This document shows positions 1 through 51,734 of a stretch of DNA of 51,734 nucleotides, in pieces (the first letter of the stretch is position 1; each line of letters starts with the position of its first letter). This DNA is from Acinetobacter sp. (lineage in GTDB: Bacteria > Pseudomonadota > Gammaproteobacteria > Pseudomonadales > Moraxellaceae). The notes beneath the pieces were generated by a model. That model saw nothing but the letters and a program-made list of their open reading frames with translations, made no database searches and was not told where the DNA came from. The stretch covers positions 1 to 51,734 of the forward strand of contig JAITLL010000052.1 of assembly GCA_031277915.1 (NCBI GenBank), read 5' to 3'. The position numbers were made by a program, and so were the translations under genes.

Positions 1-822
<822 letters not shown>

Positions 823-840
823 TTTTAAAAGTTGATAAAA

Positions 841-867
841 AAGCGAAGCCTAGGCTTCGCTTTTTTA
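841..867 (+). terminator. Rho-independent terminator after purB
   Basis: A perfect 18-base palindrome (GCGAAGCC/GGCTTCGC, bases 843-860) is flanked by A-rich sequence upstream and a T run downstream. It sits 20 bases after the purB stop. Confidence 0.9.
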
Positions 868-905
868 TTACACTCATATTTGCCAAAAATAAAGTCTTTT
901 ATAAA

Positions 906-1535
906 ATGATCGAAAAAAAATTTAAACTTAAACATTATATTGCACTTAGTCTACTTTCCATTGCCATTATCATTTCAGGTATTCAGCCTCTTGAGTTTGA
1001 AGCTTATTTACTTCATCAAGTTGGCACTGCTGTTATGCTAGTTCTACTTTTTATTATTTTTAAAAAAATTGGACTCGATTTTTTAAGCTTTTGCTTTTAT
1101 TTACTGTTTCTTTTAATTCACGTTATTGGTGCACACTATCTTTATTCCTACGTCCCTTATAATGAATGGATTCAGCACATCTTCCATTTTAATTTAGATC
1201 AACACATGGGTTGGTCTCGTAATATGTATGATCGACTTGTGCACTTTTCATATGGTGCTTTGCTCTACCCGCTTATTTATCGCGTTTTTCAAGTTTGGTT
1301 GCCGACTGCACGCCCTTTTTCTCTATTTTTTCTTGTAATCCAATTCGTTATGGCATCGAGTGTCTTTTATGAACTAATTGAATGGACAATTGCAATTGGG
1401 TTATCGCCTGAACAAGCTGAAAACTATAATGGACAGCAAGGTGACATGTGGGATGCTCATAAAGATATGTTACTTGCTACAATCGGAGCAATTATTTATG
1501 GACTTGCTGCTCTTTTAAAAACATCAAAAAAATAA
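906..1535 (+). CDS. DUF2238 (YjdF-type) integral membrane protein
   Basis: A 209-residue inner membrane protein with about six hydrophobic segments. The conserved feature is the polar stretch QHMGWSRNMYDRLVHFSYG in the middle and YNGQQGDMWDAHKDM near the end, both characteristic of the DUF2238/YjdF family. Family function is not established. The gene stands alone between the purB terminator and a convergent terminator. No clear Shine-Dalgarno sequence precedes the ATG at 906, but no better start is visible. Family assignment is fairly sure; no reaction or substrate can be inferred. Confidence 0.8.
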   Translation: MIEKKFKLKHYIALSLLSIAIIISGIQPLEFEAYLLHQVGTAVMLVLLFIIFKKIGLDFLSFCFYLLFLLIHVIGAHYLYSYVPYNEWIQHIFHFNLDQHMGWSRNMYDRLVHFSYGALLYPLIYRVFQVWLPTARPFSLFFLVIQFVMASSVFYELIEWTIAIGLSPEQAENYNGQQGDMWDAHKDMLLATIGAIIYGLAALLKTSKK

Positions 1536-1545
1536 GCAATAAATA

Positions 1546-1572
1546 AAAAGCGCTCATTGAGCGCTTTTATTT
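1546..1572. terminator. Bidirectional terminator between convergent genes
   Basis: Hairpin AAAGCGCTCA/TTGAGCGCTTT with an A run on the left and a T run on the right. It lies between the DUF2238 gene and the convergent Ig-repeat gene, so it can serve both. Confidence 0.88.
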
Positions 1573-1585
1573 TACATAGACTCTT

Positions 1586-3769
1586 TTAAACAACCGGATA
1601 AGTCTGTTCTAAAATATTTTGCAAAGGTGAAGAGGTCGTATTTGGTAAAAGGTGATCAAGATTTGTTGTCTGATCAACTGAAGTATTTACATCGCTTTGC
1701 TCAGATGTCTGTGTAGGTTTTAATGCTGTCGATGCTAAAAGCTTTACCACTGGATCTGAGTCACTCGCAGAAGAACTTTTCAGTAAATCATCTATAGGAA
1801 CAGTTTTCTGCTGGGTATTGGTCTCAGGTGTTGTATTTTGTGCGACTTTCAAAGTACTCAGTCCAACACTGTCTGCCAGAGATGGCTCATGTGTACCCAA
1901 AGTATCTAATGAGGCATCAGCTAGGCTTGCGGTTTTCGGTGCGACCACATAAAAGGTAAATGGAGAGCTTGCTTCACTGGTCAGCCCTGCTGCATCTGTC
2001 TGAGTCAAAGTAATTACATGCTTACCAAGCGTTAGATCTTTATCAAATGTAAATGTCCAAGATCTGCCACTTGTGACAGTTACCACACCAATAGCAATGC
2101 CATTATCATAAATAGTAAGAGTTGCATTTGCTTCACCAGAACCTGTGAGTTTTGGTTTCGCATCATCCGTTTCTGAGCCTGCTGCAATAGCACCTTTTAC
2201 ATCACCAACATTATCTTCTACAGTGTTTAATATAGGTTTTATTGGAGGTATGGTATCTTTTGTGCCGATAATATCCAGACTTTCAGATCTGTTTCCTGCA
2301 CTGTCAATAGCCGAAACGGCACCATGGTTATTATCGGTTAAGGCTGGAGAAATAGTAATCGTAAATTTACCATTTGCATCCGCTGTTCCTGTACCAATGA
2401 CTTTACCAGTTGCATCTTTAATTTCAATTTTGGCATTAGCTTCAGCCGTACCTGTTACAGAAGTACCATCTGCATTAATCTGAGCAGTCGGTTTATCTGG
2501 TGCAATCGAGTCAAAACCTGGAGTAATCTCAACAGGCTTAGACGTATTACCAGCAGCATCTTCAGCAACAACTGTGGCTTTTTGAGAATCTTTTAAAGCA
2601 GGTGAAAGCGTAATCTGGAAATCACCTTGAGCATCCGCTGTGCCACTTCCAATTATTTTACCATCTGCATCTTTGATTTGAACTTTTGCATTTGCTTCAG
2701 TTTTTCCATGTATCGCGGAGCCGTCTTTATTTACTTCAACAAAAGGAGTATCTGGGGGTATGGTATCTTTACCCGCAATAATTTTAACTTCCTCAGATTT
2801 ATTACCAGCAGCATCTTCAGCAATCACTTTACCGCCCGCTTCACTGGTTAAAGGTGGGGTAAGTTTTAAAGAATAAATACCATCTTTATTTGCAAAAACA
2901 GTTCCCAATACTTTGCCAGTGGCATCATAAACGGTAATTTTTGCATTAGCTTCAGCCTTACCTGTAACGAATGAACCATCATCGCTTAATTGAGCTTGTG
3001 GGACATCAGGGGGAATTGTATCTTTTGTTCCCGTTACAACAGTAGCTTTAGAATTATTTCCAGCCGCATCTTGGGCAATAACATTTAATTTATCCCCATT
3101 CACAAGTGGCTTATCTAATTTAATCGTGTAATTTCCATTTGCATCTGTAACACCTGATGCAACTGTATTGCCAGCGGCATCCTTAATATAGATTTTTGCA
3201 TTTGCTTCAGTTTTACCAGTCACTGTCACGGTATCATCAGCAAGAGTTGCTGTAGGAGCAACGGGTGCAATTAAATCAGGAACACTTGGAGAGTCATTAT
3301 TGTCATCTTTCTTAAAAGCCCAAAGATATAAACCTTCGGCAGCTAAAACTGCTAAACCTGCTTTAAGTACGTTGCCCATCGAAAAACTTGGATCATTATC
3401 CACAGCCATTGTTGCAGCTGATGAGCTGGTACTGGTATAGGCTAAATCTGTGACATGATTTAAGCCTCTATAATCGATGAGCTTACCTTGTGTATCAAAT
3501 TGTGCCTCGACAAACTTTCCATGCTCTGTCGGGAAAACAAGTGAATGCTCTGTTGTATTCGTTGCTTCATTAAAGAAATTTTCTAGAACAACGGTCTCTC
3601 CATTTTTTAAATGGATGATAAGACTTCCACCTTGCTTTTCCATCGATGCGATATCTTTTTGACTGACACCAATTTGAATAATAGTAGGTTGCTTTAAAAC
3701 CACTTTATTAAGTTGACCATCTTGCAGAACGTCCAAACCCTCTTTGGATGCTACAATTATTCTTGTCAT
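1586..3769 (-). CDS. Short Bap-like protein: BapA-prefix-like N-terminus plus Ig-like repeats
   Basis: A 727-residue protein, probably surface-exposed and adhesive. Residues 1-105 resemble the BapA prefix domain found at the N-terminus of Acinetobacter Bap proteins; a hydrophobic stretch (about 134-152, GLAVLAAEGLYLWAF) follows, then four Ig-like modules of about 82 residues (each with EANAKI and EDAAGN-type motifs joined by KDTIPPD linkers, about 168-505), then a fifth divergent Ig-like module (about 515-605) and a low-complexity Ser/Thr/Gln-rich tail. AGGA lies 7 bases before the ATG. It is far shorter than Bap itself and could be the BLP2-type protein described in A. baumannii. There is no recognisable type I secretion signal, and no transporter genes are adjacent. 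Confidence 0.75.
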   Translation of the reverse strand: MTRIIVASKEGLDVLQDGQLNKVVLKQPTIIQIGVSQKDIASMEKQGGSLIIHLKNGETVVLENFFNEATNTTEHSLVFPTEHGKFVEAQFDTQGKLIDYRGLNHVTDLAYTSTSSSAATMAVDNDPSFSMGNVLKAGLAVLAAEGLYLWAFKKDDNNDSPSVPDLIAPVAPTATLADDTVTVTGKTEANAKIYIKDAAGNTVASGVTDANGNYTIKLDKPLVNGDKLNVIAQDAAGNNSKATVVTGTKDTIPPDVPQAQLSDDGSFVTGKAEANAKITVYDATGKVLGTVFANKDGIYSLKLTPPLTSEAGGKVIAEDAAGNKSEEVKIIAGKDTIPPDTPFVEVNKDGSAIHGKTEANAKVQIKDADGKIIGSGTADAQGDFQITLSPALKDSQKATVVAEDAAGNTSKPVEITPGFDSIAPDKPTAQINADGTSVTGTAEANAKIEIKDATGKVIGTGTADANGKFTITISPALTDNNHGAVSAIDSAGNRSESLDIIGTKDTIPPIKPILNTVEDNVGDVKGAIAAGSETDDAKPKLTGSGEANATLTIYDNGIAIGVVTVTSGRSWTFTFDKDLTLGKHVITLTQTDAAGLTSEASSPFTFYVVAPKTASLADASLDTLGTHEPSLADSVGLSTLKVAQNTTPETNTQQKTVPIDDLLKSSSASDSDPVVKLLASTALKPTQTSEQSDVNTSVDQTTNLDHLLPNTTSSPLQNILEQTYPVV
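2260..3280 (-). repeat. Four tandem Ig-module coding repeats of about 250 bp
   Basis: Direct repeats inside the Bap-like gene. Each unit encodes one Ig-like module with the recurring strings EANAKI, DAAGN and DTIPPD. Units are diverged at the DNA level, so slippage is less likely than in long Bap genes, but recombination between units could still change module number. Confidence 0.8.
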
Positions 3770-4013
3770 TATTTCCTATCCTGAATTTCAGTTATATTTT
3801 TAAATGTGTAACTTTTTAAATGAGACATCTAAAAGCTATTTTATTGTTGCCTAAAATATCAAAATCACTTATTTATCACAATTCAATTAGTATATTTATC
3901 AATAATTTTTTTTGACTTTTCATTAAAAATATAACTTCTAGCAGGGTCAGATAAAACTTATATATTACATATTTTGAGCATCTATTACATTTTGAATGAG
4001 CTATGGCTGTAAT
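3770..4013. other. AT-rich gap upstream of the Bap-like gene
   Basis: About 244 bases with very low GC, many A/T runs and no open frame of note. It must carry the promoter of the Bap-like gene. I could not identify a specific operator. Confidence 0.5.
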
Positions 4014-4688
4014 TTACATAGCTAAATAATAAAAGCTAAAAGCCCCAATGAGACCTAAAATAAATAAGGCCATATATTGAGTTATTTTGCTATCTTCTAA
4101 TGACATTTTAAACATACTCCAACCCTGAAAACGCTTTGCAAAAATACTATTTAAAATAAGTGTTGAAAAATGAAGTAAAACTAAGGCTAAAAATAAGTTT
4201 GCGAATAATGAATGTAAATTTCTTAAGGAATGTGAATAAAAATGCTCAGTTCCATACCCAAGAACTACCACTATAGGAATCACCAGAAAAATGAGTACTA
4301 TTGAAGTTTGAAAAAGTGTAATACTTATGAGCTGAATTGAATTCTTAGAAAAAATACTTCTTGAGCTCGTATGGCTTATTGCCCTTTTAATTGTCATAAG
4401 CGCCATACTCCCTCGCTTTTTAATCCCAAACGGGGTTGTATTTGAAACACGCGGACTTAAAAAGTGCCAGATAACACGTATGGTAATACTTATCAGGAGG
4501 ATATAACCAAACATCATATGAACTTGATGTAAGTCCTCTTTATCCCCTGTAAAATAAGCACCAACAAATGCGAGCATGATAATGATGTGCAAGATTCTTA
4601 TAAGAATATCAATATGCGGCCATATCTTTGACATCACAAAACTCAAAATTAAAATTAACGACCACTGTGACAATTGAAACTTAAACAA
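4014..4688 (-). CDS. Cytochrome b561-family membrane protein
   Basis: A 224-residue protein with four to five hydrophobic helices in the pattern of bacterial di-haem cytochrome b561. Candidate haem-ligand histidines occur in LRILHIIIML, LHQVHMMFGY and SHSLRNLHSLFANL, and LLHF follows in the last helix. Family members pass electrons within the inner membrane, sometimes as YceJ-type partners or superoxide oxidase; which applies here is unknown. It is followed by no partner gene such as a YceI periplasmic protein. The first helix starts close to the N-terminus, consistent with the chosen ATG. Confidence 0.8.
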   Translation of the reverse strand: MFKFQLSQWSLILILSFVMSKIWPHIDILIRILHIIIMLAFVGAYFTGDKEDLHQVHMMFGYILLISITIRVIWHFLSPRVSNTTPFGIKKRGSMALMTIKRAISHTSSRSIFSKNSIQLISITLFQTSIVLIFLVIPIVVVLGYGTEHFYSHSLRNLHSLFANLFLALVLLHFSTLILNSIFAKRFQGWSMFKMSLEDSKITQYMALFILGLIGAFSFYYLAM

Positions 4689-4711
4689 ATATTAATCAGT
4701 TTTCTTTTTTA

Positions 4712-4743
4712 CTTATAAAAAAAGAGTACCAATAAAGGTACTC
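4712..4743 (-). terminator. Terminator after sohB
   Basis: On the minus strand a GAGTACC/GGTACTC stem with a six-base loop is followed by a seven-base T run. It lies 25 bases beyond the sohB stop. Confidence 0.85.
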
Positions 4744-4767
4744 TCTCATTCAAATATAAAATCTTAA

Positions 4768-5730
4768 TTAAAATTTCGTATCGCGCATTTGAACTAAGGT
4801 TGAGTTGGCTTTGGCCAAACTATCTGCCAATTTATTCATGACAGCCGGAATCAAACTATCAGCCATTTGAGCTGCTTGCAGACCCAACTTTTCACCTAAG
4901 GTCGCTTTCTTACGTGTATTAATCACGTATACATCATGTTGTGGTAACAAAGCTAGTAAGTACTCATCAGAGGTTTCTAGCTTATCAACAAGATTTAAAT
5001 CAAGCGCATCTTGTCCATACCAATGTTCACCTGTAGCCACTTTATCTACATTAAGCTGTGGACGATACTTCTCTACAAAGTGTTTAAATAACAGATGCGT
5101 TTGCTGTAGCTCTTCTTCAAACTTCGCTTTACCTTCAGGCGTATTCTCACCAAACATGGTCACAGTACGCTTATATTGACCTGCTGTGTAAAGTTCAAAA
5201 TCAACATTATGTTCTTTTAAAAGACGATTGAAATTTGGAACCTGAGCAACTACACCAATTGAACCCACCACAGCAAACGGGGCAGAAATGATTTCATTTG
5301 CAATACACGCCATCATGTAACCTCCACTTGCAGCGACTTTGTCGACGCAAATCGTTAAATGAAAACCTGCATCACGCAAACGAACCAATTGAGCCGCTGC
5401 TAGTCCATAACCATGAACCATACCACCTGGGCTTTCAAGGCGTACTACTACACGGTCACGGCCAGCTTTAGCAGTTGCTAAAATGAGCGTGATTTCTTCA
5501 CGTAAGCTTTCAACCGCAGATGCCTGAATATCACCCTTAAAATCTAAAACAAAAATTTTCTGGTTGTTTTTACGGCGGATCTTCGCTTCTTTCGCAAGTT
5601 GTTGTGCTAATTGTAAAAGCTCTAAACGGCTTGATGTCGTTTGTGCAATTTTTTTTCGCTGTTCATTTACACGTGCATTTAAATGGCTGACACGTATTTC
5701 GGCAGGGAGTTTAGGCAAATGGAATAACAT
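4768..5730 (-). CDS. sohB: SohB-like serine protease (peptidase family S49)
   Basis: A 320-residue member of the SppA/SohB family. The Ser-Lys dyad is visible: Ser135 in KVAASGGYMMAC and Lys187 in TAGQYKRTVTMFG. The preceding RLESPGGMVHGYG is the oxyanion region typical of S49 peptidases. Escherichia coli SohB is somewhat longer and has an N-terminal membrane helix; here the N-terminus is short and charged with no clear helix, so membrane attachment is uncertain or the true start differs. It stands downstream of pstB but is separated from it by a terminator, so it is probably transcribed on its own. Confidence 0.9.
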   Translation of the reverse strand: MLFHLPKLPAEIRVSHLNARVNEQRKKIAQTTSSRLELLQLAQQLAKEAKIRRKNNQKIFVLDFKGDIQASAVESLREEITLILATAKAGRDRVVVRLESPGGMVHGYGLAAAQLVRLRDAGFHLTICVDKVAASGGYMMACIANEIISAPFAVVGSIGVVAQVPNFNRLLKEHNVDFELYTAGQYKRTVTMFGENTPEGKAKFEEELQQTHLLFKHFVEKYRPQLNVDKVATGEHWYGQDALDLNLVDKLETSDEYLLALLPQHDVYVINTRKKATLGEKLGLQAAQMADSLIPAVMNKLADSLAKANSTLVQMRDTKF

Positions 5731-5835
5731 AAAATTCTATGCTCATAAGTTTGTATTTATAGCCTTAAGATGTGGTTCTTTTGATTAAAATTCAATAGTG
5801 TTTTTGCAAAATAGATTCATTTTCATTTATTAAAT

Positions 5836-5863
5836 AAAAAAAAGAGCACTAGGCTCTTTTTTT
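5836..5863 (-). terminator. Terminator at the end of the pst operon
   Basis: On the minus strand AAGAGCC/GGCTCTT-type stem (AGAGC...GCTCT, five-base loop) followed by eight T. It lies just after pstB and marks the operon end, with no phoU beyond it. Confidence 0.85.
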
Positions 5864-5876
5864 AAATATCTGGGAA

Positions 5877-6779
5877 TTAACCAAAACGCCCCGTGATATA
5901 GGCTTCAGTTAACTGATGATCAGGTTGAGTAAATACTTTTTCTGTAGAGTTTACTTCAATCAAATCACCTAAATGGAAGTATGCTGTACGGTCTGAAACA
6001 CGTGCTGCCTGTTGCATCGAGTGCGTTACGATGACAATGGTATATTGATCAGAAAGTTCAGAAATCAACTCTTCCACTTTAGCTGTTGCAATAGGGTCAA
6101 GTGCAGAACAAGGTTCATCCATCAAAATCACTTCAGGACTTACTGCAATGGTACGTGCAATACATAAACGTTGTTGCTGACCACCAGATAAACCTGTACC
6201 TGGCTGATTCAAACGGTCTTTAACCTCTTCCCATAGACCTGCTTTACGCAAGCTATTTTCAACAATTTCTTCTAGGTCATATTTATCACGTGCTAAACCA
6301 TGTAGCTTCGGTCCATATGCAACATTATCAAAAATAGACTTAGGGAATGGATTTGGCTTTTGAAACACCATACCAACCTGTGCACGTAGTAATACAACAT
6401 CCAGATTTGGATCATAGATATTTTTATCATCTAACGTGATCTTACCTGTTACACGACAGCCATCAATCGTGTCATTCATACGGTTTAAAGTACGAAGGAA
6501 AGTCGATTTACCGCAACCTGATGGCCCAATAAATGCGATGACTTCATTTTGATAGATATCTAAATCGATACCTTTAATCGCTTCAAAGTCACCATAATAA
6601 ACATGGGCGTCTTGAGCACTGATTTTGATTTCGGTTGAATTCGGCTTTTTTGAAGTATGCGGTTCAAAATGCGAAACATACGAAGTGCTATGATGCGGTT
6701 GTGTATCTGTAAGTTTAGATTGTTCAGTATTCACTAACTTATCCTTTTCTAAGGAATTCGTAATATCAATAGTATTCAT
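5877..6779 (-). CDS. pstB: Phosphate ABC transporter ATP-binding protein PstB
   Basis: ATPase of the high-affinity phosphate transporter, bound to the cytoplasmic face of PstA/PstC. Walker [10 protein letters not shown], signature [10 protein letters not shown], Walker [14 protein letters not shown] and the switch histidine in [12 protein letters not shown] are all intact. At 300 residues it carries about 45 extra polar, Ser/Thr/His-rich residues before the ABC domain compared with E. coli PstB. The start is supported by AGAGGA placed 7 bases before the ATG, so the extension is probably real. It lies 13 bases after pstA and is the last gene of the operon. Confidence 0.96.
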
Positions 6780-6792
6780 GATTTATCCTCTA

Positions 6793-8190
6793 TTACCAAC
6801 GCACTTCGAACTTTTTACGTAACCAAATTGCAAGGCTGTTTAAACCAATCATTAATGCAAGAAGTACGATAATCGCAGCAGCAGTACGGCCTTCGAAGAA
6901 GTTACGCAACTCATTACCCTGCCATAAGTAAACTTGAACAGGTAAAGCAGTTGCTTGATCAAATGGAGTTGTTGGAATACTTGCAACGAATGCACTCATC
7001 CCGATTAAAAGTAACGGTGCAGTTTCACCTAAAGCATGTGCAACACCAATAATTGCACCCGTCATAATGCCAGGCATCGCTAACGGTAAAACATGATGGA
7101 AAACTGTTTGTACTTTAGATGCACCTAAACCGAGTGCAGCTTGACGAATTGATGGTGGTACAGCTTTTAAAGAAGCACGTGTGGTAATAATGACGGTAGG
7201 TAATGTCATTAAACTTAAGACCAAACCACCGACCAACGGCGCTGACAATGGTAAGCGCATCCAGCCAATAAAAATCGCAGCACCGAGTAAACCAAATACA
7301 ATTGAAGGAACAGCCGCAAGGTTATTAATGTTGACTTCAATAATATCGGTAATGAAATTCTTTGGAGCGAACTCTTCTAAATAAATGGCACTTGCCACAC
7401 CAATTGGAATCGAAATCAGGATAACAATGAGCATCATGAATAACGAGCCCATGAACGCACCTGCAAGACCACTAATCGCTGGTGAACTACGAGAGTCCGG
7501 ATTTGTAAATAAATTGGTATTAAATGTATTTTCAAGAATACCTTTTGCTTTTAGATCATCTGCTAGCTTACGTATTTCCGGATCTAGCTGTTGCTGATCA
7601 TCTGGTAATGAACGGTCAATATTACCTTTTAACCAAACATCGACATTGGCATCCCCTAAGAAAGTAAGATTTTCTTTTTTGCCAATGAGTGACGGGTTCG
7701 CAAATACCATATCACGTAAACGATATGCTTCTGAGCTTGCATAAAGACTGCTTAAATGATCACGCTCTGAGGCAAGTGAAGGATCTTTGGCAACCATTCC
7801 ATTTACGATTAGACCATCCCAATCCACCATACCCATTTTTGTTTGCCAATCAACATAACGTTCTTGGTAATGAGCTGGTGTTTCACCCTGTGTACGTACA
7901 GGTACAGGACCTGCATCAATCACTTTAGGATCAAAATAAACCGGTACATTCATACTGGTTTGCCAAAATGCTGGTAAACCTTTTGTCAAAATACTGCCAA
8001 ACAGTAGTGCAACAAATGCAAGACCAATAACAACTGCCGAAAAACCAGCAAAACGAAAAGCTTTTTCTTTACGGTGACGTTTAGCCAGTGATTTTTCAAT
8101 CACTTTTTTACGGCGATCGCGTGCCTGAGCAGCAGCTTGTGGATCAAATACGTTCTGATCCATAGGAGACGATGTATTTGATGTACTCAT
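6793..8190 (-). CDS. pstA: Phosphate ABC transporter permease PstA
   Basis: Inner membrane permease of the Pst phosphate importer. At 465 residues it is much longer than E. coli PstA because a roughly 150-residue hydrophilic, probably periplasmic, segment (about residues 75-235) lies between the first helix and the conserved permease core. The core has the binding-protein-dependent transport motif around ASLKAVPPSIRQAALGLGASKVQTVFHHVLP. The start codon overlaps the pstC stop (ATGA), pointing to translational coupling. Long PstA proteins are usual in gammaproteobacteria related to Pseudomonas and Acinetobacter. Confidence 0.95.
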   Translation of the reverse strand: MSTSNTSSPMDQNVFDPQAAAQARDRRKKVIEKSLAKRHRKEKAFRFAGFSAVVIGLAFVALLFGSILTKGLPAFWQTSMNVPVYFDPKVIDAGPVPVRTQGETPAHYQERYVDWQTKMGMVDWDGLIVNGMVAKDPSLASERDHLSSLYASSEAYRLRDMVFANPSLIGKKENLTFLGDANVDVWLKGNIDRSLPDDQQQLDPEIRKLADDLKAKGILENTFNTNLFTNPDSRSSPAISGLAGAFMGSLFMMLIVILISIPIGVASAIYLEEFAPKNFITDIIEVNINNLAAVPSIVFGLLGAAIFIGWMRLPLSAPLVGGLVLSLMTLPTVIITTRASLKAVPPSIRQAALGLGASKVQTVFHHVLPLAMPGIMTGAIIGVAHALGETAPLLLIGMSAFVASIPTTPFDQATALPVQVYLWQGNELRNFFEGRTAAAIIVLLALMIGLNSLAIWLRKKFEVRW

Positions 8191-9566
8191 TCGTATTGCT
8201 CACGGTATTTACGCACAATGTACAGTGCAACAATGTTTAATCCCAAAGTAATCACAAAGAGTGTTAAACCCAGTGCAAATGCTACCAAGGCCTGTGGGCT
8301 TGCAAAATCGGTATCACCCGTTAATTGTTTTACAATGGTCACGGTGACTGTTGAAACAGCTTCAAATGGATTTGCATGTAGAAGTGGACTGTTCCCTGCT
8401 GCCAAAACCACAATCATGGTTTCCCCAACGGCACGTGATACAGCCAATAAGAATGCACCTGTAATACCTGGCAAAGCTGCTGGTAAAACCACTTGGCGAA
8501 TTGTTTCTGACTTGGTTGCTCCAAGTCCTAGTGAACCATCACGTAACGCACGCGGAACTTGAGTAATAATGTCATCAGACAAAGATGAAACAAACGGGAT
8601 AATCATAATTCCCATAACAAAACCGGCAGTCAAAGCACTGGTTGCGTTAATTTCAATACCGACATATGCACCAGCAGCTTTAAAAAATGGCCCAATAACC
8701 ATCATGGCAAAAACACCATAAACAATTGTTGGAATACCTGCCAAAATTTCAATAGTTGGTTTTGCCCAAGAACGTAGCCACGGTGATGCATATTCAGCTA
8801 AATAAATAGCAATCATTAAGCCCACTGGTACAGCAACCAATAAAGCAATACCACTGACCATGAGCGTACCCCATAGCAATGGTAATAAACCATAACTCCC
8901 TTCAGCATTACCTGAAGTGCTGAACCCTGGGTTCCATTCTGTACCAAAGAAAAAGTCAATTGGACTTACAAAATGGAAGAAATGCATTGCTTCACCAAAC
9001 ATCGACATTACAATACCAATGGTGGTTAAAATTGCAACGCCAGAACACAAGATTAAAGCAACATTAATGGCACGTTCAACTTGGTTACGGGCACGATATT
9101 CTTGATTGATTTTTTTCTTTGCCCAGACTAACCCCAACAAGGCAGCACAAACAACAACAGCAAATTTGGCAAAAGAGCCAATGGTTTGAAATTTTGCATA
9201 TTGCTGGGCAGCAGCTAACTCATAGGCGGCGGGATGATCACTTACCCCAAAACCTGAAGCAATCGATTGAACTCGATCTACAAGAACACTTCTTGCTGCT
9301 TCATCAAGAGACGCAGCCATAGAAGCAGGAACATTATTAAAGATAATATGATTTAAAATACTTGGCTCAACCAAGTTCCAAATGATCAAAATTAAAAAAG
9401 CAGGGATACCGCACCAAAGACCAACCAGTGCGCCATAATAACCAGGACGAGAATGTAGTGTCGCCGAGTTGCTTCCCTTACCTGCTAGGTGGCGGCTCTT
9501 TCTCAGCCCAAGTTGATATGCAATTGCCACAAGGGCTAACAACACACCGATAAGTAGCAGATTCAT
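8187..9566 (-). CDS. pstC: Phosphate ABC transporter permease PstC
   Basis: Second inner membrane permease of the Pst importer, 459 residues. Like PstA it is long: an N-terminal helix, a hydrophilic region, then further helices before the conserved core with the EAA loop DGSLGLGATKSETIRQVVLPAAL. GGAG is 7 bases before the ATG. The gene follows pstS after a 100-base gap that contains a hairpin, and overlaps pstA by four bases. Works with PstA as the transmembrane channel fed by PstS. Confidence 0.95.
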   Translation of the reverse strand: MNLLLIGVLLALVAIAYQLGLRKSRHLAGKGSNSATLHSRPGYYGALVGLWCGIPAFLILIIWNLVEPSILNHIIFNNVPASMAASLDEAARSVLVDRVQSIASGFGVSDHPAAYELAAAQQYAKFQTIGSFAKFAVVVCAALLGLVWAKKKINQEYRARNQVERAINVALILCSGVAILTTIGIVMSMFGEAMHFFHFVSPIDFFFGTEWNPGFSTSGNAEGSYGLLPLLWGTLMVSGIALLVAVPVGLMIAIYLAEYASPWLRSWAKPTIEILAGIPTIVYGVFAMMVIGPFFKAAGAYVGIEINATSALTAGFVMGIMIIPFVSSLSDDIITQVPRALRDGSLGLGATKSETIRQVVLPAALPGITGAFLLAVSRAVGETMIVVLAAGNSPLLHANPFEAVSTVTVTIVKQLTGDTDFASPQALVAFALGLTLFVITLGLNIVALYIVRKYREQYE

Positions 9567-9622
9567 GTATTCTCCACTGTTTTCTCAATTGTCATAATTT
9601 GGGAAAAACGTGTTAGACAAAA

Positions 9623-9651
9623 AGGCTGATGACCACTTAGGATCACCAGCC
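9623..9651 (-). promoter_or_regulatory. Intergenic hairpin between pstS and pstC
   Basis: An imperfect inverted repeat (GGCTGATGACC pairing with GGATCACCAGCC) without a long T run on the minus strand. Such hairpins after a binding-protein gene commonly stabilise its mRNA or cut read-through, so that PstS is made in excess over the permeases. Function here is inferred. Confidence 0.6.
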
Positions 9652-9666
9652 CCTATTCAAAACAAT

Positions 9667-10698
9667 TTATTTAACAGTTTTACCTGCTTTAAAGTCAGCT
9701 AAAACTTTAGCGCGTTCTGCATCAGACATCGCGATTAAACCATCACGCTCAGCTTTAGAACCTTTACCAGTCGCTTTTTTGCTTACGAAGTATTCTACAT
9801 ACTGTGGTAAACCTTTAACTGATTTTAAGTGTTCGCCTTTCACGTAGAAGAATAATGGGCGAGATACAGGGTATGTACCATTTAACACAGTTTTTTCAGA
9901 AGGAAGAATGTTGTTTACTGTTGCTACACGTAACTTGTCGCGGTTCATGTCATAGAAACTTAAACCGAATACACCGACTGCACTTGGAGAAGTTTTTAAG
10001 CGAGCTAATGTTTCTGTGTAATCACCAGCAATTTCAATTACACGACCATCTTTACGGAAAGTAGAACATGCTTTCTTCTGAGCTTCTTTGTCTAAGCTTT
10101 TGAAGTATTCGTATGATTCACAACCAGCATCAACCATTTTTTCTTGGAAAACTTCACGTGTACCGTGGTTAGATGCAGGAATGACAAGTGTAATAGGTTC
10201 ATTAGGAAGTGACTTGTCAATTTGGTTCCAGTTTGTATAAGGGTTTGGAACCAACTTACCTTTAGAAGGTAACTGTGCAGCTAAAGCAGCAAACACATGG
10301 TAAGGTTTTAATTTATAAGCTGCTTTATGTGAGCTAGACGCGAATACAATACCGTCATAACCGATTTTGATTTCTTGAATTTGTTTTACACCAGCTTTGT
10401 TACAAGCTTCAATTTCAGTGCTTTTAATTTTACGAGAAGCGTTTGCTACGTCGATCGTGTTATCACCAACGCCTTGACAGAATTGTTTTAAACCAGCAGA
10501 AGAACCACCAGAACCCACAACAGGAGTTTTAAATTGAGGGAATGTATTACCAAACTCTTCAGCTACAACGCTGGCAAACGGTAATACAGTTGAAGAACCA
10601 GCAATTTGAATCGTATCACGAGCTGCATTTGCAGTCGTTGTTACAGCGGCCCCAGTTACTGCTAACGCAATTGCGATTTGACGTGGATTTAAGCGCAT
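9667..10698 (-). CDS. pstS: Periplasmic phosphate-binding protein PstS
   Basis: Phosphate-binding component of the Pst transporter, exported to the periplasm. The chosen start gives 343 residues beginning MRLNPRQIA; an in-frame ATG five codons upstream is less likely because GAGAG sits at good distance before the inner ATG. A classical signal peptide ends near TTTANA-ARD and no lipobox cysteine is present. The mature protein shows IAGSSTVLPFASVVAEEF, the phosphate-loop motif GSGGSSAGLKQFCQG and DVANASRKIK. It belongs to the larger Pseudomonas-type PstS group. First gene of the operon, directly behind a Pho box. Confidence 0.95.
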   Translation of the reverse strand: MRLNPRQIAIALAVTGAAVTTTANAARDTIQIAGSSTVLPFASVVAEEFGNTFPQFKTPVVGSGGSSAGLKQFCQGVGDNTIDVANASRKIKSTEIEACNKAGVKQIQEIKIGYDGIVFASSSHKAAYKLKPYHVFAALAAQLPSKGKLVPNPYTNWNQIDKSLPNEPITLVIPASNHGTREVFQEKMVDAGCESYEYFKSLDKEAQKKACSTFRKDGRVIEIAGDYTETLARLKTSPSAVGVFGLSFYDMNRDKLRVATVNNILPSEKTVLNGTYPVSRPLFFYVKGEHLKSVKGLPQYVEYFVSKKATGKGSKAERDGLIAMSDAERAKVLADFKAGKTVK

Positions 10699-10788
10699 TC
10701 TGTTCTCTCTCATTAATGCAATAGGTTGTACGTCACTTTTTGTTGAGTGCTTGTACGCTCTTCGATAGCTGCATTGTGAATAGAAAAT

Positions 10789-10817
10789 ATGACAAATAAG
10801 TTACAGTATGATGACGC
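10789..10817 (-). promoter_or_regulatory. Pho box upstream of pstS
   Basis: On the minus strand three heptamers spaced 11 bases apart read GCGTCAT, CTGTAAC and TTGTCAT, separated by four-base AT-rich spacers. This is the direct-repeat layout of PhoB binding sites. It lies about 90 bases upstream of the pstS start, so the operon is very probably induced by phosphate starvation. Confidence 0.85.
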
Positions 10818-11083
10818 TTTAATGATTTTTATATTGTTCGTTGTCATATTTCTAATTTTATTTTATATCAAACATTTAGTCATATTTCATAAGGGTTTTA
10901 ACCCCTAAACTCTCCAATAAATATGACAAAATAAGAAATGCTAAAACTAAAGTTACTTTTTAAAACATAAAACTTAAAGCAGTTAATTTATTGATATTAC
11001 AAATTTATTTTATTGACACATTTCCCACTTTTTACATGTCATATTCATTTTTAAAAATTATTTGGCTCTAACATGAAAATATT
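10818..11083. other. AT-rich stretch upstream of the pst promoter
   Basis: No gene of note. Several further TGTCATAT-like heptamers occur in both orientations (for example near 10841, 10884 and 11036), which may be weak or distal PhoB sites. Otherwise the stretch is only AT-rich spacer. Confidence 0.45.
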
Positions 11084-11093
11084 ATGACAAAAA

Positions 11094-11127
11094 GACAAAC
11101 GGTTATCTGCCCTTTGTCAGATAACCG
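11094..11127 (-). terminator. Terminator after the amino-acid permease
   Basis: Nine-base-pair stem (GGTTATCTG/CAGATAACC, bases 11101-11126) followed on the minus strand by a T-rich stretch. It lies 25 bases past the permease stop. Confidence 0.8.
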
Positions 11128-11151
11128 CAATATCAATGTAAAATTAGTTCA

Positions 11152-12531
11152 TCAGTTTGATTGTACTTCTGGCATCGCTACCATTTTTTTGCGATATTTA
11201 AAGAAATACATGATAGCTAAAGCGGCTAACCAAATAGGTCCTAAAATAACAGCCAATCTCATATCTGGTGTCATTGCCATAATAATAAGAATGAAGCATA
11301 CAAAACTGATAGTTAAATAATTACTCCACGGACTAAGAATACTTTGGAATTTAGTTTGGCGACGTTGTAATTTCATTGCCTTAGTAAATTTCAAATGCGT
11401 GACTGAAATCATAAGCCAGTTAATGACAAGTGCTGCCACAACCAACATCATAAAGATCTGAAACGCTTGCCCAGGAATTACATAGTTCACCACCACACAT
11501 ACAGCTGTGATTGATGCAGAAACAATTGCTGCCGGAACCGGAATACCGCGGCTGTTTACTTTTTTCAAAATTGCCGGAGCATTACCCTGCTCTGCTAAAC
11601 CATGCAACATACGGCTATTACAATAAATACAACTGTTATAAACCGAAATGGCAGCAATTAAGACCACAAAGTTAAGAACATTTGCCACACCATTACTATT
11701 GAGCGACTGGAAAATCAAAACAAATGGGCTACCGCCTTCTGCCACCATATTCCAAGGGTAAAGGCACAGTAAAATCCCAATAGCACCGATATAAAAAATC
11801 AGAATACGGTAAACAATCTGATTCACTGCTTTTGGAATCGTTGTTTCAGGTTTCTTGGTTTCCGCTGCCGCAATACCAATAAGCTCCAAGCCACCAAATG
11901 CGAACATAATGACAGCCAAAGCCATGATAAAGCCATGCAGACCATGTGGAAAGAAACCACCGTGTTGCCATAAATTTGCAACACCTGCTTGTGGACCTGC
12001 CGAACCTGAAAATAATAGATAAGCCCCAAAACCAATCATGCTTAAAATGGCAACAATTTTAATGCAGGAAAATAAGAATTCAGATTCCCCAAAAAAGCGA
12101 ACATTGACCAAGTTAATGCCGTTAATCAAAATGAAGAAAAACAAAGCAGTCAGCCAAGTGGGAATTTCAGGCCACCAAAACTGGATAAACGTACCAATAG
12201 CACTTAGCTCAGCCATGCTCACGAGTACATACAACACCCAATAGTTCCAGCCAGACATAAAACCAGCCATTTTGCCCCAGTACTTGTTTGCAAAATAACT
12301 AAAAGAACCACTCACTGGTTCTTCAACAACCATTTCACCTAAATGGCGCATAATTAAAAAGGCAATCACTCCTGCAATTGCATATCCTAATAAAATTGAA
12401 GGACCAGCCAATTTAATTGTTTGAGAAAGACCTAAGAATAACCCTGTTCCGATCGCCCCTCCGAGTGCGATGAGTTGAATATGCCGATTGGATAAGCCTT
12501 GTTTTAACTCGTGCTTATTGTTTGCATCCAT
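11152..12531 (-). CDS. Aromatic amino-acid type permease (AroP/PheP/GabP family)
   Basis: A 459-residue APC-superfamily importer with about twelve membrane helices. The N-terminal motif LSNRHIQLIALGGAIGTGLFLG and GPSILLGYAIAG are characteristic of the amino-acid permease family that includes AroP, PheP, ProY and GabP; the cytoplasmic loop AAAETKKPETTIPKA is also typical. Sequence alone does not fix the substrate. The adjacent indole/phenylpyruvate decarboxylase gene on the same strand, 140 bases upstream, favours an aromatic amino acid such as phenylalanine or tryptophan. Confidence 0.85.
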   Translation of the reverse strand: MDANNKHELKQGLSNRHIQLIALGGAIGTGLFLGLSQTIKLAGPSILLGYAIAGVIAFLIMRHLGEMVVEEPVSGSFSYFANKYWGKMAGFMSGWNYWVLYVLVSMAELSAIGTFIQFWWPEIPTWLTALFFFILINGINLVNVRFFGESEFLFSCIKIVAILSMIGFGAYLLFSGSAGPQAGVANLWQHGGFFPHGLHGFIMALAVIMFAFGGLELIGIAAAETKKPETTIPKAVNQIVYRILIFYIGAIGILLCLYPWNMVAEGGSPFVLIFQSLNSNGVANVLNFVVLIAAISVYNSCIYCNSRMLHGLAEQGNAPAILKKVNSRGIPVPAAIVSASITAVCVVVNYVIPGQAFQIFMMLVVAALVINWLMISVTHLKFTKAMKLQRRQTKFQSILSPWSNYLTISFVCFILIIMAMTPDMRLAVILGPIWLAALAIMYFFKYRKKMVAMPEVQSN

Positions 12532-12671
12532 AACATTATCTCCAATGTTGGTGTCACTTCCTGTACACCTTTATTCAGCACTACATCCGAAGATCAGAAA
12601 CCGACCTTCGGACATTAAGTTGCTTTAATATGAGTCCATTTAATTTTGAGAAGACTTGTCCTATCTTCTAT

Positions 12672-14393
12672 TTAAAACGAGCTTGCATCCTTACATTTAA
12701 TAGGCTGGGAACGCTCCTTTAAAATTTCGTAGCCACGATCGCCGTAGTCAAAACGCGCAATCACAGAAGCAAATTTTTTCAAACTTACTGGTGCATCCAT
12801 TGCTGGTAGTTTTAATTCAATAAAAGTTAACTGGTCATTTTGCTGAACATTGTCTAAAACGCTCTTTAGCTGTCCTGCAGTTTCGACCACATAAGTTGTA
12901 TGGCCTTTCTTACCATTAAATACCGCTGGAATTTCAGTATATTTCCAGTTTTGCACGTCGTTATAGGCAGCAGTTTCACCCATAATTAAACGCTCAATGG
13001 TGTAACCGCCATTGTTCAGTAAGAAAATGATTGGTTTTAAACCGTGACGGATAATGGTCGAAAGCTCTTGTACTGTAAGCTGGAAAGAACCATCGCCAAT
13101 AAACAAAATTTGACGACGTTCAGGGGCTGCCAGCAAGCTACCAAGCAAAGCTGGTAAGGTATAACCAATAGAGCCCCAAAGTGGCTGTGCAATATATTTA
13201 GCTGTTGCAGGAAGTTTTATACCCGACAAAGCAGAGTTTGATGTTCCCACTTCACCAATAATCACATCATCTTCTTTTAAAAAACCTGAAATATAGTTCC
13301 AAAGCACATCTTGGCTTAACTTTTGTTGAGCTGGGGCTTCAACTACTTTTTGAGTTTGTTTTTCAAGAAGAGGCATTGACGATTTACGTGGTGCAACTTT
13401 TTTATTTAGCTCGACAAGTAACTGACCAATTTCAATACCGGGAAAGTCCTGACCAAAAATATTTAAGCCATAAGATTTAATTTCGATGTAATTCTTAGTT
13501 TCAATTTGATGAGTAAATACAGCTGAGCCTACATCGGTAAAACGTGCACCAATACCAATTAGGCAGTCAGATTTTTCGATGATATTTTTCACATGCGGTT
13601 GGCTTGCCCCACCCACATAAGTCCCGATATAACGAGGTGAGCCTTCATCCATAATATTTTTTGCAGTATTCATACCAGCAAATGGAATTGAGCATTTTTG
13701 AGATAAATCATTTAAAAGTGAAGTTACACCAAAAACTGAAGCTTCATTATCAATAAGAAGCGCTGGGCTCTCTGCATTAGCAATAATGTCACAAAGTTTG
13801 CTTACCACACTTTGTAATAATTCAGGTTCAACAGATGGATAGCTTAGGTCGAGTGGGCGCTCAGACACTTCAATTTTAACGTGAGTAATATCACCTGGTA
13901 GTTGAATGTGAACAGGACGACGTTCAAGAAAACACTGACGTAACACGCGATCAATTTCAAAGGCTGCATTTGCAGGAGTTAAACGAGTTTGGGCAACTGT
14001 GAACTCTTTCATACAGTTCATAATATTGTCGTAGTTACCGTCAACTAACGTATGGTGTATTAGTGTGCCCTTTTGAACTGCATGTAAAGGTGGAATACCT
14101 GAGATATGAATAAGCGGCACATTTTCTGCATATGCACCTGCAATACCATTAATTGCACTTAAGTCACCTACACCATAAGTAGTGGCCAAGGCAGAGAAAC
14201 CGTTAATTCGTGCATAACCATCTGCTGCATAGGCAGCATTTAATTCATTACAATTTCCAATAAATTCGAGCTGTGGATCTGCCTCAACTTGTTCTAGATA
14301 TGAGAGGTTAAAATCACCAGGTACACCAAACAGATGTTGGATACCCATTTGTTTTAGACGAAGATTTAAAAATTCACCAATTTCTATGAACAT
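12672..14393 (-). CDS. ipdC: Indolepyruvate/phenylpyruvate decarboxylase (ThDP-dependent)
   Basis: Cytoplasmic ThDP- and Mg-dependent 2-keto acid decarboxylase, 573 residues. N-terminal domain has GVPGDFNL and the cofactor-activating glutamate E50 in GNCNELNAAYAADGYAR; the catalytic His pair is H113-H114 in LIHHTLVDG. The C-terminal ThDP motif runs from GDGSFQLTVQELSTI to NNGGYTIE. This is the pyruvate/indolepyruvate/phenylpyruvate decarboxylase group; substrate preference cannot be read off the sequence. With the adjacent permease, aldehyde dehydrogenase and Lrp-type regulator it fits Ehrlich-type breakdown of Phe or Trp through the aryl-acetaldehyde to the aryl-acetate, which for Trp would be indole-3-acetate. 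Confidence 0.88.
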   Translation of the reverse strand: MFIEIGEFLNLRLKQMGIQHLFGVPGDFNLSYLEQVEADPQLEFIGNCNELNAAYAADGYARINGFSALATTYGVGDLSAINGIAGAYAENVPLIHISGIPPLHAVQKGTLIHHTLVDGNYDNIMNCMKEFTVAQTRLTPANAAFEIDRVLRQCFLERRPVHIQLPGDITHVKIEVSERPLDLSYPSVEPELLQSVVSKLCDIIANAESPALLIDNEASVFGVTSLLNDLSQKCSIPFAGMNTAKNIMDEGSPRYIGTYVGGASQPHVKNIIEKSDCLIGIGARFTDVGSAVFTHQIETKNYIEIKSYGLNIFGQDFPGIEIGQLLVELNKKVAPRKSSMPLLEKQTQKVVEAPAQQKLSQDVLWNYISGFLKEDDVIIGEVGTSNSALSGIKLPATAKYIAQPLWGSIGYTLPALLGSLLAAPERRQILFIGDGSFQLTVQELSTIIRHGLKPIIFLLNNGGYTIERLIMGETAAYNDVQNWKYTEIPAVFNGKKGHTTYVVETAGQLKSVLDNVQQNDQLTFIELKLPAMDAPVSLKKFASVIARFDYGDRGYEILKERSQPIKCKDASSF

Positions 14394-14463
14394 TGCTCTA
14401 TATCCTTTGAGACCAATTTTTATTCCATAGAAAAATAATATTTCATCTACCTTTTAGATTTCG

Positions 14464-14511
14464 TGCATAATGAAAACATATTTTAATAAAAATACATGAT
14501 TTGTGTATCAT
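14464..14511. promoter_or_regulatory. Candidate Lrp-type operator between ipdC and its divergent regulator
   Basis: The 107-134 base divergent region holds TGCATAAT (14464-14471) and an inverted repeat ATGAT-N6-ATCAT (14496-14511) next to the regulator's ribosome binding site. The TGCATAAT motif recurs upstream of the aldehyde dehydrogenase. Binding is inferred. Confidence 0.5.
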
Positions 14512-14527
14512 AAAAGGATTTTATGCA

Positions 14528-15013
14528 ATGGATAAGTTCGACTGGCAAATCATTCAGGCACTACAAAAGAATGGACGGCTCACCAATCAGGAAATTGGAG
14601 ATTTAATCGGTTTATCTGCTTCTCAATGTTCTAGACGACGTCAACTGCTTGAGCAAAAAGGCGTAATTCTAGGTTACACAGCACGCATCCAGCAACAGGC
14701 GCTAGGGCTGGAAGTTACAGCAATGATTCATATTAACTTAAGGACACATGAAGCAAAATCACAACAAGCTTTTCAAGAACTCATTGAAGCTGAAGACAAC
14801 ATTCAAGATGCATTTTCGATTAGTGGCGATGCGGATTTTATTTTAAAAGTTGTTGCTGAAAACTTGGAGCAGCTTTCTCAATTTGTGACTGAGAAATTAC
14901 TTTCTTATAATTTTATAGGCCACATAAAGTCTTACATTGTTTTAAAAAAAATTAAAGAACAGAATCATTTCTTAATTAAACCTAAAAGCATGAGCTATCA
15001 CCACTCCCAATAA
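14528..15013 (+). CDS. Lrp/AsnC-family transcriptional regulator
   Basis: A 161-residue feast/famine regulator. The N-terminal helix-turn-helix spans MDKFDWQIIQALQKNGRL to LSASQCSRRRQLLEQKGVI; the C-terminal RAM/AsnC ligand-binding domain contains ISGDADFILKVV, a hallmark of the ligand pocket. The start at 14528 is chosen because AAAAGGA lies 9 bases upstream; an upstream TTG in frame would overlap the operator-like repeat. It is divergent from ipdC and probably responds to an aromatic amino acid or keto acid to control ipdC and the aldehyde dehydrogenase behind it. Confidence 0.9.
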   Translation: MDKFDWQIIQALQKNGRLTNQEIGDLIGLSASQCSRRRQLLEQKGVILGYTARIQQQALGLEVTAMIHINLRTHEAKSQQAFQELIEAEDNIQDAFSISGDADFILKVVAENLEQLSQFVTEKLLSYNFIGHIKSYIVLKKIKEQNHFLIKPKSMSYHHSQ

Positions 15014-15048
15014 GCAAGCCAAGCTTTTCTCTCTTATAGGTGCAAATA

Positions 15049-15075
15049 AAAAGGCGGATACTAGATCCGCCTTAA
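15049..15075. terminator. Bidirectional terminator between regulator and aldehyde dehydrogenase
   Basis: AAGGCGGAT/ATCCGCCTT stem with a five-base loop between convergent genes, A-rich on the left. Confidence 0.85.
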
Positions 15076-15084
15076 AATGAATAT

Positions 15085-16515
15085 TTAGACTTTACTGATA
15101 TGGACTGTTTGCCCAATCGTATTTTCAAGTAAACCTTCTAAACCAAATTCAGCACCTAAACCTGACATTTTCCAGCCACCAAAAGGTGCATGAGGAAGAA
15201 CTTCCGCATGGGTATTAATCCAAACAGTACCGCATTGAAGCTGAGTAGCGTATGTTTGAGCAGCTTTAATATCAGAAGACCAAATTGATCCACCTAAACC
15301 AAATTCACTGTCGTTTGCACGAGCAATTGCATCGTTGATATCTGTATATTTTAAGACAGGTAATACTGGGCCAAACTGTTCTTCTTGGACCACACGGCAC
15401 GTATCAGAAACGTCAGTCAAAATAGTTGGTGCAATGAAGTAGCCCTGCTCTGGTAGCTGCTGTTGCCCAGAAAGTGCTTTTGCACCTTGTTCAATGGCTT
15501 CAACAATAAGAGCTTTGACTTTGTTATATTGCATTTGGTTTTGCACTGGGCCAAATGTGCTAGAAGACGCCATGCCATCACCCACAACTTGATCATTGGC
15601 AATGTCAGCTAACTTTTGAGATAAAGCTTCATATTGGCTTTCATGCACATATAAGCGCTTTAACGCAGCACATGTTTGACCAGCATTTAAGAACGCCATA
15701 TTAAAGATCTTAGCCGCAATTTCATCGATATTTGCATCTGGCAATACAATACCAGCGTCATTACCACCAAGCTCTAAAGTTAAGTGTTTTAGCTGCTGAG
15801 CTGCGCCAGCCATAATGTGCTGACCTGTTCGAGTTGAACCCGTAAACACGACTTTTTGTACATCAGGATGAGAAGATAATGCTTCACCAATCTCACCAGC
15901 ACCAACCACAATTGAAATTACACCAGCGGGAACTTCTTGCTGAATGATTTCACATAAACGCAAAGTCGAAAGTGGTGTGTATTCAGAAGGTTTGCTAATA
16001 ACAACATTACCTGCACGTAAAGCAGGCATGATATGCCAAACCGCAATCATCAGTGGCCAGTTCCAAGGGGTAATTGAAGCCACTACACCTAATGGTTGGC
16101 GATGGCGCTCAATACGCTTGGTTTCACTGTCTTCAATTACTTCTACAGGTAAATCCATAGCAGCCGCATAACGCGTCCAACCAATTGCACCCTGCACTTC
16201 CATTTGTGCAAGTGCCAGTGGCTTACCTTGTTCAAGTACAACCAACTCTGCGAGCATTTCAGCGTGCTTTTCAATGCCATCTGCAATCTTGTTTAAGATT
16301 GACTTACGCTCTTCGTGAGAGACTTGTTGCCAAGCTTTAGATGCTTGTTTAGCTGCACTCACTGCCTGATTGACCTGCGCAACCGATGCCTTTGCACAAC
16401 GTGCAGCAGTTAAGCCAGTAGCGGGGTTAAGAATTTCCAGTTCGCCTTGTTCACCTGAACAAAGTTGACCGCCAATAATGAGTTTAAATTCATTGAGCAT
16501 ATTCGCTTGTTGCAT
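15085..16515 (-). CDS. NAD(P)-dependent aldehyde dehydrogenase
   Basis: A 476-residue aldehyde dehydrogenase superfamily enzyme. The catalytic cysteine is C282 in NAGQTCAALKR, the general base is E248 in LELGGND, N152 lies in TPWNWP and cofactor-binding K175 in SKPSEYTPL. The complete set indicates an active enzyme. It is separated from ipdC only by the Lrp-type regulator, so its likely role is oxidation of phenylacetaldehyde or indoleacetaldehyde to the acid; this is contextual inference since the superfamily has broad specificity. Transcribed from its own promoter region at 16516-16760. Confidence 0.88.
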   Translation of the reverse strand: MQQANMLNEFKLIIGGQLCSGEQGELEILNPATGLTAARCAKASVAQVNQAVSAAKQASKAWQQVSHEERKSILNKIADGIEKHAEMLAELVVLEQGKPLALAQMEVQGAIGWTRYAAAMDLPVEVIEDSETKRIERHRQPLGVVASITPWNWPLMIAVWHIMPALRAGNVVISKPSEYTPLSTLRLCEIIQQEVPAGVISIVVGAGEIGEALSSHPDVQKVVFTGSTRTGQHIMAGAAQQLKHLTLELGGNDAGIVLPDANIDEIAAKIFNMAFLNAGQTCAALKRLYVHESQYEALSQKLADIANDQVVGDGMASSSTFGPVQNQMQYNKVKALIVEAIEQGAKALSGQQQLPEQGYFIAPTILTDVSDTCRVVQEEQFGPVLPVLKYTDINDAIARANDSEFGLGGSIWSSDIKAAQTYATQLQCGTVWINTHAEVLPHAPFGGWKMSGLGAEFGLEGLLENTIGQTVHISKV

Positions 16516-16758
16516 TTCTTCTTCCTTGTCTTAATTGTAATTACAGCCACTTACTTTTTCAGTTAAAGCGGGATTATTAAAAGTAAGTACGATATTGATA
16601 TATCAATGCGACCCAAAATATCGGGAACATACCAATACAATAAGAAATTTGCTCCCCATAAATCATGCATAATTATTTTTGTTTTTTAAAAATATGCATG
16701 TTTTGTGCATTTCAATCTCTTGTGATGCACACTTTTAATAAAAATAATATGTAATAAA
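16516..16758 (-). promoter_or_regulatory. Aldehyde dehydrogenase promoter region with repeated TGCAT elements
   Basis: Gap of 285 bases between the aldehyde dehydrogenase and ddc genes. It contains TGCATAAT (16666-16673), ATGCAT (16694), GTGCAT (16705-16710) and GATGCAC (16723 onward). The first matches an element before ipdC, suggesting a shared regulator, most simply the neighbouring Lrp-type protein. Confidence 0.5.
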
Positions 16759-16783
16759 AAAGCCCGGCAATAAACCGAGCTTC
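16755..16783 (-). terminator. Terminator after ddc
   Basis: On the minus strand AGCTCGG pairs with CCGGGCT (one G-T-type mismatch) across a seven-base loop, followed by six T. It lies just past the ddc stop. Confidence 0.8.
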
Positions 16784-16800
16784 TTTTGTTATCAACCTAA

Positions 16801-18333
16801 TTAGTCGATTGGTGGTACATAATTACCAGAAGCAATCGCATCTTTAATGCGGTCAGCTTCAGCCAATACTTGACCTAAAAGGTTTTTAACATTTTCAAAT
16901 GTCACAACAGGGCTTAATGTGGTCATTTTCAATGACTGTACATCACCCACTTTTGTTACACCGATATTTGCTTCACCACGTGCAAACAATTCGTCAGCTA
17001 CGTTTTGGTTCAAGCTATCGATAAACTCAACTGGGTAGCCTTGTGGCACAACACGGAACAATACCGAAGCAAATTGTGGTTCAACTAAAAGTTCTAAACC
17101 GTCAGTTGCCTTGATGTAATCTGCAACTTCACGAGTCAGTTTTACACCATGGTCAATCATTGAACCGTAAAGATCTTCACCTAGTGATTCAATTGTCATC
17201 CACAATTTCAATGCATCAAAACGACGAGTCGTTTGTAATGACTTAGACACAAGGTTTGGTACACCATGTTCTTCGTCATAAGCAGAGTTCAAGTATTCAG
17301 CTTCGTAGTGCATGAAACGATAGTTCGCTTCGTCTTTCAACAAGAACGCGCCACAGCTAATGCTTTGGAAATAATGCTTATGGAAATCGAGGGTAATCGA
17401 GTCAGATAACTCAATACCATCAAGCATTGCACGATAATCATTTGACAAAATCAGTGCACCGCCCCACGCAGCATCGATGTGCATCCATGAACCATATTTC
17501 GTTGTGATTTCACGAATTTTCTTCAATGGATCAATTGCACCAGCATCGGTTGTACCTGCTGTCGCAACAACACAAGCAACAACTTTACCTTCAGCTTGAA
17601 GATGCGCCATTGTTTTCTCGAGAGCATCGACATCCATCTGTGCATTTTCATTCACAGGAACAGTCACAACTGATTGGAAGCCCATACCCATCATTGCCAT
17701 GTTCTTTTGCACAGAAAAGTGAGCATTTTCAGAACAAATGACTTTGACGTTTTTCATTGCTTCAGCTGGAATACCATCACGCTGTACAGACCATGGATTA
17801 CCATTTTCGTCTTTCCAGTTTTTCGAGATGCACCAGTCACGAGCAAGCAACACACCCATCAAGTTAGATTGAGTACCGCCAGAAGTGAAAACACCTGCCT
17901 GACCAGAACCGTAACCTACTTTTTGACGTAGCCAATCAATAAGCTGAACTTCCATTAATGAACCTGCTGGGCTTTGATCCCATGAGTCCATAGACTGGTT
18001 AGTTGCATTGATCAACACTTCCGCAATCTGGCTCATCACCATAGTTGGGCAGTGTAAATGCGCTAATGAATGTGGATGGTGTACTTTTAAGCTTTTATTT
18101 AAGAAAAGCTCAATCATACGTTGAAGCGAATGTTGTACACCCATACCTTCTTTTGAAGGCTGGAAAGAGATTGCAGAACGCAATTCTTTGATGCTGCCGC
18201 CAGTGTACATTTTTTCATTTTGCAACCATGCAGAAACGGCTTTTACCGCTTCACCCATTGCTGACTCATAGTCAGCAATGGATTGTGCATCATTGCAGAG
18301 TAACGCTTTACGATGTTCTGCAAAATCCACCAT
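16801..18333 (-). CDS. ddc: L-2,4-diaminobutyrate decarboxylase
   Basis: PLP-dependent decarboxylase, 510 residues, that converts L-2,4-diaminobutyrate into 1,3-diaminopropane in the cytoplasm. The PLP-binding lysine is in [11 protein letters not shown] and the group II decarboxylase core is seen in [17 protein letters not shown] and [14 protein letters not shown]. The gene follows dat with a gap of two bases, the known dat-ddc arrangement of Acinetobacter, where diaminopropane is a major polyamine linked to surface motility and virulence traits. Confidence 0.95.
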
Positions 18334-18335
18334 AT

Positions 18336-19709
18336 TTACGCGCCTCGTACTGCAACCAATGCTTCTGCAATTGCTTTCTTAAAGCGAGCAATGACTTCAA
18401 CACATTCTTCTTGAGTAATGATAAGCGGACAAAGTAAACGAATTACTGTACCGTTACGACCACCTTTTTCAAGCAATAACTTGTTGTTAAAGCAAGCAGT
18501 CTGGATCGCAGCCGCTAACTGAGAGTCAGCAGGATGAGAACCGATACGGTCAGCAGGTTTACGCTCGTCAACGATTTCAACACCAATCATTAAACCGCGG
18601 CCACGTACGTTACCGATACATGGAAATTCACTCGCTAATTTTTTCAATTCAGCTTGTAGATAATCACCACGTTCTTGCGCATTTTGAGCAAGATTTTGTT
18701 CAGTAATCGTTTTTAATACGACAAGACCTGTACCCATAGCAAGTTGGTTACCACGGAAAGTACCCGTGTGACCAGCAGGCTGCCAAGCATCAAATTTACG
18801 CTTAATACCTAATACTGCAAGTGGTAAACCACCACCTACTGCTTTAGACATTACAACAACATCAGGTTCAATACCTGCATGTTCAAACGCAAACATTTTG
18901 CCTGAACGTGCAAAGCCAGCTTGAACTTCGTCTAAAATTAAAACGATGTTGTGCTTTTCAGTCACTTCACGGATTTTTTGCAACCATTTTACTGGAGCTG
19001 TAACCACACCGCCTTCACCTTGAATTGCTTCAAGAATAACAGCAGCAGGCTTAGTTACACCGCTTTCAACATCTTCAATAAAGTTTTCAAAATAGTAAGT
19101 TAAAGCATCAACACCAGCTTCGCCACCTAAACCAAGTGGGCAGCGATATTCATGCGGATATGGCATGAACTGTACGCCTGGCATTAAACCGTTAACTGCA
19201 TTTTTCGCACTTAGGTTACCAGTCATTGCCAGTGAACCATGGGTCATACCATGATAGCCACCAGAAAAACTGATCACTGAACTACGACCAGTGTAAGTCT
19301 TAGCAAGTTTAACCGCTGCTTCAGTCGCGTCTGCACCAGCAGGACCACAGAACTGTAAGCAATACTCTTCTTTACCGCCTGGTAAATATGCTAACAACGC
19401 TTCAGTAAATGCATCTTTTAAAGGTGTGGTTAAGTCTAAAGTATGCAATGGCAAACCACTTGCCAATGTGTCTTGAATACTTTGAATCACCGCAGGATGA
19501 TTATGACCTAAAGCCAATGTACCTGCCCCAGCTAAACAATCAAGGTACTGTGTACCTTCAACATCAGTAACCCAGCAGCCTTGTGCTTTCGCTATCGCTA
19601 ACGGTAATTTACGTGGATAGCTACGAACATTCGATTCCATCTGACTTTGGCGAGTCAAATAATATTCGTTGGTAGCATTATTGGCAGGGTTGACAGAAGT
19701 AACGCTCAT
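18336..19709 (-). CDS. dat: L-2,4-diaminobutyrate:2-oxoglutarate aminotransferase
   Basis: Class III PLP aminotransferase, 457 residues, interconverting aspartate semialdehyde plus glutamate and diaminobutyrate plus 2-oxoglutarate. [21 protein letters not shown] holds the PLP-contacting Asp, and [15 protein letters not shown] holds the Schiff-base lysine. The N-terminus [18 protein letters not shown] is typical of the DABA aminotransferase branch. It supplies the substrate to ddc, its immediate downstream partner. Both are read from a promoter in the long gap at 19710-20174. Confidence 0.95.
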
Positions 19710-20174
19710 ATCGGATTACCATCTCTGATAAGGGTAGAAAGAAATAAGTCTGGTGACTTTTGGTCCTTTGACTCGGTGCTTTATAGAACTAGCGAAGACA
19801 CATATTTTATATCTTGTAACTAGGAGCGCGATGATACCTAATTTTGCAAGAAAAAAAACGTCTTTTGTGTACTTTACTCATCTAATCTTATTGAAAAAAT
19901 GTATTATCCCAATAGTTATGATGAATTATCATCATACTATGTGACAACCTAAAGAAAATATTCTTTTTTTATGTAAGTTTGATTTTTTAAGTTATAGTAA
20001 AATACACTTCCATCAAGTCCTTATTTTTATAAAGATTTATTTTTACCATCCATTTAAAAAACTTCATTAAGATATTACAAATACCCCACAAAACATGCAA
20101 AAGTTATGCATAACTTATGATTAAGATTTCTAAATGAAAAAAATTAAATTTATATGAGTTTAAAGGATAAATTT
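19710..20174. other. Divergent intergenic region between dat and the SIMPL gene
   Basis: 465 bases, strongly AT-rich, with the dat promoter on one side and the SIMPL promoter on the other. A 63-codon frame (19753-19944) has no ribosome binding site and looks accidental. The most notable element is the 16-base palindrome at 20101-20116, listed separately. Confidence 0.6.
20101..20116. promoter_or_regulatory. Perfect 16-base palindrome upstream of the SIMPL gene
   Basis: AAGTTATGCATAACTT is its own reverse complement and ends 58 bases before the SIMPL start, a position suited to a dimeric regulator. The core TGCATAA resembles the element near ipdC. No regulator is assigned. Confidence 0.5.
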
Positions 20175-20876
20175 ATGCGTACTTTAGCAATCTCTACTCT
20201 TCTCCTTGGTACGGTACTTAGCCCTATGGTTTTTGCCCAAGATGATAAGGCACTTAACTACAATATTGTCAATGTACAAGCTGAAGCTTCTCGTCAAGTT
20301 TCTAACGATGAAATGCATGCAACGTTATACATTGAAAAAAGTAACAAGCAGCCTGCTGAACTTTCAAATCAAATTAATCAATTAATGAACCAAGCGCTTG
20401 CAACTTCACGTAAATACTCGCAAGTCAAAGTGGAAACTGGCGCTCAAAGCACTTATCCAATTTATGACAATGACAGTAATAAATTAAAAGAATGGCGTGG
20501 TCGTGCAGAAATCCGTTTAGAAAGTAAAGATTTTAAAGCAGCAAGCCAATTAATTAATGAGCTTCAACAAAACTTCCAAACCCAGTCAATTAACTTTAGT
20601 GTTTCAGATGAGCAACGTAAAAAAGTTGAAAATGAGTTGATGGTTGAAGCATCTAAAAGCTTCCAGCAACGTGCTCAAATCTTGACCCAAGCTTGGAATA
20701 AGAGCCAATATTCGCTCGTTAATTTGAACTTAAATACCAATAACTATTTCCCACAACCACTTATGCGTGCAAGCATGGCTAAATTTGCTGCAGCAGAAGC
20801 AGCTCCTGTTCAAGACATGGCTGCTGGTGAGTCTAAAATTACCGTAAATGCAAATGGTTCAATCCAGTTTAAATAA
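20175..20876 (+). CDS. Periplasmic SIMPL (DUF541) domain protein
   Basis: A 233-residue exported protein. AAAGGA lies 7 bases before the ATG at 20175, better than the in-frame ATG seven codons upstream. Signal peptide MRTLAISTLLLGTVLSPMVFA is expected to be cut before QDD. The rest is the SIMPL/DUF541 domain: VQAEASRQVSNDEMHATLYIE at the start and KITVNANGSIQFK at the end. Family members are periplasmic or outer-membrane-associated, some linked to oxidative stress (E. coli YggE); exact function is not known. Single gene with its own terminator. Confidence 0.88.
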   Translation: MRTLAISTLLLGTVLSPMVFAQDDKALNYNIVNVQAEASRQVSNDEMHATLYIEKSNKQPAELSNQINQLMNQALATSRKYSQVKVETGAQSTYPIYDNDSNKLKEWRGRAEIRLESKDFKAASQLINELQQNFQTQSINFSVSDEQRKKVENELMVEASKSFQQRAQILTQAWNKSQYSLVNLNLNTNNYFPQPLMRASMAKFAAAEAAPVQDMAAGESKITVNANGSIQFK

Positions 20877-20889
20877 GTCATTTTAAAAA

Positions 20890-20921
20890 TAAAAAAACCG
20901 TATTCTTAATACGGTTTTTTT
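20890..20921. terminator. Bidirectional terminator
   Basis: AAACCGTATT/AATACGGTTT stem with A and T runs either side, between the convergent SIMPL and TetR genes. Confidence 0.9.
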
Positions 20922-20929
20922 ATTTAGAT

Positions 20930-21562
20930 TTAAGACTCTGACAGCAAGTTTTGTACAGAATGCCACGCGGCTTTGGCTAAAATATCTTTATAGACTTTTG
21001 GATCTGAGCTTACCCGTTGTGATAACCATGCACGGCAGTAACTCTCTGTAGAACCGATTACTAATGAAAGCAAAAGTTCATTTGGAATTAAACTTAAAGC
21101 TTTAAATTCTTCAAAGTTTGAAATCAGGCTAAATATTTTTTGATTTCTTAACTTATTTTTCTGAGCAAGAGATTCTTGGTCTCCACCCTGCATCACACTA
21201 AAACGTGCAGAAATTAAGAATTTTGCAAATTCAGGTTGTTCACTTACCCAATCGACATAACTATGAATTAAAGCATATACAACATCTTGTAATGATTTAG
21301 CCTGATTTAAATATTCATCTCTTAAGGCAGCTTGATCATCTAAAGCTGAAAAGAATAGGGCTGCAACCACCCCTTCTTTATTTTTAAAATGATGATAAAT
21401 CGCCCCTACACTACTCTGTGACCTAGCTCGAATCAGCTCAATACTCGTTGTTTCAATACCATGTTCTAAAAAACAAGCTAAAGCATCTAACAAAATTTGT
21501 CGTTTTAAAACCGCTCTTCTTCCGGGATATAAGCGTTCTAATAAGTTTTGAGCAGATATCAT
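20930..21562 (-). CDS. TetR-family transcriptional regulator
   Basis: A 210-residue regulator with the TetR helix-turn-helix at about residues 18-65 (ILLDALACFLEHGIETTSIELIRARSQSSVGAIYHHFKNKEGVVAALF). The C-terminal ligand-binding domain is helical and not matched to a known ligand. It is divergent from a DUF4442 protein gene with a 118-base shared region, so that gene is the obvious first target. Ligand and regulon are unknown. Confidence 0.9.
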   Translation of the reverse strand: MISAQNLLERLYPGRRAVLKRQILLDALACFLEHGIETTSIELIRARSQSSVGAIYHHFKNKEGVVAALFFSALDDQAALRDEYLNQAKSLQDVVYALIHSYVDWVSEQPEFAKFLISARFSVMQGGDQESLAQKNKLRNQKIFSLISNFEEFKALSLIPNELLLSLVIGSTESYCRAWLSQRVSSDPKVYKDILAKAAWHSVQNLLSES

Positions 21563-21680
21563 TTTGTATTCTCTGACCAGTCATCGGAGATATTTTGAAT
21601 GACTTGACGCATATTTGTAAACAGAACTATATTCTTTAACAGAAGAATATTCTGTATTTAAGATTATAGGAAATTAAATC

Positions 21681-22145
21681 ATGTCAACCACCTTGGAACT
21701 TTGGAATAAAGTGACTACTTTTCCTAAAGGAAAGTGGACTTTCTCTCGTATGCTGTGCTTGAAGGCCCCTTATTTCGGCAGTATTTCACCTCTTTTCATT
21801 GAATTAAAACCGAAATATTGCGAAATTTCTATCAAGAAGAAGCGCTCTGTGCTTAATCACATTGGAACAGTCCATGCGATTGCCATGTGCAATATGGCAG
21901 AGCTTGCAGGTGGAACCATGACAGAGGTGACTGTCCCTTCCACCCATCGCTGGATTCCTAAAGGCATGACAGTTGAGTATTTAAAAAAGGCAGAAACAGA
22001 CTTAATTGCCGTTGCAACGCCTATAGAAAAAAATTATGACTGGGATAAAGCTGGGGAATATTTAGTGAATGTAGAAGTCTATGACTCTCGGAAAGAAAAA
22101 GTCTTCCAAGCTATAATTACAATGTGGATTTCTAAAAAGAAGTAA
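21681..22145 (+). CDS. DUF4442 hotdog-fold protein, thioesterase-like
   Basis: A 154-residue protein of the DUF4442 family, which has the hotdog fold of acyl-CoA thioesterases. The conserved segments are PYFGSISPLFIELKPKYCEISIKKKRSVLNHIGTVHAIAM and ELAGGTMTEVTVPSTHRWIPKGMTVEYLKKA. The HIGTVHAIAMCNMAELA stretch corresponds to the HGG-type active-site helix. A role in acyl-CoA or fatty acid metabolism would suit the neighbouring TetR regulator and desaturase, but the substrate is unknown. Confidence 0.85.
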   Translation: MSTTLELWNKVTTFPKGKWTFSRMLCLKAPYFGSISPLFIELKPKYCEISIKKKRSVLNHIGTVHAIAMCNMAELAGGTMTEVTVPSTHRWIPKGMTVEYLKKAETDLIAVATPIEKNYDWDKAGEYLVNVEVYDSRKEKVFQAIITMWISKKK

Positions 22146-22147
22146 TA

Positions 22148-22176
22148 AAAAAGCCCTGAAATCTCAGGGCTCTTTT
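22148..22176. terminator. Bidirectional terminator
   Basis: AGCCCTGA/TCAGGGCT stem with a four-base loop between the convergent DUF4442 and desaturase genes. Confidence 0.9.
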
Positions 22177-22179
22177 GGC

Positions 22180-23274
22180 TTATTTTTTAAAAGGTAAAGC
22201 ATATTTAAAGATACGACCTACAACCTGTCCAAACTGTTTAGCCAAACTCGCATTGTTATAATTGATACCATATTTTTTACATACAGCTTCAACTTTTGGA
22301 GCCATTTGGCGATAACGATGCGCAGGAACATCAGGATATAAATGATGCTCGATTTGATGGCTCAAATGTCCGCTTAAGATATGTAATGCTTCTGAACCTT
22401 TTAAGTTTGAAGAACCACGAATTTGGCGCATATACCAGTGACCACGGCTTTCTTCTTGTAAAACAGACTTTGGAAATACTTCTGCATCTTTTGTAAAGTG
22501 ACCACAGAAAATAATCGTAAATGTCCACATATTGCGAAGACCATTTGCAACTAGGTTTCCGGTAAATACAGGCAATGCTGCGGGCCCTGCAATTAACGGG
22601 AAGAACACATAGTCTTTAAAAAGTTGTTTACCAATTTTTTTATTCACTGGTTTTAACTCTTCTAAAAATTTGGCTTTAGTCTTACGTTTGTAAAGAACAC
22701 GACCAATTTCAAGATTTTGAATTGCTACGCCCCACTGGAACAATAAACAAAACGGAATGCTATAAACAGGTTGGAGTAAGAAACCTGGTTTCCATCGTTG
22801 CTCTGGGAATAAGCGAAGCAAGCCATAACCAATGTCATCATCAACACCTTTAATATTGGTATAGGTATGATGCTTATAGTTATGCGTTTGGCGCCAGTTA
22901 TCAGATGTACCTACAGTATCCCACTCATAAGTTTGGCCATTAAACTTAGGATCATTCATCCAGTCATATTGACCGTGCATCACGTTATGACCAAGTTCCA
23001 TGTTCTCCATAATTTTAGAGAAACCTAATAGACCTGTACCTAAAACCCATGCTGGCGGAAACCATCCAGCAAATAGACAGGCACGACCTAAAAGACCACT
23101 GTAACGAACTGCGGCATAGACACGGCGAATATATTTAGCGTCTTTTTCGCCCAAATCATCCAATACTTCTTGTTTGATCTGATCAAGCTCTTTTGCAAAT
23201 GCTTCAAGCTCTGCTGGAGTCAAATCGCGATTTTTAGGATTTTTAAAATATTCGACTTTCACTGGCATATTCAT
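22180..23274 (-). CDS. Membrane fatty acid desaturase (acyl-CoA desaturase type)
   Basis: A 364-residue integral membrane di-iron desaturase. The three histidine boxes are complete: HNVMH, HNYKHHTY and HQIEHHLYP. It should insert a double bond into acyl chains using electrons from the ferredoxin-reductase-like protein encoded 12 bases upstream. The pair with the divergent FabR/DesT-like regulator matches the DesT-controlled acyl-CoA desaturase and oxidoreductase arrangement of Pseudomonas aeruginosa. The chain position that is desaturated cannot be told from sequence. Confidence 0.92.
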   Translation of the reverse strand: MNMPVKVEYFKNPKNRDLTPAELEAFAKELDQIKQEVLDDLGEKDAKYIRRVYAAVRYSGLLGRACLFAGWFPPAWVLGTGLLGFSKIMENMELGHNVMHGQYDWMNDPKFNGQTYEWDTVGTSDNWRQTHNYKHHTYTNIKGVDDDIGYGLLRLFPEQRWKPGFLLQPVYSIPFCLLFQWGVAIQNLEIGRVLYKRKTKAKFLEELKPVNKKIGKQLFKDYVFFPLIAGPAALPVFTGNLVANGLRNMWTFTIIFCGHFTKDAEVFPKSVLQEESRGHWYMRQIRGSSNLKGSEALHILSGHLSHQIEHHLYPDVPAHRYRQMAPKVEAVCKKYGINYNNASLAKQFGQVVGRIFKYALPFKK

Positions 23275-23286
23275 CAGAGTTCTCTC

Positions 23287-24357
23287 TTAAAGATCAATAA
23301 CTAGATCGGATTGTGCTGAGTTGACACAAATCTTAAGTAACTGGCTTGGTTCAGTATTTTGGCTACCGTTTAGTAAATTACGGGTAGAACCTTGCGCTTT
23401 ACTACAAACACATTTATTGCAAATTCCCATACGGCAACCATGTGTTGGCTTAAGCCCTTCATGCTCAAGGCTGACTAAAATAGATTGGCCTTTAGGAATT
23501 GCAATCACTTTATTAGACTGGGTTAATGTGACATTTACATAACCAACTTCATCTGCAGAACTTTCATTTGTCAAACTAAACGCTTCAGTAAGTACGGCTG
23601 ACGCTTGTTCAAAAAGCTCTTCAACAGTTGCAACAAAACCCGATGGACCACATGCATAGATTGTGCTGTTTTCAATATCATCAACTAACGCAAGATGTTC
23701 AGCATTTAAACGCTCATCATTTGGTGTTTCTTGTGTATAAAACACCTGATAGCTAAAGTTTGGATTTTGTTCAGCCACTTGCTCAAAATATTCTGTAAAA
23801 GCAGCATCAGAGCGCTGTTTTACCCAATATAAAAGCTGAACCTGTACTTTTTCTAACTGCTGACTTTGCTTAATTGCTGTAATTAAACTCAACATTGGTG
23901 TAATACCACTGCCTGCAGCCAACATAATTAATTTCGGTGTCTGAATATTTTGTTGCATGTCACCATAAGGTTGACCAAGCTCAAAAATATCACCAATTTT
24001 ACTTTCAGCAATGAACCAGTTACTGACAATACCATCGACAACTTTTTTAACGGTTAAACGTAAATGCTCAGCATCGATTTGCGTCAAGCTATAAGTACGT
24101 TCGTAACGGCGGCCTGCAATTTCAACAATAACAGGATGATGCTGACCTGCTGCCCCCATTTTGACCAAACGGTTGCATTTTAAAGTAAGGCTCACGGTGT
24201 CATGAGCTACGAATTCTTTTTTTACAATTTGAACTAGTCCGTGCTGTACAGACCATAAAGGATTTATTTTTTGTAGCCAGAAACTCGCTATATTTTTGTC
24301 AAATACAGCTTGTGTTAATGAATTGAATAGAGAATTTCTCTTTTCGATTGCTTGCAT
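23287..24357 (-). CDS. Flavin and 2Fe-2S oxidoreductase, electron donor to the desaturase
   Basis: A 356-residue fusion in the order FAD domain, NAD(P) domain, 2Fe-2S domain. The FAD motif RRYERTYSLTQ, the nucleotide-binding GSGITPMLSLI and the plant-type ferredoxin cluster GCRMGICNKCVC (with a fourth cysteine near ICVN at the C-terminus) are all visible. It is the first gene of the desaturase operon, and both genes are driven from the region carrying the palindromic operator. It presumably passes electrons from NAD(P)H to the desaturase di-iron centre. Confidence 0.92.
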   Translation of the reverse strand: MQAIEKRNSLFNSLTQAVFDKNIASFWLQKINPLWSVQHGLVQIVKKEFVAHDTVSLTLKCNRLVKMGAAGQHHPVIVEIAGRRYERTYSLTQIDAEHLRLTVKKVVDGIVSNWFIAESKIGDIFELGQPYGDMQQNIQTPKLIMLAAGSGITPMLSLITAIKQSQQLEKVQVQLLYWVKQRSDAAFTEYFEQVAEQNPNFSYQVFYTQETPNDERLNAEHLALVDDIENSTIYACGPSGFVATVEELFEQASAVLTEAFSLTNESSADEVGYVNVTLTQSNKVIAIPKGQSILVSLEHEGLKPTHGCRMGICNKCVCSKAQGSTRNLLNGSQNTEPSQLLKICVNSAQSDLVIDL

Positions 24358-24389
24358 AACTGAGGGCTCTGTCGCTCTTTTTTAATTAT

Positions 24390-24403
24390 TATACACGTGT
24401 ATA
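24390..24403. promoter_or_regulatory. Palindromic operator for the FabR/DesT-like repressor
   Basis: TATACACGTGTATA is a perfect 14-base palindrome about 35 bases upstream of the oxidoreductase start and 95 before the regulator start. A second, partly matching half-site (ATACACTCGTAC) follows at 24415-24426. Position in the divergent region suggests control of both directions. Confidence 0.7.
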
Positions 24404-24497
24404 TATATTTGTATATACACTCGTACTTTTAATTACAATTTCACAAGTTCCCTGTCTAACGCTATAATCCAAACAGTTTAAGAACATATTGAAAAGC

Positions 24498-25193
24498 ATG
24501 ACCCAAACCTCACTTTCCCAGAGCCAAAATGACACAACCTCTTCACAAGATGTCATTGAAATAAAAACAGCAACGCGTTCTGTTGGAAGAAAAGCGACGA
24601 TTACTAAAGACGAACTTTTTCAGGCAGCCCTTAACCTGATCGGTCCACAAAAGAGTATCGCCTCATTAAGTTTACGTGAAGTCGCACGGGAAGCTGGTAT
24701 TGCACCCAATAGCTTTTATCGTCACTTTAAAGATATTGATGAGTTAGCCATTTCACTGATTGACCGCGCAGGTATTGTTTTACGTAAAATTATTCGTCAG
24801 GCTCGTTTACGTGCCTCCTTCCAAGACAGCATTATTCGTAGTTCTGTAGAAATTTTTCTTCAACAGCTTGATGCAGACGAAGGTAATTTAAGTCTATTGT
24901 TACGCGAAGGCTTTACAGGTTCAGCTTCTTATAAAGCTGCGGTAGACCGTCAGCTCAATTTCTTCCAACAAGAACTACAAGAAGATTTAATTCGTTTAGA
25001 GCGTTTAAATAACAATCACCTATATCATCCTGAGCTTGTTGCAAAAGCAATTACACAACTTGTATTTCACATGGGTGCCAAGGTGATTGATCTTCCAGTT
25101 CATCAACGTGCAGAAGTCGCCGAACAAACAATGATCATGATAAGAATGATTTTAGAAGGTGCCCGTCATCTAGACGAAGCAAAGATACGATAA
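24498..25193 (+). CDS. fabR: FabR/DesT-like TetR-family repressor of unsaturated fatty acid genes
   Basis: A 231-residue TetR-type regulator. The recognition region IASLSLREVAREAGIAPNSFYRHFKDIDEL is nearly the same as that of E. coli FabR and P. aeruginosa DesT, as is LLREGFTGSASYKAAVDRQLNFF. Such regulators sense the ratio of unsaturated to saturated acyl-CoA/ACP. It carries about 30 extra Ser/Thr-rich residues at the N-terminus. The ATG at 24498 is used, since the upstream TTG has no better ribosome site. It is divergent from the desaturase operon that it most likely controls. Confidence 0.88.
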   Translation: MTQTSLSQSQNDTTSSQDVIEIKTATRSVGRKATITKDELFQAALNLIGPQKSIASLSLREVAREAGIAPNSFYRHFKDIDELAISLIDRAGIVLRKIIRQARLRASFQDSIIRSSVEIFLQQLDADEGNLSLLLREGFTGSASYKAAVDRQLNFFQQELQEDLIRLERLNNNHLYHPELVAKAITQLVFHMGAKVIDLPVHQRAEVAEQTMIMIRMILEGARHLDEAKIR

Positions 25194-25361
25194 GATCAAG
25201 ATAAAATGGTTTGTCATTGTACAAGCCATTTTTTATACAGACATACTTATTTCTTGATAAAAATAGAATTCACAGATTGAAGCAATTAACATGCAAGAGT
25301 ATAAGTAATTATTATTTTAGCAATATATACCCATATTTCCCCACGATATTTAGGGATTCAC

Positions 25362-26378
25362 ATGCAAAGTTTGAGTAATCGTCAAAGCCTGATTGCAAGT
25401 TATATTCTGATGGGCATTTTTTTGCTTTCGGTTATCCCCCTGCATCTATTAGCAAGCTTTTTTGCTGGCTTTCTCATTTATGAAATTATTATTAGTTTAA
25501 GCTCTGTTGTTGAGCGTTATATTGATGGCCAAAGAGCCCGCATTTTTATTAGTATTTTACTCAGTATTATCACGGTTTCACTTATTGTCTTTTTCATTAC
25601 AAGTTTAATTAGCTTTGTAGTTTATGACTTAAAAGGTGTAGGTATCCATAATATCAACAATAAAGTCGATCAAACGCTATTACACTTACAAGCTGAAATT
25701 GGCAAATATCTTCCAGGTTATATTCCAGATAGTGTTACAGAACTAAAAGATGAAATTTTTGCGTTTATGAAAGATAACGTGACTACATTAAAAAATGCCA
25801 GTTCCGATATCTTACATAACTTTGTAACGATGATTATGGGCCTTATTATTGGTATTTTGGTGGCTATTCATGGCTTTCACCGTCGTACACCACAGCCTGT
25901 TTTTAAGTCTTTACTCATTCAACGTATTCAAAAGCTATCAATCTCTTTTAGAAATGTAGTTTTTGCCCAAATTAAAATTTCGGCAATTAATACACTGCTC
26001 TTTATATTATTTGCATTTGTACTATTGCCAATTTGGGGTGTTCACCTACCTTTCGCCAAAACTTTAACTATTCTTACCTTTTTGTTTGGTTTAATTCCAA
26101 TTTTAGGCAATTTAATTTCAAATACGCTCACCTTTATTGCTGCACTTACGGTTTCACTTGGTTTAGCTGGTGTCGCTCTGCTCTACCTCGTATTAGTACA
26201 TAAGTTAGAATATTTTATTAATGCCAAAATTATTGGACATAAAATTAATGCCAACGCATGGGAAATTTTATTGGCAATGTTAGTTTTTGAGTCAATTTTT
26301 GGTTTAGGTGGTCTGATTGCAGCACCAATCTTTTATGCCTATTTAAAACTAGAATTAAAAGATGCCAGAATGATTTAA
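25362..26378 (+). CDS. AI-2E (PerM) family transporter
   Basis: A 338-residue membrane protein with about seven to eight helices. Layout is that of the AI-2E family: two to three N-terminal helices, a central soluble amphipathic region (about 95-150), then FGLIPILGNLISNTLTFIAAL and the C-terminal region ILLAMLVFESIFGLGGLIAAPIFYAYLKLEL that is strongly family-typical. Members include sodium/proton antiporters and the proposed autoinducer-2 exporter TqsA; substrate cannot be decided. Stands alone with a terminator behind it. Confidence 0.85.
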   Translation: MQSLSNRQSLIASYILMGIFLLSVIPLHLLASFFAGFLIYEIIISLSSVVERYIDGQRARIFISILLSIITVSLIVFFITSLISFVVYDLKGVGIHNINNKVDQTLLHLQAEIGKYLPGYIPDSVTELKDEIFAFMKDNVTTLKNASSDILHNFVTMIMGLIIGILVAIHGFHRRTPQPVFKSLLIQRIQKLSISFRNVVFAQIKISAINTLLFILFAFVLLPIWGVHLPFAKTLTILTFLFGLIPILGNLISNTLTFIAALTVSLGLAGVALLYLVLVHKLEYFINAKIIGHKINANAWEILLAMLVFESIFGLGGLIAAPIFYAYLKLELKDARMI

Positions 26379-26394
26379 TTAAAATTTACTCAAT

Positions 26395-26422
26395 AAAAAA
26401 GCGCCTTAAAAGGCGCTTTTTT
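26395..26422. terminator. Bidirectional terminator
   Basis: AAAAAAGCGCCTT/AAGGCGCTTTTTT, a perfect palindrome at 26395-26422 between convergent genes. Confidence 0.92.
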
Positions 26423-26434
26423 ATTGTTCATCAT

Positions 26435-29272
26435 TTATGGTTTAACAACAACAAGTACCTGAATTGCTTCAGGAGTTACAGCTAAGCCATCAAGTAAACT
26501 CAAGCCTTCTTTTTGCAACTTCTGTAGGCGCTCAATTTCGTCTTGACGAATGCTTGGGTTGAACTGTTTTAAATAAGTTAAACGGTCAATCTCATATTGC
26601 CATTTACTACCGTAGTGTTCTTTTGCCTGCTGTTGAAGCTGTGGCAAGCCTACTTTAGCAATATCAAGCGCTTGTCTATAACGCTCTTCAATCACTTCAC
26701 GGCGAGCTTTAACCACTTGGCGGCAGCTATTACCATCTAAATGGTGCAAATATGGTTTTAAAATGGTTGGATCAATCTTTTCAGATAAGTCCTGACCAGT
26801 TTCACTTAATAACACGCGAATAAGCTGCTTAGGTAAACTTGATGGTAAGTTCAACGACTTTGGTGCAACTACATCAACTTTAAACCAGACTTCAAGTAAA
26901 ACCGAACCTTGCTTTAATGCATTCGACTTAAGAACAGCAACATTGGTACTACCGAATGATTGTGTACGGATCATTTCCATAACACTTTCAATGAACGGAT
27001 GCTCTAAAGTCAGGTATTGAGCGTCTTCACGCAATTGCGCTTGATCGCGATAGAAGGTAGCAGTCATGCCCTCTTCGTCTAGTGCCAAACCTTGTACTTG
27101 CATCTGGTCTGTCGGACGAATAATAACAGTACCGTTACTTTGCTCATCAAAATCAATATTAGTTGAAGACATAAAACGCTTCACAAACATAGGTAATGTT
27201 GTGTTGTCATCGTAGTCTTCTAAAGCTTGAACAATTTCTTGTGCAACAATAGGACGACATGAGTTGTATTCAAGCAAACGGTCTCGACCAGCTTGTAACT
27301 CTGTTTCTAAAGCTTGACGTTGAACATTGACTTCTTCGAGTAAATCTTCAAATGTTTGACCTTGGTCTGCAAGTAAGCAGTCTTTTAATTCAACAATAAA
27401 GTTTTCTTGTAGCGTTTGAGCTGTCGGAGAAATATTGCTGAAAATATTCAATGCTTCATTGTACCAACGGAACATACGCTCTTGAGCTGTACCCATTAAA
27501 TACGGTACATGAATCTGAATACGGTTTTCTTGACCAATACGGTCTAAACGACCAATACGTTGTTCTAAAACGTCTGGGTTTGCAGGCAAATCGAATAAAA
27601 TGAGGTCACTTGCAAACTGGAAGTTACGACCTTCTGAACCAATTTCAGAACATAGTAAAATTTGAGCACCATAGCTTTCTTCTGCAAAGTAAGCAGCCGC
27701 TTGGTCACGCTCAAGCAAACTCATGCCTTCATGGAACATTGCTGTACGAATACCAGCATGCAAACGAAGTACACTTTCTAAAGATTCAACAACAGGGCCA
27801 CTACGTGCAATTAAAAGAACTTTTTTATGCTTAAGCTCTTTACGTAAAATTTCCATTAACCATGGCACACGTGGGTCATTTTGCATCCATGAACCATCAA
27901 TTTGTGCTTCTTCTGGCCACATTTGCTCACGTAATTTACCGTCTTTTGACCAATCTTCTGGAGCTGGTAAAGGCGCAGGTTGGCAATCACGCCCTGGGAA
28001 GCCTTGAATCGCTTCACGTGTATTACGGAATAAAATACGGCCTGTACCGTGACGGTCTAACAACTCATGAATCGCTCTAAAACGTTGTTCAGGCTGATCT
28101 TCAATTGAATGCCCCAATAAACCTTCTAAAGCAGTTAAATGCTCTTGAGTTAAAGGTTCATCTGACATCAATACTTCTGCAACTTGAGCAGTTTGCTGAT
28201 ATTGCGCTTCTTCATCCAAGAAACGCTCTAAACTGCTAAAACGCTGTGGATCTAATAAACGTAAACGTGCAAAGTGACTTTCTACACCAAGCTGTTCAGG
28301 TGTTGCTGTAAGTAGCAATACACCTGCTGTATTTTCAGCAAGCTCTTCAACCAAGTCGTAACGATCATTACCGCCTTCTTCTTCGCTCCACATTAAATGA
28401 TGCGCTTCATCGACCACAAGTAAATCGAAACCAGCTTCTATCGCTTGCTCACGCAAGTCGTCATGGTCAACCATCAAGTCTACGCTGGCAATAATGCATT
28501 GCTCAGTTAAGAACGGGTTAAGCTCTGGATCATGTTCTTTAATAGATGCAGTACGAGTTAAGTCGAACAGAGAAAATTGCAAGTTGAAACGGCGACGCAT
28601 TTCAATCATCCACTGATATTGCAATGAATCAGGGACTAAAATGAGGATACGTTCAGAGCGACCAGTTTTCAGCTGTTGGTGAATAATTAAACCAGCTTCA
28701 ATTGTTTTACCTAAACCAACTTCATCGGCTAGTAAAACACGTGGTGCGAAACGCTTACCAACCTCATGTGCAATATAAAGCTGGTGTGGAATTAAACCTA
28801 CACGCGCACCAACCATACCGCGTAACGGACTGGTTTGCATTTGCGACTGCATCAGCATTGCTTCAATGCGTAAGTCATACCACTCTTTATAATCAATTTG
28901 ACTTGCAAGCAAACGATCTAAAGGTTTCGATAACTGAATTTGGGCACCGATACGAGTTTCATTGAGTGCTTTACGTTCTTGTTCACCATTTTCTAAGGTA
29001 CGAACCACGTTATAACGTAAAACACCATGACGGTCTTCAACCGACTCGACATTCCACTTCGTACCTTCTTGATCTTGAACTTCATCATTTGTATTAAAGA
29101 TGATACGAGATAGCGGTGCGTTATTACGTGCATAGACACGCGTTTCATCGCTTTTGGGGAATAAAATGCTGACAGATCTTTCGTCTACATCAATAAGAAC
29201 GCCTAAACCGAGCTCAGTCTCTGTATCTGATAGCCAACGTTGACCAATAGCATACTGCTGCAATTTTTCCAC
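26435..29272 (-). CDS. rapA: RNA polymerase-associated ATPase RapA
   Basis: A 945-residue Swi2/Snf2-family ATPase that binds RNA polymerase and helps recycle it. N-terminal Tudor-like region opens with IGQRWLSDTETELGLG; then helicase motifs follow: motif I ADEVGLGKTIEAG, motif II LLVVDEAHHLMW, motif III LLTATPEQLG, and in the second lobe SEIGSEGRNFQFASDLILFDLP and QRIGRLDRIGQ. Length is close to E. coli RapA. Single gene, AT-rich gap of 143 bases upstream. Confidence 0.96.
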   Translation of the reverse strand: MEKLQQYAIGQRWLSDTETELGLGVLIDVDERSVSILFPKSDETRVYARNNAPLSRIIFNTNDEVQDQEGTKWNVESVEDRHGVLRYNVVRTLENGEQERKALNETRIGAQIQLSKPLDRLLASQIDYKEWYDLRIEAMLMQSQMQTSPLRGMVGARVGLIPHQLYIAHEVGKRFAPRVLLADEVGLGKTIEAGLIIHQQLKTGRSERILILVPDSLQYQWMIEMRRRFNLQFSLFDLTRTASIKEHDPELNPFLTEQCIIASVDLMVDHDDLREQAIEAGFDLLVVDEAHHLMWSEEEGGNDRYDLVEELAENTAGVLLLTATPEQLGVESHFARLRLLDPQRFSSLERFLDEEAQYQQTAQVAEVLMSDEPLTQEHLTALEGLLGHSIEDQPEQRFRAIHELLDRHGTGRILFRNTREAIQGFPGRDCQPAPLPAPEDWSKDGKLREQMWPEEAQIDGSWMQNDPRVPWLMEILRKELKHKKVLLIARSGPVVESLESVLRLHAGIRTAMFHEGMSLLERDQAAAYFAEESYGAQILLCSEIGSEGRNFQFASDLILFDLPANPDVLEQRIGRLDRIGQENRIQIHVPYLMGTAQERMFRWYNEALNIFSNISPTAQTLQENFIVELKDCLLADQGQTFEDLLEEVNVQRQALETELQAGRDRLLEYNSCRPIVAQEIVQALEDYDDNTTLPMFVKRFMSSTNIDFDEQSNGTVIIRPTDQMQVQGLALDEEGMTATFYRDQAQLREDAQYLTLEHPFIESVMEMIRTQSFGSTNVAVLKSNALKQGSVLLEVWFKVDVVAPKSLNLPSSLPKQLIRVLLSETGQDLSEKIDPTILKPYLHHLDGNSCRQVVKARREVIEERYRQALDIAKVGLPQLQQQAKEHYGSKWQYEIDRLTYLKQFNPSIRQDEIERLQKLQKEGLSLLDGLAVTPEAIQVLVVVKP

Positions 29273-29415
29273 CTTTTTCTCAAGTTCGCACTACATATTG
29301 TACGATGCAAATTAGCTTATTTTTGCATCTTTTTATGTAGTCTTTAAAGCAAAATTTTGCAGCAAAAGCATTTAAATTGTTTTGCTACAAAAATTACTCA
29401 TTGAAAGTTTTTACA

Positions 29416-30054
29416 TTAAAACGGTACAGGACAGTTAAAAGTTAATAATTCCCCTATGACAGGATGATTAAAACTTAACTGTTTAGCATGCAAGCACAGA
29501 CGAGGAACAAGTAATTGTTCCGGTGTTGCATACAATGTATCACCTACAATCGGATGTCCCAGATATTGCATGTGTACACGGAGTTGATGAGAACGTCCGG
29601 TAATCGGTGTTAATTTGACACGTGTGACCGGTTGTCCCTGAATCTGGAAATGTTCTACCGCCTGCCAATGTGTTAAAGCAGGCTTGTTATGAGAAGCATC
29701 GACAATATGTAACGGTGGTCGACTTGGATCATAGACTACAGGGATATCAACTGTCCCCTCACCCTCTAGATGACCTGCGACTAACGCTTCATATATTTTC
29801 GAAGTTTGACGGTCTTGAAATTGGCGTGCGATCGCACTTTGTCCACGCTTGGATAAACCAAAAACCAAAATACCCGAGGTATCCCGATCAAGGCGGTGAA
29901 TGAGCAAAGTCCGTGGTTCAATTGCAACCAACCTAGTCAAAACGCTATCATGTAAATCACCTTTCCCTGGCACACTCAAAATGTCCGAAGGTTTATGAAT
30001 CACCATAAAATCATCATCACGATAGATCAGATGTTCACTTAGAAAATCACTCAA
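29416..30054 (-). CDS. rluA: RluA-family rRNA/tRNA pseudouridine synthase
   Basis: Converts uridine to pseudouridine in structured RNA. The catalytic aspartate is in HRLDRDTSGILVFG, with the family motifs VIHKPSDILSVPG at the N-terminus and PITGRSHQLRVHMQYLGHPIVGD at the C-terminus. There is no S4 domain, and the length of about 212 residues agrees with RluA (23S/tRNA type). No ATG is well placed; I prefer the TTG at 30054 with GGGA upstream, while a TTG at 30093 would add 13 residues. RluA versus another short paralogue is inference. Confidence 0.82.
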   Translation of the reverse strand: MSDFLSEHLIYRDDDFMVIHKPSDILSVPGKGDLHDSVLTRLVAIEPRTLLIHRLDRDTSGILVFGLSKRGQSAIARQFQDRQTSKIYEALVAGHLEGEGTVDIPVVYDPSRPPLHIVDASHNKPALTHWQAVEHFQIQGQPVTRVKLTPITGRSHQLRVHMQYLGHPIVGDTLYATPEQLLVPRLCLHAKQLSFNHPVIGELLTFNCPVPF

Positions 30055-30186
30055 AGTTGTATTCCCAAGGCAAGATGAAAAACAAGCGGGCAATAATAAA
30101 AAGCTTACGTCCGAATTACAATGCCGTTCGGGTAAATTAACGACAGAATTTGCAAATATTATGATTCACTTTATGGCTAAAGCCGA

Positions 30187-30891
30187 TTAGTGCTTCAATA
30201 ACTGCATAATATGTTGCAAGGTAGGTGTTTGCATCAGCTCTTCAGTACTTAGATTCGCACCGTTCGCACGCCATAACTCCACCAGATAATTGACTCCCGA
30301 AGCGTCTAAACCATAGTTTCTTAAATCTATTTCAGGATGAATTTCCATTGGATGCCGCCCCACCTGCTCAGCAACTGCCAATAAAATTCCTTTATCGGAC
30401 AACACCTGTGACGATGGTGCACTTAAAGACCATAAGCGCATTAAAGTCTGTGTGTTCACATGTTGAATGGAGTCAAAACTAATTTTTTCAATCCACTGTA
30501 CATGCTGCTCTAAACTACCTGCCAAGATCGCATCATTGACCACAGCTACCTGATCTGTAATTGATAAGACAAGCTGCATGACTTGCTTAAATAGCGGTGA
30601 TAAATTCCCTGCCATAAATACCTGTGCTTGAGTATTTGATGATAGCTGCTGCCCAAGCTGTAACATGGTTTGCTGAAGCTGAGATGAATGAATCATCATG
30701 ACTGGAATATCAAGTGCCTGTGCTCTTTTGCTTAGCATTTCTAAATGGTCGGCTAATGGTTGATGCGCCCAGTCAGGTGCATTTTCAAGTTCATTTAGCC
30801 CAACCATGAGCAAAATACTGTGCGTAGATTCAATAGGCCAATTTGAAGTACTTGTGGCTAACTGGATTTTTCTAGGTAAGGGATAAAACAT
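30187..30891 (-). CDS. EntB-like isochorismatase/aryl carrier protein with lost active sites
   Basis: A 234-residue protein that aligns by eye over its length with EntB-type two-domain proteins: an N-terminal isochorismatase fold (about 1-155) and a C-terminal aryl carrier domain (about 165-234, with DLRNYGLDASGVNYLVELWR and TPTLQHIMQLL). Key residues are missing. The hydrolase Asp of HDMQ is replaced in LLMVGLNELE, the segment with the catalytic Cys (TGVYAHIGCMTT in EntB) is absent, and the phosphopantetheine serine of GLDS is Ala197 with Ser at the next position. It is intact as a reading frame, 60 bases before the hemL terminator. Likely a pseudoenzyme; function unknown. Confidence 0.65.
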   Translation of the reverse strand: MFYPLPRKIQLATSTSNWPIESTHSILLMVGLNELENAPDWAHQPLADHLEMLSKRAQALDIPVMMIHSSQLQQTMLQLGQQLSSNTQAQVFMAGNLSPLFKQVMQLVLSITDQVAVVNDAILAGSLEQHVQWIEKISFDSIQHVNTQTLMRLWSLSAPSSQVLSDKGILLAVAEQVGRHPMEIHPEIDLRNYGLDASGVNYLVELWRANGANLSTEELMQTPTLQHIMQLLKH

Positions 30892-30921
30892 TGTTCTCTA
30901 CATATATAAATAGCTCAAATT

Positions 30922-30950
30922 AAAAAGCCCGTTTTAAACGGGCTTTTTTT
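30922..30950 (-). terminator. Terminator after hemL
   Basis: AGCCCGTTT/AAACGGGCT stem (30926-30943), with A and T runs either side, between hemL and the EntB-like gene. Confidence 0.9.
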
Positions 30951-30954
30951 GTGC

Positions 30955-32253
30955 TTACTTCATTTCGGCAAATGTTTCTTTAGCAGCCTGAATCGTATAT
31001 TCAATATCTTCATCAGAGTGAGCAGATGAAATAAAACCAGCTTCAAATGCTGAAGGTGCCAAGTTTACCCCACGCTTTAACATACCATGGAAGAACTTTT
31101 TGAAAGCTTCAATATCACATGCCAACATAGAGTCAAAGCTTGTAATGTCTTCTTGGTCTGTAAAATAAAGACCGAACATTGCACCAGCTTGCTGAGTTTT
31201 AAATGGAATACCTGCTTCATTAGCTGCGGCTTGTAAGCCTGCAAGTAACTTTTCAAGTTGAGCAGATAAATTGCTATAAAAGTCTGGTTGGCGTAAATGT
31301 TTAAACATTTCAATACCCGCACGCATAGCAAGTGGGTTCCCAGATAATGTACCTGCTTGGTACACACCACCTAAAGGCGCGATGCATTCCATGATTTCAC
31401 GTTTACCACCAAATGCACCTACAGGTAAGCCTGCACCAATAATTTTACCTAAAGTCGTTAAGTCAGGTTTAACGTTATAAACTGACTGGGCACCACCCAA
31501 AGCAACGCGGAAACCTGTCATTACTTCATCAATAATAAATACAGATTTATATTCATCACACACATCACGAATGGCTTGTAAGAAACCGTCAATTGGTTTC
31601 ACCATATTCATGTTACCTGCGACAGGTTCAATAATAACGCCCGCAATTTCATGACCAAATTTAACAAAGCATTCTTTTAATGCAGCAATATCGTTATATG
31701 GCAGCGTTAAAGTATGCTTAGCAAAATCGACGGGAACACCTTTTGAAGTTGGCTCACCCTCGCCTAAAGTCAGTAAACCCGAACCCGCTTTTACTAAAAG
31801 TGAGTCAGAGTGGCCGTGGTAACAACCTTCAAACTTCACGATTTTGTCACGGCTAGTATAACCACGCGCTAAACGAATAGCGGTCATGGTCGCTTCTGTA
31901 CCAGAGTTAGTCATACGCACCAATTCAATTGATGGCATGATTTCACAGATAATATCTGCCAATGTAGTTTCATGAACAGTCGGTGCACCAAAACTTAAGC
32001 CATCTTCTGCTGCTGTTTGTACCGCTTTAATAATTTCCGGATGAGCATGGCCCAAAATCATTGGTCCCCAAGAGCCAACATAGTCAACATAGCGCTTGCC
32101 GTCTACATCCCACAAATAAGCACCTTTGGCTTTCTCGATGAAAACAGGTGTTCCTCCAACACCATTAAAGGCACGTACTGGAGAGTTCACACCACCTGGA
32201 ATGTGTTTACTGGCTTGTTTAAATAACTGTTCTTGCTTTGGAGATAAACTCAT
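30955..32253 (-). CDS. hemL: Glutamate-1-semialdehyde 2,1-aminomutase
   Basis: PLP-dependent aminomutase of the C5 tetrapyrrole pathway that makes 5-aminolevulinate from glutamate-1-semialdehyde. 432 residues, the usual length. PLP lysine lies in [52 protein letters not shown] and the N-terminal [14 protein letters not shown] are signature HemL segments. It lies 42 bases after thiE on the same strand, a hemL-thiE pairing that suggests cotranscription. Confidence 0.97.
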
Positions 32254-32295
32254 GGAAATGCTCGTCTTAAATATCTAAAAAATAATTTTGAAAGC

Positions 32296-32907
32296 TTAAG
32301 AAAATAATTGTGCCCACGCCTGTACACGGACAGGAATTTCAGCAGTTGATCGACCTAATATATCACTAATGACTGCACAGAGGTCAGCTCCAGCCTCAAT
32401 CACGGGTTTTGAATTTTCAACAGTTAAACCACCAATTGCACAAATAGGTAAATCATATTGAGCTGCGGCTTGCTTAATCACTTCAATACCGACGTTACCT
32501 GCTTCTGGTTTTGTGGCAGTCGCATAAACGGCGCCAAAGGCAATATAAGTCGCGCCATCAGCAATTGCTTTTTGGGCAAGTTCTAGTGAGTTTAGGCAAG
32601 TACGACCAATAATGACACCTTCTGGAAGTTTCGATTTTGCATCTGTGATTTCACCGTCGCTTTGTCCTAAATGCACACCTAAACCAAACTGTGCAGCCAG
32701 TTGTAAATCATCATTAATGACAAAAGGAACCTGATATTTTTCACACAAGTGTTTGATCTGTTCAACTTCGGCAGGTTGATCTGCTTTATCTACTTTTTTA
32801 CGGCGGTACTGCAAAATTGCGATTTGACGGGTTGCGAGTGCTGCGTCTAGTTTTTCTAATAATAATTGGATTGGGTCATCATTGGTAATGAGGTATAAAC
32901 CGCGCAT
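32296..32907 (-). CDS. thiE: Thiamine phosphate synthase
   Basis: Couples hydroxymethylpyrimidine pyrophosphate with the thiazole phosphate to make thiamine phosphate. 203 residues in a TIM-barrel fold. Motifs are GLYLITND at the start, ILQYRRKK, VPFVINDDLQLAAQFGLGVHLGQSDG, IGRTCLNS, YIAFGAVYATATKP and ICAIGGLTVEN. Probably the first gene of a thiE-hemL unit; it begins 113 bases from the divergent-side neighbour. No TPP riboswitch is evident in the short upstream gap. Confidence 0.95.
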   Translation of the reverse strand: MRGLYLITNDDPIQLLLEKLDAALATRQIAILQYRRKKVDKADQPAEVEQIKHLCEKYQVPFVINDDLQLAAQFGLGVHLGQSDGEITDAKSKLPEGVIIGRTCLNSLELAQKAIADGATYIAFGAVYATATKPEAGNVGIEVIKQAAAQYDLPICAIGGLTVENSKPVIEAGADLCAVISDILGRSTAEIPVRVQAWAQLFS

Positions 32908-33020
32908 ACTCTACTCTCGCTTTAAAAAACTTCGCTAGTATAACGGATTTATAGATCATCATAAGTACCGATTGATCTGGCTCGCCTAGTACCAATCGGC
33001 ATATTAAAGAAATAAAAAAA

Positions 33021-33404
33021 TTAGCTCGGAATTTTATCGCGCTTGCGATCAAGCAAACTTAATCGGCCAGTCGCCACATCTGAAAGCATTCGCCAGTCAG
33101 AAACAAAGCTATAAAGTGGCTGTTTAAAGCTCGCAGGCTTATTTTTTTCAAACATAAAATGTCCAACCCATGCACATGCATAGCCTGAAACTAAACCATA
33201 AAGTGCATATTTCGCCTGTTTTTTACGAATGGCTTTTGAAAAAAAGTATATGCCAATGCTACTGCCCACCACATGTAAGCGTCTGCTCATGATGTTGCGG
33301 TGCTCAGTTAAATAAAAACGATAAAATTCCTGATAGTTTTTAATCGGTAATTCAAATTCTGGCTGAGCTTCATGGTTAAAGTTTACTGGTGCATTCACGA
33401 TCAT
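33021..33404 (-). CDS. Mpo1/DUF962-family small membrane protein
   Basis: A 127-residue protein with one or two hydrophobic segments. The signature residues are in FYLTEHRNIMSRRLHVVGSS and GYACAWVGHFMFEKNKPASF, matching the DUF962/Mpo1-like family; the yeast member is an iron-dependent 2-hydroxy fatty acid dioxygenase that uses these histidines. The conserved His residues are present here, so an iron-binding lipid oxygenase function is possible. Bacterial members are mostly uncharacterised. GGAAG precedes the ATG. Confidence 0.82.
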   Translation of the reverse strand: MIVNAPVNFNHEAQPEFELPIKNYQEFYRFYLTEHRNIMSRRLHVVGSSIGIYFFSKAIRKKQAKYALYGLVSGYACAWVGHFMFEKNKPASFKQPLYSFVSDWRMLSDVATGRLSLLDRKRDKIPS

Positions 33405-33570
33405 CTTCCTGATTTTTTATTTGATCAAAACATGAGCTAATTGTACACCTAAAAGAAAGACGAGCGTGATATGCAGCTTTGTAACTTTCTCTATCAAAAC
33501 CACTCTTTTTCGTACTAAGCTATTATACTTATTCAAGATAGTTTAAATACCTGATTCAGGGAGATCCATT

Positions 33571-35034
33571 ATGGTTGAAGTTGAGCTTAAGTTTCAGTTA
33601 CCTGAATCGAAGAAAAAAACTGTCCAGCAATACTTAAAAAAGCATAAAGCACAGCAAATTCACCTACAGGCAAAATACTACGACACGCCAGACCGCTTAC
33701 TTGCAAAAAATGGTATGGCGCTCCGATTACGTAAAGAAAATGATTTGTGGGTACAAACCTTTAAAGCCGCGGGTCAAAGCCATTTACATCGTGTTGAAGA
33801 AGAAGTTTTTTTAGGTCAATGCGACCAAGCACCCGATTTAAACATTGATCTATATAAAGACAATAAAGCAGTCACCAATTTACTTGCTCAAGTGCTAGGC
33901 ACTGAAGTTGAAAAGTTAAGCTTACAGTTCGAGACTGATGTACAACGTACCTATCATGTATTTGAAGCAGATGACACCGCCATTGAGGTCTGTCTGGATG
34001 ACGGCGTAGTAAAAACAGCAACAACACAAAGTAAAATTTGCGAAGTCGAATTTGAACTGAAACAAGGTGCTGTTAAAACCCTGATTCAGTTTGCGCATCA
34101 ATGGATTGATCGTTATGAGCTATGGCTCGATGTAAGAAGTAAAGCCGAACGCGGCAATTTACTCGCATTAGGCCGTGCAGTTTCCCCTGCTGTATATGCA
34201 AAAAGCCTGAATTTAAACAAAGATATTTCAGCCGAACAGGCGCTTAAAAAGATTGTTGAAAACTGTTTAGGGCAGTTCTTACCAAACATGGCTGCCATTG
34301 CCGATGAGGTGGCCGAAGCTGAACATATTCACCAAGCACGTGTGAGCTTACGTCGTTTACGTAGTGCACTTAGACATTTTTCTACATGGTCAAGCGAGTT
34401 AAACCCTGTATGGGAAGAACAAATTGCCGAGCTTTTCCGCGAGCTTGGTGACACGCGTGATGAAGACGCCGTTCGTACAGAAATTTTACCTATGATTGTG
34501 CAGCATGGTTCGCCTGAGCTTTTGCTTCCTATCTCTGAGCAGCCATTAAAAAACCTTGCCACTCGCTTTAAGTCAGCAGACACAATTAAGCTCTTGCTTG
34601 GATTATTGGCATTTGCCTATTCAGAAGAAGATAGCCAAAGCACTCATCGAAAATTAAAAAAACAGATAGAAAAAAGCTTAGATAAGTTACATCATCAAGT
34701 TGTGAGTCAGGCTCAGCATTTCACTGAGCTTGAAGTCACTGAGCAGCACCAAATACGCAAAAAAGTAAAACAGCTACGTTACTGCATCGAATTTATATCG
34801 AGCTTATACCCATCTAAAAATGTTCAGCAGTTTTTAAAACAGTTACAACCCCTACAAAATACTTTAGGGTTTTATAACGACCTGTTTATTGCCGAAGATA
34901 TATTTAATAAGGCAATTGAACACGACCCGTACTTTTGGTTTGCTCTAGGATGGATTAAGGCCAAACAACCTTATTTACAAAATCAATCTGCCGAAGCTTT
35001 GCAAAAATTTAATCAAGTAAAAACTTTTTGGTAA
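33571..35034 (+). CDS. CYTH-CHAD domain protein, inorganic triphosphatase type
   Basis: A 487-residue two-domain protein. The N-terminal CYTH domain (about 1-200) opens with the EXEXK metal/triphosphate motif in VEVELKFQL and has YYDTPDRLLAKNGMALRLR. The C-terminal CHAD domain (about 215-480) has IHQARVSLRRLRSALRHF and HQIRKKVKQLRYCIEF, histidine-rich helices that bind polyphosphate. The order matches E. coli YgiF, an inorganic triphosphatase. GGGAG lies 9 bases before the ATG. Confidence 0.92.
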   Translation: MVEVELKFQLPESKKKTVQQYLKKHKAQQIHLQAKYYDTPDRLLAKNGMALRLRKENDLWVQTFKAAGQSHLHRVEEEVFLGQCDQAPDLNIDLYKDNKAVTNLLAQVLGTEVEKLSLQFETDVQRTYHVFEADDTAIEVCLDDGVVKTATTQSKICEVEFELKQGAVKTLIQFAHQWIDRYELWLDVRSKAERGNLLALGRAVSPAVYAKSLNLNKDISAEQALKKIVENCLGQFLPNMAAIADEVAEAEHIHQARVSLRRLRSALRHFSTWSSELNPVWEEQIAELFRELGDTRDEDAVRTEILPMIVQHGSPELLLPISEQPLKNLATRFKSADTIKLLLGLLAFAYSEEDSQSTHRKLKKQIEKSLDKLHHQVVSQAQHFTELEVTEQHQIRKKVKQLRYCIEFISSLYPSKNVQQFLKQLQPLQNTLGFYNDLFIAEDIFNKAIEHDPYFWFALGWIKAKQPYLQNQSAEALQKFNQVKTFW

Positions 35035-35041
35035 GCATCTT

Positions 35042-35069
35042 AAAGTCGCGACATCTATGTCGCGACTTT
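35042..35069. terminator. Bidirectional terminator
   Basis: AGTCGCGACAT/ATGTCGCGACT stem with a two-base loop, between convergent genes, with T-rich tail on the plus side. Confidence 0.9.
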
Positions 35070-35074
35070 TTATC

Positions 35075-35707
35075 TTATCGGTATTTACCAAATACTTTCC
35101 ATACACCGTTATCTGCTAACGGGTCATTATAGCTATCACTACGCTGCTTTCTTGGCTTATCACGGGCATCGACCAATTTAAAATGTGGCTCCACCCCCAA
35201 CACAATACCATTGGTATAAAAACGTGAACGCGTATATTCACTTTGACCATGCTGGAATACATAGGTTCTTAAATCGATAAATTCACGGTGGGCAACCAGT
35301 GCTGCGGTATCGTCACTCTGCAACCATTCTTGCATGGTAAAAATCTGGTCTGTTTCAAACTGACCGCATTTTTCAATAAGACTTGCTACACCACGGAAAG
35401 TTTTCGATTCTTTTGCCCGTGTTTTATTAATACGAATTCGGTCTACATGAAAAAAGAACAAAGGTAAGTTCAGATGGCTTGGTAAATGAATTGCATCGGG
35501 TAACTCATCTTCCATAAAAGGTTGAAAAAGCTCTTGTGCCCTTTCGATTAAGTCTTTCCATTGCTGGTAATAAGCCAAGACTTCGTCTTGTAAACCATAA
35601 TAAATTGGCAGTCCTTCTACATGTTCCAAATATTGGGGTGGAAAAATATGCTGGCGTAATAGAGCAATGTCTGTTTTTAAACTTTGAACGGCAATCGCAT
35701 CTTGCAT
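35075..35707 (-). CDS. Conserved-looking hypothetical cytoplasmic protein
   Basis: I do not recognise a family. The 210-residue protein is soluble, without signal peptide or membrane helix, and rich in aromatic and charged residues. Noticeable segments are FFFHVDRIRINKTRAKESKTFRG in the middle and a Lys/Arg-rich C-terminal tail ending VWKVFGKYR. Codon use matches the neighbours and the frame is clean, so it is a real gene. It is divergent from the DUF3144 gene, sharing a 103-base promoter region. Confidence 0.75.
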   Translation of the reverse strand: MQDAIAVQSLKTDIALLRQHIFPPQYLEHVEGLPIYYGLQDEVLAYYQQWKDLIERAQELFQPFMEDELPDAIHLPSHLNLPLFFFHVDRIRINKTRAKESKTFRGVASLIEKCGQFETDQIFTMQEWLQSDDTAALVAHREFIDLRTYVFQHGQSEYTRSRFYTNGIVLGVEPHFKLVDARDKPRKQRSDSYNDPLADNGVWKVFGKYR

Positions 35708-35810
35708 ATTAGAACTCCCAACACTTAGGCTATTTACAGACTAAGGCAAAGGTTTTGTTTCCGCAAGGCTTTGCCTATAATAAGCAGCTCTATTTTTGCG
35801 GGAATATGTC

Positions 35811-36206
35811 ATGTCTCAAAAGATTAATGCAACAGATATTACTGAAGAAGAAGCGTTAAATGCGGTTTTCTTTGAGCGTGCGGATGAATTTATCAAACAA
35901 GCGAATGACTTTTGTCGCCCGCCAAAAGGTGAAAAACCAGATCCAGCCGAGCTTCGCGGTCAAGTAAGCGCAGCAATGTTGTTTGCTAGCGCCCGTTTTA
36001 ACACATGGGTAGCAGCAAATAATTTTAAAGATGGCAATGAAATGCGCGCTGCTAAAGATCAAGTCATGTCTTATCTTGTGCAACAATTTCAAATGATGCT
36101 TGAAGATAACTTTGATGAATATTGTGAACAGTTCGAAAACTACTTACGTTTCCGTAAGAATGAAGATTTCCATGCTCACAAACATGATCATGATCATGAT
36201 CATTAA
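35811..36206 (+). CDS. DUF3144 protein with a His/Asp-rich tail
   Basis: A 131-residue protein with the DUF3144 core: FFERADEFIKQANDFC, AAMLFASARFNTWVAA and FDEYCEQFENYLRFRKNE. Family function is unknown. The C-terminus ends HAHKHDHDHDH, which could bind metal such as nickel, zinc or copper. I use the ATG at 35811 with GGGA eight bases upstream; the in-frame TTG five codons earlier is weaker. A terminator hairpin follows. Confidence 0.85.
   Translation: MSQKINATDITEEEALNAVFFERADEFIKQANDFCRPPKGEKPDPAELRGQVSAAMLFASARFNTWVAANNFKDGNEMRAAKDQVMSYLVQQFQMMLEDNFDEYCEQFENYLRFRKNEDFHAHKHDHDHDH
36183..36203 (+). repeat. GATCAT tandem repeat encoding the His/Asp tail
   Basis: Three and a half copies of the hexamer GATCAT/CATGAT give the alternating His-Asp end of the DUF3144 protein. 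The unit is in frame and could expand or contract by two residues without changing frame. Confidence 0.85.
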
Positions 36207-36224
36207 TCAGTTTTAAATACTCAA

Positions 36225-36255
36225 ATAAAAAGCCACTTCATGTGGCTTTTTATTT
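36225..36255. terminator. Bidirectional terminator
   Basis: AAAAGCCAC/GTGGCTTTT stem with a short TTCAT loop, between the convergent DUF3144 and M16 peptidase genes. Confidence 0.9.
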
Positions 36256-36266
36256 ATAAGGTCATT

Positions 36267-39029
36267 TTACTGTTTTTGGGCTTGGCCATATTGGTCAGCC
36301 ATCACTTCCACAAGATTTGAAAGTTTAATATATTTTTTAATGACAGCATTTACATCAGCAACAGTCAGTTTTGTTAAATCTTGATCATGTTTAACACGGT
36401 CAAGTAATGTTTTATCTGACTCAAGCTCAAGATTAAGCATACCGTGAATATTACGCTCATCTTCTAAAGCAGTAACTCGTTTTTTCATGAGATCTGCTTT
36501 AGCTGCTGCAAGCTCTTGCTCGGTAATACCCTTAGTTAATAAGTCATTGAGTACCTTATGAACAGAAGCAGTAACTTGAGCTGAACGCCCAGCCGTATAG
36601 TTTGCACTAATACTTAGTGCGCCAACATTGCTATCTTGATCAAGTTGCAGACCTGTGCCAAAACCATATACCAATGCATTTTTCTCACGAAGCTCTTGAG
36701 CCAAACGTGATGAAATTTGAGAATCACCCAAAATATAATTCATTAAAATTAAGGCAGATGCATCGGGGTGGTTTTTACCAACTGGCAACGTGAGTACGCT
36801 TTGATAACTACCAAATTCACGCTGTTCAGATAAAGCATGGACTTGCTGAGCAGGGAAATCTACATGCTTAATCAAGATTTTTTCATACGGCTGTTTGCTG
36901 TTCCAGCTTCCGAACTCTTGATTCAATAGCTTTTTCATTTTCTTGGCATCGAATGAACCCGTAATCGCAATTTGCGCATGGTTCATTGCAAAGAAATTCT
37001 TATATAGCTCTTTGACTTGTTCTTGAGTCACATTCTTTAACTGTTTTTTAGCCAGCTCAGGTTCAAAGTGATAACGCAAATCACCCGGTTGGTATTCTTC
37101 AATTAAACGTGACAAGGTTAAACCAGCCACAACATCTGGTTCTGTATAAGGACGATCAAGGCTAGATAAGCTTTGAGACTGAATTAAATCGAATTGAGAT
37201 TGTTCAAATTTAGGATTTTTCATGACCTCTAAAACAAACTTGAAGAACTCATCAAATTTTTCAGTTTTAGATTGAATGTTAATGGTCATGCCATTGCCGT
37301 CAGCACTTGCATAAGCTGCACCGCCTGCATCAATCGACTTATCTGCAATGTCTTGCAAGCTATATTTGTCAGAACCACGCAGTAACAAATACGACGTTAA
37401 ATCAACAACCGTGCCTTTATCAAATAAAGATTTTTCTGTACCAAAATCCATCGTAATGGTGGCATAAGTACGATCATCACGGGTTTCTACAGGGAACAAA
37501 GCATACTTCATTCCATTTTTAAGTTTGCCACGGCTAATCTTTTTCTCATTATTTTCAGCATATTGCTTAGAAGTTTTTAAAAACTCAGTCACTTCTTGTT
37601 GATAAACTTTCGGGTCTTTTAAAGGCTCTGGTTTAACATCTGTTTGATCTAAAGTTTTAGGCTTATCTTTTGGGTCGAGTTGTAAGGCTTTCTTTTGATC
37701 TTCAGGTGTCGGCAAAATATCGCCATCAATACGATGCCCAGCAACAAGGAACTGTTTTAAGGTTTGGTTGACTTCGTTGAGCTTAACGTTCTCGACCGAA
37801 TCTAAATCTTTAAAATATTGATCCCATTTTCCGCCTGCTACGCTGTAATCACTTAAACGAGAACCCAAAGCAACAGCATCTTTATTGACTAACTCACCTT
37901 GTGTTTTCATTAAACTTTTTACACGTTTTAGCTCGGTTTCAGTAAAAGGTTTGCCCTTTTCAATTCCAGCGAGCAATGCACTTTCAACTTTGTTAGGGTC
38001 ATTTTTAGGTGAGTAGACAGCACCTAGAAACACCACATTAAAATCTTGATCTAACCAAGTTGTCGCTTGAACGTCTGTGCTAATGCCTGTTTCAACCATA
38101 TTCTGGTACAAATGACCACTTGGCTGCATAGTATATAACATTGGTGCTAAAGCCAGTGTTGGCTGAATTTTGATGTTTTTTCCATTCATATAAATATGGA
38201 ATTTGGCTAAATCACTGCCCTTTTTCACCACAAACTCACGATCTTTCATTTTTGTGGAATCTAACACAGGCACTTGAACTGGCTTCGGCACAGCTCGCGC
38301 AGGAATCGGGCTAAAATATTGATCAATTGTTTTTAAAACATCAGTTTTATTAAACTTACCCGAAATGACCATGACCGCATTGTTAGGTGCATACCAACTG
38401 CGATAGAACTGGTTCAATTCAGGCATTTTAATAGATTTAAGCTCAGGTAAATCACCAATCGGTAATCGCCCTAAATACTTGTTTCCATAAGCCGATTTCC
38501 ACATTTGATCCATTAAGACAGCAAATGGCTGATCCATACGGACTTCACGTTCACGCTTAACAATTTCAATTTCAGAAGGAACAAATTTTTCTTGTAAAAC
38601 CAATTTATCCATACGCTCAGATTCAAGATACAGCACTCCATCAAGTGCAGTTTTTTCTGGTCGAACAATATTGGTATATTTAGTCGAATAATAATCCGTG
38701 CTCGCGTTAGTCATTAAGGTATATTGATCTAAACGGCGCTGGAATTCTTCACCCTTCACGTTTTGCGTACCTTTAAACGCCAAATGTTCGAGTAAATGAG
38801 CTAAGCCGCTTTTACCTTGCGGATCGTTTAAAGAACCCGTCAAATAAATAGTATTAATAAAGATTTTATTTTCTTTGTCATTCGGCGCAAGTACCACCCG
38901 GAAACCATTATCTAATTTATATTCCTCAATATTTTGCTTACTTTTTACTAATGTCGTTTGTGCCAAAGACGCAGCACTTATACCAAGAATACATAGGGAG
39001 AGAGTCAGTTGTTTAAACTGCATAAACAT
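36267..39029 (-). CDS. Exported M16-family zinc metallopeptidase (pitrilysin-like)
   Basis: A 920-residue periplasmic protease of the M16 family with two homologous halves. The inverted zinc motif HLLEHLAFKG lies in the N-terminal half and the downstream zinc glutamate in VKREREVRMDQ. The second half (after about residue 490) repeats the fold without the zinc motif, as expected. A signal peptide (FKQLTLSLCILGISAASLA) is cut before QTT. The start could be either of two close ATGs (39029 or 39023). Single-gene unit; substrate unknown. Confidence 0.92.
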   Translation of the reverse strand: MFMQFKQLTLSLCILGISAASLAQTTLVKSKQNIEEYKLDNGFRVVLAPNDKENKIFINTIYLTGSLNDPQGKSGLAHLLEHLAFKGTQNVKGEEFQRRLDQYTLMTNASTDYYSTKYTNIVRPEKTALDGVLYLESERMDKLVLQEKFVPSEIEIVKREREVRMDQPFAVLMDQMWKSAYGNKYLGRLPIGDLPELKSIKMPELNQFYRSWYAPNNAVMVISGKFNKTDVLKTIDQYFSPIPARAVPKPVQVPVLDSTKMKDREFVVKKGSDLAKFHIYMNGKNIKIQPTLALAPMLYTMQPSGHLYQNMVETGISTDVQATTWLDQDFNVVFLGAVYSPKNDPNKVESALLAGIEKGKPFTETELKRVKSLMKTQGELVNKDAVALGSRLSDYSVAGGKWDQYFKDLDSVENVKLNEVNQTLKQFLVAGHRIDGDILPTPEDQKKALQLDPKDKPKTLDQTDVKPEPLKDPKVYQQEVTEFLKTSKQYAENNEKKISRGKLKNGMKYALFPVETRDDRTYATITMDFGTEKSLFDKGTVVDLTSYLLLRGSDKYSLQDIADKSIDAGGAAYASADGNGMTINIQSKTEKFDEFFKFVLEVMKNPKFEQSQFDLIQSQSLSSLDRPYTEPDVVAGLTLSRLIEEYQPGDLRYHFEPELAKKQLKNVTQEQVKELYKNFFAMNHAQIAITGSFDAKKMKKLLNQEFGSWNSKQPYEKILIKHVDFPAQQVHALSEQREFGSYQSVLTLPVGKNHPDASALILMNYILGDSQISSRLAQELREKNALVYGFGTGLQLDQDSNVGALSISANYTAGRSAQVTASVHKVLNDLLTKGITEQELAAAKADLMKKRVTALEDERNIHGMLNLELESDKTLLDRVKHDQDLTKLTVADVNAVIKKYIKLSNLVEVMADQYGQAQKQ

Positions 39030-39121
39030 AGAAATACCAATTAATTTGAATAATTAAAAATCAATAGTTGTGGCACTATAGTAGGAAATTTAAGCTGACA
39101 TTAATAGTAAAGTTTTGAAAA

Positions 39122-39145
39122 AAAAGCCGTTTATTTAAACGGCCT
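39122..39145 (-). terminator. Terminator after the phzF-like gene
   Basis: GCCGTTTA/TAAACGGC stem (39126-39143) followed on the minus strand by a run of T. Confidence 0.85.
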
Positions 39146-39151
39146 TATACT

Positions 39152-39967
39152 TTAAGGAAGAATTTCTGCCTGCATGTACAGCTTCCCATATCCTGAAATT
39201 TCAATACGTTCCGAGTTGAGAATATTGCAATACAAAACACCGCCTCGACTAGATGCTTGATAAGCCACAATATTATTTTTAGCGAGTTTCTCTGCCCAGA
39301 GCGGTGCTATTGCAGTATGGATTGAACCTGTAACAGGGTCTTCCTCAATTCCGGCAACAGGTGCAAAGTAGCGAGATACACAATCATAATGCTCGTCTGC
39401 TTTGGTAGTGATTGCGACATCCATATCTTTGGTCGTAATCGCCGTTCGCTTACCTAAACTTTTGAGCAAATTCATGTCGGGTTGTTCATCTAAGACATCT
39501 TGAACAGACTCATATTCAACAATGTAACCTTGCTCATTTTGATAAACCGCTTTAAACGGTTTGGTCAGTGCTTGACGTAACATAGCCGGATAATCTTCAA
39601 TTTGATGAGCTTTTCGAATTGGAAAATTCATTCTAATTTTGCCATCTTCATCTTGCTGAACAATAAAAACACCTAAGTTTCGGACATGAAAATTAATGGT
39701 CTTTTTCTCGGTAAAATCTTTAAATAATACAAAAGCACTGGCAAGGGTGGCATGCCCACAGAAATCGACTTCGACAGTTGGCGTAAACCAACGGATTTCA
39801 TAGTTATCTGAGTCTATAATTTTTACAAAGGCAGTTTCAGATAAGTTATTTTCAAGTGCGATGTTCTGCATTAAATCTTCATTAAGCCATTCTTTTTCAA
39901 CAATGACAGCAGCCGGATTTCCACGAAATAATTCTTTTGTAAAAGCATCAACCTGATACATTTTCAT
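39152..39967 (-). CDS. PhzF-family isomerase-like protein
   Basis: A 271-residue protein of the PhzF (phenazine biosynthesis-like) family. The catalytic Glu is in LENNLSETAFV; other family signatures are FTKELFRGNPAAV, VDFCGHATLAS and EDPVTGSIHTAIAPLW. Outside phenazine producers these proteins are isomerases or epimerases of unknown substrate. There are no other phenazine genes here, so that pathway is not implied. Confidence 0.9.
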   Translation of the reverse strand: MKMYQVDAFTKELFRGNPAAVIVEKEWLNEDLMQNIALENNLSETAFVKIIDSDNYEIRWFTPTVEVDFCGHATLASAFVLFKDFTEKKTINFHVRNLGVFIVQQDEDGKIRMNFPIRKAHQIEDYPAMLRQALTKPFKAVYQNEQGYIVEYESVQDVLDEQPDMNLLKSLGKRTAITTKDMDVAITTKADEHYDCVSRYFAPVAGIEEDPVTGSIHTAIAPLWAEKLAKNNIVAYQASSRGGVLYCNILNSERIEISGYGKLYMQAEILP

Positions 39968-40071
39968 GATAAAGCACTCTTTTGTAATAGACTCATTTTC
40001 GAAAAATTCTAAAAAGAAAAACAGATACAGTTTTTTTTAAATTAACAGCACAGCATCAATTTATACCTATA

Positions 40072-40108
40072 AAAAAACGGCTCATCCAGAGTGGTGAGCC
40101 GTTTAATA
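40072..40108 (-). terminator. Terminator after the cystine symporter gene
   Basis: AAACGGCTCA/TGAGCCGTTT stem (40075-40105) with a ten-base loop, and a T run on the minus strand. Confidence 0.88.
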
Positions 40109-40115
40109 TTAATTC

Positions 40116-41510
40116 TTAATGATGTTGGGTTAACTCAATTTCATCTTCACTATTGAGTAAAGCTTTATCGGTCTGACCCATAAACTGACTGGTAACAACG
40201 CCCGCAGTCATTGAACCATTAACATTTAATGCTGTACGTCCCATATCAATTAACGGTTCAATTGAAATAAGCAGTGCAACCAAAGTTACAGGTAAACCCA
40301 TTGCAGGAAGAACAATCAGTGCAGCAAAAGTCGCACCACCACCTACTCCGGCAACACCAATCGAGCTTAAAGTTACAATACCGACTAATGAAGCAATCCA
40401 CATTGGGTCGAGTGTATTAATCCCCATGGTTGGAGCAACCATCACGGCTAACATGGCAGGATATAAACCCGCACAACCATTTTGACCAATGGTCGCACCA
40501 AATGAAGCAGAGAAACTTGCAATAGACTCAGGCACACCCAAACGACGAGTTTGCGCTTCAATACTCAGTGGAATACTTGCTGCACTTGAACGGCTTGTAA
40601 ATGCGAAGGTTAAAACAGGCGCAACTTTCTTAAAAAATTTAAACGGAGACACACCGGTTAGGGTCAAAATAATGGCATGCACGCCAAACATAATCGCCAA
40701 ACCTAAATACGACGCAACCAAGAAACCACCTAGGTTTAAAATGTCGGCCACATTTGAACTTGCCACAACCTTAGTCATAAGCGCAAAAACGCCATACGGT
40801 GTAAGGGTCATGACTAAACGAACAAGCTTCATGACCCAAGACTGTAAAGTCTGAATAGCAGTCAAAATACGCTGACCTTTTTCGGCGTCATCTTTCATTA
40901 AGTTAAGCGCTGCAATTCCTAAAAAGACAGCAAAAATAACCACACTAATAATTGAAGTCGGATTTGCACCCGTTAACTCAGCAAAAGGGTTACTTGGAAT
41001 AAAGGAAAGAATAAATTGCGGTACGCTTAAGTCTGTTACCTTACCCACATAATCTGTATTAATGGCAGTTAAGCGTGCTGTTTCAGCAGCCCCTTGCACC
41101 AAACCTTTGGCAGTTAAACCAAATAAGTTCGTCACAAATACACCAACCAGCGCAGCAATTAACGTTGTGAATAATAAAGTCCCGATGGTATAGACGCTAA
41201 TTTTTCCTAAAGAGGAAGCTTGGTGCAACTTGGCAACCGCACCTAAAATCGATACAAATACCAAAGGCATCACGACCATTTGTAAAAGTTTTACATAGCC
41301 GTTTCCAACAATATTAAACCAGCTAATAGATTCAGCAAGAATCGGATGGCCACCGCCATAAATCAAATGTAGTCCTAAACCAAACACTACACCTAGAACT
41401 AAGCCGGCAAGAACTTTTTTAGATAAGCTCCAGTCCGTTTTACGTGTTTGGGCGAGTAAAAATATTAACCCGACAAAAACCACAATATTGATGATTAAGG
41501 GTATATTCAT
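40116..41510 (-). CDS. tcyP: L-cystine:cation symporter (TcyP/YdjN type)
   Basis: A 464-residue inner membrane transporter of the dicarboxylate/amino acid:cation symporter family. It is very like E. coli YdjN/TcyP throughout, for example [42 protein letters not shown] and [22 protein letters not shown]. The start at 41510 ([10 protein letters not shown]) has GGAG seven bases upstream and agrees with the family start; the ATG ten codons earlier is less likely. Imports cystine as a sulfur source. No adjacent sulfur regulator is seen. Confidence 0.9.
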
Positions 41511-41707
41511 TCCCAAACTCCAAATTATTGCTTGTGTCATCTTTTAAGGGGGCATATTTGACCATAGCCAGCCTATATAAACTACCCTTTTCAACAATTT
41601 TCTAGCATGCAGATCATTGCCGATCTGGATGAGAATATAAAATGACTTTTAAATACATATATATCACTTTTAAAACATAAGTTAAGTAGGATATTTATGT
41701 ATAAAAA

Positions 41708-42589
41708 TTAAGCACATTTCTGTATAAAGTGTTGCTCAATAAAACAAATAAATTGCTTTAAATTACTGCCCCATGTCTCAGGAGGCTGAGCAACGACATA
41801 AGTGGTGAAGTGTGCAGATTCAGTATTAATTTCAAAACAGCTTAACGACACTTTATCGGCCACTTTGGTTAAGTATGATTTTGGCAATAGCGCAAAGCCG
41901 ACACCCAACTCTACACAACTGACAATGCCGTCCAGACTGCCCATTTCCATGATTTGCGAAGGTGGCACGCTATGATCATTTAAAAACAGTTCAATTGCAT
42001 GGCGATAAGAACACCCTTGTCGAAATGCAATAAATCTGGTCTTTGCAAGCGTGGCAATGTCAGGAAACTCAGTTTGCTGTTTCGGACAAACCAAAACCAA
42101 TTGTTCTTGCCATATTGGATAGCTATATAACTCAGGAATCACATATTTCGAGGCAACAAAAGCACAATCAAGCTCGCCTTGCTGCACCGCGTTAATCAAA
42201 TATCCCGTTGGATGAGTTTGAAGCTCAATCGGCAAATTTGGATATTGCTGCATACACTGATTGAGCAATTGAGGAAGTCGTATGGCTGCTGTGGTTTCCA
42301 TACTGCCTAAACGAATGGTTTCGTTCGGGTCAATATCACTGTCTTGAAAGATTTTTTTGGCTTTATTGTGCAGCGCGATCATTTGAACAGCATAGCTATG
42401 CAATTGCTGCCCTGCATTGGTTAATGTCACGGGATTATGGCGATTTAACAAAACCACCCCTAACTCTTCTTCAAGCTTTTTCACATGACTCGTGATATTC
42501 GATTGAACCGTATACATTTTTTGTGCAGCCAGTGAAAAACTTCCACTTTCTGCAACCGCTAAAAAAAACTCTAGAGACTTAAGCAACAT
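41708..42589 (-). CDS. LysR-family transcriptional regulator
   Basis: A 293-residue regulator with the N-terminal helix-turn-helix LEFFLAVAESGSFSLAAQKMYTVQSNITSHVKKLEEELG and a C-terminal periplasmic-binding-like effector domain. It is divergent from the MFS transporter gene with 96 bases between the starts, the standard layout for a LysR regulator and its target. The inducer is unknown. Confidence 0.92.
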   Translation of the reverse strand: MLLKSLEFFLAVAESGSFSLAAQKMYTVQSNITSHVKKLEEELGVVLLNRHNPVTLTNAGQQLHSYAVQMIALHNKAKKIFQDSDIDPNETIRLGSMETTAAIRLPQLLNQCMQQYPNLPIELQTHPTGYLINAVQQGELDCAFVASKYVIPELYSYPIWQEQLVLVCPKQQTEFPDIATLAKTRFIAFRQGCSYRHAIELFLNDHSVPPSQIMEMGSLDGIVSCVELGVGFALLPKSYLTKVADKVSLSCFEINTESAHFTTYVVAQPPETWGSNLKQFICFIEQHFIQKCA

Positions 42590-42685
42590 ACCACTATCTC
42601 AAAACAAGATAATTAGTATCATATTAAATCATTTTTAAAGATTAATAAACTCGCTTTTAATAATAAAAAAATTGAGTGATTTCTC

Positions 42686-43864
42686 ATGACTACGCTTTAT
42701 CGAATGAGCCTGCTTGTATTTTTAGCAACTTGCTTGGGTATTGGTGTTTTTAGATTTTCCTACACTGCCCTCATGCCGATCATGATTGTGCAATACGGAT
42801 GGACACACGACTTCGCAAGCTTCTTAGGCAGTGCAAATTTGCTGGGCTATTTGCTAGGTGCCTTGTTGGCGTTGTTTAGTATTAAAGAAAAATCTATTCC
42901 CATACTCATTGTAAGTTCGGCAGTTGCGGGCAGTTTAAGCCTACTTTGCTGTGCCTTCATACACATGCCATTGGTTTGGTTCGTGTTCTGGCGCACCATT
43001 TCAGGAATTGCAGGCGGCCTACTCATGATTTTGGCACCAAGCTTTGCCATGAAAAATATTGCAATGAGTCAAAGGCTCAAAGTCAATTTCTTAGGGTTTA
43101 GCGGCATTGGTGTAGGCGTGTTATCAGCCACTATTATTATTCCCTTACTTAAAAATATGCCCGTTCAATATGTCTGGGGCATTTTTGCAGCGCTCTCTAT
43201 TTTTGGCAGTTTGGTACTTTTCCAATTACTCAAACATCAACCACAGCAGTCTGTTCAAACAACCAACCAAATCCCACAAAGCATCAAACATTCACGCTTA
43301 GGGTTGGTCATTATTATTGCCTATATGTGCAGTGCTTTTGCCTACATTCCGCACTCTTTGTTTTGGATGGATTACCTATCGGGAACCTTACATTTTCCAT
43401 TGCAACAGCGAAATTTATTTTGGGTGCTGTATGGAGTCGGAAGCTGTATAGGCGCTTTTGTTGCGTATTGTTTAAGTCGCCTTACTGGATATTTACAGGC
43501 AATAAAATGGCTTTATGGCATTTACTGCATAGCCGTTGCATTACCGTTCTTTTCGCATGCTATCTCTTTGCTTGCGTTGTCTTCATTTCTTACAGGTTTG
43601 CTCACGCCTGCCACCGTGTTTATTAGCTCTTATAGCCTTTTACAAATTTATGAGCAGCGTTACCAAAAACTCTGGAGCCTTGCCACGATTGGCTTTGCCA
43701 GTACCCAGCTTTTAGGTGGTGTGGTTATAAGCACCTTACATCACTTGCACTGGTCATATGCCCACCTCTTTTTAATGGGCGGCATTGTATTGCTGTTCGC
43801 CGCCAGTCTGTTAGTTCGTACCCGTCCTTCTATGTCTACCCATCTCGGAGAAACTGAAACGTGA
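42686..43864 (+). CDS. YbfB/YjiJ-type MFS transporter
   Basis: A 392-residue major facilitator protein with about twelve helices. The N-terminal GIGVFRFSYTALMPIM, GSANLLGYLLGA and the MFS signature-like loop WRTISGIAGGLLMILAPSF resemble the YbfB/YjiJ group (MFS_4). Substrate unknown. Likely controlled by the divergent LysR regulator. Its stop codon overlaps the GTG of a 41-residue frame downstream. Confidence 0.88.
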   Translation: MTTLYRMSLLVFLATCLGIGVFRFSYTALMPIMIVQYGWTHDFASFLGSANLLGYLLGALLALFSIKEKSIPILIVSSAVAGSLSLLCCAFIHMPLVWFVFWRTISGIAGGLLMILAPSFAMKNIAMSQRLKVNFLGFSGIGVGVLSATIIIPLLKNMPVQYVWGIFAALSIFGSLVLFQLLKHQPQQSVQTTNQIPQSIKHSRLGLVIIIAYMCSAFAYIPHSLFWMDYLSGTLHFPLQQRNLFWVLYGVGSCIGAFVAYCLSRLTGYLQAIKWLYGIYCIAVALPFFSHAISLLALSSFLTGLLTPATVFISSYSLLQIYEQRYQKLWSLATIGFASTQLLGGVVISTLHHLHWSYAHLFLMGGIVLLFAASLLVRTRPSMSTHLGETET

Positions 43865-43986
43865 AAACTATATTGTTCCCTGTATTTTTAATTGCATTTG
43901 TACTGGTGATACAGGCCTTAGACCAAAGCTACCAAAAGAAAATTGGCATGACCAAAACGGCAAAACACCCTGAGTTTATGCAATAA
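43861..43986 (+). CDS. Small membrane-anchored protein coupled to the MFS gene
   Basis: A 41-codon frame starting with GTG that overlaps the MFS stop codon (GTGA), an arrangement typical of translational coupling; GGAG is 10 bases upstream. The translation begins with one hydrophobic helix (ILFPVFLIAFVLVIQAL) and ends in a polar, Lys-rich tail. It stops three bases before a strong terminator, so the transcript seems built to include it. No family is recognised. Confidence 0.6.
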   Translation: MKTILFPVFLIAFVLVIQALDQSYQKKIGMTKTAKHPEFMQ

Positions 43987-44014
43987 AAAAAGCCCCGTTT
44001 ATTGAGGGGCTTTT
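43987..44014. terminator. Bidirectional terminator
   Basis: AAAGCCCC/GGGGCTTTT stem with a nine-base loop, between the small ORF and the convergent TetR gene. Confidence 0.9.
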
Positions 44015-44028
44015 CATTTATTCAACAT

Positions 44029-44601
44029 TTAATTACTATTATAAAGTGCAAAAACAGACAACAGATAATAATCAAAAAGGCTTTCTCTATCATCCACATG
44101 ATTTGGGCTTAATAACTGTGTCATGGCACCATCTATAATAAATAAAAACATATGTGCCTCTTGATAATTCACAGTTTTCTTATGTTCAGATAAAATTTGA
44201 TATATGGTGTTGATAAACCATGTTCTATATTTTTTCACAACATCATAAGCAACTGGATAAGTTGACTTAATCTCCACAATTGCCTTAAAAATCAAATGAT
44301 ATGAGCTTTGCATATCGACATGTAAATAGAAAATTTTCTTAAGTTTATCAACCAAACTTAAATTTTCTACCCGATCTAAAATAAACTCAATTTTATCAAT
44401 TAACTGGTTTTTATGTACCACCAAACATATTTCAACCAATTTTTCTTTAGATTCAAAATATTGATACAACGTCATTTTAGATACTTTTGATTCTTTAACA
44501 ATAGTATCGACACCAACATTGTTAAAACCGTACCGACCAAACAACAAGCTAGAAGTTTCAAGCAGTTGTTTTGCTTTACCACCCATTTTCAAATTAAGCA
44601 T
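44029..44601 (-). CDS. TetR-family transcriptional regulator
   Basis: A 190-residue regulator with a TetR helix-turn-helix at about residues 10-55 (LLETSSLLFGRYGFNNVGVDTIVKESKVSKMTLYQYFESKEKLVE). The C-terminal part has no recognised ligand group. Its gene is more AT-rich than the neighbours to the left and it borders the accessory segment. There is no divergent protein gene within 1.3 kb, so its target may be itself or the RNA-like element upstream of it. Confidence 0.88.
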   Translation of the reverse strand: MLNLKMGGKAKQLLETSSLLFGRYGFNNVGVDTIVKESKVSKMTLYQYFESKEKLVEICLVVHKNQLIDKIEFILDRVENLSLVDKLKKIFYLHVDMQSSYHLIFKAIVEIKSTYPVAYDVVKKYRTWFINTIYQILSEHKKTVNYQEAHMFLFIIDGAMTQLLSPNHVDDRESLFDYYLLSVFALYNSN

Positions 44602-44897
44602 AAATTATTATTCCAATCATTTTTTATTTTAAATAGTCGAGATAAATTTCTACACAGCATAGCGGGAGAATAAAAATAAAGGCGTAAGAAACCACCTTCA
44701 AGATTATATTGCCAAATATATCTCGAATATAAATACTAAATATAATTTTTAAATGTAATAATCTAAAAAATTAAAACCTACAAAAGATTAAAATTTTAAA
44801 GAAAATAATAATTTATAATGAAATATAGGGATTTTGGTCAAGGCAACCAATAAATGAAATTTTAAGAACATGACAACCTCCAATACTCACAATCGGA
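44602..44897. other. AT-rich gap upstream of the TetR gene
   Basis: About 300 bases with very low GC and many A/T runs. I see no gene. It must contain the TetR promoter and perhaps the promoter of the structured element that begins near 44898. Confidence 0.5.
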
Positions 44898-45140
44898 TTC
44901 TGCCAAGATAATAAATTATGGTGGCAGAACGGAAGAAGGTTGACGGACTAGTATTTACTCAAACTAGCACACCCGAAGGTGTCCCTCTCCCGTCCTACCG
45001 CTACGGGAGGGAACGAGTGGTTCACCACACAAAACAATTCCTCAGATGAAGAAAGCTCTGATGCGGGAGTAAATAAGCAGACCGTCAAGACTGCCTGGCA
45101 ATGTGGCCAGGATTGCAAGAATAATGATTGGCCAAACGGC
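44898..45140 (+). ncRNA. Candidate structured RNA, possibly of the phage C4/CI antisense type
   Basis: A stretch of clearly higher GC than its AT-rich flanks, full of pairings. TTCTGCCA/TGGCAGAA frames its start (44898-44929). A long-range helix TTGACGG (44940-44946) with CCGTCAA (45082-45088) closes a multiloop holding hairpins CTAGT/ACTAG (44948-44967), a ten-pair bulged stem TCCC-TC-TCCCGT/ACGGGAGGGA (44982-45012), GTGG-TTCA-CCAC (45017-45028) and TCAGA/TCTGA (45042-45061). CCTGGC/GCCAGG (45094-45111) follows. This architecture recalls phage immunity antisense RNAs; strand and class are inferred. Short frames through it change register and have no convincing start. Confidence 0.5.
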
Positions 45141-45202
45141 TGTCAATAAACTACATTTTTTAATTGTAAAAAAAATTAGACCGTAAATAAATACTTAACA
45201 AT

Positions 45203-45872
45203 CTATATGTTGGGTATTTGATCATAAACAAAATCATCTTTGCTTTGAAAAAATATATCAAAGCTTTGACTCATTAACCAATCTTGCTGACTTTTCTTTT
45301 TAAAAATTAGTGCAAGTCGTTCCTTATAATAATTAACCCATTCATCATTATTTTTAAAAAATATCTCTATCTTTTAAGCCATCATATAATTCCTTTAAAT
45401 TCATGGTTATAGTTTCAATCTTTGGATTAAACATCCAAACGGTTATATCCATTTTTTCGGCCGCCGTTACTAGATATTTATCATTAGGATCAAAAGATTC
45501 AACCCTATAAAGTTGAGCACCATTCTCTGTGTATGTCGAGTACATAATTTTAGTATTAGCAACTTGATAATAATCTGTACCTATTTTAAACTCTCGTAAT
45601 TTCCTAGAAATATCTAAACAATCAGCAAAATAATGATGTGGTAATTTTTTAAAATTATTAAATAATCTAACTGCATTAATAATCACATTATACTCCCCCG
45701 TACCTGTAACAATGCCATTTTCCCATGAATGAATTTTAGAAACATTCTCTTTGGGATAAGTTAAAGTACCATCTTCTAAAATAGTGGCTATTTTGTTATC
45801 CGATGCAACGATAATGCTATCATTTAATTGAATTGCTACAATAAAGGTCATAAATAGAGTGGAATAAAACAC
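45203..45872 (-). pseudogene. Unrecognised gene frameshifted in a homopolymer run
   Basis: The first 172 codons run from 45872 to a stop at 45354; the +1 frame then continues without a break for 49 codons (KNNDEWVNYY onward) to a stop at 45203. The change of frame falls at six A (45356-45361, six T on the coding strand), where removing one base gives a 222-residue protein reading DRDIFKNNDEW across the join. The start may be the eighth codon (MTFIVAIQLNDSIIVASDNK). That strand pattern recalls proteasome-like Ntn hydrolases, but this is only a guess. It could equally be a sequencing error. Confidence 0.65.
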
Positions 45873-45946
45873 TTTAAAATAATATTATTATAAGATTATA
45901 GGTGAAATTAAAAACTTTTTAATAAAATAATAGGTAAATCTAAATC

Positions 45947-46147
45947 ATGGCTGGTGGTTCACAGATCATTATCAATAAAAGCGGTATTACTGTTATTACG
46001 CCGTCTAAATTCGAGGTTAAAGCAGGTCAGCATCTTTTTAAGCCCGGCGCTCAAGTACAAATGCCTCAGATTGCACTTCCCCAACCTATTTGTATTGAAT
46101 GCCTTTTGAAAGCGGCCAAAGAAGGTGCAGGGATTGTAAGAAGATGA
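45947..46147 (+). CDS. VgrG C-terminal (DUF2345-end) stub
   Basis: A 66-residue protein that matches the last part of VgrG spike proteins: the strings SQIIINKSGITVITPSKFEVKAGQHLF are typical of the DUF2345 C-terminus of Acinetobacter VgrG. The gp27/gp5 body is absent, and stop codons lie just upstream in frame, so this is not a window artefact. Its stop overlaps the adaptor start (ATGA). It may be a recombination remnant or a detached cargo-docking tip made as a separate protein. No clear ribosome site precedes the ATG. Confidence 0.75.
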   Translation: MAGGSQIIINKSGITVITPSKFEVKAGQHLFKPGAQVQMPQIALPQPICIECLLKAAKEGAGIVRR

Positions 46148-46641
46148 GTTTTAAGAATCAAAATTTAGAAAGTTTTATTGCTAATCATCATAAAGATGGA
46201 CAATTATTTTTGCTTGTTGATGGCGCTCAGATCGACCACGGCCATATATCAAATTTAGAAGACCTGTACGGCGATTGCTTCTACTTATTTCAAGGTACAT
46301 ATGAAGAAGAAGCCTACCAATATGGACCCATATTGTTCGATTTAAGTCAGTTAAACCTAAAGCAAGTTGAAAGCCATATCAGGCTCATGAAATCCAAAGA
46401 CTCTATGATTTTGATTAAGAGTAAATTAGACATTAAACAATTGAAAAATAAGCTTCTAGAAAAGCTCTATATTGAACTCGATGACGGCGGCATAGGTATT
46501 CTTCGATATTACGATCCACGTGTGTTAGATCGCCTCTCTCTCATCTTTACCAATGAACAAAAAATGCAATTGCTTGAAGGCTTTGAGTCCATTTCTTTTA
46601 TGCTCAACGAGTTAAGCTATGAGTTGAAATATAATGATTAA
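46144..46641 (+). CDS. DUF4123 type VI secretion adaptor (Tap/TEC family)
   Basis: A 165-residue chaperone that loads an effector onto a VgrG spike. DUF4123 landmarks are present: LVDGAQ (24-29), FYLFQGTYEEEAYQYGPILFDL (46-67), a repeated SK-type strand and the C-terminal RYYDPRVLDRL (121-131). The start at 46144 overlaps the VgrG-stub stop and agrees with the family N-terminus; the in-frame TTG upstream would run into the stub gene. The gene overlaps the next one by eight bases. The toxin downstream is its probable cargo. Confidence 0.88.
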   Translation: MSFKNQNLESFIANHHKDGQLFLLVDGAQIDHGHISNLEDLYGDCFYLFQGTYEEEAYQYGPILFDLSQLNLKQVESHIRLMKSKDSMILIKSKLDIKQLKNKLLEKLYIELDDGGIGILRYYDPRVLDRLSLIFTNEQKMQLLEGFESISFMLNELSYELKYND

Positions 46642-46975
46642 GTTAGATAAAAATCAAATAGATAGTTTGGAAAAAGTACAAGATAGACAAGTTTTATGTG
46701 AAAAAATCTATCAATACTTAGTTGAGAAAAAAGATTCTTTCAAGGCGTATCCAGTTAATTACGATGAGTTAAAGCCAGAAATATATAAGAGTTTTGACTT
46801 ATTAGTATCTCTTTTACTGACTGACAATGCGGTCATTTGTCAGCTGATAGTTTGGAATACCATCATGAGAAAAGGTGTTCTAAATGATCCTGGTATTCAA
46901 AGCTTTGTTAAAGGCTCAAATGCCCGTGGAAAGGACTTACTTGCAGCTTTTGAATATTACGAACTGAGAGATTGA
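46634..46975 (+). CDS. 113-residue unknown protein in the T6SS module, possible co-adaptor
   Basis: I do not recognise the family. The protein is soluble, acidic and largely helical, without signal or membrane segment. Its ATG overlaps the adaptor gene and the stop is four bases before the toxin gene, so it is translated within the adaptor-toxin unit. In Pseudomonas aeruginosa, TseT, a Tox-REase-5 effector, is delivered with a TecT adaptor and a co-adaptor; this gene occupies the equivalent slot. That role is inferred from order only. Confidence 0.7.
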   Translation: MIKLDKNQIDSLEKVQDRQVLCEKIYQYLVEKKDSFKAYPVNYDELKPEIYKSFDLLVSLLLTDNAVICQLIVWNTIMRKGVLNDPGIQSFVKGSNARGKDLLAAFEYYELRD

Positions 46976-46979
46976 TGAA

Positions 46980-47618
46980 ATGTGGATGTTTGTTTTACGT
47001 GGTGCAGCTGCAGTTGGTGGTCGAGCTGCTGCCCCAGCTGCAGGCGAAGTTGTCGCTGCTCAAGGCGGCAGAGTTATTGCGACCGAAGCTGCGAAAGGTA
47101 TGGCGACCATTGTTCTAGCTAAGGAAGTCAGTAAAGATATAGCAAAGCAACAACGATGTAATAAGTGCGAACCTTACCAATTAGGCAATAAGCACGAAAT
47201 TGAACGCTCGATGGGTAATGAAATTAATACACAATATCAGTTCAAAATCGCTAACTTATCTAGCTATCCTTTAACCTTTAGAACATCTGAGCCCTTTTTA
47301 AAACCCGGAAATAAGAAGGAAACAACAAAGGTCCAAGAATGGTCCGTAGGAGGGGTATCATTTGATGGGTTATGGCCAATGGAATGCATTCTAGTTGAAG
47401 CAAAAGGAAGGTATGCGCAGTTTTTGAATCCTAAAATGAAAGAGTTCATTACAGATAATGTTTTTAAACATATGGTTAAAGAAGCCAAGAGCCAAAGAAC
47501 CGTTGTACTAACGCTCAAGGGCGCTAAGTTACAATGGTACTTTTATAAGAAAGAAACCAAAGCATATTTCGATGACCTTCTTTTTAATGCGATACATACA
47601 ATTTTTATGCCTTTGTAA
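46980..47618 (+). CDS. T6SS nuclease effector with a Tox-REase-5-like domain
   Basis: A 212-residue toxin. Residues 1-50 are Ala/Gly-rich and hydrophobic; the C-terminal half matches the restriction-endonuclease-fold toxin 5 group: QYQFKIANL, EWSVGGVSFDGLWP, ILVEAKGRYAQFLNP. The PD-(D/E)XK core is D129, E140 and K142 (with E75 as a possible further ligand), so a metal-dependent DNase is expected. It follows a DUF4123 adaptor and precedes an immunity gene by 14 bases, the standard T6SS cargo order. The start codon at 46980 is not backed by a strong ribosome site, but coupling to the gene before is likely. Confidence 0.82.
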   Translation: MWMFVLRGAAAVGGRAAAPAAGEVVAAQGGRVIATEAAKGMATIVLAKEVSKDIAKQQRCNKCEPYQLGNKHEIERSMGNEINTQYQFKIANLSSYPLTFRTSEPFLKPGNKKETTKVQEWSVGGVSFDGLWPMECILVEAKGRYAQFLNPKMKEFITDNVFKHMVKEAKSQRTVVLTLKGAKLQWYFYKKETKAYFDDLLFNAIHTIFMPL

Positions 47619-47632
47619 AACAGGATAGTAAA

Positions 47633-48322
47633 ATGAAAAAGTTTTTCGTTAGTACGCGTCTACCCAAAGCGCTAGGTAATTCATCTTCTGACATTGAAGA
47701 CCAATTAAAAATACTAGACAAAATAGTTAGAGAAATTTCTGTTATTGATCCAATTTTTGCTCATTGGTATGTAAATAATTATGATGAGACTGCTCCTAAA
47801 GCTCCTTTAGTTTATACAATCCCATCAGATAAAGGCTATAAATATCTCTTTGATTTAAAAAGTGGTGATGAATTTGAAAGCTTTTCATTATGGAATGGCA
47901 TCGAAGAAAATATTGATTATACCAGTATAGATTTGAGTAACATTGGCCTACTCGTGAAATTTCAGAAGGTCCTATCTGCCGATCAAATTGTTCAAATTTT
48001 TGAAGTGATTTTAAAGTATTTAAAAGTTGAATATCTCTATATAAATTATAAATTTTTCAAAGATATTAATGTGTTTGAACATCGTTTACCTACGACCTCA
48101 ATTTGCTATGTCTCTTTAAATGTTGCCGCGGACTATTTACCACATCTCTATAAAAAAGTTGATGTAGATAACCAATACAACAAAGGTACTATTCTGGTGT
48201 TTGATGAAAACTGGGCATCTGAAGCTAATGAGTTAAAGAAAAAAGTGCAAGAAAATTCTATTGCTCTAATTGAACTTGGTGCAATTCCTGAAGCTACTAT
48301 TCCTGATTCTTTTTTTGAATAA
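47633..48322 (+). CDS. Immunity protein for the nuclease effector (Imm52-like)
   Basis: A 229-residue cytoplasmic protein beginning MKKFFVSTRLPKALG, with AGGAT before the ATG. It lies directly after the toxin gene and has an adjacent homologue, both expected of an immunity gene. The pattern (ISVIDPIFAHWY, SLWNG, PTTSICYVSL, LVFDENWASEANELKKKVQ) is compatible with the Imm52 group that often accompanies Tox-REase-5, but I assign this mainly by position. It should neutralise the nuclease by binding it. Confidence 0.75.
   Translation: MKKFFVSTRLPKALGNSSSDIEDQLKILDKIVREISVIDPIFAHWYVNNYDETAPKAPLVYTIPSDKGYKYLFDLKSGDEFESFSLWNGIEENIDYTSIDLSNIGLLVKFQKVLSADQIVQIFEVILKYLKVEYLYINYKFFKDINVFEHRLPTTSICYVSLNVAADYLPHLYKKVDVDNQYNKGTILVFDENWASEANELKKKVQENSIALIELGAIPEATIPDSFFE
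48176..48265 (+). repeat. 90-bp near-identical repeat, copy 1 (immunity gene 3' end)
   Basis: Encodes the NKGTILVFDENWASEA region. It differs from the copy at 48991-49080 at one base, while the surrounding parts of the two immunity genes are much more diverged. This suggests recent gene conversion or recombination at this spot. Confidence 0.9.
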
Positions 48323-48373
48323 ACAATAGATATATGGGGTACAAAGCCTGCCCCTGTTTTTATAGAAAAATAA

Positions 48374-48439
48374 CAACAAAGCATTCCCTACATGAGATGG
48401 ACGAGTTTCACTTATCTCAACAATTTTATGCCTTTATAA
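48374..48439 (+). pseudogene. Relic of a toxin-gene 3' end
   Basis: Twenty-one codons open in frame and ending NNFMPL-stop, just like the intact toxin's IFMPL-stop. The following AT-rich leader with AGGAT and the ATG spacing (15 versus 14 bases) also matches the junction between the intact toxin and its immunity gene. This implies that a second toxin was lost, leaving only its tail in front of an immunity copy. Confidence 0.5.
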
Positions 48440-48454
48440 AAATAGGATTTGAAA

Positions 48455-49140
48455 ATGAGTGAATTTTTTCTCAGTACACGCCTACCAAAAGAGTTAGGAA
48501 AGTCTTCAGCTGACATTGAAGCGCAATTAAAAACACTAGAAAATATAGTAAATGAAATTTCTGTTATTGATCCAATTTTTGCGAATTGGTATGTCAATAA
48601 CCCTGTCGGGTCTAAGCCACCTTATGATTATCCATTTCCATCAGAAAAAGCTAAAAACTACCTTTTTAATCTTAGAAAAAAAATCAAGATGAATTATTTC
48701 CATTGTGGAATGGTTCTTTAGATGACGAATTGTTCGTTAGTTTTTATCTAGATAGACTAGGTTCAGTTATGACTTTTGAAAAAGTCTTAACAACTGAGCA
48801 GATAATACAACTATTTAAAGTTGTATTGAATCATTTTAAATATGATTATCTATATCTTAATTCCCTCTTTTTCGGAATGATAAATATTTTTCCCCATAGA
48901 CTTCCTACTACATCGATCTGCTATGTCCCTGTCAGCATAACCGCAGACTATTTACCTCATCTTTATAAAAAGGTCGAAATAGATAACGAATACAACAAAG
49001 GTACTATTCTGGTGTTTGATGAAAACTGGGCATCTGAAGCTGATGAGTTAAAGAAAAAAGTGCAAGAAAATTCTATTGCTTTAATAGAGCTTGGTGCAAT
49101 TCCTGAAACTGAAACGCCTGAAGATTTCTATGATGTGTAA
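48455..49140 (+). pseudogene. Second immunity-protein copy, frameshifted at a poly-A run
   Basis: Homologue of the neighbouring immunity protein, starting MSEFFLSTRLPKELG and ending EDFYDV. The frame is broken at eight A (48676-48683). With nine A the join reads NLRKKNQDELFPLWNG, which aligns without gaps to DLKSGDEFESFSLWNG of the intact copy and gives 228 residues against 229. As given, translation stops at 48721 after 89 residues, and the rest lies in another frame. It could be an inactive orphan, a phase-variable gene, or a sequencing error in a homopolymer. Confidence 0.85.
48991..49080 (+). repeat. 90-bp near-identical repeat, copy 2
   Basis: Partner of 48176-48265, one base different, in the second immunity copy. 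Confidence 0.9.
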
Positions 49141-49155
49141 TCCATAAATAGATTG

Positions 49156-49183
49156 TTAGCCCTCTTTTAGAGGGCTTTTTTTA
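49156..49183 (+). terminator. Terminator of the T6SS cargo operon
   Basis: AGCCCTCT/AGAGGGCT stem with a two-to-four base loop and a seven-base T run, directly after the second immunity copy. Confidence 0.9.
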
Positions 49184-49378
49184 TAAGTATTAACATCTTC
49201 TCAAAGTGAAAATTGATTGATAGACATGTACCACAAAATGCATAATGATCATTCTTTTGAAGGCTTAGCAGAGTGCCTCTACTGACAATAAATGTCACAT
49301 TATGTCAATGTAGAGTGTTATTTTCTAATCTATATTTATTCAAAATTTATAATTTTAATACTTAAAATAGAGTAAGAC

Positions 49379-49789
49379 ATGAGCAATAACAATTATATTG
49401 ATGAGCTTTTAAAGCTCTTAGCGATGTTTGCTTTTATCTGCGTTTCATTATTAGCATTTAAATGTCGAACCATCTTCGCACTAGATATAGAAACATCATA
49501 TGAGGTCTCTTTAAAAATTATTATCTACGGTGCTACGGCAGCTATTCTTGGTTTTTTAACACGCGATCATATTGAGTTTACAACACAATTTTTAATTGCT
49601 GTACCATTTGCATACTTTTGGCTAGAACCAGTTCTTGACTACAAAGCCATTCAAACCATCCCTGATGTTCCGTTTTATTTGTCAGGTCATGGTCAAAGTT
49701 TAGGCTTACTCATCATCATTATATTCTGCTTCGCCCTCTGGGTATTTAAAGAAACAAGTTCAAACTCACCTGAGTCTCAAAATGTCTAA
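49379..49789 (+). CDS. Small membrane protein of unknown family, paralogue 1
   Basis: A 136-residue protein with four predicted membrane helices (about 13-28, 43-60, 68-85, 107-125). Its key motif, PVLDYKAIQTIPDVPFYLSGHGQSLGLL, sits between helices three and four and is also found in the next gene. I do not recognise the family. It is separated from the toxin module by a terminator and a 195-base AT-rich gap, so it has its own promoter. A role as an extra immunity protein or unrelated cargo cannot be told apart. Confidence 0.7.
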   Translation: MSNNNYIDELLKLLAMFAFICVSLLAFKCRTIFALDIETSYEVSLKIIIYGATAAILGFLTRDHIEFTTQFLIAVPFAYFWLEPVLDYKAIQTIPDVPFYLSGHGQSLGLLIIIIFCFALWVFKETSSNSPESQNV

Positions 49790-49896
49790 ATGAGGTTTTG
49801 GGGGCAGTTTTATAAAGTTAAAAATAGTCAATGTTATCTATATTTTTATAATATATATTTTAAACAAATTACTTTATACCAATTAAAACTTTAAAA

Positions 49897-50280
49897 ATGT
49901 TTAATGTATCAAACCCAGCAAATGCCGTTGTAGTGAGCATTATTACAATCATTGCGACCGTTAGCCTTCTTATATGGAAGTTTAATTTTTATCTTGGCAT
50001 AGATATATATACCAGTGGAGAAGTACTTTTCAAAACACTGCTATATGCGGTCGTAACAGGGCTATTTAGTTACTATTTCCGCTATACCATTAAAATTAGT
50101 AATACGGTGATCTTTTCATTACCTCTTTTTTTCTTTTGTATCAGACCCATTCTGAACTACAAAATGACGCATAGTATGGGCAATATTCCGCTATATGCAA
50201 CTCATCATGGTCAGGGTGGAATATTACTCAGTTTAACTGTACTGGCTTGTATGCTGTGGGCCTATACTGCTCACTCATAG
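49897..50280 (+). CDS. Small membrane protein of unknown family, paralogue 2
   Basis: A 127-residue protein with the same four-helix plan. It shares DIYTSGEVLFKTLLY with DIETSYEVSLKIIIY in the neighbour, and PILNYKMTHSMGNIPLYATHHGQG with PVLDYKAIQTIPDVPFYLSGHGQ. The two are clear tandem duplicates that have diverged widely. Its ATG at 49897 is in a very AT-rich stretch with no strong ribosome site. Function unknown. Confidence 0.7.
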   Translation: MFNVSNPANAVVVSIITIIATVSLLIWKFNFYLGIDIYTSGEVLFKTLLYAVVTGLFSYYFRYTIKISNTVIFSLPLFFFCIRPILNYKMTHSMGNIPLYATHHGQGGILLSLTVLACMLWAYTAHS

Positions 50281-50340
50281 CTTAAATTTTAATGGTTAAT
50301 CGTCTTCTTCTTTATTTATTCCAACACTTCAAAATAATTA

Positions 50341-50370
50341 AAAAAACCCTCAGTTGAGGGCTTTTTTATG
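50341..50370. terminator. Bidirectional terminator before the icd 3' end
   Basis: AAAACCCTCA/TGAGGGCTTTT stem (CCCTCA at 50347-50352, TGAGGG at 50355-50360), with A and T runs, between the paralogue 2 gene and the convergent icd. Confidence 0.88.
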
Positions 50371-50375
50371 AAAGA

Positions 50376-51632
50376 TTAATCTTCCATATGTTTGATAATC
50401 GCATCCCCAAACTCAGAACAACGTAACAAGGTTGCACCCGGCATTAAACGCTCAAAATCGTAAGTCACCGTTTTAGCTGCAATTGCTCCTGAAATACCTT
50501 TAATAATCAGGTCAGCCGCTTCTGTCCAGCCCATATCTCGAAGCATCATTTCAGCAGATAAAATGATTGAACCCGGGTTTACTTTATCTTGCCCCGCATA
50601 TTTAGGCGCCGTACCATGCGTTGCTTCATAAACTGCAATTGCCCCACCAATATTCGCACCTGGCGCAATACCGATTCCACCTACTTCTGCGGCTAATGCA
50701 TCAGAAATATAATCACCATTTAAATTGAGTGTGGCAATCACAGAGTAGTCAGCAGGACGCATCAAAATTTGCTGTAAGAAGGCATCAGCAATTACATCTT
50801 TAATAATGATGTCTTTACCAGTTCTAGGATTTTTAATTTTAACCCACGGACCGCCATCTATGAGTTCGCCACCGAAACGATCTAGCGCTAACTCATAACC
50901 CCATTCTTTAAATGCACCTTCGGTATATTTCATGATATTCCCTTTATGAACAAGGGTTACCGATGGTTTGTCATTATCTATTGCAAACTGAATGGCCTTA
51001 CGCACTAAACGCTGAGAGCCTTCTTTAGAAACAGGCTTAATTCCAATACCACAGCCTTCTGGAAAACGAATTTTGGTGACACCCATTTCTTCTTGAAGGA
51101 ACTTAATCACTTTTTTGGCTTCTTCAGAATCGGCTTTCCACTCAATACCAGCATAAATATCTTCCGAGTTTTCACGGAAAATCACCATGTCCGTTAGTTC
51201 AGGGTGCTGAACTGGTGAAGGAACACCTTTAAACCAACGCACAGGGCGTACACACACGTACAGGTCTAATTCTTGGCGCAAAGCGACATTGAGTGAACGA
51301 ATGCCCCCACCTACTGGAGTCGTTAATGGGCCTTTAATTGATACAACAAATTCACGAAGTGCTTCAAAAGTTTCTTCTGGCATGTAAGAGCCATAAATTT
51401 TATTGGCCTTTTCACCGCAGTACACTTCCATCCATTCAATAGAACGTTTGCCGCCATAAGCTTTTAAAATTGCAGCATCAACAACTGTTTTCATGGTTGG
51501 TGTAATATCCACACCAATACCATCACCTTCAATGAACGGAATAATTGGATGATTTGGTACGTTTAGTGAAAGGTCTGCTTTTACTGTAATTTTATCGCCA
51601 TCGGCAGGCACCACAATCTTCTGATAACCCAT
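50376..51632 (-). CDS. icd: NADP-dependent isocitrate dehydrogenase
   Basis: TCA-cycle enzyme oxidising isocitrate to 2-oxoglutarate with NADP, 418 residues as usual for the dimeric bacterial type. Substrate-binding [21 protein letters not shown] (with the Ser that is phosphorylated by AceK in E. coli), [14 protein letters not shown], and [20 protein letters not shown] are conserved; [19 protein letters not shown] is in the nucleotide-binding part. The 3' end faces the accessory segment. GGGAG precedes the ATG. Confidence 0.97.
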
Positions 51633-51734
51633 TGTGTAGATTCTCCCTTTTATAATATTTAACTAACCAAACAAAAATAATTATCGATAAACAATACTTT
51701 CAACTTTTATTAACGCATAATAGCTTAATCGAAT

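What the first reader, a model, noticed from the sequence alone, without database searches (positions are those of the whole stretch)
45947..49140. Orphan type VI secretion cargo module built on a VgrG tip stub
Gene order VgrG C-terminal stub, DUF4123 adaptor, unknown 113-residue protein, Tox-REase-5-like nuclease, immunity, second immunity, all on one strand with overlaps. No full VgrG or T6SS core gene is present. Either the stub is a recombination scar from capture of this cargo behind a different vgrG, or a separately made VgrG tip that docks the cargo.
Basis: partly seen in the sequence, partly recalled or inferred. Interest (0 to 1): 0.75.

Follow-up and report, generated by a model that had tools for sequence, protein, structure and literature searches.

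The report
Stand-alone VgrG tip with toxin cargo
A tiny gene that looks like a broken-off end of a bacterial injection spike appears instead to be a real, recurring part: a separately made spike tip that goes with many different toxin genes and nearly always sits back to back with a gene for a proteasome-like enzyme whose role is unknown.

Summary
The module is real. The 66-aa "stub" belongs to a family of stand-alone genes in Acinetobacter and kin ("mini-tips"): the last ~17-36 residues of the VgrG DUF2345 prism, with their own ATG, joined to cargo-specific tails. The window copy is under strong purifying selection (dS 0.84, dN 0.04 against a plasmid copy), so a plain scar is unlikely. The same adaptor-113aa-toxin-immunity cargo sits behind a mini-tip in three places and behind a full vgrG in one. 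One mini-tip is fused to a predicted effector.

It lies near 35 of 43 short hits and 0 of 107 long-frame VgrG hits listed. Thr/Ser1, Asp17 and Lys33 are kept in 50 of 50 copies compared. The enzyme varies with the mini-tip head more than with the cargo tail. The pair also occurs in Alkanindiges, Moraxella (beside TssF/TssG) and Vogesella.

Inferred: the mini-tip loads cargo on the resident VgrG spike. The hydrolase's role is unknown. Stand-alone DUF2345 docking proteins are known, so this is a new variant with a new partner. In the window the hydrolase gene and second immunity copy are frame-broken.

The parts
45354..45872 (-). Divergent gene ('div'), proteasome-beta/Anbu-like Ntn hydrolase; likely start (MTFIVA...) at 45851. 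Frame-broken in this copy: residues 1-165 read at 45357-45851, the C-terminal part matches in another frame at 45209-45361. Intact copies exist in other genomes.
   Evidence: frames; fold, on a relative; T/S1, D17, K33 in 50 of 50 relatives compared
45947..46147 (+). Mini-tip ('stub', 66 aa): head = last ~36 positions of the VgrG DUF2345 prism; tail ALPQPICIECLLKAAKEGAGIVRR, 82% identical over 22 residues to the end of a full-length VgrG of G112
46144..46641 (+). DUF4123 adaptor/chaperone (165 aa); ATGA overlap with the mini-tip stop
   Evidence: PF13503 E 5e-16; NCBIfam Tla1 E 4e-20, below its cut-off
46634..46975 (+). 113-aa protein of unknown family, kept between adaptor and toxin in the four loci with this cargo; possible co-chaperone (inference)
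46980..47618 (+). Tox-REase-5 nuclease-type toxin (212 aa)
   Evidence: PF15648 E 9e-17
47633..48322 (+). Probable immunity protein (229 aa), by position; 59%, 54% and 47% identical copies follow the toxin in L003, L041 and L042
48455..48721 (+). Second immunity copy, N-terminal piece (frame-broken gene)
48703..49140 (+). Second immunity copy, C-terminal piece in another frame

Best explanation
The stub is a functional stand-alone VgrG tip ('mini-tip'). Shown here by sequence: it has its own conserved start, is under purifying selection, consists of the terminal DUF2345 segment plus a cargo-specific tail, and is in most cases encoded head-to-head with a proteasome-type Ntn hydrolase. Inferred: the mini-tip is translated together with the DUF4123 adaptor (4-bp overlap), its tail binds the adaptor(/113-aa)/Tox-REase-5 complex as the C-terminal extension of a full VgrG would, and its head attaches to the spike of the resident T6SS, by stacking on the end of the host VgrG prism, under PAAR or by sharing the VgrG-PAAR interface. 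The nuclease toxin is thus fired by a T6SS encoded elsewhere in the genome, and kin are protected by the immunity gene. The Ntn hydrolase probably acts on or with the common element (mini-tip or VgrG tip) rather than on any one cargo; which step (trimming, quality control, assembly) is not known.
For: Family: of 43 head matches in the fetched loci, 37 begin with ATG at the same residue; of the other six, L042 is a full VgrG, L077, L078 and L079 are interrupted VgrGs (VgrG homology continues upstream), L043 starts further upstream and L072 has a disrupted head. In 13 of 13 VgrG frames that codon is not ATG. An AGG lies within 22 nt before the start in 32 of 37. Selection: window vs plasmid copy dS 0.84, dN 0.04; median dN/dS 0.26 over the 341 pairs of 39 heads that passed a filter (at least 5 synonymous differences, dS 0.1-1.5). 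Pairing: hydrolase gene within 3 kb of 35 of 43 short hits and within 5 kb of 0 of 107 long-frame hits. Fusion: L135 is a 460-aa protein beginning with the head (PF10106 match at residues 2-35), with an HExxH-like stretch seen by eye, no VgrG upstream and a divergent hydrolase gene. Tails are homologous to VgrG tails (62-67% for L053/L055/L057 vs the interrupted VgrG L078; 64-65% for L047/L054 vs the host's C20 VgrG). Local match: the Vogesella mini-tip is 59% identical to its own genome's VgrG and 25% to an Acinetobacter VgrG; M. lacunata 53% to its own VgrGs and 37% to the window mini-tip. Structure: a modelled mini-tip has the Tle1-bound VgrG spike as top PDB match (6sjl_A, probability 1.00, E 0.004, TM 0.45). 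T6SS: TssC in 34 of 41 genomes with a hydrolase match vs 69 of 135 without (Fisher p 3e-4, not corrected for relatedness). M. lacunata: pair directly after TssF and TssG genes. Precedent: a stand-alone DUF2345 protein binds VgrG and effector and bridges them (PMC10673891, sections 8 and 9 read).
Against: No binding, expression or secretion data. The mini-tip lacks most of the DUF2345 prism; eight loci (L126, L128, L131-L134, L136, L142) keep only ~17 head residues, so self-trimerisation is unproven, and the head is modelled at low confidence (pLDDT 55-66); no PDB match of that model reaches E 0.001. The four host VgrGs already carry a near-complete DUF2345, so how a second tip fits is unclear. 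The Alkanindiges mini-tip does not follow the local-match pattern (62% to an Acinetobacter VgrG, 53-55% to its own genus's VgrGs). The window copy has a broken hydrolase gene, a broken second immunity gene and a longer AGGT-to-ATG spacing than L003 and L041, so this copy may be decaying. G151 carries a sister module, and G030 and G091 carry mini-tips, without TssC. Three short hits lack a nearby hydrolase without excuse (G017 twice, G047), and four hydrolase genes (L121, L127, L129, L130) lack a nearby mini-tip.
Confidence: 0.72

Rival explanations
1. Recombination scar or remnant: the stub is left over from capture of the cargo behind another vgrG and does nothing.
For: The same cargo exists behind a full vgrG in G112; the window island has two other broken genes.
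Against: dN/dS about 0.05 against the plasmid copy; same start in 37 of 43 matches; mini-tip heads share residues that the full VgrGs seen lack (IIINK.GIT.ITP); hydrolase pairing absent from the 107 long-frame hits; effector fusion.
Confidence: 0.08
2. Recombination anchor: the head is kept mainly as homology through which orphan cargo can be moved behind a full vgrG; the protein itself is not needed.
For: Tails are shared between mini-tips and full VgrGs; same cargo behind both forms.
Against: An anchor needs neither an own start, nor ATGA coupling to the adaptor, nor selection at the protein level, nor a dedicated enzyme; window and plasmid mini-tips differ by 23 synonymous changes over 66 codons, poor for homologous exchange.
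Confidence: 0.1
3. The mini-tip is a dominant-negative or regulatory decoy of the T6SS spike, like the inhibitory VgrGi of A. baumannii.
For: VgrGi shows that an altered VgrG C terminus can block A. baumannii T6SS and that the C terminus is essential there (PMC6960284, passages seen).
Against: The window unit carries toxin, adaptor and immunity genes; mini-tip tails match VgrG cargo tails, and one mini-tip is fused to a predicted effector.
Confidence: 0.06
4. The head-to-head Ntn hydrolase is itself a second T6SS effector or a general immunity factor, and the mini-tip association is only shared mobility.
For: Some T6SS effectors are hydrolases (general knowledge); a TetR gene and a C4 RNA also travel with this island; hydrolase-tail covariation, though weaker, is also above chance (partial r 0.19, permutation p 0.0025).
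Against: Kept with many unlike downstream genes; its distances follow the head (r 0.65) much more than the tail (r 0.30); relatives in phage tail modules.
Confidence: 0.12

Closest known systems
Stand-alone DUF2345 docking protein (E. coli PAR AKO63_2954; Wang et al. 2023, PMC10673891)
   Same: DUF2345-derived protein made from its own gene beside a toxin; there it bridges VgrG and toxin
   Different: There it lies downstream of a vgrG gene whose product corresponds to the VgrG domain of VgrG2b, the DUF2345 domain being encoded separately; here only the last ~36 of 151 positions remain, the locus has no vgrG, the host VgrGs carry their own DUF2345, and an Ntn hydrolase is paired with it
VgrG C-terminal prism + TTR domain bound to Tle1 (PDB 6sjl)
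   Same: A modelled mini-tip with tail has this chain as its best PDB match; tails homologous to VgrG tails
   Different: Made as a separate small protein, not as the end of VgrG; the match is modest (E 0.004, TM 0.45)
P. aeruginosa TseT module (PAAR4, TecT, co-TecT, TseT, TsiT; gene roles recalled)
   Same: DUF4123 protein, a second small protein, Tox-REase-5 toxin, immunity
   Different: First gene is a VgrG mini-tip, not a PAAR protein; homology of the 113-aa protein to co-TecT not tested
Acinetobacter PAAR-2b proteins with partial DUF2345 (Repizo et al. 2019, PMC6838775, passages seen)
   Same: Short DUF2345 pieces outside VgrG, suggested there to have an adapter role
   Different: Fused to PAAR; no PAAR match in ours, which start with the DUF2345 end
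Anbu / HslV / proteasome beta
   Different: No match to a Pfam proteasome model; mostly in mini-tip loci, distant relatives in phage tail modules; partner ATPase genes not looked for systematically

Membership tests
Stand-alone DUF2345 T6SS docking proteins | DUF2345 domain over the curated cut-off | tested here: not met
   23.8 bits vs 30.7; only profile 118-148 of 151
Stand-alone DUF2345 T6SS docking proteins | Encoded as its own gene next to toxin and immunity | tested here: met
Stand-alone DUF2345 T6SS docking proteins | Lies in a vgrG locus, downstream of vgrG | tested here: not met
   no full DUF2345/VgrG match on the window's contig; the head profile found no VgrG-length frame in the other mini-tip loci
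Stand-alone DUF2345 T6SS docking proteins | Binds VgrG and effector | not testable with these tools
   needs pull-down
VgrG (TssI) | gp27/gp5 spike domains | tested here: not met
   only the DUF2345 end
DUF4123 (PF13503) | Score over cut-off | tested here: met
   59.5 vs 25.8 bits
Tox-REase-5 (PF15648) | Score over cut-off | tested here: met
   61.8 vs 25 bits
Tox-REase-5 (PF15648) | Nuclease activity | not testable with these tools
   needs an assay
TseT-type module | PAAR carrier gene in the module | tested here: not met
   no PAAR match among the ten window ORFs scanned; a crude motif scan of other mini-tip loci was also empty
TseT-type module | 113-aa protein homologous to co-TecT | not tested
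   no co-TecT sequence was compared
Proteasome-type Ntn hydrolases | Fold | tested here: met
Proteasome-type Ntn hydrolases | N-terminal Thr/Ser after Met, Asp17, Lys33 | tested here: met
   T 47 + S 3 of 50; D 50 of 50; K 50 of 50. The equation of these columns with Thr1, Asp17 and Lys33 rests on the alignment and on recalled proteasome numbering
Proteasome-type Ntn hydrolases | Sequence match to a Pfam proteasome model | tested here: not met
   none for L082 or L098 at E 0.01 (L082 has only a sub-cut-off Hemocyanin_N match); PDB profile search gave proteasome beta only at E 0.05
Proteasome-type Ntn hydrolases | Catalytic activity and ring assembly | not testable with these tools
   needs biochemistry

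The most novel reading that the evidence does not exclude
Moraxellaceae (and at least one betaproteobacterium) use a detachable-tip T6SS: cargo is mounted on free mini-VgrG tips that add to the resident spike, and a dedicated proteasome-like Ntn hydrolase, related to proteins of phage tail modules, processes or quality-controls the tip. It would be a two-gene T6SS accessory system that travels on small plasmids and islands and can add cargo to any strain with a compatible spike.
Probability: 0.4. Interest if true: 0.88.

Novelty: new variant of a known kind. Interest (0 to 1): 0.72.

Why it matters
Effector surveys that start from vgrG genes (as PMC6833914 and PMC10673891 describe in the passages seen) would not see these loci, since they have no vgrG; here 35 such units with the enzyme turned up among the listed hits in a 176-genome Acinetobacter set. 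They suggest that a T6SS spike can be extended or retargeted with parts encoded on plasmids or islands, with cargo tails exchangeable between full VgrGs and mini-tips. The recurring proteasome-like partner opens a testable question: does a peptidase act on the T6SS spike?

Tried and rejected
Scar hypothesis: tested by dN/dS and conservation, disfavoured. PAAR carrier near mini-tips: a crude motif scan of ORFs in 37 loci (L003, L041-L076) found none; the motif is recalled. 113-aa protein: no Pfam hit, only chance-level PDB matches; 4 of 176 genomes match, one (G150) only a weak stop-ridden piece. Toxin: no PDB relative by sequence. 'Phage' hits to the mini-tip and hydrolase in 'Acinetobacter phage MD-2021a' look like bacterial contigs (others under that name, up to 379 kb, carry Vgr genes) and were not used. 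Class-wide scans, which drew few Moraxellaceae, found the mini-tip in 2 of 369 genomes (own; the other a long-frame VgrG) and the hydrolase in 1 of 369 (own), so the wider spread rests on one genome-contig scan (24 loci, three of them with short partial matches). The Vibrio plasmid hit (22% identity) has no mini-tip among its annotated neighbours. Literature searches; in the listings and passages seen no paper named a mini-tip/Ntn-hydrolase pair; subscription papers and preprints are not held. The one paper holding Anbu, proteasome and type VI secretion (PMC6851490) was checked by passages and treats them in unrelated places.

Limits of counts: the match list was cut at 150 rows, so 35 of 43 and 0 of 107 refer to those rows, split by frame length (<=260 aa, plus the 520-aa fusion, against longer); rows were copied by hand into the scripts. 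The eight short exceptions: G165 and G091 (contig edges), G170, G040 and G006 (interrupted VgrGs), G017 twice and G047 (true exceptions). The 49 of 54 includes loci chosen because the hydrolase was there; its gaps of 16-25 bp for eight short-head loci are an artefact (67-76 bp when measured from their ATG). Conversely 47 of 53 fetched Acinetobacter loci with a near-complete hydrolase hold a mini-tip; L119 and L147 lie at contig edges, L121, L127, L129 and L130 lack one. The seven genomes with a hydrolase match but no TssC include three with fragments only (G013, G112, G152). TssC in G021 is a fragment. One search used 50 pairs, dropping those without a usable hydrolase or head anchor, and includes the truncated L117 and the disrupted L072. 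One search stopped with an error in its last part, redone.
Full report
What is there. The window is one whole contig (C67) of an Acinetobacter genome of 3.48 Mb (genus from the plasmid and genome matches). On the + strand from 45947 lie a 66-aa ORF matching only the last part of DUF2345, a DUF4123 adaptor, a 113-aa protein without a family, a Tox-REase-5 toxin and an immunity-like protein. A second immunity copy follows but is split between two frames. The genome elsewhere carries TssC and four full-length VgrGs, so the module is an outlying cargo locus of a T6SS strain, not a lone remnant.

The stub is a family. A search of 176 Acinetobacter genomes with the 66 residues matched 126 genomes. 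Of the 150 rows listed, 107 are long frames and 43 short. In the fetched loci 37 of 43 matches start with ATG at the same residue (MAGGSQIIINK.GIT.ITP.KFE.KAGQH.F..G), 32 of the 37 with an AGG close before it. The 13 VgrG frames have no ATG there and differ in sequence. Behind the head come tails of about 20 to 190 residues of many kinds. Related tails occur at the ends of VgrGs, including one of the host's own (C20). The window tail is 82% identical over 22 residues to that of a full VgrG in G112, which is followed by the same adaptor, 113-aa, toxin and immunity genes. Own-genome copies: the window, C6 and C50. Plasmids also carry units: A. oleivorans S4 (this cargo), A. indicus pB18-6 and p94-2-p2.

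It is selected as protein. Between the window copy and the A. oleivorans plasmid copy there are 23 synonymous and 6 non-synonymous changes (dS 0.84, dN 0.04). Over 341 pairs of 39 heads that passed a filter on dS the median dN/dS is 0.26; the highest is 0.93. One relative (L135) has the head at the start of a 460-aa protein with an HExxH-like stretch (seen by eye) and a gene right behind it; its only Pfam match is the DUF2345 end. Eight loci (L126, L128, L131-L134, L136, L142) have only a ~17-residue head.

Spread. A scan of the GTDB genome collection with the hydrolase gave 24 loci, all but the Vogesella one in Moraxellaceae. Of the five non-Acinetobacter genomes examined further, four have TssC. 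In Moraxella lacunata the pair sits directly after TssF and TssG genes, there in the same direction. The Vogesella and M. lacunata mini-tips are closest to the VgrG tips of their own genomes (59% vs 25% to an Acinetobacter VgrG; 53% vs 37% to the window mini-tip). The Alkanindiges one is not (62% to an Acinetobacter VgrG, 53-55% to VgrGs of its own genus), and M. boevrei has no DUF2345 VgrG match to compare. Mini-tips may thus have arisen or been re-matched to the local spike more than once. Among Acinetobacter, TssC is in 34 of 41 genomes with a hydrolase match and in 69 of 135 without (p 3e-4, relatedness not corrected). Against this, G151 carries three mini-tips and no TssC.

How it most likely works. 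Shown: conserved stand-alone tip, tail homology with VgrG, recurring enzyme partner, selection. Inferred: the tail binds adaptor and toxin; the head joins the resident spike; the T6SS fires the complex. Two published results make this plausible. A separate DUF2345 protein bridges VgrG and toxin in E. coli PAR (PMC10673891, sections 8 and 9 read). The VgrG C terminus is essential for T6SS in A. baumannii (PMC6960284, passages seen). The role of the hydrolase is open; trimming or quality control of the tip is my guess, at perhaps 40%.

Mobility. Relative G061 has the two flanks of 44016-49194 14 bp apart. A TetR-family gene and a C4 RNA lie beside the module also in G151 and on the A. oleivorans plasmid, so the island may move as a whole.

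Verdict. A new variant of a known kind (stand-alone VgrG-derived cargo docking) with an enzyme partner that I did not find in the papers searched. The window copy itself may be partly decayed.

Noticed in passing
window 44917-45005 (-), repeat about 44898-45126: C4 antisense RNA (RF01695, 61 bits) within a ~230-bp repeat with 8 further matches in the host genome (C62, C4, C41, C40, C79, C77, C76, C26), two of them (C77, C40) with a TetR match about 0.5 kb away; a C4 and a TetR-family gene also lie in the VgrG or mini-tip loci L138, L136, L041 and L003.
   Followed up: partly
window 44029-44601 (-): TetR-family regulator carried inside the island; 92% identical protein beside the sister module in G151 but only 46% on the A. 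oleivorans plasmid.
   Followed up: partly
window 44016-49194: Island absent at the same site in G061, flanks 14 bp apart.
   Followed up: partly
L130 4017-4607 (-), L186 6001-6600 (+): Proteasome-like Ntn-hydrolase relatives inside phage tail modules near tape-measure genes; function unknown.
   Followed up: partly
window 48455-49140: Second immunity gene frame-broken, 62-63% identical to the first, with a nearly identical C-terminal stretch.
   Followed up: partly
window 49379-49786 and 49897-50277: Two small paralogous membrane-like proteins (29% identical) between the island and the isocitrate dehydrogenase-like gene (name recalled).
   Followed up: no
L054 6073-7455: Integrase-like ORF (by eye) just upstream of an unpaired mini-tip in G047, suggesting another mobile island.
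   Followed up: no
L077 8118-12006: A vgrG in G170 whose end is separated from the rest by about 1.3 kb, perhaps an insertion.
   Followed up: no
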